Positions 1 through 64,000 of a DNA stretch of 64,000 nucleotides are shown here, in pieces. The notes beneath the pieces were generated by a model that saw only the letters and a program-made list of their open reading frames with translations, made no database searches and was not told the origin of the DNA. This DNA is from Chloroflexota bacterium (GTDB lineage Bacteria; Chloroflexota; UBA6077; JACCZL01). Within the stretch, counting starts at the first letter, position 1, and the number at the start of each line of letters is the position of its first letter. The stretch lies in NCBI GenBank assembly GCA_030447245.1, contig JAUJPG010000002.1, forward strand, positions 75,486 through 139,485, given 5' to 3'. Both the position numbers and the translations under genes were made by a program.

Positions 1-219
1 CTGCGAACCCTCACACCACGTGCGCTGGGGCCGTACGTGACGCACTACCTGCGCTCGGGAGCAATCGGCAGTGGCCGGCTGAACGTGAGGGGCCAGGATC
101 TGCGGCAGATGGGAGGTGATTTTGTCGTCGCGCCGGATGGCCGCCTGGCACTAGCGTACGCTTCGCACGACCCGGCGGATCGTCCGAGCGTCACGCAGCT
201 CCTGGCCGTGATCCGCTGA
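1..219 (+). CDS. AhpC/TSA (peroxiredoxin-like) family protein, C-terminal fragment truncated by window start
   Basis: Frame open from base 1; ...GGDFVVAPDGRLALAYASHDPADRPSV resembles the C-terminus of peroxiredoxin-like AhpC/TSA proteins. Confidence 0.6.
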   Translation: MRTLTPRALGPYVTHYLRSGAIGSGRLNVRGQDLRQMGGDFVVAPDGRLALAYASHDPADRPSVTQLLAVIR

Positions 220-350
220 CGTACCGTCCGGCGCAGGAGTGGCAAGCGCCACGCAAGGAAGTTCCAAAGTTCTGTTAATCCAAGTTGCCCTGCTCGTTCG
301 TACATCAAGGCAGACCGTGGGGGACAGCGCGCGTGGGGCGGAGGCGGCCG

Positions 351-710
351 ATGACGCCGGGCGTTCAGAGATCGGACGACAGATCTGAAGGGGGCTCGCC
401 CGAGCCGCGCCTCGAGGAATCGGTCATCTTTGCGCAGGACGTCAAGTGCTTGTTGTGCGGGCTCGTGTTGGGACAGTTGATCGGTCGCACAAGCCTTCCG
501 CCGAACGCTCGTCGCTTCAATCCTGCGCGCGGCCAGGCCGTTCCGGTCGGCTTTCACGCCGCCCGTGCTCGATGTTTCAGATGCGGTGGTGTCTGCTTCC
601 TCGACGAGGTGGAAACGAGTGTGGTGATTCGCGCGGAGGCATTCGAGAAGCCTCGGCGCGGTCGGAAGCCGAAGCCGCGTCCTGGCGCCGAACAGGCTAT
701 CGCGCCCTAG
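351..710 (+). CDS. Small putative zinc-ribbon protein with AT-hook-like tail
   Basis: Two CxxC pairs (CLLCG, CFRCG) and a basic RRGRKPKPRPG tail; start uncertain (ORF track starts at 285). Confidence 0.4.
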   Translation: MTPGVQRSDDRSEGGSPEPRLEESVIFAQDVKCLLCGLVLGQLIGRTSLPPNARRFNPARGQAVPVGFHAARARCFRCGGVCFLDEVETSVVIRAEAFEKPRRGRKPKPRPGAEQAIAP

Positions 711-775
711 GCCTTCTGCTGCGAGTGTAGGAATAGGCTATCGCGCACTAGGCCCCGTGCTGCGCGTGTAGGAGC
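694..775. repeat. Two imperfect tandem copies of a ~41-bp unit (aggctatcgcgc[c/a]ctaggcc...tgctgcg[a/c]gtgtaggaa/gc)
   Basis: Direct reading: copy 1 ~694-734, copy 2 ~735-775. Confidence 0.85.
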
Positions 776-1884
776 TGGTCCCGCGTGCCTAGGTTGGGTG
801 CAAACTGAGCAATTTGCGCCACCAATGATGGCCGCGCGGCACCGAACGCGTGGTTGAAGCGGACAACCACTGGCAGGTGGTCGCTCGCGCTGGCGCGCCC
901 GACGTGTGCAGCGACTGGCACCAGTTCAGGCGAGTGCCAGACGTAGTCCAGGCGGAGCACCGGCCAGGGCGCTGGCAAGGCCCTGGGGCGCGCTCCGGCC
1001 CGTGGAAACGTGTGGCCGAAGCCCCGACCTACGGCCCGGTAGGCGTCGCGCAGTTCGGCGCGTAGCAGCCGATAATCCGCGCTGTACTCGGTCATGTTGA
1101 AGTCACCTAGGACGATGACCGGTCGCTCCGCACGGCGTATGAGCGCGAGCAGCGCACGCACCTGGGATCGTCGACGCGCCGGCTGAAACTCCGAGAACAG
1201 GCCCAGGAGTACGGGGCGATCGGGTGGCCGCGGCACTCGAGGGACCGGCATCCGGACGCTGAACAGCGTCACCGGACCGCCAGGCGTCTCGATCACCGCG
1301 CGGTGAAGCCAGTGTCCCCGCTCTGAGAGCCGCAGCGCCATGCTATCCCGGAGCGGGTAGCGGCTGAAGATGCCGCTACCCGAAGTATCCTTCCCCGGAT
1401 GCAGGGCGCGGTATGGGTACTCCGACCCGAGGAGCTGGACGAGGTCACCCGCCGCGTCGACGTGCAGTTCCTGAAGGCCGACCACGTCCGGAGCAGCTGA
1501 CAGGATCGTCTCCGCCGTGGAGGCGTGGTCACGGTCCCAGGCCAGGATGTTGAAGGTCATCACTGTCAGGCCGATGCGCCCGGCGTCGGCGCGCGGACGG
1601 CTCCGTCGGAGGACAAGTGGTCCGCACACGGCGCAGAAGGCCGCCGCCGCGGCGATCCCGCTGGCCAGCAGCCGCCGCGATCGTGTGGCGACCCCCGCGA
1701 CGAGGATCACTGGCGCGGGAAGGTACCACCACGGGGTGAAGTCGTCGATCAGCTCGAGTGCGCTCGGGACGGAGCACAAACTCCGCCGCAGGATGGCGTA
1801 GGTAGCCAGCGCCGTCGCATACGTCGTCCCCGCGCCAATGAGCGCGCGCCGCAATCGCAGCGTCAGACCCGCCGCGCCGACCAT
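748..1884 (-). CDS. Endonuclease/exonuclease/phosphatase family protein with N-terminal membrane segments
   Basis: Motifs TFNILAWDRD, GLQELHVD, VILGDFNMTEYS, DYVWHSPEL, ASDHLPVVVRF. Confidence 0.85.
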   Translation of the reverse strand: MVGAAGLTLRLRRALIGAGTTYATALATYAILRRSLCSVPSALELIDDFTPWWYLPAPVILVAGVATRSRRLLASGIAAAAAFCAVCGPLVLRRSRPRADAGRIGLTVMTFNILAWDRDHASTAETILSAAPDVVGLQELHVDAAGDLVQLLGSEYPYRALHPGKDTSGSGIFSRYPLRDSMALRLSERGHWLHRAVIETPGGPVTLFSVRMPVPRVPRPPDRPVLLGLFSEFQPARRRSQVRALLALIRRAERPVIVLGDFNMTEYSADYRLLRAELRDAYRAVGRGFGHTFPRAGARPRALPAPWPVLRLDYVWHSPELVPVAAHVGRASASDHLPVVVRFNHAFGAARPSLVAQIAQFAPNLGTRDQLLHAQHGA

Positions 1885-1972
1885 GGCGCCTTGGGCGTTG
1901 GACCGACCGGACAGTCACCCCGGCACCGCTCATAAATGGCGTGGTGGCGGGAGTTCCAAAGCTCGAAACAAA

Positions 1973-3703
1973 TCATCGCTTGGGCGCGAGTCGGAGATCG
2001 AGTTGGTGCTTGCCCGGGCGCGGGGCCGGGCCGAGTGCGACGTACACATCATCGCCGACCGACTCGACCAGCAAGGGCGTTCCGTGGCCGTCGAGCCGGC
2101 CGCCTGTGACGGCGAACGCCTCCGGCACCAGCACTCGCACCTTGCCCGCTAGCGGATGATTCGTCTCCCAGTCGACCGTCAGGCGATCGGCGGAGTAGGT
2201 CTGGGCGTACGATAGCCAGCAGCCACTGGGCGGATGGTGGACGTGGATGCTGCCGCTCTGGCCGCCGAGGCGCGGTGTCGCCGCCCAGCCGGCCGGTCCC
2301 AGCTCGACGCCAAACAGGCCAGCGACTATCGACTCCGCCACCGTCGACGCTGCTCCGGCGTACGCGGGCGAGCCGCCGTTGCGCCGGCTGCGTGGTTCCT
2401 GCCACTCGAAGACCTCGCCGGGCGTGCGCGCCCAGTCCGCGGCGACCTGATCGAGGTGCTCCCGCGCCAGGATAGCTGAGCCGTTCCAGAATTCGGCGCT
2501 TATCTGCATCCCGCCCCACCAGTCCCAGACGGCGCCGTTCTGGTACCGCCCCGGCGCCATCTGCGGATAGTCGAAAAATCCCTGGGGATATGGCGGCCAG
2601 AGTGTCAGACCAGGCTTGGAGGCGCCCGCCGCGACGCGGGATTCCTCGAGCGCACGGAAAATCTGACCTGCCTCGGAAGGCGCGGCCAGGCCAGTGTAGA
2701 CCGCAACCGCGTTCGCGATGCTGACAATCCGATCCTCGTCGAAGCCGTGGTGCATCGGGGGAATGTGAACGTGGGTGCGGAAAAACCCGCGATCAGGCTG
2801 CCAGAGGCGTTCCGCGGTCGCCTGGCGAAGCGCACGAGCACGTGCCCGCTGGGTCTCTGCCCTACGTGGCTGATCGACCATCTCGTTCATCTCGGCCAGC
2901 TCCAGCAACGCCCGATAGGCCCAGGCCTGGTCGTAGATCGAAGCGGTCCATTCCTTCGGCTCGGGCGGAACCCGCCACATCGCGCTGCCAACGTTGACTT
3001 CGACATCACCCCAGTCAGTCGTGTGCCCACGCCTGAGCAAGCCAAGCTCAGCATCGAACCGCTGGGCGTAAAGCCACTCGATCGCGTCATTCAGCCGCTG
3101 GATCCGCGACTTACCAGCTTGAACGTCGAGCAGCCAGGGCGCACCGGGGCCTGCCTTGGAGGCCACAAAGGCCATGTGGATGAGGCTGGTCTCCTCGTCC
3201 GAAGTCACCAGCATTTTCATTGCGGCCGGCTCATCCCCGCCGACCACGCCGCTCACCGCGCCCGCCTGGGCCGGCTTGAGCCAGATCCCGTCTTCCTGGT
3301 CGTCCGGCTCGCCGTCGAACTGGAGGTGGAGGAATTCTTCAACCGGCCGTGTCAGATACCAGATGTCGTAGAGGAATTGGGCAGCGGGCGCGATAGTGGC
3401 GCTGTCACGCGCGTACACCAGCCCGTAGTCGGCGCCAGCCCGGAAGCCGAAGATCTCCCCCGATACCCCAGATCCCTGGACCTCGACGGTCTTGAGGGAG
3501 CGTCGGACGCTCTCCCGGACGGCGTTGAGCTGCTCGTGGCCTTCAACGTGCCAGGTGGTCGGCTGGGCGACCAGCGGAGGGGGACAGGGCGAAACCGACC
3601 CTGGGGCGTCCGCGAACCCGCTCCGTGGCAGCGCGCCACAGAGCACCAGGAGCGCCGCGGCGACGGAGAGCCCCGCCCGTTTCCCAACGATCTGTGACCT
3701 CAT
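1973..3703 (-). CDS. Secreted (alpha/alpha)6-barrel-like glycoside hydrolase family protein
   Basis: Signal peptide-like N-terminus; YDQAWAYRALLELAEM, GRYQNGAVWDWWGGMQISAEFW typical of six-hairpin glycosidases; exact family not determined. Confidence 0.6.
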   Translation of the reverse strand: MRSQIVGKRAGLSVAAALLVLCGALPRSGFADAPGSVSPCPPPLVAQPTTWHVEGHEQLNAVRESVRRSLKTVEVQGSGVSGEIFGFRAGADYGLVYARDSATIAPAAQFLYDIWYLTRPVEEFLHLQFDGEPDDQEDGIWLKPAQAGAVSGVVGGDEPAAMKMLVTSDEETSLIHMAFVASKAGPGAPWLLDVQAGKSRIQRLNDAIEWLYAQRFDAELGLLRRGHTTDWGDVEVNVGSAMWRVPPEPKEWTASIYDQAWAYRALLELAEMNEMVDQPRRAETQRARARALRQATAERLWQPDRGFFRTHVHIPPMHHGFDEDRIVSIANAVAVYTGLAAPSEAGQIFRALEESRVAAGASKPGLTLWPPYPQGFFDYPQMAPGRYQNGAVWDWWGGMQISAEFWNGSAILAREHLDQVAADWARTPGEVFEWQEPRSRRNGGSPAYAGAASTVAESIVAGLFGVELGPAGWAATPRLGGQSGSIHVHHPPSGCWLSYAQTYSADRLTVDWETNHPLAGKVRVLVPEAFAVTGGRLDGHGTPLLVESVGDDVYVALGPAPRPGKHQLDLRLAPKR

Positions 3704-4034
3704 CAGGGCAGGAGCTTCGAGGTGAGGTGCAGCGGGGTGGACCTACCTTCCTGGTCGCGTGCGCGCCCTAACACTGGCGTGTCCGATGGGCGGGGAGCCC
3801 GACATTTATATCCGCCAGTCTGGACCTCGGCAAGAGAAAGCGGAGGCTTCATGCTTGTGCGGGATCGCCCGCCCTCGCGGGTAAGCGCGTCAAGTTGGGC
3901 CTGGTGTTCGGCTGGAGCGGTGTTGGACGGTGCACCGCTTAGCGAGATAGGAACGTGTCCTCAACGCTTCCGCATAGGGCCCCCGGCCGTTACACTTAGG
4001 CAACGGCCACGCGGTACGCGGGCTCGGACGACGC

Positions 4035-5975
4035 ATGAGCAGCTTTAGGCAATCGGAGCAGGAAACGACGCGCATTGCGGTTCAGCATGCTCCAGGGCCG
4101 ACAAGAGCGACGGCGGAGCAGCCCAGACCGGCGTACCGATCCCCGGCCCGGGCGCCGGGGCGGGGTTGGATGTGGTCGACACTCGCGCTGCTCTTCGTGG
4201 GCCTGCTGGCGCCGCTGACGGCTATAGGCTGGTACCAGTACGAGCACACTGATCGAATCTACCAGGGTGTGAGCGCCCTCGGATTGAACCTGAGCGGCAT
4301 GACCTGGGCGGAGGCGGACCGAGCCCTGAAGACACGCGCTGAGGAGCTGACGGCGCGGCCGGTGCTGGTGCGTGCCGAAGAGCTGCAGTTGCGGACCGAC
4401 TGGCGCCAACTAGGACTGCGCTTGCCAACCGAAGCGCTGCTGGATCGGGCGATGGCTGTGGGTCGGAACGGGAGCTACTTCCAGAGGGTTCGAGGTCAGC
4501 TGGAAGCGCTGCGATTCGGAGCACCGGTCGTCGCCGAGCAAAGCGTAGACGACGGCGCACTGGCGCAGTTCGCCAGCGGCATCCACGGTCAACTGGAGCG
4601 CCCGGTCCGCAACGCCCGGCTAGAGCTGAAACCCGACCTTACCCTGGAGTTGACGACGGCGCAGGTTGGTCGCGGGCTGGATGTCGACGACGCTGTTCGT
4701 CGGCTGCGCGAGGCAGCACTGTCCGGCCAGGGACAGGTGGATCTGGCGGTTACCAAGATCCTGCCCGAGACCACGGATGAGATGCGCGTACCCGCCAAGG
4801 AGAGGGCTGAGGGCATCTTATCCACGCCGCTCTCGCTGGCGTTCCGTGACCGGCGGTGGACGATCGAGCGGCAAGAGTTGGCCGACATCCTGCTCTTCAA
4901 CGGCGGCCCCGGCGTCCCGATCGAGGTCAAGCTCGACAGCTCGGCGCTCCAGGCGCGCGTGCAGGCTATCGCAAAAGAGATCAACCAGCCGGCGCAGAAT
5001 GCCCGACTTGACTGGAATGGCGGTCAACCAAAAGTCATCCGACCGAGCGGCGAAGGGCGCGAGCTGGACCCCGTCTCGGCCGCGCAGATGATCTCGGAGC
5101 GTGCCGCCGACTCGGAGCGGACGATCGCGTTACCAGTCAAGGTTACCGCTCCGGCAGTTGACGCGAGCAAGCTCCAGTCGATGGGTCTTCAGGGGCTGAT
5201 TGACAGCTCGACGACGGCGTTCCAGGGATCGGTGCCGCAGAAGGCTCACAATATCAAGCTAGCAGCATCACGCCTCCATGGAGTTGTCGTGGCGCCGCGG
5301 ACGACGTTCTCCTTCAACCGCGAACTGGGACCGACCACCGTGGCCAACGGGTACCAGGTCGCCTTCGGGATCACCAGCGCGGGCGACCAGCATAAGACGG
5401 TGCCGTCAGTGGCGGGCGGCATCTGCCAGGTTGCGACGACGCTGTTCCAGCCAGTGTTCTGGTCGGGGTACCAGATTGAGGAGCGGAACTGGCACCTGTA
5501 CTGGATACCAGCGTACACGTCGCGTGGGGCCGTCGGACTGGACGCGACTGTGGACGAGGAAGTGAATCTCGATCTTCAGTTCATCAACAACACCGACAAT
5601 TTCCTGTTGATCCAGTCGCGGACAGACGATACGAACGTGACCTTCGAGCTGTACGGCACAAAGCCGACCTGGCAGATCAAAGTGGACGGCCCCGAGATTA
5701 CCGATCGCAAGCCGGCGGACCCCACGCCCGTGAACGAGCCGGAGCCCTCCCTGCCTGAGGGTCAGCGCCTGCAGGTAGAGACGGCTCGAGAAGGGTTCAC
5801 TGCCACGTTCGTGCGAACGGTCACTGAGCCCGGGGCGCCGGTGCGCACGCTGAAACTGGAGAGCCGGTACGTCCCGTCGCGCAATGTCACGCTCGTAGGG
5901 ACGGGCGGCCGCGCCCCAAGTGCGGCGCCGGCGAATGTCAACCGACCCAGTCCGGCTCCGCCCGGTCGAGGCTGA
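4035..5975 (+). CDS. VanW family protein with YoaR-like putative peptidoglycan-binding domain
   Basis: N-terminal TM; VanW signature APRTTFSFNRELGPTT...AGGICQVATTLFQPVFWSGYQIEERNWHLYWIPAY. Confidence 0.9.
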   Translation: MSSFRQSEQETTRIAVQHAPGPTRATAEQPRPAYRSPARAPGRGWMWSTLALLFVGLLAPLTAIGWYQYEHTDRIYQGVSALGLNLSGMTWAEADRALKTRAEELTARPVLVRAEELQLRTDWRQLGLRLPTEALLDRAMAVGRNGSYFQRVRGQLEALRFGAPVVAEQSVDDGALAQFASGIHGQLERPVRNARLELKPDLTLELTTAQVGRGLDVDDAVRRLREAALSGQGQVDLAVTKILPETTDEMRVPAKERAEGILSTPLSLAFRDRRWTIERQELADILLFNGGPGVPIEVKLDSSALQARVQAIAKEINQPAQNARLDWNGGQPKVIRPSGEGRELDPVSAAQMISERAADSERTIALPVKVTAPAVDASKLQSMGLQGLIDSSTTAFQGSVPQKAHNIKLAASRLHGVVVAPRTTFSFNRELGPTTVANGYQVAFGITSAGDQHKTVPSVAGGICQVATTLFQPVFWSGYQIEERNWHLYWIPAYTSRGAVGLDATVDEEVNLDLQFINNTDNFLLIQSRTDDTNVTFELYGTKPTWQIKVDGPEITDRKPADPTPVNEPEPSLPEGQRLQVETAREGFTATFVRTVTEPGAPVRTLKLESRYVPSRNVTLVGTGGRAPSAAPANVNRPSPAPPGRG

Positions 5976-6247
5976 CCTGGCTCTCCACACGGCTCGGCCA
6001 TTGTCGCTCACGTTGAGCGGACCGGGCTCCCTCCGGCCCGACAGGAATAGGCCCGGTTCGCTGTCCTCGTGACCAATCACGAACTCTTCGGCCTTGCCAA
6101 CCCTGCGTTGCTAGACGGACGGTGGACCGACGAGTATACTCGGGGCAGGGCCCACTCGCTGTGCTCGCGCGGCGGTGATCAGTCGCTGGAGCGGACGCTG
6201 AGAAGAGGACATCGGCAAACCATAGGCGTGAAGGGGCAGGCGAGGCG

Positions 6248-6748
6248 ATGAGAGTGCTGGTGGCGAGCATCGTGCTCGTGCTGCTGCTCGGCGCGACTTC
6301 GACTGGGCGAGCCTCCGCCGCCGTGACTGAGGATATTTTCGGCGCCGCCTCGGGCGACATTGACGAGCCCGGATCGTTGTCGCCCATCGGAAACGGGCGG
6401 TTCGCGATTCTAGATCGCGTGTACACCGGGCGTGGCGTGAGCCGGTCCGTCCTTCAGAGCGCGGAGACCTGCTTTACGGGGCAGCTCACCACCACCGAGG
6501 ACTGGGCACTGCAAGCGCCGAAGATGAGCGGCGCGCACCGGAGTACGGTGACCATCCGCGCCGAGCGGGGACTCGTGGTGCTCCAGCTGCAGGGTGACAT
6601 GGAGTTTCCTCATGCTTCGGGGAGCTGGGAGCTGGTGCGCGCAGGTGGCCTTTGCGCTGCGTTCGAAGGTAGTGGCCGCTATAGCGCCACCTTCTCGCAC
6701 CACAGTCCCGGGTTCCGCCTGACCTTCGATGGCCAGGTGCACGACTGA
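6248..6748 (+). CDS. Hypothetical secreted protein
   Basis: ORF with N-terminal signal peptide MRVLVASIVLVLLLGATSTGRASA. Confidence 0.6.
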   Translation: MRVLVASIVLVLLLGATSTGRASAAVTEDIFGAASGDIDEPGSLSPIGNGRFAILDRVYTGRGVSRSVLQSAETCFTGQLTTTEDWALQAPKMSGAHRSTVTIRAERGLVVLQLQGDMEFPHASGSWELVRAGGLCAAFEGSGRYSATFSHHSPGFRLTFDGQVHD

Positions 6749-6837
6749 CTCTCGCTCGGCGGCACCGTCTCCGTCACGAGCTCCCCCCTGACGAACACCA
6801 GAACGCTCGGCTGGCGCTGAGCGCTACGCCTCCGAGG

Positions 6838-7725
6838 TCACGCCAGTGCAGGCCGGATCTCCTGGGCGAAGCGTCGCATGTCCGCGAGGATCGACTCCCC
6901 GGTATTGTCGCCGAAGTGGGCGACCAGGTGCTCCAGACCAACGGTCTGGAATGCTTTGATCTGGTCCACGATGTGCTCCGGATCGCCATCGAACACCGTC
7001 AACACCTGACCGTTGGCGGTCCTGGTTTCGGGAAGCGTGCGATCGGGCGTCACCCGCGTACGCAGGCTCCCCGCCACCGAGCGGTCACCGGCTAGTTCCC
7101 TGATGTGGGCAAGCCCGTCTCGGTACTGCTCCAGGTTACTGCCAACCGGATGCCAGGCTTCCGCAACCGCCGCGGCTCGGCGGAGCGCGCGTGGGCTGCT
7201 GCCGCCGAGCCAGATCGGCGGGCCGCCCAGTTGAACCGGCTTCGGTGAGAACAGTCCATCGGAGAAACGAACGTGGCGACCCTCGAACCGCGGATCGTCG
7301 GAGCTCCACAGCTCGATCATCGCGGCGATGTACTCGTCGAACCGCTCGCCACGATTCGAGAAATCAGAGCCGAGAAACTCGAACTCTCGCTCCAGCCAAC
7401 CCGCGCCCAAGCCGAGGATCACTCGACCGCCTGACAAAGCGTCGAGGGTAGCGACCTCCTTGGCGATGACGACCGGATTGCGCGGCGGCAGCACGAGCAC
7501 CGAGGTCCCGAGGCGCACTCGAGTGGTGAGCGGAGCCAGGTAGGCGAGTGTCATGAGGAGCTCGTAGATGTGGCCATACGGCTCTTCCATGCCGCGCGGC
7601 ACCATCAGGTGGTCTGTCGTCCAGACTGAATCGAATCCGAGCTCGTCGGCGGCCTGCGCTATCTCCGCGAGGGTCCGCGGGTCGGCCGGGCGGCTGAAAT
7701 TGGGCAGGATCACGCCTACCTGCAT
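6838..7725 (-). CDS. LLM class F420-dependent oxidoreductase (luciferase-like)
   Basis: MQVGVILPNFSRPADPRTLAEIAQAADELGFDSVWTTDHL...GLGAGWLEREFEFLG. Confidence 0.9.
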   Translation of the reverse strand: MQVGVILPNFSRPADPRTLAEIAQAADELGFDSVWTTDHLMVPRGMEEPYGHIYELLMTLAYLAPLTTRVRLGTSVLVLPPRNPVVIAKEVATLDALSGGRVILGLGAGWLEREFEFLGSDFSNRGERFDEYIAAMIELWSSDDPRFEGRHVRFSDGLFSPKPVQLGGPPIWLGGSSPRALRRAAAVAEAWHPVGSNLEQYRDGLAHIRELAGDRSVAGSLRTRVTPDRTLPETRTANGQVLTVFDGDPEHIVDQIKAFQTVGLEHLVAHFGDNTGESILADMRRFAQEIRPALA

Positions 7726-8125
7726 GGTGACACACTCCTGGCTCGGGACGGCCAGCCGCGGAACGTCAGGGGGCGTTGGGCACCAGCAACCCCGGCGCGT
7801 CCGAGTTGAGTATAGCCCCCACCCTGCCCACCGGCAGACATGACGTCTGTCGACTTGAAAACGTGCCTAACGGACCAGTGACACACGCTGATCGGACGCG
7901 CAGACTGCTTCAGGCGGCGCGGACCCGAACGGAGATAGCGGTTCTGGATAGCCCCGGCTACGGCCGCCCGAGGATCCCCTCGCAGTGAAGGTCAATGTAG
8001 GAGCCGTCGAGCCGGGCGCGGTCTGTGAAGCGAACGAGCTGTGCCTCACCCGTTAGACCCGTTCGCGTTCCGGGTTCAAGGCGGCGCGGCGCACACGCCT
8101 GCGGCACATGCTGAACCGGGTGCCG

Positions 8126-9337
8126 TCAGCGCGGCCCCATCGCGGCCTCGAAGGCCGCCCGCGCGCGACGGAGCGTGTCGGGCTCGGCGAGCAGGTCGAT
8201 GGCCGTCATCGCCAGACCTTTGGCCGCGGCAAGCATGGCCTGGCGGCCACGTTCGGTCGCAGCGGCATCGCGGAATGGGATCGAGTGGGCGGGTATATCC
8301 CAATGCTCCGTGATGCCGATCCGCGCCTCAACGCCGGGAACCTTACGGGTCACATTGCCAAAGTCGGTCGAGCCGCGACCTTTGCGCTTGCGCTCAGTCG
8401 CGACGTCAAGACCGATCGCCCGGAGATTGGTCAGCATCAGGTCCATGAGGACCGGGTTCGGCACGGTGTTCTCGTACCCTGGCATATACTCGGTCCATTC
8501 AAGTCGACAGCCGGTGGCGCGGGCGGCGCCCTCGGCGCAATCCACCACCCGCTCGACCACTCCGGCGAGGTACTCCGAGTCGTCAGCGCGGGTCCGATAC
8601 CGGATCGCGGCGTAGTCGGGGATGATGTTGGCCGCTGCCCCGCCGTTCAAGATGATGCCGTGAATCCGAACGTCAGAGCGAACCTGCTGACGGAGCATGC
8701 TGACGGCGCTGTACATCTGAACGACCGCGTCGAGCGCGTTGAGCCCCTGCTCGGGCATGCTGGCGGCGTGGGCAGCCCGCCCGTGGAAGTAGAACTCAAA
8801 TCCGCGGGCCGCCAACGAGCCGTCGGCCGTGATCGTCGTCTCGGTCGCCGGGTGGAACATGATCGCGGCATCGACCACGTCGAAGACGCCCGCATTGACC
8901 ATGTGGACCTTGCCGCCGGAGTTCGGCGCCGCGCTTTCTTCGGCCGGGGTCCCGAGCACCCAGACCGAGCCTTCCAATTCTGGCAGCACGTCCTTGAGCG
9001 CCAGCCCTGCACCGACAGCCGACGTCCCGATCAGGTTGTGCCCGCAGCCGTGCCCTAATTCGGGCAGCGCGTCGTACTCGGCGAGGATCGCCACGCAGGG
9101 GCGCGGATCACCCCGCCCGCGCAGCTCGGCCCGGAACGCCGTTGCCATGCCGGCCGTGCCCATCTGGACGTCCAATCCGGCCCGCTGGAGCAGGTCGGCA
9201 AGGCGTCGCGCTGACTGGACCTCCTGGTGTCCGATTTCGGGATGCTGGTGGATCCAGTCCGCGGCGTCGCACAGCTCACCCGCGTGTCGATCGACCGCCT
9301 CACAGACACGCCGCTTCAGGTCCACCACGTTCGCCAT
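8126..9337 (-). CDS. M20 family amidohydrolase (AbgB-like)
   Basis: HPEIGHQE, AILAEYDALPELGHGCGHNLIGTSAVGAG, GRAAHAASMPEQGLNALDAVVQMY. Confidence 0.9.
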   Translation of the reverse strand: MANVVDLKRRVCEAVDRHAGELCDAADWIHQHPEIGHQEVQSARRLADLLQRAGLDVQMGTAGMATAFRAELRGRGDPRPCVAILAEYDALPELGHGCGHNLIGTSAVGAGLALKDVLPELEGSVWVLGTPAEESAAPNSGGKVHMVNAGVFDVVDAAIMFHPATETTITADGSLAARGFEFYFHGRAAHAASMPEQGLNALDAVVQMYSAVSMLRQQVRSDVRIHGIILNGGAAANIIPDYAAIRYRTRADDSEYLAGVVERVVDCAEGAARATGCRLEWTEYMPGYENTVPNPVLMDLMLTNLRAIGLDVATERKRKGRGSTDFGNVTRKVPGVEARIGITEHWDIPAHSIPFRDAAATERGRQAMLAAAKGLAMTAIDLLAEPDTLRRARAAFEAAMGPR

Positions 9338-9338
9338 G

Positions 9339-9878
9339 TCAGCCCTCCTTCAGGTGCTCCTCCCGCTGGACCGGTGGCCCCCGCTCGCCGAGGCTCTGCA
9401 GGGCGGGACCGGTAAGACGGAAGGTGGTCCATTCGCTCATCGGAATGGCGCCGACCGCCCGGTAAAACTGGATTGACGGTGCATTCCAATCGAGGACTGA
9501 CCATTCCAGACGGCCACAGCCACGCTCGACGGCAAGGCGCGCCAGTGCAGCTAGTAGCGCCTTGCCATGGCCCTGACCGCGCGCCTCGGGTACGACGAAG
9601 AGGTCCTCCAGGTAGATGCCCGGTCGGCCCTGGAAGGTCGAGTAATTGTGGAAGAAGAGGGCAAACCCGACGGAGCCCTCGCTCCCATCCGCTATCAGGA
9701 CCTCGCAGTAACGTCGATCGCCGAACAGGTGCTCTCGCAGAGCGGCTTCGGTGGCCGAAACCTCGTGGCTCAGATGCTCGTACTCGGCCAGGTCGCGGAT
9801 CAAGGCGAAGACAGAGGGCACGTCGCTCGGGCGGGCGAAGCGAATAGTGGTGCCGGATGTCACCGCTCTTTGTTCCAA
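9339..9878 (-). CDS. GNAT family N-acetyltransferase
   Basis: YLEDLFVVPEARGQGHGKALLAALARLAVERGCGRLEWSVLDWN. Confidence 0.9.
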   Translation of the reverse strand: MEQRAVTSGTTIRFARPSDVPSVFALIRDLAEYEHLSHEVSATEAALREHLFGDRRYCEVLIADGSEGSVGFALFFHNYSTFQGRPGIYLEDLFVVPEARGQGHGKALLAALARLAVERGCGRLEWSVLDWNAPSIQFYRAVGAIPMSEWTTFRLTGPALQSLGERGPPVQREEHLKEG

Positions 9879-10019
9879 GCTAGCGTCCTCCGCTCGTCGA
9901 GATGCTGGGCAGGATAGTCGACCCTGCCTTGGCGAAGCCCGGGCCGGCGGCTACGATGTTGGGGGTGCCGGTCGGCAACGTTCGACTGGCGGCCGCGTGA
10001 CGGGCGAAGGAGTAGAAGC

Positions 10020-11699
10020 ATGCCTCGGATGAGCGGTAAGCGAGCATTGATGGAGCAGCTCGTTGCGGACGGGGTCCGCCACATCTTTGGCAATCCTGGC
10101 ACGACCGAGCAGGGGTTCATGGACATCCTGCAAGAGTACCCCCAGATCGAGTTCATGCTGGGCCTCCATGAGGGCGTCGTCGTCAGCATGGCCGACGCCT
10201 ACGCACGGATGACCGGCCGCCCGGCCTTTGTTGAGCTGCACATCGCGCCGGGGCTTGGCAACGCACTCGGGATGCTGCACAACGCACGGGTTGGCAAGTC
10301 CCCACTGGTCGTCTACGCAGGCCAGTCGGCAACCCGTGCCGAGTTCCAGGAGCCACATCTGACCGGGCCGTTGGTCGACATGGCGCGTCCGATTTGCAAG
10401 TGGGCGGCGCAGATTGAGCATGCCCATGATGTGCCACAGGCGCTTCGACGGGCGTTCAAGGTCGCCGAAGAGCCACCGCGCGGACCCGTGTTCTTGAGCC
10501 TGCCCATCGATACCCTGGATACCGAAGCCGAGATGGACATCCGGCCAACATCGTACACGAGGTGGCGCTCTCGTCCCGACCAGGGAGCCGTGGTCGATGC
10601 GTGCGAGCTGCTCTTGCGTGTGGAGCGGCCGATGATGATGGTCGGTGACGGGGTAGCGCTCTCCGGAGCCCAGGCTGAGACGGCCGCTGTGGCGGAGCTG
10701 CTCGGCGCGCCGATGTTCGAGTGTTACGCCTCCGAGTTCAACGTACCGGCCAACCACCCACTCTATCGCGGCAGCGTCAACTTCGTCAGCCCTGGTCCGC
10801 TCCGCAAGGTGCTCGCGGAGTGCGACCTGCTGCTCGTCGTCGGCGCGCCGGTGTTTCAGCTTATCTTCCCTGAGCCGGAACAGCCGGTCATCCCGCCGTC
10901 CGCACGGCTCATTCAGATCGACAACAACGCGTGGGAGTTAAGCAAGAATGTTCCGGCGGACGTCGGCATCCTGGCTGACTCGAAGGCCACGCTGCATGAG
11001 ATTGCCGAGTTGCTGCGAAGTCGTCAGTCGCAGGAAGCGGCACACGCGGCCAAGCGCCGCGGAGCCGCCGCGGCCGACCAGATCCGGGGCCACAAGGAGC
11101 GCGCTCGCGCTCGTGATCGCGAACGCTGGAATAACTCGCCGATCTCGGCGCCGCGCCTGATGCACGAGATCGCTCAAACACTGCCGCCCCACGGGACGGT
11201 CTTCTCCGAGGCGATCACCAACACATCGCACGTGGAGGCAGCGATTCAGCCAGACCAGCCGGGGCGGCTCGTCAAAGGGCGTGGTGGCGGCATCGGTCCG
11301 GGCCTGCCGGGCACACTCGGGGTTCAACTCGCGCAGCCAGATCGCAAGGTCGTGGGGATCTGCTCCGATGGGGCCGCGATGTACAGCATCACCGCGCTCT
11401 GGACCGCGGCCCACCATCAAATTCCAGTGACCTACGTGATGCTGAGCAACGCGAGCTACCGTATTCTAAAGCTGAACATGGTCGAGTATCTGGGCTCGGC
11501 CGTTCGCGACCGCCGCTTCGTGGCGATGGACCTGACCGACCCGGAGCTGCGCTTCGACCGCCTGGCCGAGGCGATGGGCGTGTCCGGGCGGCGAGTCGAG
11601 CATCCCGACGAGCTGACCGGAGCGCTCCGCGAGGCCTTAGACCATGACGGCCCCTCGCTGGTGGACGTCGCGCTCGAGAGCCCGGTCCCCATTCCCTGA
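10020..11699 (+). CDS. Thiamine pyrophosphate-dependent enzyme (acetolactate synthase/benzoylformate decarboxylase-like)
   Basis: FGNPGTTEQGFMDIL, GLHEGVVVSMADAYARMTGRPAFVELH, C-terminal TPP domain. Confidence 0.9.
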   Translation: MPRMSGKRALMEQLVADGVRHIFGNPGTTEQGFMDILQEYPQIEFMLGLHEGVVVSMADAYARMTGRPAFVELHIAPGLGNALGMLHNARVGKSPLVVYAGQSATRAEFQEPHLTGPLVDMARPICKWAAQIEHAHDVPQALRRAFKVAEEPPRGPVFLSLPIDTLDTEAEMDIRPTSYTRWRSRPDQGAVVDACELLLRVERPMMMVGDGVALSGAQAETAAVAELLGAPMFECYASEFNVPANHPLYRGSVNFVSPGPLRKVLAECDLLLVVGAPVFQLIFPEPEQPVIPPSARLIQIDNNAWELSKNVPADVGILADSKATLHEIAELLRSRQSQEAAHAAKRRGAAAADQIRGHKERARARDRERWNNSPISAPRLMHEIAQTLPPHGTVFSEAITNTSHVEAAIQPDQPGRLVKGRGGGIGPGLPGTLGVQLAQPDRKVVGICSDGAAMYSITALWTAAHHQIPVTYVMLSNASYRILKLNMVEYLGSAVRDRRFVAMDLTDPELRFDRLAEAMGVSGRRVEHPDELTGALREALDHDGPSLVDVALESPVPIP

Positions 11700-11748
11700 G
11701 CGCGCGACGGCTGAACTTCCTGCGACAGAAGAGACCCTGCCGCAGGAG

Positions 11749-12000
11749 CTACGCGACCGGCGTTCGGCTCTCGCGACTCCCGAGGCCGCAGAGGACGCCA
11801 GTGGCCGCCCACAGGCTCAAAAGCAGCCATTCTGGCATCCGCGTGTTGGTCTGGAAGAGGATGATTGCCAGCAGGACGCCCAGAGCGCCGAGTGTGATCT
11901 GCCGACTGAGGACCGGCTTCCGGAGCTGGACATGGAGAAGCACGCTCGCCAAGACTCCGCCGGCGACACCGATGAGATAGACCGCCACATACCCCCACAT
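11749..12000 (-). CDS. Small hypothetical membrane protein
   Basis: 83 aa with about three hydrophobic segments. Confidence 0.45.
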   Translation of the reverse strand: MWGYVAVYLIGVAGGVLASVLLHVQLRKPVLSRQITLGALGVLLAIILFQTNTRMPEWLLLSLWAATGVLCGLGSRESRTPVA

Positions 12001-12149
12001 TGGTACGGCTTTCCAGCTCCAAGCCCACGCGTGCTGAGCGAGTCTACACGAGGCGCGGCGACTCGAGCACCCTCTTCCCGCTCCCGAAGTTGAGTCGGGC
12101 GCCCAGCGGCGCTACACTGGGCCAAACGCGGGGCGGTGGTGAGGCGAAT

Positions 12150-13505
12150 ATGCCGACGATCGACGAGCTGATAGCGAGCGTTGACCGGGCCCGTGACGAG
12201 GTCGTGCAGCTTCTCCAGGATCTCGTTCGGATCCCGACGATCAACGTCGGACCCCGCCCAGACACGGGTAACGAGACGCGCGCTTGCGAGCTGGTGCAGG
12301 CCAAATTCCGGGAAGCGGGAATCTCTTCCCAGGTACTCGAGTCCGTGCCCGGGCGCGGGAACCTCGTGGCGCGAATGGCGGGCGGCGAAGGTCAGCGGCT
12401 CCTGTTCATGTCCCATACGGATGTTGTCCCGGTCGAGGATGAGACCCTCTGGGAGCACCCGCCGTTTTCGGGCACGATCGACCGTGGCCGGATCTACGGG
12501 CGTGGCGCCGACGACGACAAGGCCGACGTGGTGGCACACGCGATGGGGTTGATCCTTCTCCAACGAGGCGGCGTCCGACTCGGGGGGGAGCTCATCTACC
12601 TTGCGGCCGCGGACGAGGAATCAGGCGGCCGCTGGGGCGCGGGCTGGATGGCCGAGCAGTACCCCGAGAAGATTCGGGCAGACGTAGCGATCAACGAAGG
12701 TGGTGGCAACCCGATCCGCACGCCGAACGGCGTCCTCTACCCGATCTGTAGCGGCGAGAAGAGCCGACTTGAGGCGCGACTGACCCGCAAGGGACGATCG
12801 GGCCATGCTTCGCGGCCCTGGACGGCAGACAATCCCGTTCCAGTGATGGCCGAGGTGGTGGGTCGGATCATGGCGTATGCCCCAGAGGTCGACGTCTCAC
12901 ATCCATTCTTCCGTGAGGTGCTGCAGGCGCTCGGGATCGACCAAGATCCGAATGCCGAGAACATCGACCGGATCTGTGACTCGCTCGCGGGTCGGGAGGC
13001 ACTTGCCACGACGCTCAAGGCATCCTCACGAATGACGATCACTCCGACAATGGTGAACGCCGGCGTCAAGAGCAACAGCATTCCCGACCGCGCGCACGTC
13101 GTCTGTGACGTTCGGGGATTGCCTGGTCAGGATGACCGCTACGTCCGTGCGGAACTCGAGCACATCTCCAGCGGCCTCGGGATGGACATCGACGTCGATT
13201 ACACCGCCGTCTCCAACGCGTCACCCGACGACTCGCCCTTCGTGGACCTTGCGGGCCAGGCGCTCGGCAGCGCTCTCGGAGATCAGGACTTCCGCCTTGT
13301 GCCCGCGCTGACGGTCGGGTTCACCGACTCGCGATTCGTGCGCCCATTAGGCGCTCAGGTCTACGGCTTCGGGCCTCACCACCCGAGTGCCGAGCCGAAT
13401 CGGGCGGGAGTTCACGGCAACAACGAATTCATGGAGATCGAGAGCTTGATGCTGCGCACCAAGTTCGCCGTCGCGCTGGCCTGCCTCACGCTGGGGGTGG
13501 CGTGA
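12150..13505 (+). CDS. M20 family metallopeptidase (ArgE/DapE-like)
   Basis: LLFMSHTDVVPVEDE, GRGADDDKADVVAHAMG, AADEESGGRWGAGWM; start MPTIDEL preferred over upstream ORF start. Confidence 0.85.
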   Translation: MPTIDELIASVDRARDEVVQLLQDLVRIPTINVGPRPDTGNETRACELVQAKFREAGISSQVLESVPGRGNLVARMAGGEGQRLLFMSHTDVVPVEDETLWEHPPFSGTIDRGRIYGRGADDDKADVVAHAMGLILLQRGGVRLGGELIYLAAADEESGGRWGAGWMAEQYPEKIRADVAINEGGGNPIRTPNGVLYPICSGEKSRLEARLTRKGRSGHASRPWTADNPVPVMAEVVGRIMAYAPEVDVSHPFFREVLQALGIDQDPNAENIDRICDSLAGREALATTLKASSRMTITPTMVNAGVKSNSIPDRAHVVCDVRGLPGQDDRYVRAELEHISSGLGMDIDVDYTAVSNASPDDSPFVDLAGQALGSALGDQDFRLVPALTVGFTDSRFVRPLGAQVYGFGPHHPSAEPNRAGVHGNNEFMEIESLMLRTKFAVALACLTLGVA

Positions 13506-13552
13506 GGCGGAGTGACCTGCCCAGCTGAGCACGGCATAGCGTTGGACTAGGC

Positions 13553-14068
13553 GTGAGGATAGACCTCGGCTACCTTGTCGTGACCGGGACGAGCACGGCA
13601 TCGCGCGCGCCCGAGATCGTGCGTGGACTGCAGCGACTCGGCCTGTCGACCATCACGTTGATGACTCCGAACGCTCGGCGGGTGGTCAGCCCGTGGGAGC
13701 TCTCCAACCTCGTCGGCAATCGGCTGGTCGAGTCGTACTTCGACGCGGCGATACTTCCGCGGCCGCCATCGGGTCTCGTGCTCGTAGCGCCGTGCGGTTT
13801 CAACTCCTTGAACAAGCTCGCCGCGGGGATCGCCGACAACCTGGCCCTGTCGGTCGTGGCCGAGGCGATCGGTCGGCGCACGCCAGTGATTGTGGCCCCC
13901 TCGGTGAACGACGCGCTTCTGAGCCACCCGCGCACCGCGGCCTCGACTGCGACGCTGCGAGAGTGGGGCGTGTCAGTCGTTCCACCCGAAGATCACGGCG
14001 CGGGGCCGCGCCTGGCGCCCACCGACGTGCTGCTCGCCGAGGTGGGTCGTCGACTCTGCGACCTGTAG
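13553..14068 (+). CDS. Flavoprotein (HFCD/phosphopantothenoylcysteine decarboxylase-like) family protein
   Basis: LVLVAPCGFNSLNKLAAGIADNLALSVVAEAIGRRTPVIVAPSVNDALLSHP resembles flavoprotein-family PPC-decarboxylase fold. Confidence 0.6.
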   Translation: MRIDLGYLVVTGTSTASRAPEIVRGLQRLGLSTITLMTPNARRVVSPWELSNLVGNRLVESYFDAAILPRPPSGLVLVAPCGFNSLNKLAAGIADNLALSVVAEAIGRRTPVIVAPSVNDALLSHPRTAASTATLREWGVSVVPPEDHGAGPRLAPTDVLLAEVGRRLCDL

Positions 14069-14099
14069 GATCATCTGCTCACGGCCGTGGGCAGCAAAA

Positions 14100-14122
14100 G
14101 GCCCGACTTCGCTGGTCGGGCC
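14100..14122 (-). terminator. Rho-independent terminator downstream of tRNA-Gly
   Basis: 8-bp perfect stem GGCCCGAC/GTCGGGCC with TTTT following on the minus strand. Confidence 0.8.
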
Positions 14123-14124
14123 GG

Positions 14125-14195
14125 AGCGGGAGAAGGGAATCGAACCCTCACGTCTAGCTTGGGAAGCTAGCAGGCTACCACTACATCACTCCCGC
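14125..14195 (-). tRNA. tRNA-Gly (anticodon CCC)
   Basis: Minus-strand GCGGGAG...CTAGC-TTCCCAA-GCTAG...GAGGGTTCGATTCCCTTCTCCCGCT; cloverleaf stems traced by hand. Confidence 0.92.
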
Positions 14196-14327
14196 GGGAT
14201 GGCATGAGTATAGATTCGACTGCGCGGGGCCGGCAAACATCGGAGTACGGGGGCTGGCCTCGGAGCGGGTCGCGGTACCCGCGCTAAGCACGAACCGCGG
14301 GCTCCTCCTACGGGTGGCCGGGTGCTG

Positions 14328-15401
14328 CTAGGTGGACTTCCCCAGCTCGGCCTTGAGGAAGTCGATGTTCTCGATCGTGGTGGGGTCGGCCTCGTTGAGC
14401 AGGGCGAGATAGTAGGTCACGAAGTCGCCCCAGACGACCATGTGGCAGACCTGCGCTAACTCGCCCTGGCCTTCCGCGCGGAGGACGCGGCTACGGACCC
14501 CGCGGCGGCCGAGCAGCTGGCTGGTCACGCGTTCACGGAGGCCGATCCGGGGGTGGTTCAGCGGCGACGAGAGGATAAGGACCTGGATCTTCTGCTCGAG
14601 CGCCGCCGGGTGCTCGTAGCCGATGACCGCGTTGTGGTTCAGCTCCGGGAACTGTTCGAAGAACGCCCAGTGCTTGGCGTTCTCGTTGAACTGCCCCTTC
14701 CAGCGCCGCGCGACCTCCGCGAGGATGCCGCCGCCGTAGACGACGGCGAGGCTACCGTGGATGACGGTCGCCAGTTCTTTCGCCGGGTTGAGCGAGGTCG
14801 GGCTATCCGGATGACAGGTCGCGGTCTGTTGGCGAATCGCCGCGAGAGCCTCGTCCACCTTGAGCTCGATCTCCGGCAGGTACTCCAGCCTGACCAGTAG
14901 CCGGAGCAGCAAGAAGAGTGAGTAGCCGAGGGCTGCCCTCGGCTGCGCCTCATAGGTGAAGCGCAGCACCGGGAACCCATGTTGCTCAGCGAGCTGGCCC
15001 AGCTTCCCACCGGTTGTGAGTCCAATGACTCGGGCACCGACGGCGAGCGCCTGATCGGTCGCGGACAGTGTCTCCTCGGTGTTGCCTGAGTAGCTGGCGG
15101 CAATGACCAGCGTCTCCGACCCGACCCAGGCTGGTAGCTCGTACTCGCGCGAGACGAGTATCGGGATCGGAACGTGGCGAGCGGTGAGCGTCCGCGCGAG
15201 ATCGCCCCCGATCGCCGACCCGCCCATGCCGAGAACCACGATCTGCCTCGCCTGGCCATACTCCGCGGGCAGGTCGAAGCTGGTCGCGATGTTCCAGGCG
15301 TCCTGAGCCTGGCGATCCATCTCTAGGACGCGAGCGAGCATGTCAGACCGATCGAGCTGTTGGTACGTAGTCGGTTGATCCAGATCGATCATCGTCTCCA
15401 T
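14328..15401 (-). CDS. Bifunctional phosphoglucose/phosphomannose isomerase
   Basis: VVLGMGGSAIGGDLARTL, VIAASYSGNTEETLSA; start METMIDL preferred over the ORF-track start. Confidence 0.88.
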   Translation of the reverse strand: METMIDLDQPTTYQQLDRSDMLARVLEMDRQAQDAWNIATSFDLPAEYGQARQIVVLGMGGSAIGGDLARTLTARHVPIPILVSREYELPAWVGSETLVIAASYSGNTEETLSATDQALAVGARVIGLTTGGKLGQLAEQHGFPVLRFTYEAQPRAALGYSLFLLLRLLVRLEYLPEIELKVDEALAAIRQQTATCHPDSPTSLNPAKELATVIHGSLAVVYGGGILAEVARRWKGQFNENAKHWAFFEQFPELNHNAVIGYEHPAALEQKIQVLILSSPLNHPRIGLRERVTSQLLGRRGVRSRVLRAEGQGELAQVCHMVVWGDFVTYYLALLNEADPTTIENIDFLKAELGKST

Positions 15402-15621
15402 CCCGCGCACGCGGCTTCCGAGCAATCCGCGGCGCCGAGGAAGTGTAGCTCCATCCGACGCACGGGTCAGCGACCGTGCCTGACCACCACGTCGCTGGCC
15501 GACCCGGAACATTCCTGCTCGTCGCCTTGGTCCCGGCGCCACGGCCGGTCGGATGCGGTCCTGGGCGCGCCGGGAGCTCCACAGCGGGCCCGCCGCTGTG
15601 GTCAAGCGGTATACTTGACGC

Positions 15622-16080
15622 ATGCTACGGTTCGCGTTTGTCGTGGGTGTTGCTGTCGGGATTAGTCTGATGGCCGGGGTCGTCCCGAGTTCGCAGGCAC
15701 AGCCAGCGCGCCCGGTTGTCGTCTTGTTGGCCAGTGACCAAGCAGCCTATCAGCTCGGGAGCTCGGTGACCTTTACGATCGCCGCGGATAATCCCGGCCC
15801 GGATCCGACTACGCTGACATTCAGTTCGGGACAGAGATACGACATCGTGGTGATGTCGGGCGAGGCCGAGGTCTGGCGCTGGTCGAACGAGCGGGCGTTC
15901 ACCGCGGTCTTCGGCGAGTCGTCGTTCCCATCTGGCTTGACGCTGTTGGGTCGCGAGACCTGGGACTGGCGTGACAACAGCGGTGCGCCATTGCCGCCGG
16001 GCACGTACCGGGTCATCGGCAGTATCGCATCGGTGCCGCCTCAACAGGGCAACGTCCTGGAGATCACGCTCTCGCCCTGA
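15622..16080 (+). CDS. Secreted BsuPI-related putative proteinase inhibitor domain protein
   Basis: FSSGQRYDIVVMSGEAEVWRWSNERAF...LPPGTYRVIGSI is the BsuPI-domain pattern; signal peptide. Confidence 0.75.
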   Translation: MLRFAFVVGVAVGISLMAGVVPSSQAQPARPVVVLLASDQAAYQLGSSVTFTIAADNPGPDPTTLTFSSGQRYDIVVMSGEAEVWRWSNERAFTAVFGESSFPSGLTLLGRETWDWRDNSGAPLPPGTYRVIGSIASVPPQQGNVLEITLSP

Positions 16081-16100
16081 GTCAGCTGGACCGCTCGGGT

Positions 16101-17087
16101 TCAGGTCGCGGCACGCACACGGTGGCGCCAGTCTTCGAGCAAGTCGGCAAGCGTCTGCTCGAACGGAATCTCAGGTCGCCAGCCGGTCGCTGCGTGGAGC
16201 TTGGAGTAGTCGGCGTACTGGATCGGCACTTCCGAGGGCCGCATGAGCGCTGGATCGGTCTGGACCTCGAGGTGCCTGGTCGCGTGGGCGAGGAGTCCGT
16301 CGAGCACCTCACGAATCGGGCGAGGTTGGCCGCTGCCGAGATTGTAGACCTCGCCAGCCGTTCCCAGTTCCAGGAGAAGCCGGTACCCACGGACGACGTC
16401 GCGCACGTCGGTGAAGTCGCGCTCGCCATCCAGATAGCCTACTCGTATGACCGCGTCCCGAAGCCCAGCCTCGCTCTCTGCAATCTGACGCGCAAAGGCC
16501 GCCGCGACGAACGTGTCGACCTGGCCCGGCCCTGTGTGTCCGAAGGGTCGAACCCGAACGATCTGCATCCGGTGCGTCGCGAAGTACTGGTGTCCCAGCA
16601 GGTCCTGGGTGACCTTGCTGACCGCGTACGCGCTGACTGGTCGGAGTTCACAGGACTCGTCGATCGGTAACTGCTCGGGTGGCGTGGGCCCATACTCGTC
16701 GCTCGAGCCCACGACGAGGATCCGGGTGTCGACACCGCACTCGGCCACCGACTCGAGGAGGTTGACCTGACCGCCGATGTTGTTGATCAGCGTTGACAGC
16801 GGGTCTTCCAGCGAGCGCGCCACCGACGACTGGGCCGCGAGATGGTAGACGGCTTCGGGCCGCACCTCGCGGACGGCGGCGGTGACGCGAGCCCGGTCCG
16901 TGAGGTCCGCGGGCACCGTTCTGACCGCCGGGTCGAGATGTCGGTCGGAAGGCTCCGGCCGAGTCAGCCCCCACACCTGATCCTCGCCGCGTGCGAGCAG
17001 ATGAGCCGCCAGATGGCGACCCACAAACCCCGCGGCGCCGGTGATCAACACTCTCATGGCGGCGACAGGATACCGGAGCCAGGGCAT
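16101..17087 (-). CDS. NAD-dependent epimerase/dehydratase (GDP-mannose 4,6-dehydratase/reductase type)
   Basis: VLITGAAGFVGRHLAAHLLARG, YAVSKVTQDLLGHQYF, RPFGHTGPGQVDTFV. Confidence 0.88.
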   Translation of the reverse strand: MPWLRYPVAAMRVLITGAAGFVGRHLAAHLLARGEDQVWGLTRPEPSDRHLDPAVRTVPADLTDRARVTAAVREVRPEAVYHLAAQSSVARSLEDPLSTLINNIGGQVNLLESVAECGVDTRILVVGSSDEYGPTPPEQLPIDESCELRPVSAYAVSKVTQDLLGHQYFATHRMQIVRVRPFGHTGPGQVDTFVAAAFARQIAESEAGLRDAVIRVGYLDGERDFTDVRDVVRGYRLLLELGTAGEVYNLGSGQPRPIREVLDGLLAHATRHLEVQTDPALMRPSEVPIQYADYSKLHAATGWRPEIPFEQTLADLLEDWRHRVRAAT

Positions 17088-17176
17088 GCCTGGAGAGTCA
17101 CTCAGGGGTCCATATCAGCCTGGCTGGGGAATCGGGCTGGTCGCCGAGCGAGGCTGACGAGCGTCGTCTGGAGCGT

Positions 17177-18425
17177 TCAGCGGGCGGCGACCGCCTGGGC
17201 CTGAGCCATGCCGGCCGCGGAGCGGAGGGCGTCAGCCTTATCGGTGCGCTCCCAGGGGGCGTCGATGTCGTCCCGGCCGAAATGTCCGTACGCCGCGGTC
17301 GCCTTGTAAATCGGCCGTCGGAGACGGAGGTCGCGGATCAGAGCGGCCGGTCGAAGGTCGAAATGCTCCTGGATGAGAGCGGCGATCGTGTCTTCGGAGA
17401 CCCGTCCTGTTCCAAAGGTCTCGATCATGACCGAAACAGGCTCGGCGACGCCGATGGCGTAGGCCAGCTGGATCTCAAAGCGGTCCGCAAGGCCGGCCGC
17501 GACGACGTTCTTGGCAACATACCGAGCGGCATAGGCTGCCGACCGGTCAACCTTCGTGGGATCCTTGCCGGAAAAGGCGCCGCCGCCGTGGCGCGCCATC
17601 CCGCCGTAGGTGTCGACAATGATCTTGCGCCCGGTAAGCCCAGAATCTCCGAATGGGCCGCCGATGACGAAACGGCCGGTTGGATTGATCAGGACCTTCG
17701 TGTCGCCGTCGAGCAGCTCGGCCGAGACGATCGGCGTGATCACGTGCTGCCGCACATCGCCGTCAATCTGTGGTTGTTCGACTCCTTCGGCGTGCTGGGT
17801 CGAGATGACGATCGTGTCAACACGGACCGGCTTGCCGTACTGGTACTCGACGGTCACCTGGCTCTTGCCGTCCGGGCGCAAATACGGAAGCGTGCCGTCC
17901 TTGCGGACGCGGGTGAGCTGCCGGGTCAAATGATGCGCCAGGGCAATTGGTAGCGGCATCAGCTCGGGAGTTTCGTTGCACGCGAAGCCGACCATCATGC
18001 CCTGGTCGCCCGGCGCCCGTTGCGAGGGCGGCGTCCTGGTCGCCCTGCTTGGACTCGAGCCCTTGGTCTACGCCGAGAGCAATGTCCTCGGATTGGCCGG
18101 ACAGATGAACGGCAATTTCCACGCTATCAGACGAGGTGCCGAACGAACGATCGGTGTAGCCGATGTCGCGCAGCGTGTCGCGGACGAGCTTCTTGACATC
18201 CTCAATCGGGGGCAGCGGCGTAACCTCGCCAAAGACGGCTACCCAATCGACCTTCTCGTCCGACTTGACTCCCGACTCGCACGCCACGCGAGCCTGGGGG
18301 TTCTTGCTCAGCGACCAATCCAGGACGGCATCGGAAATCTGGTCGCAGATCTTGTCCGGATGGCCCTCGGTGACCGACTCAGAAGTGAACAGCAGACTGG
18401 GCGACTGCATGAAAGTGATCGACAT
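17177..18425 (-). CDS. metK: S-adenosylmethionine synthetase, interrupted by a +1 frameshift near 18009-18011
   Basis: N-terminal half in ORF 17817..18446 ([22 protein letters not shown]...), C-terminal half in ORF 17177..17998 ([21 protein letters not shown]...[21 protein letters not shown]). Removing one G from GCCGGGCGACCAG restores [18 protein letters not shown]. Confidence 0.93.
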
Positions 18426-18459
18426 GGCTCCTCCCTCATTCGCCATTCCTGATCGCCGG

Positions 18460-19731
18460 TTAGGTGCCCTGCTCCCAGGAGGCCAAGTACGTTTCCTGCT
18501 CGGTGGTCAAGGTGTCGATCGCCACGCCCATTGACGCGAGCTTCAGGCGCGCGATCTCGCGGTCGATATCCTCGGGGACGACGTAGACTTCGTTCTTGAG
18601 TTGGCTGGAATTCTTCAGCATGTACTCGGCTGCGAGTGCCTGATTGGCGAAGCTCATGTCCATGACCGCGGCTGGATGGCCTTCGGCGGCGGCCAGGTTG
18701 ATCAGCCGACCTTCGCCAAGGAGATAGATCCGGCGGCCGTCGGCCAAACGGTACTCGTCCACGAAGTCGCGGACCCGACGCTTGGACTGGGCAAGCTGCT
18801 CGACCGCGGGAATGTTGATCTCGTCGTTGAAGTGCCCCGAGTTGGCGACAATCGCTCCGTCCTTGAGGTGCTCGACATGCTCGCGATCCAGGACGTTCAG
18901 ATTGCCGGTAACGGTGATGACGATGTCGGCCACCTCGGCGGCGCGGGCCATCGGCATCACCTGGAAACCCTCCATCACGGCCTCCAGGGCACGGACTGGA
19001 TCGACCTCGGTGATGACGACGTGGGAACCCATCCCGCGCGCGCGGCTGGCAACACCCCGGCCGCACCAGCCGTAGCCGACGACCACGACGGTCTTGCCAG
19101 CCAGCAGAACGTTGGTGGCGCGAATCACGCCGTCAAGGGTGCTCTGGCCGGTGCCGTAGCGGTTGTCAAAGAAGTGTTTGGTCATCGCCTCGTTGACGGC
19201 GACGATCGGGTATTTGAGCGCGCCGGCCTTGGCCATACTCTTCAAGCGAATCACACCGGTGGTGGTCTCTTCAGTGCCTCCGAGGACGTTCGAGAGCAGC
19301 TCCGGCTTCTGGGTGTGAAGCACCGTCACCAGGTCGGCGCCGTCGTCCATCGTCATTTGCGGTCCGGTTGCGAGCGTCGCTTCGATGTGGCGGTAGTAGG
19401 TCTGCTCGTCCTCGCCCTTGATGGCGAAGGTCGGGATGCCGTGCTCGCCAACCAGGGCGGCCGCTACGTCGTCCTGAGTGGACAGCGGGTTCGAGGCGCA
19501 CAAGGTGACCTGCGCTCCGCCGTCGCGCAGGGTGATCGCCAGGTTCGCCGTCTCGCTCGTCACATGCAGGCAGCCCGCCAGCCGCACGCCCTCGAGCGGA
19601 CGCTCACGCCGGAACCGCTCCTGGATTAGCTTGAGGACGGGCATCTCGGCACCGGCCCACTCGATCTTGAGCAGACCGCGCTCGGCAAGCGCCAGGTCCT
19701 TGACATCGTGCTCCTGGTTCGCAACGGACAT
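18460..19731 (-). CDS. ahcY: Adenosylhomocysteinase
   Basis: [62 protein letters not shown]. Confidence 0.95.
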
Positions 19732-19752
19732 GCATTCTCTCCTCAGTCGTAT

Positions 19753-20682
19753 TCAGCTCACACCCGTCGTCAACGAAGCGGGGGAGCTGGTGAACTCCAG
19801 GAACTCTCGGTAGCGCGCTTCGACTTCGTCGCGGGTCACCCTCGCGAGCCGCTCGATGCCGAGCGCCTCCACGGTGAACGACGCCGCGGCGGTGCCGTGG
19901 ATCAGTGCCCGCTTGATGCCAGCAAACGAGGTATTGCCAGTCTCGGCCAGGTAACCCATGAACGCGCCGGCGAATGAATCGCCCGCACCGGTCGGATCTT
20001 TGACGTCTTCGAGCAGCAGCGCTGGCGCACCGAAGACTTCCTGGCCCGAGATCAGCACGACGCCGTGCTCGCCCTTCTTGATGATCACCCCGCGAGGGCC
20101 GTGCGCCATGATCGATCGCGCCGCGGCTCGCAGGCTGTAGCTGCCCGCGTACTGGCGGGCCTCTTCCTCGTTGATCGTCACCAGGTCGGCGCGCGCCATC
20201 GCGTCGGTCAGCGCGTCCTTCTGGGTTTGGATCCAGAGATTCATCGAGTCCAAGACTACCAGCCTCGGGGAGCGTATCTGCGCCTGGACAACCATTTGCA
20301 GCGCGGGCTGGATGTTGGCCAGGAACACGTACGGCGCCGCGCGGTACGCCTCGGGTAGCGTCGGGTTGAAGTCCGCGAAGACCCCGAGCCGCGTTTCCAG
20401 TGTGTCGCGAGTGTTCAAGTCGTAGTGGTAGCGGCCGGACCAGAAGAACGTCTCGCCAGGCGCGGTTTGCAGTCCCGCCAGGTCCACTCCCTTGCCGGCC
20501 AGGAGATCGACGTGGGCCTGCGGAAAGTCGTCTCCAACAATCGCGACGATGCCGACGTCGGTGTACAAGCTGGCCGCCAGCGCGAAGTACGCTGCCGACC
20601 CGCCAAGGACCCGCTCGGCCCGATCGAAGGGCGTTTCCAGCGTGTCTAGGCCGAGCGAGCCGACGACGACAAGGCTGGTCAC
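19753..20682 (-). CDS. PfkB family carbohydrate/nucleoside kinase
   Basis: GGSAAYFALAASLY...DPTGAGDSFAGAFMGYLAETG (PfkB signature). Confidence 0.88.
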   Translation of the reverse strand: MTSLVVVGSLGLDTLETPFDRAERVLGGSAAYFALAASLYTDVGIVAIVGDDFPQAHVDLLAGKGVDLAGLQTAPGETFFWSGRYHYDLNTRDTLETRLGVFADFNPTLPEAYRAAPYVFLANIQPALQMVVQAQIRSPRLVVLDSMNLWIQTQKDALTDAMARADLVTINEEEARQYAGSYSLRAAARSIMAHGPRGVIIKKGEHGVVLISGQEVFGAPALLLEDVKDPTGAGDSFAGAFMGYLAETGNTSFAGIKRALIHGTAAASFTVEALGIERLARVTRDEVEARYREFLEFTSSPASLTTGVS

Positions 20683-21491
20683 CCGATCATTGCTCCTTCC
20701 AGCGCCCTGGCGCAGATGCAGCTCCGCTCTCGCGGGATGCGCGGGATCACGCTGAGCAACAGGTCGCGCACGCGCGCGTTGTTGCGGTTGAACACCTCGA
20801 TCACCCCGGCCACCGATACTGGCTCGACCTCAGCCTGCCCTTCCAGACCCACGTCGTAGTCGGTGATCAAAGACACATTGACATAACAGAGTTCAAGCTC
20901 ACGCGCCAGGATCTGCTCAGGGTACTGGGTCATGTTGATCACCTCCCAGCCAGCCTGCGAGAACCAGCGGCTCTCGGCGCGGGAGGAGAAGCGCGGGCCC
21001 TCGACGACCACGACAGTGCCGCGATCGTGGACGGTGATCCCAAGCTCGCGCCCAGCGCTGGCAGCCAGCTCGCGAAGCTCAGGACAGTACGGGTCAGCGG
21101 AGGAGACGTGGACGACCGGAGGGCCATCATAGAAGGAGCTCGCACGCCCGCTTGTCCGGTCGACGAACTGGTCGCAGACGACGAAATCGCCAGGCTTGAC
21201 GTGGGGCTGCAGTGAGCCGGCCGCGCTCGGTCCGAGTATGCGCGTCGCCCCCAGGTGCGCCATCGCCCAGACGTTTGCGCGGTAGTTGATTCGATGCGGC
21301 GGGTAGCGGTGACCTCGGCCGTGCCGCGCAAGAAAGGCGACACGCACACCCTGGTATGTGCCGATCGCCACGTCGTCGCTCGGCGGACCGAACGGAGTCT
21401 GGATCGGGTGGTGCGTGACATCCGCCAGGAGCTCGTAAAATCCGGACCCTCCGAACACCCCGAGGTCGGCGAGCGCCTTGCGTTCAAGCAT
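20679..21491 (-). CDS. mtnP: S-methyl-5'-thioadenosine phosphorylase
   Basis: LGVFGGSGFYELL, FLARHGRGHRYPPHRINYRANVWAMAHLGATRILGPSAAGSL; overlaps the PfkB gene start. Confidence 0.92.
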   Translation of the reverse strand: MLERKALADLGVFGGSGFYELLADVTHHPIQTPFGPPSDDVAIGTYQGVRVAFLARHGRGHRYPPHRINYRANVWAMAHLGATRILGPSAAGSLQPHVKPGDFVVCDQFVDRTSGRASSFYDGPPVVHVSSADPYCPELRELAASAGRELGITVHDRGTVVVVEGPRFSSRAESRWFSQAGWEVINMTQYPEQILARELELCYVNVSLITDYDVGLEGQAEVEPVSVAGVIEVFNRNNARVRDLLLSVIPRIPRERSCICARALEGAMIG

Positions 21492-21659
21492 CCCTGGTCT
21501 CCGCCTACGGTTGGTGCCTGTCGCCCCAGGGGGGCGGCGACGCGAAGCTGCACGTGCCGGATTGCGGAGATCGGCTGGCGGTCTGACACACGGCGCGAGG
21601 ATTGTAGATGCGCATGATCCGGCGAGGATGTTCCACAAAAACCTTGACTCGCGGGCATC

Positions 21660-21683
21660 AAAAAAGGCTCTCCGGAGAGAACC
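21660..21683 (-). terminator. Intrinsic terminator of the SAM riboswitch leader
   Basis: Minus strand GGTTCTC-TCCG-GAGAGCC then TTTTTT, between aptamer and mtnP start. Confidence 0.85.
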
Positions 21684-21700
21684 CTGCGCAGCCGTGGGAT

Positions 21701-21855
21701 CGCTCATCATCTTTCAGGACGCGCGTGACGTCCTGTCGGAATTGGCACCTGCGTACTCGTCCGGCGCCCTCGATCCGTAGGAGTGAGGGCGCGCCGAGCA
21801 AGTGGTTGCCGGGCTTCGTCGGGCCGGTCCCTCTGCCTCTCTTGATAAGAGCGCG
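21701..21855 (-). promoter_or_regulatory. SAM-I (S-box) riboswitch aptamer upstream of mtnP-pfkB-ahcY-metK
   Basis: Minus strand CTTATCAAGAGAGGCAGAGGGACCGGCCCGACGAAGCCCGGCAACC...GATGATGAGCG matches the S-box core; CGCTC/GAGCG closes P1. Confidence 0.95.
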
Positions 21856-21909
21856 CGAATCTTCAATTGTTGACGCCGCGCTCGAGCCCGCGGCCAGCCA
21901 AGTCGCGCC

Positions 21910-21939
21910 ACTATAGCAAGTGGCGCCCTTGGCGCGCAA
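21910..21939 (-). promoter_or_regulatory. Sigma-70-type promoter for the SAM riboswitch operon
   Basis: -35 TTGCGC, 18-bp spacer, -10 TATAGT on the minus strand, ~55 nt upstream of the aptamer. Confidence 0.6.
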
Positions 21940-22080
21940 CGCGTCGACCCTGCAGCCGCGACAGCTACGGCCGCCTACCCGCGGATTGTGCACCTCCCCC
22001 AGGGTTCGCGCCATGGGCCGCGTCGCGGCGATGCGAACCACTTGGTCGTCGACAAACGAGGTTTGCCGCGACGCCGGTCG

Positions 22081-22596
22081 CTAGTACTTGATGAGCGAGG
22101 CGACCTCGTACCCATCCAGGCGACGCCGTCCTTCGAGGAATGTCAGCTCGACAAGGAAGGCGGTGCCGGCGATCACGCCATCGAGGCGCTCGACCAGCTC
22201 GATGGTCGCGCTTACAGTCCCGCCCGTCGCGAGCAGATCGTCGACGAGGAGCACCCGTTGGCCAGGCTGGACTGCGTCGACGTGCAGCTCGAGCGTGTTT
22301 GTGCCGTACTCCAGCGCGTACTCGGCACTGATCGTCTTCGCCGGCAGCTTACCCAGTTTGCGGACCGGCACGAACCCCAGTCCAAGGTTGTAGGCGATGG
22401 GTGCGCCGAAGATGAACCCGCGGGACTCCATCCCAGCGACCACGTCAGCGCCCCAGTCCCGAACCAGGTCGGTGAGCTGGTCAAGCGCCTGCTGGAACGC
22501 TGGGCCATCGCGCAGGAGTGTCGTGATGTCTTTGAAGACGATCCCAGGCTTCGGGAAGCCGGGAACGTCTCGGACGCGGCTGGCGAGGTCGATCAT
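22081..22596 (-). CDS. apt: Adenine phosphoribosyltransferase
   Basis: [58 protein letters not shown]. Confidence 0.95.
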
Positions 22597-22634
22597 CTGG
22601 TCCTGTCCCGACCTTCGCGGCTTGACATGGAGCC

Positions 22635-22982
22635 TCACCCCTGCCGTCGATCCACGGTACGCCGGTTCGCCCACGTCGTGTCGATTTCGAGGGCCGATCC
22701 GGTCACGCGCACGGGGTAGGTACCAACAGGCGTCGTCGTGGGTAACGCGACCGCCTCCCCGGTCCTGACGTTGAACCCGCCGCGGTGCCACGGACAGGTG
22801 ACCACCTCGCCGTTGATCTCGCCCTCGGCGAGCGGACCGCCGCGATGGGTACAGGTTGCATCGATCGCAAAGTAGTCGCCGTCGAGATTGACTAACAGCA
22901 CGGACTTGCCATCGACTTCGACCTGCCGCGTCTGCCCAGAGGGGACCTCCTGGATCTGGGCTACGGTGACGTAGTCAGTCAC
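22635..22982 (-). CDS. Rieske [2Fe-2S] ferredoxin-type protein
   Basis: [29 protein letters not shown] (CxH..CxxH). Confidence 0.92.
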
Positions 22983-23061
22983 GGCGCACCTCCGCCTGGA
23001 ATCTGGGCAGGATTGGCAAGTCTAGCTAGTACACGGGGGGTCGTCAACCGATCGTCGGCCG

Positions 23062-24709
23062 CCCTAATCCGTGGATTGGTCGCTCGGGAGGCTGGATTTG
23101 CGGGTCAAGGAGAGGCAGGGCGGCTTCAGCCGCTGGAGTGGGCGCGTCTCGGTGCCGCGTCGGTTGGTTGGTGGGCCGCGCGATGGCGGGCGCGGCGGGC
23201 AGGGCGGCGAGCACCGCCAGCCCGTCGGCGGCGGGCCGAGAGCAGGCGGGCGGCCGCTCGTCATGGCGCGGCCCAGGCGCAGGCGCGCAGCCGCCGCAGG
23301 CCGGGTCGCACCAGCGTGTCCAAGGCGCGGTTGGTCAGGCGCACGAACTGCTCGCGGGCGTGGCGGACCACCCGCCCGAAGTGGGTGAAGATCGCGAACC
23401 GCGGCCGCTTCGGCCGCGCCCGGCGGTACTGAGCATCAAGGGGGGTCGCCTCGAGCAGCTCGAGCAGAGTGTGAGTCAGCACCTGCAGCCGCAGCCAGGC
23501 GGCATTCGCCCCGAACTTGTCCGACGGGTACACCCCGGCCGCCAGCTCGTTCTTGAGGACAACGTTGACGTGTTCGATCGTGCCGGTCTTGCCGCGCTGC
23601 CAGGCCAGCAGCGCCTGGCCGTCGGTGTCCCAGTCGTTGGTGACCACCGCGACGTGCTTGACCGTGCTGCCGTCCCCGGACAGCACCCGCTGGGGCGTCC
23701 GCACCCGGATCGCCAGGTAGCGGTACGGCTGGCTGTCCTTGTGCTCCGTCTTGCGGCTCGGGACGCAGGGGACGTCGGCCCACTCACGGATGACGCCGTG
23801 CTGCTCCGCGGTCCACAACGTCCAGGCGTCCGGGGCCACCGCCACGATCTCGGCGTGCAGTTGGCGGCTCATGTCGGCGCTGACCGCGAACCGCCAGCCC
23901 GCTCCGTCCCAGTGGTCGAGCGTCTCCCGTTCGTACGTTGCGCTATCGGAGCGCACGCACACGTGCCAGGGGTCCCCCGCCGCGCGCATCGGCAGGCTGG
24001 CGACGGCCGCGTCGACCAGTGCGCGGATGCCGACCGCGGCCGGCACGTTGCCATCGCGGAACTCGTCGGCCAGCACCAGCCCGGTCTCGGCCCACTGGAC
24101 CAGCAGCGGCTGGTAGCCGCGATAGCCTTCATAGGTCGGCAGCGCGCTCCGCTTGGAGGACTCGACCCGGTGGGCGTCGACGTCCAGCGTGACCTGCGCT
24201 CTCGGCTGGGCCGCGGCCACGTAGGCGCGCGTGATCTGCCGGGCGACCGCCCGCGGCCCCGGCCAGCCCGGCCGACGCCGCCGGGATGAAGCTGCCCTGG
24301 CGGGGCCAGTCGGCCGCCACCTCGGGCTCGTGGAAGCGATCCAGCCATTGGCGCGCGGTGGACGCGGCCGGCAGGTCGTAGCCGAGCAGCGCCGCCAGGC
24401 CGCGGTCCCGCCGCGGCCCGGCGAAGTCGTCCAAGCAGTCGCCCCCAGCGCGCTCAGCAGCACGAAGGATTCGACGAGCTCGCCCGGCCGCGGGCCCTTG
24501 GTCGACTTCTTGGCCGGGCAGGTGCCGCTCCGCCGCCGCGATCACCCCACTGCGTCGGCCCAGCTCGATCAGCAGCGCCGCCCCGGCGTGCGGCGTCACC
24601 GCGTCCGGTCAACCCGCCCCGCGGATCGCTAACCAGCGCGTTCGCCAGCGGCCTCCACATCGCTTCACCTCCGGAGTGAAGCCTACGCGAAGCTACTCAC
24701 GGATTGGGG
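23062..24709 (-). mobile_element. Decayed IS1380-family insertion sequence
   Basis: Imperfect terminal inverted repeats CCCTAATCCGTG (left) and CCCCAATCCGTG (reverse complement of right) flank an IS1380-like transposase remnant. Confidence 0.75.
23261..24610 (-). pseudogene. IS1380-family transposase with multiple frameshifts
   Basis: Conserved pieces in different frames: VESFVLLSALG | GGDCLDDFAGPRRDRGLAALLGYDLP...WLDRFHEPE | TLDVDAHRVESSKRSALPTYEGYRGYQPLLVQWAETGLVLADEFRDGNVPA. Confidence 0.85.
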
Positions 24710-24752
24710 TGCCGTGTATGCTTGACGGCGTCCGAGGCGAGCAATCGGGGGG

Positions 24753-25217
24753 ATGGCGATGGACCTGCTAAGCGACCTGGCGTTCACAACTGAGATGGTG
24801 CTGCTGGGAGTGGCGATCGCCCTGGTCCTGTCGGTGTTGACCTCGATGTTGATCTTGCAGGAGAGCTGGCCGACGATTCGTCGCCAAGTTGTCGACGAAA
24901 ATAGTGCGGGGCACGGGATCCTGACTGGCGCCGTGTTCGCCGCGGTGTGCGCGCTGGTCGGCGTGGCGAATCGGCAGAGCATCACACCGGTTTGGGACCC
25001 CACTTTCGCCGAGCGGCTGTCGTTCATGCTGGCCTGGGTGGTGTATGGTCAGGTACTTTCGCTGATCCTGTGCTACGCGGTGAACTGGCTCATCTTCGGG
25101 CTTACGCCGCGAACGGTTAGGCACGAGATCCAGGTGGATCACAACGGCAGCGTCGCCGCCGTGTCGGGCCTGACCTACCTGGGCGTCTCAATGCTCGTCG
25201 TGTTCAGGATCTTTTAG
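24753..25217 (+). CDS. Hypothetical integral membrane protein
   Basis: ORF with about four hydrophobic segments. Confidence 0.6.
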   Translation: MAMDLLSDLAFTTEMVLLGVAIALVLSVLTSMLILQESWPTIRRQVVDENSAGHGILTGAVFAAVCALVGVANRQSITPVWDPTFAERLSFMLAWVVYGQVLSLILCYAVNWLIFGLTPRTVRHEIQVDHNGSVAAVSGLTYLGVSMLVVFRIF

Positions 25218-25279
25218 GCGAAGAGCCAGTCCATGGGTGGAAGGACGTCCGCCATCCTGTCCACGGTACTACCTGCTGC

Positions 25280-25615
25280 TCACTTGCCGCAGGCGCAGCC
25301 GCCTCCGCAGCCACCGCCGGCGCTCTGGACCGCGTCCGGCTTGTTGATCGTGAAGCCGGCACCCGTGAGGCCGTCGACCCAGTCGATCTCAGCGCCCTCG
25401 ACGTACTGCGCGCTCTGTGGGTCGACGACGATCTTGACGCCTGAGTGTTCGGCGATCGTATCGTCCGGCCGCGTTGCCTCATCCAGGGCCATGCCGTAGG
25501 CCGGACCCGAGCAGCTCATGCCGCGGACGAAGACGCGCAGGGCATGGTCGGCCTTCGCCTCGCTGTCAAGGAGGTCCTTGACCTTCGCGGATGCGGTGTC
25601 GGTGATGGTGATCAT
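25280..25615 (-). CDS. Iron-sulfur cluster assembly/insertion protein (HesB/IscA/ErpA family)
   Basis: ITITDTASAKVKDLLDSE...CSGPAYGMALDE...GCGGGCACGK. Confidence 0.9.
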   Translation of the reverse strand: MITITDTASAKVKDLLDSEAKADHALRVFVRGMSCSGPAYGMALDEATRPDDTIAEHSGVKIVVDPQSAQYVEGAEIDWVDGLTGAGFTINKPDAVQSAGGGCGGGCACGK

Positions 25616-26130
25616 GTGCTGAATCCCTCGCTTGACGTTGCATCGAGTGTCCCTGAACTCTAGCCAATCGGTCCGACTCCCGCCAAGAACCGGGTCGGGA
25701 GCGTGGCCGACGGGTCGGTCCCCGGGGACGCCAACGAACAGCCTTTAGGACCGACGCATGGGCCAGGAATACACGACGGGCGGTGATGCTTCGGGCGAGC
25801 TTGGCGAGAACCGGATGTATCAGCCAGCGCCGCGCATCTAAGGAGCATCCAATCGGTTGCGCCCGTCGTGCCCAGAACAACGGCGACGACACGCGCGCGG
25901 CGGATCCCAACCTGGCCGACTACGACGACGAGGATGGCCTGGACGACAGCGGAACGTAACGTCGAACCCCGAGCCGGCCGATCGGTCACCAGTAGCAATG
26001 TGGCGGTGGCGGAACACCTGCCAGGCGGCGGGACTTTCATGGACTGGATGAACGGCGTGGGTTTCTGGGTGGCCCACGCTACCGCCCGCGTCGGCATGTA
26101 TCGTGCGCACCGCCACTCCTCGTAGGCCGA

Positions 26131-27657
26131 GTGGACGGGGCCTCGACGGAGCTGCTGATGGCGATCACCCCACCTCCCGCGGACGAGGAGGCGTTGGCGG
26201 CTTCGGCGCTCGCCGGCGACGAGATGGCGCTCGGGAGCTTGCTCGCTTCCCACCAGCAGACAGCGTACAACGTGGCCTATCGCGTCCTTGGCAGCGACGC
26301 GGATGCCCGCGATGCCGTGCAGGACGCGTTTGTGTTGGCGGTACGCGCGATGCGTGGTGACGGCTCGCCGCCGCGCGCGGCCGACCGCTTCCGGCCCTGG
26401 CTGCGTCGGGTGGTCGTCAACGCGGCGCTCGGGCTTGTGCGTCGGCGTCACCCCACGCAAGCGATGTCGGTCGACGACGTGGCCGAGGTTCTGGCGGCAC
26501 CGCACCAGTGGGAGCCTCCGCGCGAGGCGGAGCGACGCGCGCTGCGCGGTGACATCCTGCGGGCCATGCTGGCCCTTCCCGAAAGCCAGCGCGCTGCGCT
26601 CACACTCCGCGAGTACCAGGAGCTCAGCTACGACGAGATCGCCCACACGCTCGGGGTGACCCGTCCGGCCGTGGAGCGACTCGTGTTCCGAGCCCGGCGC
26701 AGGCTGCGCGCCGCGTACGAGGGCCTATCGGAGCCGGAGCAGCCGCACGGCTGTCCAGAGCTCGCGCCAATGCTCTCCGGTATGGTCGACGACGAAACGA
26801 ACGAGGCGGGCTGGAACAACATGCGGCGCCATCTTGATACGTGCGGCGCGTGCCGCCACGAAGTGGATGGGCTGCGTAAGTCGCGACGTCTGTACGCGCT
26901 GATCCCGGTCTTGGCCATGCCGGCTGGCTGGGACCCGATTGCCTCGGCGTTCGCGGCGACCGGCGTCGCCGCCTCTCACGGTGCGGCGACAACGGGCGGC
27001 TCCGGGCCGCCACCGCCTGCCGGAGGCGAGATGGTTTCTCCGGCTGTCTCGACGGCGCCCGCGGGCTCGTCGGCGACCCTCGCGGCGACCGCCGGGATCA
27101 CACCGGCGAGTACCGGCGCCGGACTTACTGGGGGAGGCAGTCTGCTGACCAAAGTGGCAGCGGCTGGTGCAATCAAGGTGGCAGCAGGCGTGGCAGCGGG
27201 CGCTGTGGGCGTGGCGGCATTGGCCTCGACGGTCATGCCGAGGGGCGAGGTGCCATCCGCGACCCCGGCCCCCACGGTGGACGTGGCGGCCCCGAGTCTG
27301 ACGCCCGGGCCGACCCCTGCGTTAGCCGCTTCTCCACCCGCGACCGCGGCGCCGGCCGTCGAGCCGACAGCCGCAATCACCCCAGCCGTGACGCCCGCGG
27401 CTACGGCCGCCGCCCCAACTGCCGCGCCCACCGCGGCCCCGACATCAGCAGCGCCCTCCGCACCTACGGCGGCCCCGACTGCGGCTGCCATCCCAGCCGC
27501 GACGGCACCGGTGGTGCCGGCCACCGCCCCCGCGGCCACCGCCGTGGTGCCGGCCACGGCCCCCGCGGCCACCGCTGTGGTGCCGCTGCCCGCGGCCCCC
27601 CCGACGATCGTCACCGCGCCTGCCGCGCCCAAGCCCGCGCCGTCGCCCGCGCCGTGA
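26131..27657 (+). CDS. ECF-type sigma-70 factor with C-terminal zinc finger, TM segment and Pro/Ala/Thr-rich tail
   Basis: Sigma region 2 (AYRVLGSDADARDAVQDAFVLAVRAM), region 4 (LTLREYQELSYDEIAHTLGVTRPAVERLVFRARRRLR), then HLDTCGACRHEVDGL, hydrophobic AAAGAIKVAAGVAAGAVGVAALAS, then low-complexity tail. Confidence 0.85.
   Translation: MDGASTELLMAITPPPADEEALAASALAGDEMALGSLLASHQQTAYNVAYRVLGSDADARDAVQDAFVLAVRAMRGDGSPPRAADRFRPWLRRVVVNAALGLVRRRHPTQAMSVDDVAEVLAAPHQWEPPREAERRALRGDILRAMLALPESQRAALTLREYQELSYDEIAHTLGVTRPAVERLVFRARRRLRAAYEGLSEPEQPHGCPELAPMLSGMVDDETNEAGWNNMRRHLDTCGACRHEVDGLRKSRRLYALIPVLAMPAGWDPIASAFAATGVAASHGAATTGGSGPPPPAGGEMVSPAVSTAPAGSSATLAATAGITPASTGAGLTGGGSLLTKVAAAGAIKVAAGVAAGAVGVAALASTVMPRGEVPSATPAPTVDVAAPSLTPGPTPALAASPPATAAPAVEPTAAITPAVTPAATAAAPTAAPTAAPTSAAPSAPTAAPTAAAIPAATAPVVPATAPAATAVVPATAPAATAVVPLPAAPPTIVTAPAAPKPAPSPAP
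27511..27585 (+). repeat. 33-bp in-frame tandem repeat in the sigma factor tail (encodes VVPATAPAATA)
   Basis: gtggtgccggccac[c/g]gcccccgcggccaccgc[c/t] x2 plus partial third copy. Confidence 0.85.
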
Positions 27658-27671
27658 GCAAGTAGGAGCCG

Positions 27672-28097
27672 ATGGACCGGCCAGACCCGCATCGTCCCAT
27701 TGCCGTTCGTCTGCTCCGCGGGATTCAGTCGCCAGTCGCGAGCCTGATGCTGATCGTCCACGTCACCGGGGCATTCGCCCTCACCCAGGCCAGCCTGGCC
27801 TGGGACCAACAGGCTAAAGGGGAGTTGCCCACAGCTCCGCTGGCCGAGGATTCGCACGCGGATGCTGGCGAGCAGCTCGTCGCCGCGGCGGGTGAGCTCG
27901 CCAAAGATGTCGTTACGGCCGACGTGTGTGGGAGCGCGGACACCAACGTCGCCAGGGGCTCAAACGTCGTGATCGCGATCAACGTTGCTCAAAGCGGACG
28001 TTCGAATGCGGCGTCCTCCTCGCAGCGCGTCCGCGTTCGCCGACACGGCTCCCCGTCGTGTGAGTTCACCGAGAGCATCGAGACCATCGGCCATTGA
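27672..28097 (+). CDS. Hypothetical secreted/membrane-anchored protein
   Basis: ORF with hydrophobic N-terminal segment immediately after the sigma gene. Confidence 0.5.
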   Translation: MDRPDPHRPIAVRLLRGIQSPVASLMLIVHVTGAFALTQASLAWDQQAKGELPTAPLAEDSHADAGEQLVAAAGELAKDVVTADVCGSADTNVARGSNVVIAINVAQSGRSNAASSSQRVRVRRHGSPSCEFTESIETIGH

Positions 28098-28144
28098 ACG
28101 CCCAGGCTGGCGAAGAGCCGACCTTGCTCCAGGGAGGGGATGAA

Positions 28145-29047
28145 ATGTTGAGCTCGATCCATAAGGCGAGAACCGTGCCGCTGTGGGCATACACGTCATG
28201 CGCGCTCGCGCTGATCCTGGCTGGCCTGAGCATGCCTGGGCCGACCCGCGCGCAGGCTACGCCTGACCCGGCTGCCACACCGACAGCCGATGCGTCGGAC
28301 GCTGGGACGGACGAGGAAGACGGCATTTCCTACGAGGAAGAGGACGACGACGAGCTCCGAGGCCGCGGCGGAGGCGGCAGGAACCTGGTCCAGGTGAAGA
28401 ATAAGACTGACGGGCGTCTACGGATCCGTGGAAACATCCAGCTCAACCGCATCCGCGGCGAGCGGGTCCAGCCGGAGAACGTGGCGATCGCCTACAACCA
28501 GGCATGCGTCGATTGTCAGAGCATTGCCGTCGCACTCCAGGTCAACCTGATCAGTCGGTCGGCGAGCTACGTTGCGCCGCAAAACCTGGCGGTCGCGCTC
28601 AACGAAGGCGACGAGCAGCAGCGCTGCGTACGATGCACGGCCGTGGCCCGCGCCATCCAGTATGTCTACAGCGTCGACGATTCTACCGAGGTGCCGGAAG
28701 ACGCCCGCGCGCTCATCTGGGAGCTTGACCGCGAGCTGCGTCGCATCCATAGCGACCGTGACGTCAAGCTACCCGAGGCGGAAGCGCGGGTCAACGCGGT
28801 GATAGCGCGGTTCCGGACAGTCGCCCAACTGATCCTGGAGTATCGGGACGAGAAGGTGACGCCGGAGGACGACCAGCCCGACGTGACGCCGGCCGGCGCG
28901 CCCTCGCTCGCTCCCGCGGAGCTCCAGCCGGCGAGTGCCCCCACAGCTCCGGCACCGGCGGAGAGTGAAGCTGCCCCGGCTGCAGCGCCCATGCCGACGG
29001 TGACACCGCTTGCCAGCCCGACGCCGATTGCTACGCCAGGTCCCTAG
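28145..29047 (+). CDS. Secreted protein with duplicated NxAxAxN..CxxC..xAxAxQ motif
   Basis: Signal peptide; NVAIAYNQACVDCQSIAVALQ and NLAVALNEGDEQQRCVRCTAVARAIQ are imperfect copies; Pro/Ala-rich C-terminus. Confidence 0.75.
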   Translation: MLSSIHKARTVPLWAYTSCALALILAGLSMPGPTRAQATPDPAATPTADASDAGTDEEDGISYEEEDDDELRGRGGGGRNLVQVKNKTDGRLRIRGNIQLNRIRGERVQPENVAIAYNQACVDCQSIAVALQVNLISRSASYVAPQNLAVALNEGDEQQRCVRCTAVARAIQYVYSVDDSTEVPEDARALIWELDRELRRIHSDRDVKLPEAEARVNAVIARFRTVAQLILEYRDEKVTPEDDQPDVTPAGAPSLAPAELQPASAPTAPAPAESEAAPAAAPMPTVTPLASPTPIATPGP

Positions 29048-29442
29048 TGCCCTCTGTCCGACCGGAGGCATCGTGCCCGACACACCCGATAGTAAGAGGG
29101 CCGGGGAGTCCGGGCTGGCAGCGCGCGTGAAACTGCACGCTGCTGCTGGTCACCATCGCCCTGGCCGATACCCTGGTCGGTTGGTTGGAGTAACTAACGC
29201 GGAGTGCGGATCATCGCGTTGACGACACGGAGGTGCGGCCAGGCCGAAGGTCAGGCCCCCGGTTCCCGGGCTGTCGGTCGACCAAGGCCGGCCGCGAGCA
29301 CCGCTCCCGAGCCCATGCGGCCGCCGACGGCCACACCGATGGGGGCGTTCGTAAAAGGAAGAAGGTCACGAGACCGTAATGCAACTGGCGAGGGTTGCTT
29401 TTCTACTGCCCACTGACTACTGTGTACTGACTGTTCGGGGGC

Positions 29443-30063
29443 GTGATGCAGCCAACGCGTGAATGCCCGTTCTGCGGGGAGCCACAGGAACCTGGTGCGC
29501 GGGCCTGCTCCAGATGCGGCAATCAATACCCATTCGAGAACGAAGACGAAACCGTCGTCGAGCCGGTCGCGGCACCGGCGCCGCGGGTGCGGGCGCGACG
29601 CTCGCCGTGGACGCGGACGCTGCCGATCCTGGCCGCGGTCCTCTTGGGTGCCGTAGCCCTTGGCTACGGTCTGTTCCGCTTTGCGATGGGCTATCTAGAG
29701 ACCGGACGTCCCGACCCAGCAAGCGCACCCCCGCCGGTCATCGCCTCCAGTCCGTCGCCGGCGGCTGCCCCGCCAGTCGCACTGGGATCGCCGTCGCCGG
29801 TCGTGATAGGCCCCGCCGCGGCGCCGTCTCCCACGGCGCCGGCGCTCGGACGAGTGCGAGTGGTCAACACCGAGGGTCAGGGTGCCAACATGCGGCAACG
29901 GCCCTCCACGACGACGCCAGTGGTGCGCTCCATTCCGGACGGCACCTCGCTCGAGGTCATCGGCGCCGACCAGCAGGGGGAGGGACGGACCTGGCGCAAC
30001 GTCCGTGAGCCGACGGACGGCGCGAGCGGCTGGATCGTCGCGGAGTTCTTGGAAGCGGAGTGA
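29443..30063 (+). CDS. Zinc-ribbon, TM and bacterial SH3 domain protein
   Basis: CPFCGEPQEPGARACSRCG; TM; GQGANMRQRPSTTTPVVRSIPDGTSLEVIG...WRNVREPTDGASGWIVAEFL. Confidence 0.85.
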   Translation: MMQPTRECPFCGEPQEPGARACSRCGNQYPFENEDETVVEPVAAPAPRVRARRSPWTRTLPILAAVLLGAVALGYGLFRFAMGYLETGRPDPASAPPPVIASSPSPAAAPPVALGSPSPVVIGPAAAPSPTAPALGRVRVVNTEGQGANMRQRPSTTTPVVRSIPDGTSLEVIGADQQGEGRTWRNVREPTDGASGWIVAEFLEAE

Positions 30064-30182
30064 GCCCTCTCAACCCATTCCCGTCGCTCGACGCAACAGG
30101 GAGTTTGCTATAACCCGGCGCACTGGCGGGCGTAGCGGGTGGTCGGGTGACGGCCGCGCGGCTGTCCACCACAGGGGCGACC

Positions 30183-32105
30183 ATGATCCATCCTTTCCTC
30201 GACCGTCTTCAGCGCGGGCCGATTCTCGCCGACGGCGCGATGGGCACCATGCTCTACGCGCGCGGCGTCCCGTACGAGCGGTGCTACGACGAGCTCAATC
30301 TGGCTGACGCAGGAATCGTTCAGCGGATCCACCGTGAGTACATCCGCGCAGGCGCTGAGCTGATCGAGACAAATACGTTCGGCGCCAATCGTTTCAAGCT
30401 TGCACCGTTCGGTCTGCAAGACTGCGTCCGCGACATCAATGTCCGGGCCGTGAAGATCGCCCGCGAGGCACGCGAAGAGTGCGGCGAGCCGGTCTTCCTG
30501 GCTGGGGCAGTCGGTCCACTCGGCCAGCCACTCGGCCCGATCGGCACGATCGGGCCGGGCGATGCTCGAGCGGCCTTCCAGGAGCAGATTGAGGCGCTGC
30601 TGGAGTCCGGCGCCGACCTGATCGTGTTGGAGACGTTCGGGGACCTGGCCGAGCTGGAGGAGGCGATCCTGGCGGCGCGCGCGGCTTGCGACCTACCGTT
30701 GGTCGCGCAGGTGAGTTTGACCGACGACGGCTTCATGCTCAGCGGCGAATCGCCGGCCGACGTCGCTCGGACCCTGACCGGCCACCGTGTGGATGTCATC
30801 GGGGCAAACTGCGGCGTCGGCCCGCAGGGCGCCCTGGACGCGGTGCGCCAGATGGCGCTGCCCCTGTTCGCCAATCTCTCGGCCATGCCCAACGCCGGCG
30901 CGCCGACGCGGCGCGAAGGGCGCTACGTCTACATGTCTACGCCGGAGTACTTCGCTGACTTCGCCCACCGCTTTGTTGAGGCGGGCGGCCGTTTGCTTGG
31001 TGGCTGCTGCGGCACCACTCCGGAGCACGTCGCGGCGATGCGTACGGCATTAGCCGGACGATCAGAGAGGTCGCCGACCGTCCGGTGGATCGGCGCGGCC
31101 ACCAGCGTGCCATCCGCAGGCAGCACGCCCTGGGCGACGGCACCAATTGGCGGTCTGACTGACGGCGGCGGGTCGGCGGCGAGTGCCGAGGCGACGCCGC
31201 TCCAGAAGGCGTTGGCGGAGCGGGAATTTGTGGTCAGCGTCGAGCTTGATCCGCCGAAGGGGCTGAATCCGACCAAGATTGTCAACGGGGCAGCGATGTT
31301 GGCCGAGGTCGGGGTCGACTGCATCAACATCGGGGACAGCCCCATGGCACGCGTGCGGATGGGGTGTATCAGCCTCGCGCTTCACATCCAGCGGCGCGTT
31401 GGCTTAGACACGATCATCCACTTCACGACACGTGATCGAAATCTCATGGCGCTCCAGTCGGAACTGCTCGGAGCGCACTCCCACGGTGTACGCAACATTC
31501 TGGCCTTGACTGGTGACCCGCCGCGGATGGGCAACCTGCCGCAGGCGAAGGCTGTCTGGGACGTTGACTCAATTGGACTCATCAAGATCCTGAAGCGAAT
31601 GAACGAGGGCCAGGACTGGTCCGGCAATTCGATTGGTATGCCGGCCCACTTCTTCGTCGGCTGCGCGGTCAATCCGGTTGCCGACGATTTAGACCTGGAG
31701 CTGGACCGATTCCACCGCAAGCTGGAGGCGGGGGCCGACTACGTCATGTCGCAGCCGCTCTATGACATGGACCAACTCGCCCGATTCCTCGACCGAGCCG
31801 GCGCCATCCCGATCCCTCACCTACTGGGGGTCATGCCGCTCCAGAGCTATCGCCATGCCGAGTTCCTGCACAATGAGCTGCCAGGTGTGGCCATCCCGGA
31901 CTACCTGCGCGAGCGGATGCGGCTCGCAGGCGACCGCGGGATAGAGGAGGGCATCCGCCAGGCGCAGGAATTCCTCGCTCAGGCCCAGGCGCACGTCGAT
32001 GGAACCTACTTGATGCCGTCGTTCGGCCGCTACGAGATGGTGGCCCAACTGGTCAAGGTGCTCGACCGACACGGGGCGGCGGCAGCCAGCCCCAGACGTT
32101 CGTGA
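30183..32105 (+). CDS. Bifunctional homocysteine S-methyltransferase/methylenetetrahydrofolate reductase
   Basis: ILADGAMGTMLYARGV, GGCCGTTPEHVAAM; C-terminal MTHFR domain (VSVELDPPKGLNPTK...DYVMSQPLYD). Confidence 0.93.
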   Translation: MIHPFLDRLQRGPILADGAMGTMLYARGVPYERCYDELNLADAGIVQRIHREYIRAGAELIETNTFGANRFKLAPFGLQDCVRDINVRAVKIAREAREECGEPVFLAGAVGPLGQPLGPIGTIGPGDARAAFQEQIEALLESGADLIVLETFGDLAELEEAILAARAACDLPLVAQVSLTDDGFMLSGESPADVARTLTGHRVDVIGANCGVGPQGALDAVRQMALPLFANLSAMPNAGAPTRREGRYVYMSTPEYFADFAHRFVEAGGRLLGGCCGTTPEHVAAMRTALAGRSERSPTVRWIGAATSVPSAGSTPWATAPIGGLTDGGGSAASAEATPLQKALAEREFVVSVELDPPKGLNPTKIVNGAAMLAEVGVDCINIGDSPMARVRMGCISLALHIQRRVGLDTIIHFTTRDRNLMALQSELLGAHSHGVRNILALTGDPPRMGNLPQAKAVWDVDSIGLIKILKRMNEGQDWSGNSIGMPAHFFVGCAVNPVADDLDLELDRFHRKLEAGADYVMSQPLYDMDQLARFLDRAGAIPIPHLLGVMPLQSYRHAEFLHNELPGVAIPDYLRERMRLAGDRGIEEGIRQAQEFLAQAQAHVDGTYLMPSFGRYEMVAQLVKVLDRHGAAAASPRRS

Positions 32106-32132
32106 GTTGACCGCGCGGCGGAGGCTCTTTTC

Positions 32133-33755
32133 ATGTCCGCGGCCAAACCATATCGAACCGAACTGACGCCGCTCTCATTCCTGGAGCGGAGCGCCGAGGT
32201 GTTTCGCAGCAAGCCGGCCGTCGTCTACGGCGAGCGTTCCTACACCTATCCGGAGATGCGCGCGCGTGTCCGACGGCTCGCGTCGGCGTTGCGCCGGTTC
32301 GGGATCGCCAAGGGTGACCGGGTGGCAATACTGTGCCCGAACACACCGCCGATGCTCGAGGCACACTACGGCGTGCCGCTCGCCGGCGCGATTCTCGTAG
32401 CGATCAACACCCGCCTCGCCGCCGCCGACGTCGCTTACATCCTGAACCACTCGGGCGCGCGGGTGCTGCTGGTCGACGCCGAACTAACGGCTCTGGTCAA
32501 GGCGGCTAGAGCGCAAGTAGCCGGGGTGGAGCGGTTCGTCAATATCATCGACCCGCACGCGGTTGGGCCGAGCGACTCGATGCGCCTGGAGGGACCTGAC
32601 TACGAGGAGTTTCTGGCTGAGGGCACTGACGAGCCACTGCCGATGTTGGTCGAAGACGAGTACGAGACCATCTCGATCAATTACACGTCAGGGACCACGG
32701 GCCGTCCGAAAGGGGTCATGTACCACCACCGGGGCGCGTATCTCAATGCGATCGGCGAGTGCATGACCAGCGGGATCACCAGCACCAGCGTGTACCTCTG
32801 GACGCTGCCGATGTTCCACTGCAACGGTTGGTGCTGCACCTGGGGCGTCACCGCGGTTGGCGGGACCCACATGTGCCTGAGGAAAGTCGACCCGGCGCTC
32901 ATCTGGCGCCTGATCCGCGAGCAAGGTGTGACCCATCTCAACGGTGCGCCCACCGTGCTAATTGGGCTGGCGAACGATCCAGCCGCGCGCGCCGCGCCCC
33001 TCGATCGGCCCCTGCGGATCACGACGGCCGCGGCGCCACCATCGCCTTCGATCATCGCCCAGATGGAGGAACTGGGCGCGCAGATCACCCACGTGTACGG
33101 GCTGACCGAGACCTATGGTCCGCACACAGTCTGCGAGTGGCAGACGCATTGGGATGCGCTCGGGCCCGCCGAGAGGGCGCGGATCAAGGCGCGCCAGGGT
33201 GTGGGCTACGTGATCGCAGACCCGGTGCGGGTCGTCGACGACGAGATGAGCGACGTGCCGGCCGACGGCCTGACGATGGGCGAGGTCTGCATGCGCGGCA
33301 ACAACGTCATGAAGGGCTACTTCGAGGACCCGGAGGCGACGGCGACGGCCTTCCGCGGCGGCTGGTTCCATTCAGGCGACCTGGGAGTGATGCACCCGGA
33401 CGGCTACATCGAGCTGCGCGACCGCGCCAAGGATATCATCATCTCCGGTGGTGAGAATATCTCGACGATCGAGGTCGAGGGCTGCATCTACCAGCATCCC
33501 GATGTCCTGGAAGTGGCAGTCGTTGCGATTCCCCACGAGCGCTGGGGCGAGGTGCCCAAGGCGTTTGTGGTCCCGAGGGCCGGGACCAATCTCACCGAGC
33601 TTGAGATCATCGACTTCTGCCGCGAGCGGATGGCCCATTTCAAGTGTCCCAAAGCGGTGGAATTCGGAGACCTGCCCAAGACGAGCACTGGCAAGGTCCA
33701 GAAGTTCGTCCTTCGGAACAAAGAATGGGCCGGCCAATCGAAGCAGATCAACTGA
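32133..33755 (+). CDS. Acyl-CoA synthetase (AMP-binding, long-chain fatty acid CoA ligase type)
   Basis: INYTSGTTGRPKGVMYHHRGAYLNA, YGLTETYGP, GWFHSGDLGVMHPDGYIELRDRAKDIIISGGENIS. Confidence 0.93.
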   Translation: MSAAKPYRTELTPLSFLERSAEVFRSKPAVVYGERSYTYPEMRARVRRLASALRRFGIAKGDRVAILCPNTPPMLEAHYGVPLAGAILVAINTRLAAADVAYILNHSGARVLLVDAELTALVKAARAQVAGVERFVNIIDPHAVGPSDSMRLEGPDYEEFLAEGTDEPLPMLVEDEYETISINYTSGTTGRPKGVMYHHRGAYLNAIGECMTSGITSTSVYLWTLPMFHCNGWCCTWGVTAVGGTHMCLRKVDPALIWRLIREQGVTHLNGAPTVLIGLANDPAARAAPLDRPLRITTAAAPPSPSIIAQMEELGAQITHVYGLTETYGPHTVCEWQTHWDALGPAERARIKARQGVGYVIADPVRVVDDEMSDVPADGLTMGEVCMRGNNVMKGYFEDPEATATAFRGGWFHSGDLGVMHPDGYIELRDRAKDIIISGGENISTIEVEGCIYQHPDVLEVAVVAIPHERWGEVPKAFVVPRAGTNLTELEIIDFCRERMAHFKCPKAVEFGDLPKTSTGKVQKFVLRNKEWAGQSKQIN

Positions 33756-34138
33756 GCCCGATTGCTGAGTCGACTCTCCCCGCGAGTGGCGTATCCTGGA
33801 GTTCCCGCGCTGAACCGGGGGAGCGCTCGCCCGAGTGCGGCGGCTGAACGGGCGCAAGGCTACCGTACCAGGCTGCAGGGCGGGTCTGTCACCAACGATG
33901 TGGCATAATGGCCCAGGCTTTCGTGGGTACGGCCTCGGTGTGCACCGCGGCACATGGGCGCTTTCCTCCCGCGGAGCGAGTCAGTCCCGTTCTCGACGGC
34001 GGCGTCTAACACCAGACGCGAGCGCCGGCGAAGAAGGTGCGAGCACCATCCATGACGATCGGCAGTAAACCGCGGCGCGGGCTCGAGGCAACGCGAAACG
34101 GCGGGATGATCCACGGCGACGCTCAGGGCGACGCTCAG

Positions 34139-35575
34139 ATGGCACAGACGGAAACCGAGAAGGATGGTGCCAAAGTCGCCAAGCGCATTCTGGTCGCCGA
34201 CGACGACGAGTCGATCCGGTCGCTGCTGGCGACGCTGCTCAGCGCTGAGGGATACGAGATCAGCGAGGTCAAGTCAGGCCAGGAGGTCTTGCGGGCCGTT
34301 CCGCAGGTCGACCCCGATCTGTTGGTCCTCGACTTGCGGCTACCGGACATGGACGGGATCGAGATCCTGCGCCGGCTGCGCGGGCAAGAGCAGAACGTGG
34401 CGGTGCTGATGCTCACCGCCTTCGGAACTGCCTCGACGGCCATCGAGGCGACTAAGCTCGGCGCGCAGGACTATCTGTCCAAGCCGTTCGAGATCGACGA
34501 CGTACTCCTGCGCGTCAACCGCGTCTTCGAGCTCCAGTCGCTGGCATCCGAGGTCCGCAAGCTGCGCCATCAGCTCGACGCGCGCGACCTTTCGGAGCGG
34601 ATGATCGGCAACACGCGCAAGATGCAGGAGATCTACAAGACGATCGGGATGATCGCCCAGAGTGATGCGAACGTCCTGGTCACCGGGGAGACCGGTGCGG
34701 GCAAAGAAGTCGTGGCCGACACGATCCACTTCCACTCGAACTATCGTCAGGGCCCGCTCGTCAAAGTGAACCTGACTGCCCTGCCCGAGACGCTGGTCGA
34801 GAGTGAGTTGTTCGGCCACGAGAAGGGCTCCTTCACCAACGCGATCGCCCAACGCAAGGGGCGATTCGAGATGGCGCACAAGGGAACCATCTTCCTCGAC
34901 GAGATTGGTGACATGACGCTGTCGACCCAGCGCAAGCTGCTACGGGTTCTCCAAGACAAGCAGTTCGAGCGCGTCGGCGGGAGCGTACCGGTCAAAGTGG
35001 ATTGCCGGATCATCGCGGCGACGAACAAGAACTTGAAGGAAGAGGTTGATGCCGGACGCTTCCGCGAGGACCTGTACTACCGGCTGAATGTCGTGACGAT
35101 CTTCGTCCCGCCGCTCCGTGAGCGCAAAGACGACATCCCGCGGCTGGTCGAGCACTTCCTGACCAAGTTCCGGTACACGCCCAAGTCGCCTCCCGCGCGG
35201 ATCGCGGAAGAGGCGATGCAGACGCTGATAAGCTACGATTGGCCCGGCAACGTTCGGCAGTTGGAGCATACGGTCGAGCGGGCGGTGATCATGGCGCGGG
35301 GCGGGGTGATCACGAGCCAACACCTTCGACTGGACGACACCGAAGAGCTGAGCTTCGTCGACATCAACCAGCGGCTTCAGCGTGGTGAGTCGTTGCCTCA
35401 GGTGGTCGCGGACGTTGAACAGAAAATGCTTGGGCGAGCCCTGGAACGTAACGGTGGCAATCGGCACGCAGCTTCGCGCCTGCTTGGCATAGACATTGCC
35501 ACCCTGGAACAAAAGCTATCGGAGCATGGCATGGGAGCAAAATCCAGGACGGAGGACGTGGATGGAGAGCAGTAG
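34139..35575 (+). CDS. Sigma-54-dependent response regulator (REC-AAA+-Fis, NtrC type)
   Basis: ILVADDDESIRSLLATLL; GETGAGKEVVADTIHFHS; ESELFGHEKGSFTNA (GAFTGA-like motif is GSFTNA); C-terminal Fis HTH. Confidence 0.93.
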   Translation: MAQTETEKDGAKVAKRILVADDDESIRSLLATLLSAEGYEISEVKSGQEVLRAVPQVDPDLLVLDLRLPDMDGIEILRRLRGQEQNVAVLMLTAFGTASTAIEATKLGAQDYLSKPFEIDDVLLRVNRVFELQSLASEVRKLRHQLDARDLSERMIGNTRKMQEIYKTIGMIAQSDANVLVTGETGAGKEVVADTIHFHSNYRQGPLVKVNLTALPETLVESELFGHEKGSFTNAIAQRKGRFEMAHKGTIFLDEIGDMTLSTQRKLLRVLQDKQFERVGGSVPVKVDCRIIAATNKNLKEEVDAGRFREDLYYRLNVVTIFVPPLRERKDDIPRLVEHFLTKFRYTPKSPPARIAEEAMQTLISYDWPGNVRQLEHTVERAVIMARGGVITSQHLRLDDTEELSFVDINQRLQRGESLPQVVADVEQKMLGRALERNGGNRHAASRLLGIDIATLEQKLSEHGMGAKSRTEDVDGEQ

Positions 35576-35909
35576 CAGCACCGAGGAGACCTGGTCGGAC
35601 TGGGACGGTGACAATCGGAACGTCGCGATCGGCTCGATTGTGTGCAGCGCTTTGGTGGCCGGAGTGATCGCCTACGTCATCCGTCGACGCCGCCAGGCCG
35701 AGGAGCGTACCCTGGCGGGTCGCGCGAGTCGCCTGGCCGAAACAGCCCGTGATGCGCTAGGCGACGATCGTCTATCGACCGGGCGTGACTTCCTCACCGA
35801 CACTGTCCTCCCCGAGTTCAAGCCAGCCTTGCGGGCGCTCCTTCGCGAGCTGGAGGGTGCCACAGAGCAGGCATTCCGCCGCGCGGAGCGCCGCGTCAAC
35901 GACCTCTAG
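35562..35909 (+). CDS. Hypothetical single-TM protein
   Basis: Short ORF overlapping the NtrC stop; NVAIGSIVCSALVAGVIAYVIRRRRQAEER. Confidence 0.55.
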   Translation: MESSSSTEETWSDWDGDNRNVAIGSIVCSALVAGVIAYVIRRRRQAEERTLAGRASRLAETARDALGDDRLSTGRDFLTDTVLPEFKPALRALLRELEGATEQAFRRAERRVNDL

Positions 35910-36097
35910 ATCGGGCAGCCGCCGCCGCGTCAACGCAGGGGTCCGCGCGGACTCTCTCGAGGAGGGTCCCCTCGGGCCCCTGCTTCAGTTCCGTCGCTCG
36001 GAGTAATCAACTCACCCCGTGCTATGCTGTGGGTTCCAGTGGTCACAAGTCAGTGAGCGCCGGCTCCCTCGCTATCCCGCGTCACGAGGCTGCCCCG

Positions 36098-37520
36098 ATG
36101 GAGATGGAACTCGATTTCTCGCACGATCTCTCGAGCCAGCAATCGCTCAAGGTGTCTCCGCGTCTCGTCGCGGCTTCCTACATCCTCGAGCTGTCGTCTC
36201 AGGAGCTGCAGCAGCAGATCGCGGCCGAGCTGACCGATAATCCGGCCCTCGAACTGCTCGACGTCCCAACGTGCTCGGCCTGCTCCACCGAACTCCAGAA
36301 CGGAATCTGTCCTTGGTGCATCCAGCGCCAGCAGGGCGTAGAAGCGGCACGGGAAGACCCGAATGCCACGATGTACGAGGACCCGCCAGCGCCGGGTACG
36401 ATGCGGAACGTCGACGATGAGGATTTCGATCCGCTCACGCAGGTAGCCTCTGAGGAAACGCTCGCCGAGAAGTTGCTTGGGGAGCTGGGCGCCATCCTCG
36501 ACGAACGCGACATGCGGATTGCCGAATACCTGGTCGGCAGTCTGGACGAAAAAGGCTACCTCTCCGTTTCGATCGAGGAGGTGGCCTACGAGCTAGACGT
36601 CGACCAAGAGCGAGTCAGGGCCGTGGTCAAACAGCTCCAGGAGCTCGAGCCAGTGGGAGTCGGAGCGCGGAATCTGCACGAGTGCCTGCTGATCCAACTC
36701 GACTACTTGGAGCAGCTTGGCGTCCGCCAGCAGCATGCACGGGAGATCATTCAGAACTATCTGGTCGAGCTTGGCGAGCACAAGTTCGGGAAGATCGCGC
36801 ATGAGCTGAAGATCTCTGCCGAGGACGTTTCCGACGTTTGGGAATTCGTCAAGACGAAGCTGAATCCACACCCTGGCCACGGCTTCTCGGCGACGAATGC
36901 GCGCGACCGAGATACGAGGGCGATGTACATCATGCCCGACGTGATCATCACCCGCGGGCAAGCTGGGTTTGAGGTGGAGGTGGTCGAATCGCGCCGCTTT
37001 GTCCTGCGGGTAAATCCGCAATACACGCGTGTGTCGGCCGATTTCCAGCGAGAGAGCGCACGCTTGTCGCCCGGATGACAAGCGGCACGTTCAGCAATAC
37101 GTCGGGCGGGCCAAGCTGTTCATCGCGAACATTAACCAACGGCGGCAAACGATCTACAACATTACGACCTGCCTGGTGGAGAAGCAGCGGGAGTTTCTGG
37201 AAAAGGGCATCCGCCATCTCAAGCCACTCAGTCGAGCGGCGATCGCCAATGATCTCGGTATCCACGAGTCGACCGTGAGCCGAGCAACGGCCGCGAAGTA
37301 CGTGATGCTGCCGCACGGCGAGGTCATCCCGTACAGCCACTTCTTCACCCCCTCTCTTAGCATCAAGGACGTGATCAAAGAGATGATCGAGAAGGAAGGC
37401 CGGCCGTTGACCGACGCGCAGATCGGGGAGCGACTCCGCGAATGCGGGATCGTCATCGCTCGTCGCACGGTTGCCAAGTACCGGATGCAGCTCGACATCT
37501 TGCCCTCCTCGCTGCGGTAG
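36098..37520 (+). CDS. rpoN: RNA polymerase sigma-54 factor, interrupted by a +1 frameshift near 37070-37074
   Basis: N-terminal part ORF 36029..37078 (LSSQQSLKVSPRLVAASYILELSSQELQQQI...) and C-terminal part ORF 37029..37520 with RpoN box ARRTVAKYR. Confidence 0.93.
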
Positions 37521-37639
37521 ATTCAGTCAGGGTCGAGGCCGAGCTTAGCGCGGCGTCCGTGCAGGTTGGCCGGTCGACAGAAGCCAGGGGTCGAGTCGCC
37601 CTCTGATATTCTTCTTGCCAGACACAGGGAAGCGGTGAC

Positions 37640-38914
37640 ATGAATAAGGTGGTTCTCGCCTATTCGGGCGGCCTCGATACATCCGTCGCCATCAGGTGGA
37701 TCAACGAGCAGTACAACCTTGACGTGGTAGCGGTGACGGTGGAACTTGGCAATCAAGGTGACCTTGAAGCGATTCGCGACAAGGCGCTCCGCACCGGCGC
37801 CATCAAGGCGTTCTTCGAGAACGCGAAGAGCGACTTCATCCGCTACTTCGTCTTCCCGAGCCTCCAGGCCGGCGCGATGTATGAAGAGCGCTACCCACTG
37901 GCCACGGCGCTCGCACGACCGTTGATCGCCAAAGTGCTCGTCGACCACGCGCGCCGGGAGGGGGCCACGGCCATTGCCCATGGATGTACCGGGAAGGGGA
38001 ACGACCAGGTGCGCTTCGACGTGTCCATCGCCGCCCTTGCGCCTGATTTGCAGATCATTGCGCCAGTGCGCGAATGGCAGATGACTCGCGAGGAGGAAAT
38101 CCGGTACGCCCAGCAGCACGACATACCAGTTCCAGTGACACTTGATAGCCCCTACAGCACCGACGAGAACCTCTGGGGGCGGAGTATCGAGGCGGGCATT
38201 CTCGAGGACGCCTGGGCGGAGCCGCCAGAGGACGCCTACGCCTGGACGATGAATCCGCGCCACGCGCCGGACGAGCCGAGCTACGTCGAGATTGAGTTCG
38301 AGCGCGGCGCTCCAGTGTCGCTCGACGGCGAAGTGCTCGACGGCGAGGCACTGATCAACCGTCTCAATGACGTCGCAGGCTCCCACGGTGTCGGTCGGAT
38401 CGATCATATCGAGAATCGGCTGGTCGGGATCAAGTCGCGAGAAATCTACGAATGCCCGGCCGCGGTCGTCCTCCACACGGCGCATGCTGAGCTGGAGAAG
38501 ATGACGTTGAGTAAGGACCAGATGCGATTCAAGCAGCTCATCTCTCGCGAGATGGCCGACCTGATCTACAACGGTCTCTGGTTCTCTGCGCTGACACAGG
38601 ACCTAATGGCATACGTCTCCTCGTCCCAGCGCTACGTCAGCGGCACGGTTCGCATGCGCTTGTTCAAGGGTGTCTGCATGGCGGTCGGCCGGCGCGCTGA
38701 GCGGTCGCTCTACAATCCGGCACTGGCGACGTATGGTGAGGGCGATGTCTTCGACCACAAGGCCGCTGTCGGATTTATCCGTCTCTGGGGGCTACCGCTG
38801 GAGAACCAGGCGCGGACCCAATGGCTGGACCGCTCGCCGGACGACTTCCTGCGGCTGTCCGCCCCTGAGAGTCGCGCGGAGCACGGGTCAACCTCCTTAC
38901 GGAACGATGGCTGA
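37640..38914 (+). CDS. argG: Argininosuccinate synthase
   Basis: VVLAYSGGLDTSVAIRWI; GCTGKGNDQVRFD; overlaps argH start. Confidence 0.97.
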   Translation: MNKVVLAYSGGLDTSVAIRWINEQYNLDVVAVTVELGNQGDLEAIRDKALRTGAIKAFFENAKSDFIRYFVFPSLQAGAMYEERYPLATALARPLIAKVLVDHARREGATAIAHGCTGKGNDQVRFDVSIAALAPDLQIIAPVREWQMTREEEIRYAQQHDIPVPVTLDSPYSTDENLWGRSIEAGILEDAWAEPPEDAYAWTMNPRHAPDEPSYVEIEFERGAPVSLDGEVLDGEALINRLNDVAGSHGVGRIDHIENRLVGIKSREIYECPAAVVLHTAHAELEKMTLSKDQMRFKQLISREMADLIYNGLWFSALTQDLMAYVSSSQRYVSGTVRMRLFKGVCMAVGRRAERSLYNPALATYGEGDVFDHKAAVGFIRLWGLPLENQARTQWLDRSPDDFLRLSAPESRAEHGSTSLRNDG

Positions 38915-40355
38915 CGGCCCCCACAAACTGTATGGCAGCCGCTTCGCGAAAGCAACCAGCGCCAGCGTCGAGGGTTTCAACGCGTCACTCCCGATTGATC
39001 GTCGCCTGTACGAGGAGGACATCGCCGCGAGCATTGCCCACGCGCGAATGCTCGGCCGCCGAGGGATCATTCCGCCCGACGATGCTCGCGCGATCGTCAA
39101 CGGGCTCGCCCAAGTTCATCGCGAGCTGGTAGCCGGCGGAGGCCCACCTGCCGACGCGAGTTGGGAGGACATCCACACCCTGGTTGAGGTCCGGCTCCGG
39201 GAGCTGGTCGGCTCGGCCGGAGGGCGCCTTCACACGGCTCGATCGCGCAATGACCAGGTAGCGACCGACCTGCGGCTCTGGTCACGACGGGCGTTGTGCG
39301 ACGGGATAGCGGCGGTGCTCGGACTTCAGGCGGCATTGCTTCAGCGAGCTGAGGATGATCGCGGCCTGATCCTCCCCGGTTACACCCACCTTCAGCGTGC
39401 CCAACCGGTCCTCCTGGCTCACCATTGGTTGGCGTACGTGGAGATGCTGTCACGGGACATTGGACGCCTGGACGACTGCTACGCCCGAGTCGACGTGCTG
39501 CCGCTCGGCTCGGGCGCGCTGGCGGGGGCTCCGTATCCTCTGGACCGCGACTTCGTGGCCGAGCTGCTTGGCTTTACCCGCGTCTCCGCCAACAGCCTGG
39601 ACGCCGTCAGCGACCGCGACTTCGTCGTCGAGCATCTAGCGGCGCTTGCTTTGATCGCCGTCCACCTCTCTCGACTCGCCGAGGAGCTGGTGGTCTGGAG
39701 CAGCGCCGAGTTCGGGTTCGTCGAAATGGACGACGCGTACGCGACCGGCAGCAGCATCATGCCGCAGAAGAAGAACTCGGACGTGGCCGAGCTGGTTCGC
39801 GGCAAGAGCGGCCGCCCGGTCGGCGCCCTGGTCGCCCTGCTGGTGACGCTCAAGGGCCTGCCGCTGGCGTACAACAAGGATCTCCAGGAAGACAAAGAAG
39901 GTTATTTTCGCTCGGCTGACGATAGCCGTGACTGTTTGCAACTCACCGCGGAGATGCTGGCGACGCTGCGCGTGCGACCCGAGCGGCTGCGGGCGGCCGT
40001 CTCAGACCCGTTGCTGCTCGCGACCGACCTGGCCGACCACCTTACTCGTCTGGGCGTGCCATTCCGTCAGGCGCACGACACCGTCGGAGCGCTCGTCCGA
40101 GACTACCAGGGCCGCTTCGCCGATCTTTCCTCGGAGCAGTTGGCGGTCTACTCGCCGCGGCTGGCGGAAGGGATGCCATCCCTATCGCCGCGAGCGTCGG
40201 TACGCTCGCGCGACGTTCCGGGGGGGACCGCGCCCCGGCAGGTCGCCGTCGCCCTGCGTCGGGCGCGCCGTCGCCATACCGCGGACGCGGTCCGACTGGA
40301 CGCCCGGCGCAGGACACTCCCCAGCGTCCAGGCGCTCGCGGCGCTGCCGTGGTGA
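38907..40355 (+). CDS. argH: Argininosuccinate lyase
   Basis: LYGSRFAKATSASVEGFNASL; GSSIMPQKKNSDVAELVRGKSGR. Confidence 0.95.
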   Translation: MADGPHKLYGSRFAKATSASVEGFNASLPIDRRLYEEDIAASIAHARMLGRRGIIPPDDARAIVNGLAQVHRELVAGGGPPADASWEDIHTLVEVRLRELVGSAGGRLHTARSRNDQVATDLRLWSRRALCDGIAAVLGLQAALLQRAEDDRGLILPGYTHLQRAQPVLLAHHWLAYVEMLSRDIGRLDDCYARVDVLPLGSGALAGAPYPLDRDFVAELLGFTRVSANSLDAVSDRDFVVEHLAALALIAVHLSRLAEELVVWSSAEFGFVEMDDAYATGSSIMPQKKNSDVAELVRGKSGRPVGALVALLVTLKGLPLAYNKDLQEDKEGYFRSADDSRDCLQLTAEMLATLRVRPERLRAAVSDPLLLATDLADHLTRLGVPFRQAHDTVGALVRDYQGRFADLSSEQLAVYSPRLAEGMPSLSPRASVRSRDVPGGTAPRQVAVALRRARRRHTADAVRLDARRRTLPSVQALAALPW

Positions 40356-40425
40356 GCCAGAAACGGCGTGCACCAGGTCGGGTGAGCCGAATACATCGGC
40401 CGGGATAGAGCAGGACGATCCGTGT

Positions 40426-41911
40426 CAAGTCAAATGAAAATGTCACCGGGCGGGCTTCGTGGGTGACGGTTCCCTCAAATGAGAATGTCACCGGGCCGCC
40501 GCTCCTTTCATGATGGGGTGTTCGGGAGGCTGGTTGGGGTCATCGTCGCCGTCGTCGGGCCTGTGGAGCTGTGCGGCAACGCGGTAAGCGTTGTCCACAG
40601 CTTCCCCCGAGCCCGTCGGGAGGGCCGGTCCTCGCCGGCCGCCACCTCGGCCGCGGGAGTCCGGGCCGAGGGACGGGCCGGTCGGGGCAGCAGCAGCGCG
40701 TCGAGGTCGGCGTGGATCGCCCGGCGGAGGGCCCGCGGGTTGGTCGCATTGCGGAGGGCCGCGAGGCGGGCCCGCTGTCGCCCGGCAGGGCATCGGACCC
40801 CGCGAGGCGGTCGAAGGGCGGCTTGGCCGCATCCCACCTCCGACGAACCCGCGTCTTATCGGGGGTCTTCTACCAGGTGCAGGACGAACCCGCCGGCTGG
40901 AACAGGTTGTAGTAGCTCCACATCTGCTCGTACAAGCGCGTTCAGGGCGGCGCACTGCTGCGGCGTGTCCAGCCGTCCGTGCCCGACGTAGGCCCGCACC
41001 AGCGTATCGTTCTTCTGCTCGACGAGGCGGTTGTCGTTTTTGTGGTACGGCCGCGAGCGCGACAGGGTCAGCCCGGTGATCGCCGCGCCCCAGAAGCGCA
41101 CCAGGTGGGCGTTGAGGAACTCCGGCCCGTTATCGGGTGCAGCTCGAGGATCGGGAAGGGCAGCCGCGCGAGCATGGAAGCCGTGCTCCATCGCCCGCTG
41201 GCTGCGCCCGAGCACCGCCACCCGCTCGCTCCAGCCGGTCGCGACGTCGACCAGCTGCAGGGTGTGGACGTAGTCGCCGTGGGTCGACGGTCCACTGGTG
41301 GACCAGATCGACCTCGAAGTGGCGGCTCGGCCGTGTCCCAGGGGATCCGCTGCATCGGGATCGCCCCGGGCCACGCGTTGGCCGCTCTGGCCCCTTGCGC
41401 GGCAGGCGGGCGGTGTCCTGCCCCAGCGGGTCAGCCGCCGCTGGATGCTGGCGATGCTGATGCGGCCGAGTTGGGCGACCAGCTCGTCGGTCAGGACCAG
41501 TTCGCCGTGCGCGGCCAGCCGCCGCGCCGTCGGCACCAGGGCCGGCGTCAGCCGCTCAGCGCAGACGTCATCGAGCGTCTCCCAGATCACGCGGAGCGCG
41601 TCGTCGAGCGCGATCCCGTAGACCCGTCCGCGCTGCCCGGGCGCGCGGACGCCGCGGGCTCGGCCGACCGCAGCTTGGCCCGGATCAGGGTCTTGCGGTC
41701 CAACGCGGTCAACGCGGTCCAACTCCTCCAGGTGGCTCAGCAGCCGTCCCCGCTCGGTGGGGTCAGCCCCCAAGTAGCTCGCCTGCATGCGCTTGATGCA
41801 CTTCCGTCGCTCGTCAATCGTCATCTCTTCGCTGTCCGGCATGGCCCATCGGTGACATTCTCAGTTGAGGGAACTGTAGGCCCGCCGGTGACATTCTGCG
41901 TGAGGGAATGC
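40426..41911 (-). mobile_element. Decayed insertion sequence with rve-type (DDE integrase-like) transposase and two terminal repeats at each end
   Basis: Left motifs with tgtcaccgg near 40441 and 40486; inverted copies at ~41850 and ~41886. Confidence 0.75.
40488..41842 (-). pseudogene. rve-type transposase, frameshifted
   Basis: HGDYVHTLQLVDVATGWSERVAVLGRSQRAMEHGF, SRSRPYHKNDNRLVEQKNDTLVRAYVGHGRLDT; other pieces (MQRIPWDTAEPP) in different frames. Confidence 0.8.
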
Positions 41912-42106
41912 GCGATCTGGTTCGCTCCAGGCTACATCGCCTATAGTGCGACCTCGGTTGAGGGAGTTCGACGCCCTTGCGGGAGCGATGGTCCGCGGCG
42001 AGACGAGCATGGTCGCTGCCACGCTCCCATCTGGTCGCTGGACAGCCGTGACTCGTCGAGAGCAGCGGCGCGAGACGCCGCGCGTGGCCCACGGGAGGGG
42101 CTGCGA

Positions 42107-43641
42107 ATGGCACACGATGGTCGAGGGACGGCGACCCCGTCTCGGGCAAAGCGAAATGGCACCGAGGTCTCCGATGACGGTGCGGCGCCAGGCGCCCCAC
42201 CGACCCTGCTGACCGGCCGGCAGCGGGAGATTGCCGGGCTCGTGGCGGGCGGGTGTACAAACAAGCAGATCGCCGCCGAGCTGACACTCGCTCCCGGCAC
42301 GGTCGCCAACCACATCGAAGCGATTCTGCGTCGGCTCAACCTCAAGACGCGGAGCCAGATTACGGCTTGGGCACTCGACCGCGGGCTGACCCAGTCCCAG
42401 GACCGCCTGCTGACCCTGCTGGAGCGGCTGCTGGAGATGAGCGAGACGACGTTGGCGGGCGTGATGGGGCGCGCGGCGACGCTGGTGGCCGAGGCGTTCC
42501 AGACCGACAAGGTGGACCTTTTTTGCACGAGCCGGCGAACGATACCCTGGTCGCCATCGGGGCGAGCGACACGCCGATGGGTCTCAAACAGCGTGCCATC
42601 GGCATGGACGTCCAGCCGCTGGCTAACGGCGGGCGCGTGGTCCAGGTCTTCCAGACCGGGGTACCCTTCCGGACCGGGCGTGCCGACCGCGACCCTGGCG
42701 AGCTGGTCGGCGTGAGGAAGGCACTCGGGATTCGCTCGACGATCGCCGTCGCCCTGGACGTGGATGGCCAGCGGCGCGGGGTCGTCGCGGCGACGTCGGC
42801 CGCGGCCGACGCGTTCGCTGAGCGGGACCTGCGCTTTCTCGAAGCGGTCAGCCGGTGGGTCGGCAGCGTAGTCCACCGGGCGGAGCTGACCGCGCAGATC
42901 GCCGAGTCGGCAGCCGAGCAGGGGCGCCGGGTGGCCGCCGAGGAGCTGGTAACCGTGCTGGCCCACGACCTGCGCAACTACTTGACCCCCATCAAGGGGC
43001 GGCTGGACCTGCTCCGACGGCGCGCGGCCCGCGAGCGCCGACCGGCCGATCTGGCGGATTCCGAGGCGGCGGCGGGGCTGGCCCACCTGGATCGGCTGAT
43101 CGGGGACCTGCTGGACGTGGCACGGCTGGAGCAGGGCATGTTTGTGCTCAGTCCACGGCCGGTCGACCTGGTCGCGCTGGTGCACGACGCCGCCGTGACG
43201 CTCGAGGGCGCCACCGTCGGCATACGAGTGCAGGCGCCAGATGAGGTCGTCTGTCAGGTGGACCCGGACCGACTCCGCCAGGCGCTGGACAACCTACTGG
43301 TCAACGCGGTCAACCACACACCGGCCGGCGCCAGCGTCAACCTGCAGCTCACCACGATCACGCGGGATAGCGAGCACACGGCCGTGATCACCGTAGCGGA
43401 CGAGGGTCCGGGCATACCACCGGAGCTGCTGCCGCGGCTGTTCGAGCGGTTCGTGGCGGGATCGGGCTCGACCGGCCTCGGCCTCGGGCTGTACCTGGCG
43501 AAGCGGATCGCCGATGCCCACGGCGGCACGCTGACGGTCGACTCCGCGCCGGGACACGGGGCGCGCTTCGCCCTGGCACTGCCCTGTGAGGGTGTGCTCC
43601 TTGAGGCTAGACGCCAGCACGTTTCGGCCACTGCCCCCTAG
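42107..43641 (+). CDS. LuxR-type HTH + GAF-like + histidine kinase protein, interrupted by a frameshift at a T6 run (42518-42523)
   Basis: HTH: LLTGRQREIAGLVAGGCTNKQIAAELTLAPGTVANHIEAILRRLNLKTRSQI in ORF 40979..42715; kinase: LVTVLAHDLRNYLTPIKGRLDLL...GSGSTGLGLGLYLAKRIADAHGGTLTVDSAPGHGARF in ORF 42253..43641; adding one T joins KVDLF-LHEPANDTLVAIG. Confidence 0.85.
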
Positions 43642-44042
43642 TCGAGTCGAGGAACTTCTGGACCCCGGTCTGCATCGAAGGAAACAGCTGCACGATCTCG
43701 TCTGCACCTCGCCGACCGCGAGCCGTGGACTGCTCTCGCGCGTGTTGACGAACGAGTCGAACTTCACGCAGCGATCGAGGCATTAGCGATCGCGGTAGCG
43801 CGGTTCGCGGATAGCCTGGCCGCGGGAGATGTTTTCTCTGTCAGACTTGGCCGCGTGGTCGAGGAGCCTTGCCATGGTGGGCTTACGTCGTCGGTGGTCA
43901 CTCTTCCGCGACAACTTCTCGGTGACCACCCCGGTCCAGTCCTCGAGGCCGGGCTTCTGGTCGAGTAGCTCCAGGGCGTCGCCCAAGGTGAGCCGCCGTT
44001 GAGAAATCGCCGCGGTCGCCCTCCCCGCCGGCATCCGGAGTC

Positions 44043-45146
44043 TTAGGTTCCTCCTGAGCGCTCGAGGCAGGCGGCTGCGCAGTTCGCTCCCGGGCGAATG
44101 CTCAGGAGTGTGACGGTCGCCAGCACCAACGCCACGACCGCCATCATGCCGAGCAGCAGGTACACCTTGGCCAGCGTTGGGCCTTCCGCCGGCGAGTGCA
44201 GCGTCAGAGACAGCCACCCGAACGTGGCGCAGATCAGGTACAGAACGAGGACGGTCTTGACCTGGCTTAGCCCCAGCGCGTGGATCCGATGCGGTAGGTG
44301 CTCCGCGTCGCCCCCGATGAACGGCGAGCGGCGCGCCCAGAGCCGTCGGCCAATGACCCAGGCCGTGTCCAGGATCGGCACGCCGAGCACGACGAACGCA
44401 GTGCCGACCTTCGCGCCGCCAATGATGCTCATCGTCGCCAGCCAGTATCCGAGCAGGACCGCGCCCGCCGTGCCCATGAAGATTCGGGCTGGGTGGAAGT
44501 TATGTGGCAGGTAGCCGAGCGTGCAGCCCGCCAGCGCAAGGGGCAGAACGGCAATCGTGTATTGACCGAACCAGAAACTTCGGGTGAATAGGACGACCGC
44601 CGCCATTGCCGCGATGCCGGCGGCCAGCCCGTCCATCACGTCGATCAGGTTGACGGCGTTGATCATGCCCACGATCCAGAGCATCGTCAGCGGCACGTCC
44701 AGCCAGAATGGCAGCTCGATCGCCGCGCCGAACGGGGATGCCAGGCTACCCAGCCGCAGCCCGAAGAGAACCGGGATCCCTGCGATGGCGAACTGGCCGG
44801 CCAGCTGCGGCAGCGGTCCCAGGCGCTTGCGGTCGTCCGCCAACGCGAGCGGTACGATGGCCGCGCTGCCGACCAGCACGCCGAGCAGCTTCCAATCGTC
44901 GCCCGCCGCGCCGGAGACATCCTCGGGCCGGCCGAAGTAGGCCAAGCCGACGGCCAGCCAGAGAGCGATCAAGATGGCGTAGCCGCCAGTCCGCGGGACC
45001 GAGTGCTGCTGGACCTCGCCGGCTCGCGGCAGGTCCACCATGCCGAGCGCCCGTCCGCGGTGGATCGCCGCGCCGACCAGCCCGTAGCTGGCCACGGCAC
45101 CGAGCACCACGACGCTGAGGACCCAGAGGAGGAGCATCGCACGCAA
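44043..45146 (-). CDS. Glycosyltransferase family 4 / WecA-MraY-type undecaprenyl-phosphate sugar-1-phosphate transferase
   Basis: HSVPRTGGYAILIALWLA; NAVNLIDVMDGLAAG; multiple TMs. Confidence 0.9.
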   Translation of the reverse strand: MRAMLLLWVLSVVVLGAVASYGLVGAAIHRGRALGMVDLPRAGEVQQHSVPRTGGYAILIALWLAVGLAYFGRPEDVSGAAGDDWKLLGVLVGSAAIVPLALADDRKRLGPLPQLAGQFAIAGIPVLFGLRLGSLASPFGAAIELPFWLDVPLTMLWIVGMINAVNLIDVMDGLAAGIAAMAAVVLFTRSFWFGQYTIAVLPLALAGCTLGYLPHNFHPARIFMGTAGAVLLGYWLATMSIIGGAKVGTAFVVLGVPILDTAWVIGRRLWARRSPFIGGDAEHLPHRIHALGLSQVKTVLVLYLICATFGWLSLTLHSPAEGPTLAKVYLLLGMMAVVALVLATVTLLSIRPGANCAAACLERSGGT

Positions 45147-45266
45147 CTGTAGCGGCTACGCGGCGCGATCTCCAATGGGCACCAAAGGGGGTGGATGAGA
45201 GGCACACCGCGCCGCCTGGACGGTCGGCGAGTGGCCCGTCGCGACCGCACCGCTTCTGCCGGCGGC

Positions 45267-46367
45267 CTACTGCAATGCGCGGGCGGCTTCCATCGAAGCG
45301 CGCTTGAACGCGGCACCATCAGTGGCGTCCACCAGGGATAGCAAATGTTCCAGGTGCTCGGGGAGCTGCGCCAAATGGTCCTCGCTCCGCCGGTTGACTA
45401 CTTCCAGCAGACCCTCGCAGGGACCCGGGGCGAACGACTCATGCTCGCTGAGCAACTCCTCGCGCAATCGCTCGCCGGGACGCGGTCCGGTGAACCGGAC
45501 TCGTGGCTCACCTCGATTGGCCGCGACCAGGGAGGCGACCCGCTGCGCGACGGCAAGCACCGGCACCTCCTCTCGAGCGTCGAGCATCAGGATCGAGCCT
45601 GGCCTTCCGAGCGCCGCGGCCTGGAGCAGCAGCCAGGTCGCCTCCCGCATGCTGATCCAGTACCGCGTCATCGAGGCGTCGGTGATGGTCAGCAGCTCGC
45701 CCGCCGCGAGCTGCGCGGCGAACGTCTCGACGACTGACCCGCGCGTCCCTAAGATGTTGACAAAACGCGCGACGACGTAGCACCGGTTCAGCTCTCTGGC
45801 CGCACGTCGCACGAGTACCTCTGAGAGGCGCTTGGTCGCCCCGTACAGGCTCGGCGGATTGACTGCCTTGTCGCTCGACGGGTAGATGAAGCGTTCAACA
45901 CCCCGCTCCCCGGCTAGCTCGAGAAGACCCAACGTTGCCAGGACGTTGACCCCAAACGCCTCATGCGGGAACTTCTCGCCGAGTGACACGTGTTTGTAGG
46001 CGGCAAGGTGGAAGATGACCTCGGGCCGAGCGTTGTCGAGGATCCTGCCGAGGCGCGCCCGGTTGCGCAGATCGGCCAGCTCGATCTCCCAGGTGCCACC
46101 GGGTGCGAGCAGCTCCAGGCGGCGATCAAGGGCGAAGAGACCGTGGTCGTGATGATCGAGCAAGGTCATCTGTGCCGGCTCCAGTTTCAGCAGGAGCTCG
46201 GCGAGGTGACTCCCGACCGAACCGCCGGCGCCAGTGACCAGGACACGACGCCCGCGCAGCTCGCGTCGGGCTGCCTCGAGGTTGGTGGCCAACTCGGGGC
46301 GGCCGAGGATCGCCGCCGGGGCGAGCCCGTTCAGGTCGGTCGGCGAGCCTGCCGCTTGATTAGCCAT
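45267..46367 (-). CDS. Polysaccharide biosynthesis nucleoside-diphosphate sugar epimerase/dehydratase (CapD-like)
   Basis: RVLVTGAGGSVGSHLAELLLKLEPAQMTLLDHHDHGLFALDRRL; FHLAAYKHVSLGE; SSDKAVNPPSLYGATKR. Confidence 0.92.
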   Translation of the reverse strand: MANQAAGSPTDLNGLAPAAILGRPELATNLEAARRELRGRRVLVTGAGGSVGSHLAELLLKLEPAQMTLLDHHDHGLFALDRRLELLAPGGTWEIELADLRNRARLGRILDNARPEVIFHLAAYKHVSLGEKFPHEAFGVNVLATLGLLELAGERGVERFIYPSSDKAVNPPSLYGATKRLSEVLVRRAARELNRCYVVARFVNILGTRGSVVETFAAQLAAGELLTITDASMTRYWISMREATWLLLQAAALGRPGSILMLDAREEVPVLAVAQRVASLVAANRGEPRVRFTGPRPGERLREELLSEHESFAPGPCEGLLEVVNRRSEDHLAQLPEHLEHLLSLVDATDGAAFKRASMEAARALQ

Positions 46368-46375
46368 GTCGTGGG

Positions 46376-47383
46376 TTAGTCATACTCCGCGTGACCCATC
46401 GCGGTTGGCTGGGCCCGAGGTGGAGTCGGCGCCGGTGGCGCGGGCTGGGCCCGGCCGAGCGTGCGCAGGATGCGGGCCTGGGCGTCACGCATCAGGATCG
46501 CGCGATCGTGATCCGCTTCCAGCGTCTCGGTAACCAGATACTGCGACCGCGCGGCAAGCATCGGCATGATGCCGTCCAGGTCCAGGTCGCCGTCCGCGTA
46601 GGGCAGCCCTTCCCCAAGAAGACCGCTAGCGTTGGCGACGTGGCAGCCGATCATGCTGTCGCCGAGAAGCGTGACGTACTCCGTCATGCTGTCGGCGCCC
46701 GGCGCATCGGCCGCGAAGTCGCGCAGCGGTTTCATGCGCTCGCCGCCTAGCCCGTGATCCACGCCGCGACGGAGATTCAGGTACAGCTGCGCATGCGACG
46801 TGTCCAGGATGACGCGGAGGCCAGGAACGGCGGCGACGAGTTCGGTCAAATCCTGTGGGGGCATCCCGATCGAGGAGTAGTAGAAGCCGTTCTCACGCAT
46901 GCGCAAGATTGGCGGCATGTTCTCGATCGTCGGGACGACGCCGGCTGCGAGCGCCAACTCGGCGAAGAAACGTGCTGGAACAACGGCTCGTTCGAGGAGG
47001 GCAGACCGCTCCTCAAGGGTGAGCGACCGAGGGTCCGAGTTAGGGGCAATCGCATGGACATTCGCGCCGACTGCACCGATTCTTCGGCTCAGTCCCACGA
47101 TCCGACGCGAGAGCTCGCGATCTGCCTCCGAGTCTCGACTGAGATCGAAGAACTCGCCGTCCAACGAACGAACCGGTCCCTCGACCAGAAGGATGAACCC
47201 GGCAGGGACGTTGGATGCCTCCAGACGGCGGACGACGCCGTCCATGGCCTCCTCATCGACGAGGTCTGCCGCGTCCAGGTACAGCTCCAGCCCATCAGGA
47301 ACGGGTGAGCACAGCCGGTCGGCAAGCTGGGCCGCGGACGGCCGCGCCTTGAGCAGCACGCGGGCGCCGCCTGCAGAGCTCAT
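46376..47383 (-). CDS. Sugar phosphate isomerase/epimerase-like TIM-barrel protein
   Basis: AGVVPTIENMPPI, LRVILDTSHAQLYLN, IGCHVANASG. Confidence 0.6.
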   Translation of the reverse strand: MSSAGGARVLLKARPSAAQLADRLCSPVPDGLELYLDAADLVDEEAMDGVVRRLEASNVPAGFILLVEGPVRSLDGEFFDLSRDSEADRELSRRIVGLSRRIGAVGANVHAIAPNSDPRSLTLEERSALLERAVVPARFFAELALAAGVVPTIENMPPILRMRENGFYYSSIGMPPQDLTELVAAVPGLRVILDTSHAQLYLNLRRGVDHGLGGERMKPLRDFAADAPGADSMTEYVTLLGDSMIGCHVANASGLLGEGLPYADGDLDLDGIMPMLAARSQYLVTETLEADHDRAILMRDAQARILRTLGRAQPAPPAPTPPRAQPTAMGHAEYD

Positions 47384-48273
47384 CCGTTTCTCTGCTCGAC
47401 GAGCCGTCGTAGTCCCGCTTCGACGCTGATCTCGGGTCTGTAGCCGAGCTCGATCCTTGCGCGTGAGATGTCGGCGACGCGGTCGCCTTCGGGCGCGTCT
47501 CGGATCGGCGGCACGACGACCGAAGTCGACCGCGCGATGCGCACGACCAACCGGGCAAGCTCGTCCACGTCCGTGCCGACGCCGGTGGCCAAGTTGTAGA
47601 CCCGCGCAGCGGGAGCTCGGGAGCCGGCGGGGGGCTGCTCAACGACCATCCGGATGCCCCGCGCGACGTCGCCAACTTCGGTGAGGTCGCGCCGCTGGCG
47701 GGCGTGGACCTGGAGCGGCTCGCCGCGCCGCGCACGCCCCAGGAAGATGCTCACCACCCCGCTGCTTTCCTGGCCCACCTGCCCCATCCCGTACACCGAG
47801 AACAGGCGAACTATGGTCGTCGGCGTGCCGAGTTGAGCGGCGTACATCTCACACCAGTGTTCAGCCACATGCTTCGAGGTGCCATAGGGGTCGGTGGGGC
47901 GGAGCGGCGCGTCCTCGCGCAGGGGCGTGCTAGACGGGGCATAGACTCGCTGGGTTGACGCGAGGACTACGTGTGTACCGGCGTCGCGAGCGCCCTCCAG
48001 AATGTTGAGCGTTCCCACAGCGTTCAACAGATTGTAGTCGGCGGGCCGCCGAAAAGAGTCCTGGACGTTGCCCTGCCCCGCCAGATGGACGATTGCCTCG
48101 GCGCCTCGCGCGGCAGCTTGCGCCTCTTTGGAGAGCACGTCCGCACGGGTGTGCTCGACGCCGGCCAGCGCCGGCCCACGGTGCACGGTAGCCACCAGGT
48201 GGCCGGCGCCGAGAAGTTCGGCCACGACGTGCCGACCGATGAACCCGGACGCGCCGGTGAGCAGCACGCGCAT
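47380..48273 (-). CDS. NAD-dependent epimerase/dehydratase
   Basis: MRVLLTGASGFIGRHVVAELLGAGHLV; YGTSKHVAEHWCEMYAAQLGTPTTIVRLFSVYG. Confidence 0.92.
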   Translation of the reverse strand: MRVLLTGASGFIGRHVVAELLGAGHLVATVHRGPALAGVEHTRADVLSKEAQAAARGAEAIVHLAGQGNVQDSFRRPADYNLLNAVGTLNILEGARDAGTHVVLASTQRVYAPSSTPLREDAPLRPTDPYGTSKHVAEHWCEMYAAQLGTPTTIVRLFSVYGMGQVGQESSGVVSIFLGRARRGEPLQVHARQRRDLTEVGDVARGIRMVVEQPPAGSRAPAARVYNLATGVGTDVDELARLVVRIARSTSVVVPPIRDAPEGDRVADISRARIELGYRPEISVEAGLRRLVEQRNG

Positions 48274-48407
48274 TGCGATCGATAGTCCCCCGGCCCCGCC
48301 AGAGCGCCCCGGATGCGTACCAGCCGCAGAGTATACTTGCCGCGCGGTGGACCAATGGCGAGGCCGCGGAGGTCTCCGACGGCCGGCCACGATGAGGGGG
48401 ATCTGCA

Positions 48408-48707
48408 ATGGGTATCCTCGATCGGTTGTTCGGCGGTGGCGGTGGGGCAAGCGGCGGCGCCGGCGCCGTGGATACCGCGATGGCGAGCCTGCTGGAGCTG
48501 TACGACCAGCCCGACGTCAAGAGCGAAGGTGGATTGTCCATCACGAGCCGTCAGGCGAACGAAGTCCGAACCATCGGGCGTAATCTGCACAAGGTCGGTG
48601 GCAGGCCGCAGATGGAAGCCGCGCGCGACGCGCTGCGCGAGCGACTGCCCTGGGCGACGAAGAACCTCGAGGCGATCTGGGCCAGTCTTCCGGAATGGAA
48701 GGCGTGA
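48408..48707 (+). CDS. Small hypothetical protein
   Basis: 99-aa ORF in a divergent position, tail-to-tail with the glycosyltransferase gene. Confidence 0.5.
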   Translation: MGILDRLFGGGGGASGGAGAVDTAMASLLELYDQPDVKSEGGLSITSRQANEVRTIGRNLHKVGGRPQMEAARDALRERLPWATKNLEAIWASLPEWKA

Positions 48708-48708
48708 G

Positions 48709-49872
48709 TCAGGCCGCCGCCTTGACCCGCTCGTAGACCTGAACGGTTTGCTCGGCGACCTGACGCCAGGAGAAGTTCCGTGACCGTTCCCGGGCGCGGC
48801 TGCCCAGCGCCGCCCGCTGCCTCTGATCGGAGAGCAGCTCGCCGATCGCTTCGGTGATCGCCGGCTCGCTGTACGGGTCGATGAGCACGCCGGCGTCGCC
48901 GACTACCTCGGGGAGGGCCGACAGCCGCGAGGCGATGACCGGTGCACCGCAGGCCATCGCTTCGAGCACCGGCATGCCGAACCCTTCGTAGAGCGATGGG
49001 AACACAAAGACGGTTGCTCCGCTATACAGTGGAGCCTTGTCCTGCTCGCGGATCTGACCAGTGAAGATGATCTGTTCGCCCAGGGCCAGCTCACGGACCA
49101 GCGGACGCGGATCGGGATACAGCGGGTGACCAAGCATGTGTAATCGCCCGGCGATGACGAGCTGGTACTCCGCCCGCAATCGCGCCGGAAGCGCCGCGTA
49201 CGCGCGGATGATCCGTTGGACGTTCTTGCGCAGGTCGAATCCGCCGAAGTACAGGATGTACTTGCGGCCGATGTTGTAGCGCTCACGGACTGCTGAGAGC
49301 AGCCAGGAGTCAGTGATCGGGTAGTAGCCGGGGTGGACCGCGTTGCCGATCACCGAGATCTTGTTGGCGGGGATCCCCAGCGTCTGGACGATGTCACGGC
49401 GAGAGCATTCCGAAACTGCAATGATCGCGTCCGCGCGCTTGGATGTGAAGGAGACAAGCTCGTTGTAGGCGCGGCTCGTCTCGCGTCGGCGGTACTCCTC
49501 GAGCACCAGCGGGATCACGTCGTGGATCGTGACCACAGTTGGATACGTGCGGGCAATTGGCGCGGCGAAGTACGGGCAGTGCAACAAGTCGACCCGCTCC
49601 TTGCGGGCAGCTACGACCAGCCCGACCTGCTCCCACCATAGCTTCTCGACGTTTTCGCCGAGCCGGGCCATCTTGGTCCAGACTTCGACGCTGCGGAAAC
49701 GGTCTGACAGGTTGGGAAAACGGACAGGGTACGCGCGGCGAAAGCGCGGGCTGAGCAGAACGTACGCGTTCCGCTTGTCGTATGCGTCGAGGCCTTCGAG
49801 CAGGTGGTACAGGTGTTGGCCGGAGCCGGTGGCCGGCTTTTGGAGGAAGAGCGCGTTGACGCCAATACGCAC
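48709..49872 (-). CDS. Glycosyltransferase family 4 protein
   Basis: VVTIHDVIPLVLEEYRRRE; FVFPSLYEGFGMPVLEAMACGAPVIASRLSALPEVVGDAGVLIDPY. Confidence 0.93.
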   Translation of the reverse strand: MRIGVNALFLQKPATGSGQHLYHLLEGLDAYDKRNAYVLLSPRFRRAYPVRFPNLSDRFRSVEVWTKMARLGENVEKLWWEQVGLVVAARKERVDLLHCPYFAAPIARTYPTVVTIHDVIPLVLEEYRRRETSRAYNELVSFTSKRADAIIAVSECSRRDIVQTLGIPANKISVIGNAVHPGYYPITDSWLLSAVRERYNIGRKYILYFGGFDLRKNVQRIIRAYAALPARLRAEYQLVIAGRLHMLGHPLYPDPRPLVRELALGEQIIFTGQIREQDKAPLYSGATVFVFPSLYEGFGMPVLEAMACGAPVIASRLSALPEVVGDAGVLIDPYSEPAITEAIGELLSDQRQRAALGSRARERSRNFSWRQVAEQTVQVYERVKAAA

Positions 49873-49941
49873 CTGAGCATTCTACCCCAACGCAAGAGGC
49901 GCTTCTCCTACAGGAAAGGACACGCGCGGCGGCGCCTCGCC

Positions 49942-51378
49942 TCACCGTCCGGCGTGGACGGTGTGGAGCTTGACAAAGTTGGTGTGTACGCCCGGCCGGA
50001 ACGGCAAAGAGCCGAGGACGACGATCAGACTGCCATTCTGCACTCTCTGACGATCCAGGAGAATTCGCTCCATCTCTTCGATGAGCATCTCGCTGCTGGA
50101 CGTCAGGTGCCGAAAGAGCGGGGCCACCCCCCACCAGAGAGCGAGCCGTCGGTAGGTCCGCTCGTCGGGAGTGAAGGCGTAGATCGGGAAGCGCGGGCGA
50201 TCTTGCGAGAGCAGCTCCGCCGTTCGGCCGGTCCGCGTGAACGCCGCGACCGCCGAGACGTCGAGCGCCTCGCCGAGCGCCCGCGCGGCGTGGCTGATCG
50301 CGTGCGCGTGGGTCATCCGCCCGCGCTCCCGCCGTTGCTCGTCGATCGGGCTGCGCTCGCCTGCCGCCTCCGCGCGGACGACCACGCGGTGCATCATCTC
50401 GACAGCCTGGAGCGGAAACGCACCCGCGGCAGTCTCGGCGGACAGCATCACGGCATCTGTGCCGTCCCAGACTGAGTTGGCGACGTCCGACGCCTCGGCG
50501 CGCGTGGGGGTGGGCTCCACAACCATTGACTCGAGCATCTGCGTCGCGGTGATGACTGGGATGCCGCGCTGATTGGCACGCCGGATGATCGTCTTCTGGA
50601 GTGGCGGAACCTCTTCGGGCGCCAGTTCAACACCGAGGTCGCCGCGCGCCACCATCACCGCGTCGCTCGACGCCAGGATCGCGTCGAGCCGCTCGACCGC
50701 CTGTGGCTTCTCGAGCTTGGCAATCAGTGGCAGCGGAGTGGAGTGCTGCGCTATGAACGCGCGCGTCACATGCAGGTCGTTTGGGTCGCGGACGAAGCTG
50801 AGCGCCACGAAATCGACCCCGAGCTGAATCCCGAACACCAGGTCTTGCTTGTCCTTCTCGGTCAGGGCTGCCGCGGATACCGTCACGCCGGGCAGGTTGA
50901 TCCCCTTGTGCTCGCCGAGCGGGCCACCATCGTCCACGCGGGCTCGGACTTCGTGCTCGCCGCGGTCGAGGACTGTGAGCCGGATTCGGCCGTCGTTCAG
51001 CAGCAGGGTGTCCCCGGGACGGCAATCGCCGGGCAAACCCTGGTAGGTAGTTGAGACTCGCTCGGCCGTCCCAACGATCGGGTCTGTCGTGATGCACAGC
51101 TCTGCGCCGCGCCGCAGCTCGACCGTGCGACCCCCCCTTAACCTGCCGGTGCGAATCTTCGGGCCCTGGAGGTCCTGCATGATCGCGATCGGCCGGCCCA
51201 GCGTCTCGGCCGTGGCGCGCACCCGCTGCACCCGTTCGGCATGCTGTTCGTGGGTGCCATGCGAGAAGTTGAGGCGGACGACGTCCACCCCGGCCCGAAG
51301 CAACGCCTCGAGCATGTCCGGCGGATCGGTGGCCGGCCCCAGGGTGGCCACAATCTTGACGCGTCGGCCGACGCTCAT
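49942..51378 (-). CDS. pyk: Pyruvate kinase
   Basis: KIVATLGPATD, RLNFSHGTHEQH, MVARGDLGVELAPEEVPPLQKTIIRRAN, VITATQMLESM. Confidence 0.97.
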   Translation of the reverse strand: MSVGRRVKIVATLGPATDPPDMLEALLRAGVDVVRLNFSHGTHEQHAERVQRVRATAETLGRPIAIMQDLQGPKIRTGRLRGGRTVELRRGAELCITTDPIVGTAERVSTTYQGLPGDCRPGDTLLLNDGRIRLTVLDRGEHEVRARVDDGGPLGEHKGINLPGVTVSAAALTEKDKQDLVFGIQLGVDFVALSFVRDPNDLHVTRAFIAQHSTPLPLIAKLEKPQAVERLDAILASSDAVMVARGDLGVELAPEEVPPLQKTIIRRANQRGIPVITATQMLESMVVEPTPTRAEASDVANSVWDGTDAVMLSAETAAGAFPLQAVEMMHRVVVRAEAAGERSPIDEQRRERGRMTHAHAISHAARALGEALDVSAVAAFTRTGRTAELLSQDRPRFPIYAFTPDERTYRRLALWWGVAPLFRHLTSSSEMLIEEMERILLDRQRVQNGSLIVVLGSLPFRPGVHTNFVKLHTVHAGR

Positions 51379-51446
51379 GAGACCCTCGCGCGGCGGGATT
51401 TACCGCTCCAAGTATACGTTCGCTCAGCTCGGGTACGATCCCGACT

Positions 51447-52586
51447 ATGCCGGTCGATCGCGCGCGACGTGTTGGCTGGTTCCTGCCTGGCCCCCTTGAC
51501 CAGCTCACGGGCGGGTACCTCTACGACGCTCGGATGGTCGGCGGCCTCCGTGCTCGCGGCTGGATTGTTGACGTGATTGACCTTGGAGTGCGTCGCTGGC
51601 CGATTGACCCCATTGGCGCGGCGCGGCTGGAGCGTGCCATGGCTTCCGAGGAACACCAGATCCTCGTCATAGACGAGCTGGCGCATCCGGCGATGGGCGT
51701 GGGGCTGGCGCTCGCGCGGGCGAGGCTGCGCCGGCAGCCGCGCGCCCTGCCGCCGATCCTCGCCCTGGTGCACCATCTCCGTTGCTCGGAGCCCGCGGCA
51801 CCGGCGACTCGACGGTTCGCCTCACTTGTGGAGCGCGCCGCCCTGGCTGGAGTGGACGCGGTCGTTTGCACCAGTGTTACAACGTCGGCGAGCGTGCGAC
51901 AGCTGGTCGGGCGAGGCACCCAGGTCGAGGTCGTGCGGCCAGGCCGCGAGCTGGCCGAGGTGGAGGCCGGGACAGCGGACCCCGCTCCACTTCGCGAGTG
52001 CACTTCGCCACGTCTTCGCGCGCTCACCGTCGGCCACTGGACCCCCCGCAAAGGAATCATCGACGCCGTGCGGGCGGTCGCTCTAGCATCCGAGGAGGTG
52101 GGGCTGGATCTGGTCGGCGAAACCGACCACGATCCAAGCTACGCGCGGCTCGTGTGGGCCGAGATCGACCGACTCGGCCTTGCCGACCGCGTCCGCGTGC
52201 ACGGTTGCGTGCCAGTCGGTCGCCTCGTCGAGCTCTATCGCGGCTCCGACGCGTTGCTGCTGGCCTCATGGCACGAGGGCTACGGAATGGTCCTTGCCGA
52301 AGCAATGATCGCCGGGCTCCCGATCGTCGCGACGCGCGTCGGGGCGGTGCCCGAGGTCGTTCGGCACGGCATGGAGGCCGAGCTGGTGCCGGTTGGCGAC
52401 GTGGCCGCGCTCGCTCGCGCGCTGGATCGGCTGGTGCGTGACCCTGGTGAGCGGCGTCGCCGGTCAAGGTCGGCGCTGGAGCGGGCCGCGAGCCTGCCAA
52501 CCTGGGAGGAGAGCTGCACCAGGTTTGCCGCGCTCCTGGATGGGCTGCTTGCACCCAGTGAGGATCCATCGCGTGACCGACTTTGA
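51447..52586 (+). CDS. Glycosyltransferase family 4 protein
   Basis: RALTVGHWTPRKGIIDAVRAVAL; ALLLASWHEGYGMVLAEAMIAGLPIVATRVGAVPEVV. Confidence 0.9.
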   Translation: MPVDRARRVGWFLPGPLDQLTGGYLYDARMVGGLRARGWIVDVIDLGVRRWPIDPIGAARLERAMASEEHQILVIDELAHPAMGVGLALARARLRRQPRALPPILALVHHLRCSEPAAPATRRFASLVERAALAGVDAVVCTSVTTSASVRQLVGRGTQVEVVRPGRELAEVEAGTADPAPLRECTSPRLRALTVGHWTPRKGIIDAVRAVALASEEVGLDLVGETDHDPSYARLVWAEIDRLGLADRVRVHGCVPVGRLVELYRGSDALLLASWHEGYGMVLAEAMIAGLPIVATRVGAVPEVVRHGMEAELVPVGDVAALARALDRLVRDPGERRRRSRSALERAASLPTWEESCTRFAALLDGLLAPSEDPSRDRL

Positions 52587-53400
52587 GGCAGACTGGCTGG
52601 CTGCCCGAGAGCCGTTCGACGCCGCGGCCCTGGATGACAGGGCGATCGACGCCATCCGAGCGTGGGCGCGTGCGCGGGCTTCCACCGTCCCGGTGACCGT
52701 GGTCGACCTTGGCAGTGGCACTGGAACCGCGCTCCGCCGTGCCGAGCTATGGCTGGAGGGCCGCCCGATGCGTGCATTCGCCGTGGACCATGACGCCAGC
52801 CTTCTCGCCAGCCAGCCGGCCAAAGTCACGTTGGTCTTGGGAGACGTGCTTGGGATGGTTGCCCAGAGCGGCGGCCCGGCGGACGGGACCGTCGACCTGG
52901 TGCTCGGGCATGCGCTAGCCGACTTGCTGCCACTCGACCGCCTGGCGGCTCGAGTAGCGGCGTTGCTCCGTACTGGTGGACTTGCCCACCTGGCGCTGAC
53001 CTATGACGGCGTGACGCGATTCTTGCCGGCCGTCGATCCTGCTGTCGAAGCGCTCATCATCGACGCGTATCACCGGCACATGGATCGACCTCGGGCTGTC
53101 GCGTCCACGCATGGCGGCTCGACCGCTGGCCGATTCCTGGTGAGCGAGTTGATCGGGGCCGGCCTTGAGATCGTCAGTGTGGGACCATCCGAGTGGGACG
53201 TCCGTTCAGACAGCGGCGGTCCCGCGGCGGCCGTCTTGACCCGCATGTTGCAGTTCGTCGTCGAGAGCGCGACCGAGGTGGGCGACGTACCGGCGACGCT
53301 GCTGCGTGGCTGGGAGGCCCAGCGACGGGAACACCTGGAGCAGGGACGTCTCGGCCTCCAGGTGCGGCATCTGGACGTGGTCGCGCGCCGGACTGGCTAG
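52573..53400 (+). CDS. Class I SAM-dependent methyltransferase
   Basis: VTVVDLGSGTGTALRRAELWL; overlaps the glycosyltransferase 3' end; GTG start. Confidence 0.75.
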   Translation: MTDFEADWLAAREPFDAAALDDRAIDAIRAWARARASTVPVTVVDLGSGTGTALRRAELWLEGRPMRAFAVDHDASLLASQPAKVTLVLGDVLGMVAQSGGPADGTVDLVLGHALADLLPLDRLAARVAALLRTGGLAHLALTYDGVTRFLPAVDPAVEALIIDAYHRHMDRPRAVASTHGGSTAGRFLVSELIGAGLEIVSVGPSEWDVRSDSGGPAAAVLTRMLQFVVESATEVGDVPATLLRGWEAQRREHLEQGRLGLQVRHLDVVARRTG

Positions 53401-53492
53401 CGCAAGCTTGCGTCACGCCGCCCAACGGCAGCGGCCGGGGCGGTCCAGGTCAGCAGTCCAACTCGGGGTAGCCCTAGCGCCCAGATTACTAG

Positions 53493-53508
53493 TTGCAACT
53501 GCTTGCAA
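53493..53508. promoter_or_regulatory. Candidate metalloregulator operator TTGCAA-CTGC-TTGCAA
   Basis: Palindromic hexamer repeated with 10-bp centre-to-centre spacing ~70 bp upstream of the metal ABC transporter gene. Confidence 0.4.
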
Positions 53509-53576
53509 ATGCCGTGGTCGCCACGGTACATTCAATGGAGGACTGATGCCACCCCGATCATTCTGGAGAGTTTGGA

Positions 53577-54548
53577 ATGCGGTTCTGGCTCGTCGCGGCC
53601 TTGCTCCTGCTGGTTCTGGGTGTGACTGCCGGGCCCAGGGCGCCAACTGAAGCCCGAGACCGTATCAAGGTGGTCACGACGGTTGCGCCGCTTACCAACA
53701 TCGCGCTCAACATCGGTGGCAGCCGGATCGACCTGGTCGGGCTGATCCCGGGTGGCGTCGACTCGCACACCTATGAGACGTCCCCCTCCGATGCACGGGA
53801 GGTGGCCACGGCCGACCTGGTCGTCGTGAATGGACTGGCGCTCGAGGACGCGGTGGTCGAGCTGGCGAGGGCCAACCTGAAGCCGGGCGCGCGGCTGCTC
53901 GAGCTGGGCGAGTACACGATCACCCGCGACCAGTGGGTCTTTGACTTCAGCTTCCCTGAGGAGGAGGGCAGCCCGAACCCGCACATCTGGATGAACCCGC
54001 TATACGCGGCCGGCTACGCCGAGCTGATCCGCGATGACCTCATCGAGATTGATCCCGAAGGGGCGCAGTACTACACGGCCAACACGCTGCACTTCAAGGG
54101 CAGGATCGAAGAGCTCGACCGCGCGATCCTGGCGACGGCGGCGTCGATCCCAGGGCAGAACCGGCGGCTGCTGACCTACCACGATTCGTTCGCCTACTTC
54201 TCGCCTCGGTACGGCTTCAGCGTCATTGGCGCAATCCAGCCCGCGGATTTCTCCGAGCCTTCGGCGCGCGAGGTGGCCACGCTAATCGACCAGGTTCGGG
54301 CGGAGGGCGTGCCAGCGATCTTTGGCTCGGAGGTGTTTCCCAGCCCCGTCCTCGAGCAGATCGCTCGAGAGACTGGCGCCCGCTACTACGACGATCTCCG
54401 CGACGACGATCTGCCAGGGGAAGAAGGTGCGCCAGAACACACCTACGTGGGGATGATGCTCTTCGACGTGCGGCTGATGGCCGAGGCACTCGGCGGCAAC
54501 CCCGCGCCGCTCGCGGGGGTTGATCCGCGAAACACGTTCGAGCCTTGA
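53577..54548 (+). CDS. Metal (Zn/Mn) ABC transporter substrate-binding protein
   Basis: VVTTVAPLTNIALNIGGSRIDLVGLIPGGVDSHTYETSPSDARE; NPHIWMNPLYA; YHDSFAYFSPRYGF. Confidence 0.93.
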   Translation: MRFWLVAALLLLVLGVTAGPRAPTEARDRIKVVTTVAPLTNIALNIGGSRIDLVGLIPGGVDSHTYETSPSDAREVATADLVVVNGLALEDAVVELARANLKPGARLLELGEYTITRDQWVFDFSFPEEEGSPNPHIWMNPLYAAGYAELIRDDLIEIDPEGAQYYTANTLHFKGRIEELDRAILATAASIPGQNRRLLTYHDSFAYFSPRYGFSVIGAIQPADFSEPSAREVATLIDQVRAEGVPAIFGSEVFPSPVLEQIARETGARYYDDLRDDDLPGEEGAPEHTYVGMMLFDVRLMAEALGGNPAPLAGVDPRNTFEP

Positions 54549-55402
54549 CGGCGGCCACAAGCGGTGGGTCAGGTGCCGAGCAGCCGCTCGTCCAGTTCGA
54601 GGATCTCGCCTGCGGGTACGGTGGCCGCGCGGTCCTCGATCGAATCTCGCTGCGGCTGTACGTGGGCCAGTTCGCCGGAATCGTTGGCCCGAGCGGCTCA
54701 GGCAAGACCACGCTCCTGCGGGCGATCCTCGGGCAGGCCGAGGTCTATGGCGGGGCAGTGCGCTTCGTCGACCAACTCCCACCGCGGGGGCGTGGGTCGG
54801 CCCGCCGCCGGCCCGGCCGCGTCGGCTACGTGCCGCAGCTCGAGACAGTCGATTGGACCTTTCCAGTCACCGTTCAGCAGGTCGTGTCGATGGGTCTGGC
54901 GGCCGAGTCCGGACCGTGGCCGTGGCTCGGACGCGAGGACCAGCGACGGCTGGGCGCGCTGCTCGATCGTCTGGGGATTGGCGACTGCGCCAGGCAGCAC
55001 ATCCGCGACCTGTCTGGCGGGCAGCAGCAACGCGCCTTCCTTGCGCGCGCGCTGATCCGCCAGCCCGATCTGCTGCTACTCGACGAGCCGACTTCCGGCG
55101 CCGACATCAAGACTCGCCACGAGATTCTCCACTTGCTGGCCGACCTGAACGCTGAGGGCATCACGGTGTTGCTGACGACGCACGACTTGAACTCGGTCGC
55201 CGCGCATCTGCCCTGGATCATCTGCCTGAATGGGCGGATCGTGGCGCAGGGGAGTCCGGACGACGTGTTTACCTCGGAGATCCTTGGACGGACCTACGGC
55301 GCGGAGATGGTCGTCGTACGCGAAGGCGACCTGATCTTGGTCTCCGATAAGCTCGCGGCCACTCGGAGCACGGAAGCCGCCACGGTCGCTCGCGGCGCCT
55401 GA
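54545..55402 (+). CDS. Metal ABC transporter ATP-binding protein
   Basis: GIVGPSGSGKTTLLRAILG; RDLSGGQQQRAFLARALIRQPDLLLLDEPTSGAD. Confidence 0.95.
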   Translation: MTAATSGGSGAEQPLVQFEDLACGYGGRAVLDRISLRLYVGQFAGIVGPSGSGKTTLLRAILGQAEVYGGAVRFVDQLPPRGRGSARRRPGRVGYVPQLETVDWTFPVTVQQVVSMGLAAESGPWPWLGREDQRRLGALLDRLGIGDCARQHIRDLSGGQQQRAFLARALIRQPDLLLLDEPTSGADIKTRHEILHLLADLNAEGITVLLTTHDLNSVAAHLPWIICLNGRIVAQGSPDDVFTSEILGRTYGAEMVVVREGDLILVSDKLAATRSTEAATVARGA

Positions 55403-56280
55403 TGTTGCTCGAGCCGCTCCGCTACGACTTCTTCGTGCGCGGACTGATTGCCGCCACGCTCGTCGGCGGTTTGTGCGGGCTCGTGGGCGTGTACATCGTG
55501 CTACGACGGATGAGCTACATCGGACATGGGCTCTCGCACGCCGTGTTCGGCGGAGCGGTCACGAGCTACGTCATGCACCTCAACTTCTACGTCGGCGCTG
55601 GGCTCTGGGGCTTCGTCTCGGCGCTGCTGATCCACGCGCTGAGTCGCCGACGCGGGATCGGGGCGGATGCCGCCATCGGGATCATCACGACCGCCAGCTT
55701 CGCCGTAGGCGTGGCGCTGATCAGCCGCTACCGCCGCTTCACCAGGAACTTTGAAGCGTCCCTGTTTGGGAACATCCTCGGCGTCACCGACCAGGATCTG
55801 GCGGTGGTCGTCGCGGTGAGCACTGGCGCGGTCGTGTTGATCTTCTTCCTGTACAAGTCCCTGCTGTTCACCACGTTCGACCCCGAGGTGGCCTCGGTCT
55901 ACGGCGTTCCGAGCGGTCGAGTCGAGGCCCTGTTCGCGCTGCTCCTGGCCGCGACGATCATTGCCTCTATGCAGGTGCTTGGTGTGACGCTGATCGCGGC
56001 GGCGATCGTCATCCCGGCAATCGTCGCCCGCCTGCTGACCGACAGCTTTAGCACGATGCTCTGGCTTTCGACGCTTGTCGGTTCACTGTGCGGGCTGGTG
56101 GGAATCTACTTGAGCTACTTCCTGGACATCTCGTCAGGCGCGACGATCGTGCTCGTGTCGGCGGGCGTGTTCGCCGTGGCCCTCGGTGTGACGACCTTCA
56201 GAGGCCAATCGGGCGGACGCGCCGCGCGCCGAACCATCGCGGCCGGCCGCACGCGGACGACCGCCGGCCCGTTCGACTGA
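55402..56280 (+). CDS. Metal ABC transporter permease (ABC-3 family)
   Basis: LRRMSYIGHGLSHAVFGGAVTSY; VTLIAAAIVIPAIVARLLTDSFS. Confidence 0.93.
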   Translation: MLLEPLRYDFFVRGLIAATLVGGLCGLVGVYIVLRRMSYIGHGLSHAVFGGAVTSYVMHLNFYVGAGLWGFVSALLIHALSRRRGIGADAAIGIITTASFAVGVALISRYRRFTRNFEASLFGNILGVTDQDLAVVVAVSTGAVVLIFFLYKSLLFTTFDPEVASVYGVPSGRVEALFALLLAATIIASMQVLGVTLIAAAIVIPAIVARLLTDSFSTMLWLSTLVGSLCGLVGIYLSYFLDISSGATIVLVSAGVFAVALGVTTFRGQSGGRAARRTIAAGRTRTTAGPFD

Positions 56281-56305
56281 CCGACGACGCGGACCAGGCC
56301 GAGTT

Positions 56306-57106
56306 TCAGGCTGCGCGGTCACGGAGGTGATCGGCCAGCTCGGCGACGCTCGGCAGGACGTGCTCGACGCTAAGCCCCGACTGGCCTAATTCCCGCTCGT
56401 CGGTCACGCCAGACAGGACCAGCAAGGCGTCAAGTCCAGCTGCGTGGGCGGCGCCGACGTCGGCATCCAGGTTGTCGCCCACAAACAGGCAGGCTTCTGG
56501 AGCACAGCCGACGCTGGCGACAGCCTCGTGGACGATCGTCACGGACGGCTTGCCGACGACGACGTCCGGACTTCGACCACTGGCGCGTTCAAGCGCGGCT
56601 ACGAACGCACCAGCGCCAGGGATCGGGCCGTCCCGACCAAGATAGCGGCGATCCAGGTTGACCGCGATGAAGCGCGCGCCGTGGAGCAGCGCACGCATGG
56701 CACTGGTGAGACGTTCGAGGCTGATCTCCGGGTGATAGCCGGCCACGACGTACTCGGGGTTGCTGTCCTCGGTCGGCACCAGGCCCGCCTGCGCTAGCTC
56801 GAAGCGCATGCCATCACTACCGTACACATGGACTCGCGCAGCGGGTCGCTCATGGGCGATCAACTGCGCCGTGGCCGCGAGCGCTGAGAACACTTCCTGG
56901 TCGGTGAGCGGCAGCCCATAACGCCGGAAGCGTTCGGCAACCGCATGGCGGGACAGGCCGGAGTTGTTCGTCACGGCGCGAACGGCCTTGCCGCGCTGCT
57001 TGATAAGGGCGAGCGTTTCGGCGGCGCCGGGAATAGCCGCACCGGGCTTCAGCAATGTCCCGTCCACGTCGAAGAGGTACGCTTCGTAGCTCGCGAGCGT
57101 TCGCAT
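56306..57106 (-). CDS. HAD-IIA family (NagD-like) hydrolase
   Basis: YLFDVDGTLLKPGAAIPGAAETLALIK; VTNNSGLSR; FVGDNLDADVGAAHAAGLDALLVLSGVT. Confidence 0.93.
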   Translation of the reverse strand: MRTLASYEAYLFDVDGTLLKPGAAIPGAAETLALIKQRGKAVRAVTNNSGLSRHAVAERFRRYGLPLTDQEVFSALAATAQLIAHERPAARVHVYGSDGMRFELAQAGLVPTEDSNPEYVVAGYHPEISLERLTSAMRALLHGARFIAVNLDRRYLGRDGPIPGAGAFVAALERASGRSPDVVVGKPSVTIVHEAVASVGCAPEACLFVGDNLDADVGAAHAAGLDALLVLSGVTDERELGQSGLSVEHVLPSVAELADHLRDRAA

Positions 57107-57305
57107 CCTGCCTCGCCTTGGTCATCCAACCCATCATAGCTCCGAATGAACGAGCCGGGAGCGCGAAGAGGAACACTCGCTGCGCGAGAGTCGAGAGCTC
57201 AGCCAGAGCCAGGCCGAGAAGTTCATGGACAGGCACCCGAGGACCCGCGTTTTGCGCCCGTTCTGGTCCAGACCAACTCCGTGCCTGTAGCGGTCCCGGA
57301 CGAGG

Positions 57306-58541
57306 CTAAAGCACCCGGGCTGGGGCGCGAGCGCATAGAGCAAGCAGCGCAAGCAGGCCGAACAATGCCATGCCGACAAACGTAGCTCTGTAGCCGATGA
57401 CCTCAAGCGCAGGACCGACCAGCAGCGGTCCGGCGACCTGAACAGCGTCGGTACTCAGGCGGTACACGCCAATGAGCGTGCCGGTCGATTGGAGCGGCAA
57501 GGTAAAGACGTGGACGGCTCCGGCAACGCCCAGTGCCGAGACCCCGACCCCGAACAGCAGCGTCGCCGCCCACAGCCCGAGTGGCCCAGGCGCGCTCGTG
57601 ATCAAGGCAATCCCCGCCGACGCCAGCACGGCCGATGCCGCGACGACTCGACCGCTCCCGAAACGGTCGGTTGCCCAGCCAGCGGGTCCGATCATCGCGA
57701 GCGCAATAACGGTCTGGGACCCCAGCAGGAGACCGACGGCGGTGGCGTCAAGGCCGCCCGGCCCGGCCGCGTAGAGCGGCAGGGCCAGTTGACTGACCCC
57801 GAAACGGTCGAACGAGGCAATCGCGTTCGGGACCATCACTAGAGTCACTGCGAGCAGGGCGCCGCGACCGAGCGCCTGGCCGGCAGTTGCTCGGTGGCGC
57901 TGCAATGGCGAGGCCTGGCGACTGGGCAGCGCTACGACCAGAGCGGCGAGCCCGGCTACCGCGCAAAACAGGAGCGCGCTGCGCCAGCCGGCTTGACCAG
58001 CCACGAGCCCTCCCACGGCTGGTCCGAGGGCTCCGCCCACACTGATCGCGGTCTGATATACAGCCATCACACCGCCGGCCTGGCCAGTTCGTGATCCGCT
58101 CATCATCTGAGCGAGGACTCCGGCCGGGACTACGGCCAAGCCGATCCCCTGCAGCACACGGCCGAGCACCAGTAGGCCAAATGTCGGAGCGGCCGCGCCG
58201 ATTAAGGACCCGAGGACAAACACGAACGTGCCGCCCAGGACCACCCGTCCAGGCCCGACTCGATCGACGAGCAGACCGGCAGGGAAGCCCGCGAGTAGCC
58301 GCCCGGCCCCAAGGCCCGCCACTACGAGCGAGCCGAGGCCCGCCCCGACCCCGAAGTGCTCCTGCACCTCTGACAGCGCCGGCGACAGAGCCCCGAACCC
58401 GACCGAGACCAGCGCCAACGAGATGAGTGGGCCGCGAATGCTCGATGGCGGGCGGGACCGCTCGTCGTCTCGACACCGGTCACCGCGACCTGGGAGTTTC
58501 TGGCGGGCTTCAGGCGGCCGGGCTGGCCCGTCATTCCGCAT
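57306..58541 (-). CDS. MFS transporter
   Basis: About 12 hydrophobic segments; LLAGFPAGLLVDRVGPGRVVLGG. Confidence 0.9.
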   Translation of the reverse strand: MRNDGPARPPEARQKLPGRGDRCRDDERSRPPSSIRGPLISLALVSVGFGALSPALSEVQEHFGVGAGLGSLVVAGLGAGRLLAGFPAGLLVDRVGPGRVVLGGTFVFVLGSLIGAAAPTFGLLVLGRVLQGIGLAVVPAGVLAQMMSGSRTGQAGGVMAVYQTAISVGGALGPAVGGLVAGQAGWRSALLFCAVAGLAALVVALPSRQASPLQRHRATAGQALGRGALLAVTLVMVPNAIASFDRFGVSQLALPLYAAGPGGLDATAVGLLLGSQTVIALAMIGPAGWATDRFGSGRVVAASAVLASAGIALITSAPGPLGLWAATLLFGVGVSALGVAGAVHVFTLPLQSTGTLIGVYRLSTDAVQVAGPLLVGPALEVIGYRATFVGMALFGLLALLALCARAPARVL

Positions 58542-58696
58542 GGGCCGATCATACAGCCACTCATCGACCGTGGTGCCGCCAAGGCTGACGAGCCTGGCAT
58601 GCGGCGCACCCGTGACTCGGGAGTCGTAGTATTGTGGTCGCTACGAACCCCGAGCGGGCTGTACAGTGGCATGCGAGTCTTACCCGCGGAGGGCCA

Positions 58697-61600
58697 ATGG
58701 CCGCCGAGTTCACCCACCTGCATGTCCACTCGGAGTACTCGCTGCTCGACGGCTACTCGCCGACCAAGCAGCTCGCAAAGCATGCCGCCCAGCTCGGGAT
58801 GCGGTCGCTCGCGCTGACCGACCATGGCTCGCTCTACGGAGCGATCGAGTTCTACGAGGCGTGCAAGGACGCCGGAATCAAACCGATCGTCGGCGTCGAG
58901 ACGTACATGGCGCCAGGCAAGCTTACCGCCCGCGGCGCTCAGGAGCGCGACTACGCCCACCTGATCTTGCTGGTCCAGGACGAGGTCGGCTACCGCAACC
59001 TGCTCAAGCTGGTCACTACGTCCTGGCTAGACGGCTACTACTACAAGCCGAGGATCGACCGTGAGCTGTTGGCCGAGCACAATCGGGGCCTGATCGCCCT
59101 CTCGGGGTGTCTCGGAGGCGAGATCGCCGCGCCGATCCTCAAGGGCAATCTTCAGGGCGCCCGCGACAATGCCGCGTGGTACCGCGAAGTATTCGGTGAC
59201 CGCTACTACATCGAGCTTCAGGAGCACGGGCTGGCCGAAGACAAGACCGTCACCCCCGAACTGATCCGAATCGCCCGCGAGCTGAACATCCCGCTGGTCG
59301 CTACGAACGATAGCCATTACACCACCCAGGAGCAGGCGCCTTCCCAGGACCTACTGCTGTGTGTCCAAACTAACTCGACGCTGGACGACCCCAAACGAAT
59401 GCGAATGGAGACGCCGGAGTTCTACCTCAAGACCGGCGACGAGATGGCCGTCCTGTTCGGTGAGCTGCCCGAGGCAATGTCAAACACGCTGCGGATCGCC
59501 GAGCGCTGCAACCTGGACCTTCGGTTTGGTCGAGTCAACTTTCCACCGTTGGATCACGTGATTCCCGCGGGTCAGACGGCCGACGATTTTCTGGCGCGGA
59601 TCTGCCGAGAGCGGTTGCCCTCTCGGTACCCCAATACCAGCCGGGAAGTGCAAGAGCGCCTCGAGTACGAGCTTGGCGTTGTCAAATCGACCGGCTTCGC
59701 GGCGTACATGATTTTCGTGTGGGACTTCGTGGATTGGGCCCGCAAGCAGAAGATCGCATGCGGGCCGCGCGGCTCGGCAGCCGGCAGCATCATCCTCTAC
59801 ATGCTCGGCATCGCCGACGTCGATCCCATCGAGTACGGCCTGACGTTCGAGCGCTTTCTGAACCCCGAGCGTGTCCTGATGCCCGACGTCGACATGGACT
59901 TTGCCGACGACCGTCGCGAGGACGTGATCAACTACTGCATCGACCGGTACGGGCGTGACCATGTCGCCCAGATGGTTACCTTCGGGCGACTGCTGGCCCG
60001 CGCCGCGCTCCGCGACGTCGGCCGCGTTCTTAGCTACCCGATTAGCGAGGTCGATCGCGTCGCGAAGCTGATCCCCCAGTTTCCGGTGGGCATCAAGATC
60101 GAGCAGGCGTTGGCCCAGGTCAAAGAGCTCCGCCAGATGTACGAAGCGGATTCGACTGTCCGTCGCCTGATCGACGCCGCCAAGTCGATCGAGGGCGTCG
60201 CCCGCCATGCCAGCACGCACGCGGCCGGCGTGGTCGTCGCTGGGGACCCCTTGGTCGAGCTCGTCCCACTCCACCGTATCGCTAAGAACGACACGATGGT
60301 GGTGACGCAGTACTCGCAGAAGGCGCTCGAGCAGATCGGGCTGCTCAAAATGGACTTCCTGGGACTCGCGAACCTGACGATGCTGGAGATCGCGGTCAAG
60401 TACGTCGAGGAGACGCGCGGCGAGAAGATCGACCTCCAGAAGATCCCGCTCGACGACGCGCTCACGTTCGCGAAGCTGGCGAACGGTGAAACCCACTCGA
60501 TCTTCCAGCTTGAAGGCGGCGGAATGACCCGCTACGTCAAAGAGTTGAAGCCGGCGACGGTCCGTCACCTGGCAGCCATGGTCGCGCTGTACCGGCCCGG
60601 ACCGATGGCGCACATTCCGACCTTCATCGCCCGCAAGGAGGGCCGCCAACCGGTCCAGTACCCGGACCCATCACTCAGAGACCTGCTGGAGGAGACGTTC
60701 GGGATCATCGTCTATCAAGACCAGGTGCTGCAGATCGTTCAGAAGATCGCCGGCTATTCGCTCGGCCAGGCAGACATCCTGCGGCGGGCGATGAGTAAGA
60801 AGGACCCGGCGGTAATGCGCAACGAGCGGGCCAGGTTCCTGGACGGCGCCGTGGCTCGCGGCTACGGACGAGCGACTGCCGAGAAGCTCTGGGCGTACAT
60901 TGAGCCGTTCGCCGGCTACGCGTTCAACAAGGCCCACGCGTTCTGCTACGCGTTTGTCGCCTACCAGACCGCCTACTTCAAAGCGAACTACCCGGTTGAG
61001 TGGATGGCGGCCGTCTTGACGACCGATGCCTTGAAGACCGACAAGGTGGTCTCGGCGATCGGCGAGTGTCGACGGATGGGCATCCAGCTGCTGCGGCCAG
61101 ACGTCAATCGCAGCCAGGTTCGATTCACCGTCGAGCGCCTGCAGAACGGCCCGATGGAGTTCAAGCTCGGTATTCGTTATGGGGTGGCGGCGGTCAAGAA
61201 CGTCGGCGAAGGCGCGGTCGAGGCAATCGTCGCCGAGCGCGAGCGGGGCGGCCCGTTTCGCTCGCTCGAAGAGTTCTGCGGCCGCGTCGACCTGCGCACG
61301 ATCAACAAGCGCGTGATCGAGGCGCTGGTCAAGTGTGGCGCAATGGACGACTTTGGCCCGCGCGAGCGGGTGCTGGAAAGCGTCGATCAATGCATGTTGA
61401 TCGGTCAACAGCGTCAGAAGGCGGCCGGTGTCGGACAGGGCAGCCTGTTCGATCTGGCAGGTGATGAGGAGGCGGCGATGGCGAGGACCCTGCCGTCTTT
61501 CGCGCAGGTCGCCCCGCGCGAGCGGCTGGCCTGGGAAAAGGAGACGCTCGGGCTGTACTTATCGGACCATCCGTTCCAGGAGCCCGCGCGCTGGCTCGCC

Positions 61601-62323
61601 GGCCGTCTGTCGGCCGACAGCAGCCAGATCGGTCCTGAGATCGCCGGCGAGGCGGTCACCCTGGCGGGAGTGGTCAGCTCGGTTCGCCGGGTCACGACTA
61701 AGAAGGGCGACACGATGGTCGTCGCCCAGCTCGAAGACTTGCATGGAAGCCTGGAGGTAGTCGGCTTCCCACGGACCTACGCGCAGACCGCCGAGATGTG
61801 GCGCGAGGACGCCGTGCTGCTCATCCAGGGTAAGGTCGATGCCCGCGAGGACCGCAAGCAGGTAATTGCCGAGTCGGTCGAGGTGTGGGTAGCGCCTGTA
61901 GGTGCGTCCCCGCCGCCCGCACTGGCGGAAGCACCTGACGTGGTCGCGGGAACGCCGTCAGCCCCCCGGGCGGCGTCAGCCCCAGCGGCTGGCACGCGGC
62001 GCGAGAACAGCGCCATCAGGTCGGCGAACGGCAAGAGCGGAGCGAACCGTGATGGCGTGCCGGCGCTCCCCTCTGAGACGCCGGCGAGGCTTCGGCTCGT
62101 GGTGCATCGGAGCGGAGACGACGACGCCGACATCCATGTCCTATGGCGCCTGCGCGACGTTCTTCAGGAAGACGGGCAATCACCTTACGAAGTGATCGTC
62201 GCTCTTGCGTCCGGCCGATGGCAGGTCAGCGCCGGCGAGTGCCGTACCCGCTTCAGCGCCGAGCTCGAGCAGCGCCTGCGGAGCCTGCTGGGCGACGCGC
62301 ACGTCGCGGTTGAGCCGCTCTGA
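58697..62323 (+). CDS. dnaE: DNA polymerase III subunit alpha
   Basis: FTHLHVHSEYSLLDGY (PHP), DVDMDFADDRREDVINYC, GIIVYQDQVLQIVQKIAGYSLGQADILRRAMSKK, C-terminal OB fold. Confidence 0.97.
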   Translation: MAAEFTHLHVHSEYSLLDGYSPTKQLAKHAAQLGMRSLALTDHGSLYGAIEFYEACKDAGIKPIVGVETYMAPGKLTARGAQERDYAHLILLVQDEVGYRNLLKLVTTSWLDGYYYKPRIDRELLAEHNRGLIALSGCLGGEIAAPILKGNLQGARDNAAWYREVFGDRYYIELQEHGLAEDKTVTPELIRIARELNIPLVATNDSHYTTQEQAPSQDLLLCVQTNSTLDDPKRMRMETPEFYLKTGDEMAVLFGELPEAMSNTLRIAERCNLDLRFGRVNFPPLDHVIPAGQTADDFLARICRERLPSRYPNTSREVQERLEYELGVVKSTGFAAYMIFVWDFVDWARKQKIACGPRGSAAGSIILYMLGIADVDPIEYGLTFERFLNPERVLMPDVDMDFADDRREDVINYCIDRYGRDHVAQMVTFGRLLARAALRDVGRVLSYPISEVDRVAKLIPQFPVGIKIEQALAQVKELRQMYEADSTVRRLIDAAKSIEGVARHASTHAAGVVVAGDPLVELVPLHRIAKNDTMVVTQYSQKALEQIGLLKMDFLGLANLTMLEIAVKYVEETRGEKIDLQKIPLDDALTFAKLANGETHSIFQLEGGGMTRYVKELKPATVRHLAAMVALYRPGPMAHIPTFIARKEGRQPVQYPDPSLRDLLEETFGIIVYQDQVLQIVQKIAGYSLGQADILRRAMSKKDPAVMRNERARFLDGAVARGYGRATAEKLWAYIEPFAGYAFNKAHAFCYAFVAYQTAYFKANYPVEWMAAVLTTDALKTDKVVSAIGECRRMGIQLLRPDVNRSQVRFTVERLQNGPMEFKLGIRYGVAAVKNVGEGAVEAIVAERERGGPFRSLEEFCGRVDLRTINKRVIEALVKCGAMDDFGPRERVLESVDQCMLIGQQRQKAAGVGQGSLFDLAGDEEAAMARTLPSFAQVAPRERLAWEKETLGLYLSDHPFQEPARWLAGRLSADSSQIGPEIAGEAVTLAGVVSSVRRVTTKKGDTMVVAQLEDLHGSLEVVGFPRTYAQTAEMWREDAVLLIQGKVDAREDRKQVIAESVEVWVAPVGASPPPALAEAPDVVAGTPSAPRAASAPAAGTRRENSAIRSANGKSGANRDGVPALPSETPARLRLVVHRSGDDDADIHVLWRLRDVLQEDGQSPYEVIVALASGRWQVSAGECRTRFSAELEQRLRSLLGDAHVAVEPL

Positions 62324-62355
62324 GCAGGCCGGGTGCTGTGACGTTCGCAAACCCC

Positions 62356-62394
62356 GGGAACGCGGGTGCGGTTTTCCCTGGCACCCGCGTTCCC
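62356..62394. terminator. Perfect 14-bp inverted repeat between convergent dnaE and SOD-like genes
   Basis: GGGAACGCGGGTGC / GCACCCGCGTTCCC with 11-nt loop; no T-tract. Confidence 0.6.
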
Positions 62395-62424
62395 CAGGAC
62401 GAGTGGACCAGTCGGGGGCGACGG

Positions 62425-63192
62425 CTAATCGCGCCTCCTTGCGCGGAACGCCAGTCCGGTGACTGCCATCGCCCCGCCAAGACCGGCCAGGATCTCTGCG
62501 AGCGGCAGGCTGCCGCCGGTGCGTGGCAGGGCCGCCGGAGCCTGGACACTCGGCTTCTGGGCCGGCGCTTGCGCCGGCGCCACCGCGGGCTTGGCGACCG
62601 GTGAACCGGCCGGCTTGGCCGTTGGGCCTTGCTGGGCTGGGGCGCTGGATGTGAGCAGCCCGCATGCGATTCGCCCGCCGGAGTTGCCAGTCGGGTCAGT
62701 CACCTCGTCGTCGGCGTTAGCGTGGATCACCAGAGCACTGCCGTCAGCGTCGAGGAACGATGTGGGGCCCGCGCCCAGCACGGCGCCTTGAAAAGTCGCG
62801 GTGATCGAACCAGTTCCATCCGCGCCGACCGTCAGGTTGGGAATGTCGCCGACGTGCGCGCCCTGGGGATTTTGAAGTCCGTGCTGCCGTCCCGTCGGGT
62901 TGAAATGCCCGCCGGCGCTCATGAAGTCCGGCGGATCACAGCGGCCGATTTCGTGGACGTGGATGCCGTGTTCACCGGGCGGGAGCCCGCGAAAGGTCCC
63001 CGCCACCTGAACCCCGCCCGACACCTGGCTAAAGGTGGCGGTGCCGATGCTTTGTCCGTTCGAGTCGCGCAGCTCGGCGGTCGCCCCGGCTTGCTGCGCG
63101 GTGGCGATGTCGGCCGTGCTCGCGGTCACTCCCAGGCTTATTGCCGCGATGGCCGTGAGCTGGGCCCATCCACGTGTGCGGAGTCGATCCAT
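62425..63192 (-). CDS. Cu/Zn superoxide dismutase family protein with LPXTG-type sorting signal
   Basis: FRGLPPGEHGIHVHEIGRCDPPDFMSAGGHFNP; GSALVIHANADDEVTDPTGNSGGRIACG; C-terminus LPRTGGSLPLAEILAGLGGAMAVTGLAFRARRRD. Confidence 0.92.
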   Translation of the reverse strand: MDRLRTRGWAQLTAIAAISLGVTASTADIATAQQAGATAELRDSNGQSIGTATFSQVSGGVQVAGTFRGLPPGEHGIHVHEIGRCDPPDFMSAGGHFNPTGRQHGLQNPQGAHVGDIPNLTVGADGTGSITATFQGAVLGAGPTSFLDADGSALVIHANADDEVTDPTGNSGGRIACGLLTSSAPAQQGPTAKPAGSPVAKPAVAPAQAPAQKPSVQAPAALPRTGGSLPLAEILAGLGGAMAVTGLAFRARRRD

Positions 63193-63864
63193 GTCCCGTG
63201 TCTCCTGTCAGGCGCCGCCGCGGCTTCGAGACTCGCCGATGGCGTTCTCTGCCGCGGGGCGTTTTCCGCAAACTTGACGTGCTTGACTCCGGCGCGTGCT
63301 TCAGCGACTACCACATGAGCGGGATCGGGGGTCGGCCCCGCCAGGAGGAGCAGCTACGCCCACGTCCGGTCGTCATACTAGCACGTCGGCTACTTTGCCC
63401 CATCGCGTGCATTGCTGTCCAGGGCGCGTCCGTGGGCGGGCAGAGCATTGCGCCACGGACCCGCTGACAGGTCAGTGACGCAGTGGCGCTGAACGTCCAC
63501 GTACAGGCGCGCGACGTTTGTCCCGTTGCGCGTGTCGCGCGTGACCCGCTCACCCTGCGCTCATGCTGGAGGACGAGCTGCTCGGCATGTCGGTTCTAGT
63601 GTGAAAGCCGTAATCGCGACGCTTGCTTCCCGGAGCAGTGGCGAGAGTTGACGGCCAACGTCCCGGCCTGCGAGGGATGCACTAACCATTCTGGATTCGG
63701 CAGCTTGGGTGCCGGAAGGGGTAGGGCACCTGCTAGGATCCGAACCGGCGGTTGCCCCAAGCAGGACGACTTTGAAGGTCAGTCCGGTGAGTGGAGGCAT
63801 GGGGCACATTGTGGTGGTAGAAGCCGTGCCTCCTGGCCGCTCGGGCTCCGCCACGGGCTAGCTC

Positions 63865-64000
63865 GTGTCGTACGTTAGACGTGGCGACGACCCATCCCGC
63901 CCCTGGCCGCCACGGGCTGTCGTGTTCGACCTCGACGGGACGCTGACCGACTCGGCGCCGGGGATATGCGCGACCGTCGCATCGGTGCTCAGTGAAGCTG
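63865..64000 (+). CDS. HAD family hydrolase, N-terminal fragment truncated by window end
   Basis: GTG start; ...PRAVVFDLDGTLTDSAPGICATVASVLSEA. Confidence 0.8.
   Translation, partial: MSYVRRGDDPSRPWPPRAVVFDLDGTLTDSAPGICATVASVLSEA

Follow-up and report, generated by a model that had tools for sequence, protein, structure and literature searches.

Riboswitch leaders and the SAM cycle

The control of metK by SAM-I (S-box) riboswitches is textbook knowledge. The S-box regulon of Bacillus subtilis covers metK as well as the genes for the recycling of MTA and methylthioribose, which lie in separate transcription units under separate switches, and SAH is processed in this bacterium via a nucleosidase/LuxS route and not by AhcY. 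Among the enzymes concerned, MetK makes SAM, AhcY converts SAH to homocysteine and adenosine, and adenosine kinase turns adenosine into AMP; likewise, MtnP yields methylthioribose-1-phosphate and adenine from MTA, and the product of apt converts adenine to AMP. In contrast to the separate switches and the AhcY-free route of B. subtilis, the locus described here has one SAM-I switch before one putative operon that includes ahcY.

Two other described systems come close to this arrangement. The SAM-Chlorobi motif (RF01724) precedes operons that contain all the metK and ahcY genes of Chlorobi, and in preliminary in-line probing it bound neither SAM nor SAH (PMC2864571). It has in common with the present locus a single leader before metK and ahcY, but the RNA is a different one and not SAM-I. 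The SAM-I regulons in Chloroflexi were treated by Sun et al. (2013; PMC3766115); phylum and motif are shared with the present locus, whereas ahcY and mtnP are not named in its main text. No description dedicated to SAM-I operons with ahcY or mtnP was found in the literature within reach, to which most subscription papers and RegPrecise tables do not belong.

The window analysed is a stretch of 64,000 nucleotides from a Chloroflexota bacterium (assembly GCA_030447245.1, contig JAUJPG010000002.1). It very likely carries a standard SAM-I riboswitch that acts as a transcriptional OFF switch of a SAM-cycle operon. With the SAM-I/S-box family (RF00162) it shares the aptamer sequence and fold, the platform of P1 and terminator, the predicted OFF logic and metK as a target. 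It differs from a typical member in an enlarged P3 arm, and in that the leader heads the genes for SAM synthesis together with those for the disposal of SAH and MTA. The riboswitch itself is textbook; the operon arrangement is real and well supported.

The SAM-I leader

The following elements make up the leader:

21910..21919, minus strand: putative extended -10 promoter element, TTGCTATAGT (from its position and recurrence in relatives)
21704..21851, minus strand: SAM-I (S-box) riboswitch aptamer (RF00162, 70.8 bits; gathering score 44.4)
21660..21685, minus strand: intrinsic terminator with a 9-bp stem, a UCCG loop and six U (terminator scan and conservation)

The canonical S-box core that the initial annotation had placed on the minus strand was borne out by an Rfam scan of the window, in which the match to RF00162 (SAM; 21851-21704, E = 1.5e-14) scored far above the gathering score and aligned with the full model, positions 1-108, without truncation. 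Only one other Rfam match in the window, a tRNA, reached its gathering score; the SAH riboswitch (RF01057) was also considered and was set aside, its covariance model giving no match at gathering score in the window. In the alignment to the RF00162 consensus, the conserved core is intact and the segments AAGAG, GGCAACC, GGUGCCAAUUCC and GAAAGAU, in which the SAM contacts reside, are all present. The full-length match spans the four-helix junction P1-P4 with few non-standard pairs, mainly in P1, for which 8 pairs can be read from the sequence given one bulged U, and the P3 arm measures 52 nt as against 15 in the model. The aptamer is predicted to bind SAM.

The terminator hairpin (AGGGTTCTC-TCCG-GAGAGCCTT, followed by TTTTTT) begins eighteen bases past the aptamer, and no other terminator-like site occurs on the two strands of the region 17000-22900. 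This count alone is not evidence, because shuffled versions of the region average 3.0 such sites. Rather, the evidence lies in the almost identical hairpin sequence of G001 and G002, two close relatives from two other genera, and the intrinsic terminator proposed initially can be upheld on this ground. Each of the 15 operon switches examined has a terminator at +32 to +52. Between promoter region and terminator, the leader shares 78% identity with that of G001 (269 nt) and 79% with that of G002 (251 nt), and the similarity ends shortly 3' of the terminator. The upstream promoter, also part of the initial annotation, fares less evenly: an extended -10 element stands where one would be expected, and the pattern TGnTATA(G/C)T occupies the equivalent position in the aligned leaders of both relatives, but a sigma-70 consensus scan, the extended -10 included, finds no promoter.

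In the proposed mechanism, the binding of SAM would stabilise P1 and the terminator at 21685-21660 would form, leaving mtnP, the nucleoside kinase gene, ahcY, metK and probably the epimerase gene untranscribed. When SAM is scarce, the 3' strand of P1 together with the linker (GAGCGAUCCC) would pair with the terminator's 5' arm (GGGUUCUCUC) and allow read-through. Pairing of this kind, between the 3' P1 strand plus linker and the 5' terminator arm, is stronger than in shuffled sequences (p <= 0.05) for 6 of the 15 operon switches, and the leaders of several relatives hold long, near-perfect alternative pairings (GAUGAGAG/CUCUCAUC). The antiterminator of the window is weaker (-10.9 kcal/mol, p = 0.25, that is, 25% of the shuffles equal it), and the constrained folds of the competing states in its leader, at -74.4 to -79.8, are apart by a few kcal/mol. 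Since its own pairing is weak and little energy separates the two states, antitermination is argued by homology for the window leader, which would follow the pattern of the related leaders.

The probable operon and its metK gene

The genes around the leader are as follows:

22081..22596, minus strand: apt, adenine phosphoribosyltransferase (TIGR01090, 221.2 bits > 185.85)
20679..21491, minus strand: mtnP, S-methyl-5'-thioadenosine phosphorylase (TIGR01694, 291.6 bits > 274.85; NF005876, 337 > 306)
19753..20682, minus strand: PfkB-family kinase, probable adenosine/nucleoside kinase (PF00294, 81.8 bits)
18460..19731, minus strand: ahcY, S-adenosylhomocysteine hydrolase (TIGR00936, 639.9 bits > 497.6)
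18010..18446, minus strand: metK 5' part (N-terminal domain), frame 1 (PF00438, 107.4 bits; TIGR01034 positions 1-121)
17177..18010, minus strand: metK 3' part (central and C-terminal domains), shifted frame (TIGR01034 positions 118-376, 405.2 bits > 309.4)
16101..17087, minus strand: NAD-dependent epimerase/dehydratase (PF16363/PF01370), found after metK in most operons of the class

The gene identities given in the initial annotation (mtnP, PfkB, ahcY and metK) stand by NCBIfam and Pfam, except that metK does not read as one gene. The long-ORF start of mtnP at 21710 falls inside the leader and was discarded, the start being placed near 21491. The mtnP and pfkB genes overlap by 4 nt (GTGA, the GTG start of the kinase lying on the mtnP stop), and the gaps between pfkB and ahcY and between ahcY and metK are 21 nt and 13 nt. 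The epimerase gene follows metK after 89 nt and is probably the conserved last gene of the operon. This spacing, together with a switch and gene order that recur in 16 class genomes and at 8 loci elsewhere in the phylum, supports the cotranscription of mtnP, pfkB, ahcY and metK, in line with the single operon envisaged at the outset. The apt gene, whose position is conserved in the relatives, lies directly upstream of the aptamer at a distance of about 230 nt and is not part of the riboswitch unit.

As it stands in the window, metK is not one open frame: a single extra G lies in GCCGGGCGACC at 18011-18009, and the GAGDQG motif reads GCC GGG CGA CC. A coding-signal scan places the frame switch at ~18010, and likewise marks an IS1380 transposase at ~24250. 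The simplest account, and the most likely one, is a sequencing indel arising in base-calling or assembly, behind which metK would be functional. The gene with the extra G is the sole metK found, no second copy having turned up in the source genome assembly, and this could be held to favour a truly inactive pseudogene or a reading via a programmed +1 frameshift at GGG CGA. Such an outcome is nevertheless improbable, given that no frame shift occurs here in any comparison gene (more than 30 Chloroflexota loci and one archaeal), that the extra G sits in a short G run, a typical place for indel errors, and that other genes of the same 131-contig assembly are broken as well, namely the transposase and two PF01053 genes that lie in several frames (C73:447497-448692 and C87:5125-6233). 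Frame errors are not everywhere in the assembly, since rpoB is intact.

Recurrence in the class and phylum

Judged from the genomes compared, the switch with its module is a recurrent arrangement of Chloroflexota, largely ordinary and not a one-off, and is thereby less unusual than the initial annotation had suggested. At least one SAM motif is present in 27 of the 29 genomes of the class that were examined, and a SAM-I switch lies directly ahead of the same module in 16 of them (G000, G001, G002, G007, G009, G015-G019, G022-G024 and G026-G028, assigned by gene content), some of which have contigs or stretches that end within the module and leave only its first genes visible. In the other 13 genomes no switch was seen at the module. 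Almost all the other switches of the class lie ahead of a threonine-synthase-like gene. The typical arrangement reads apt, riboswitch, mtnA, (mtnP), pfkB, ahcY, metK and epimerase. In the rest of the phylum, where 40 riboswitch loci were sampled, 8 precede the same module and 7 directly precede metK.

SAM control of the module is not obligatory, because nine module loci of switch-less relatives have no SAM motif, degenerate ones included, up to E = 1 under lax thresholds. At three loci without a switch (L212, L219 and L223), apt, mtnA and mtnP are closely consecutive. The first gene after the switch is mtnA in both G001 and G002. The source genome has no mtnA at E <= 0.001 in an assembly from which about a tenth of the genome is missing, and no relic of it was found in the 170 nt between the terminator and mtnP, nor elsewhere in the window. 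Hence, mtnP comes first in this operon because mtnA has been lost from that place.

Proposed regulatory logic

The idea that one switch sets both the production of SAM and the clearance of its by-products, put forward in the initial annotation, is supported by the switch, the gene identities, the spacing and the recurrence, with cotranscription as the predicted link. At high SAM, the synthesis of SAM and the disposal of by-products would both be shut down; apt alone would remain outside this control, and the adenine from MTA would be recovered by this neighbouring gene. If this is true, SAH clearance is tied to low SAM and not to SAH, the reverse of the logic of SAH riboswitches. The shutdown of ahcY at high SAM is not obviously sensible, because SAH inhibits methyltransferases, and the regulatory logic therefore merits measurement. 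The locus would offer a conserved, testable case of one metabolite switch over cofactor production and by-product clearance.

Both the housekeeping role of MetK and AhcY and the presence of the module without a switch in several members of the class would suit a switch that governs only the proximal genes, with ahcY and metK expressed mainly from internal promoters. This is unlikely, however, as the 4-nt overlap and the 21-nt and 13-nt gaps leave little room for such promoters, the sigma-70 consensus and terminator scans revealed neither a promoter nor a terminator pattern within the gene run, the gene order is preserved across the phylum, and a SAM-I switch directly precedes metK at seven sampled loci. 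The presence of mtnP invites yet another reading, in which the aptamer belongs to a SAM-I variant with a switched ligand that suits this gene, for example the spermidine class, since MTA is released by spermidine synthesis. Such a spermidine-sensing variant does exist; its 13 published examples come from Gram-positive genera and metagenomes, and it stands before polyamine biosynthesis genes and differs from SAM-I in the SAM pocket (PMC10853860). The aptamer of the window has a high RF00162 score and the conserved core, and the genes downstream of it are those of the SAM cycle (mtnP, pfkB, ahcY and metK) and not of polyamine biosynthesis, which makes a change of ligand hardly credible.

The PfkB kinase

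The PfkB protein passed no NCBIfam cut-off. Its AlphaFold model (pLDDT 93.9) matches PDB 3kd6, the structure of a nucleoside kinase with AMP, with TM 0.93/0.96 and 49% identity, and the protein is probably an adenosine/nucleoside kinase. In G009 and at four loci of the phylum, the kinase slot is taken by a different PfkB that is related to the adenosine kinase of M. tuberculosis (2pkf, E 1.8e-63). That two separate PfkB lineages occupy this one position beside ahcY points to adenosine as the probable substrate.

On balance, the arrangement may represent a Chloroflexota regulon that is recurrent and perhaps ancestral, with SAM synthesis and the disposal of SAH/adenosine and MTA set together by one SAM-I switch, and with this PfkB lineage as the adenosine kinase dedicated to the methyl cycle. 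Adenosine salvage would then be the likely role of a lineage that is found in many phyla and is named merely carbohydrate kinase. Kin of the window PfkB adjoin mtnP in Deltaproteobacteria, Elusimicrobia and others.

The methyl-cycle operon is not the only SAM-I riboswitch locus of this genome. Another SAM-I riboswitch, scoring 56.6 bits, lies in locus L003:4315-7652 (G000:C36:104814-108151) ahead of a threonine-synthase-like PLP gene, which is followed by NIL-domain, ThiS-like and ThiF-like genes. The pairing of the riboswitch with a threonine-synthase-like gene is repeated at many loci across the class and the phylum, and NIL/ThiS/ThiF-like genes accompany it likewise in the close relative G001 (locus L120). 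Instead of making threonine, the gene set at L003 may produce homocysteine by way of a protein thiocarboxylate. Genes of the trans-sulfuration family PF01053 are present in the same genome too, two of them broken.

The methyl-cycle operon itself has no mtnA in the window at 21664-21491, although mtnA is the first operon gene in two close relatives; nor was mtnA found elsewhere in the window's genome, and a clear mtnA is likewise lacking in G018, another genome of the class (locus L144). The PfkB protein falls below every NCBIfam cut-off, and its lineage (loci L025-L104) is present in many phyla, often immediately after mtnP. At other loci (L107:4762-5727, L240, L246, L249 and L254) the PfkB slot of the operon is filled by a different PfkB, a relative of the M. 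tuberculosis adenosine kinase. The metK frame is split by one additional G at 18011-18009, in the sole metK copy found in the genome.

Related operons also occur without the riboswitch (L212, L219 and L223), with apt and mtnA separated by roughly 30-115 nt; this arrangement looks like the outcome of a leader deletion that fused the apt and mtnA units. In the window, an IS1380-family transposase (24605-23261) is present in two frames, with the break near 24250.
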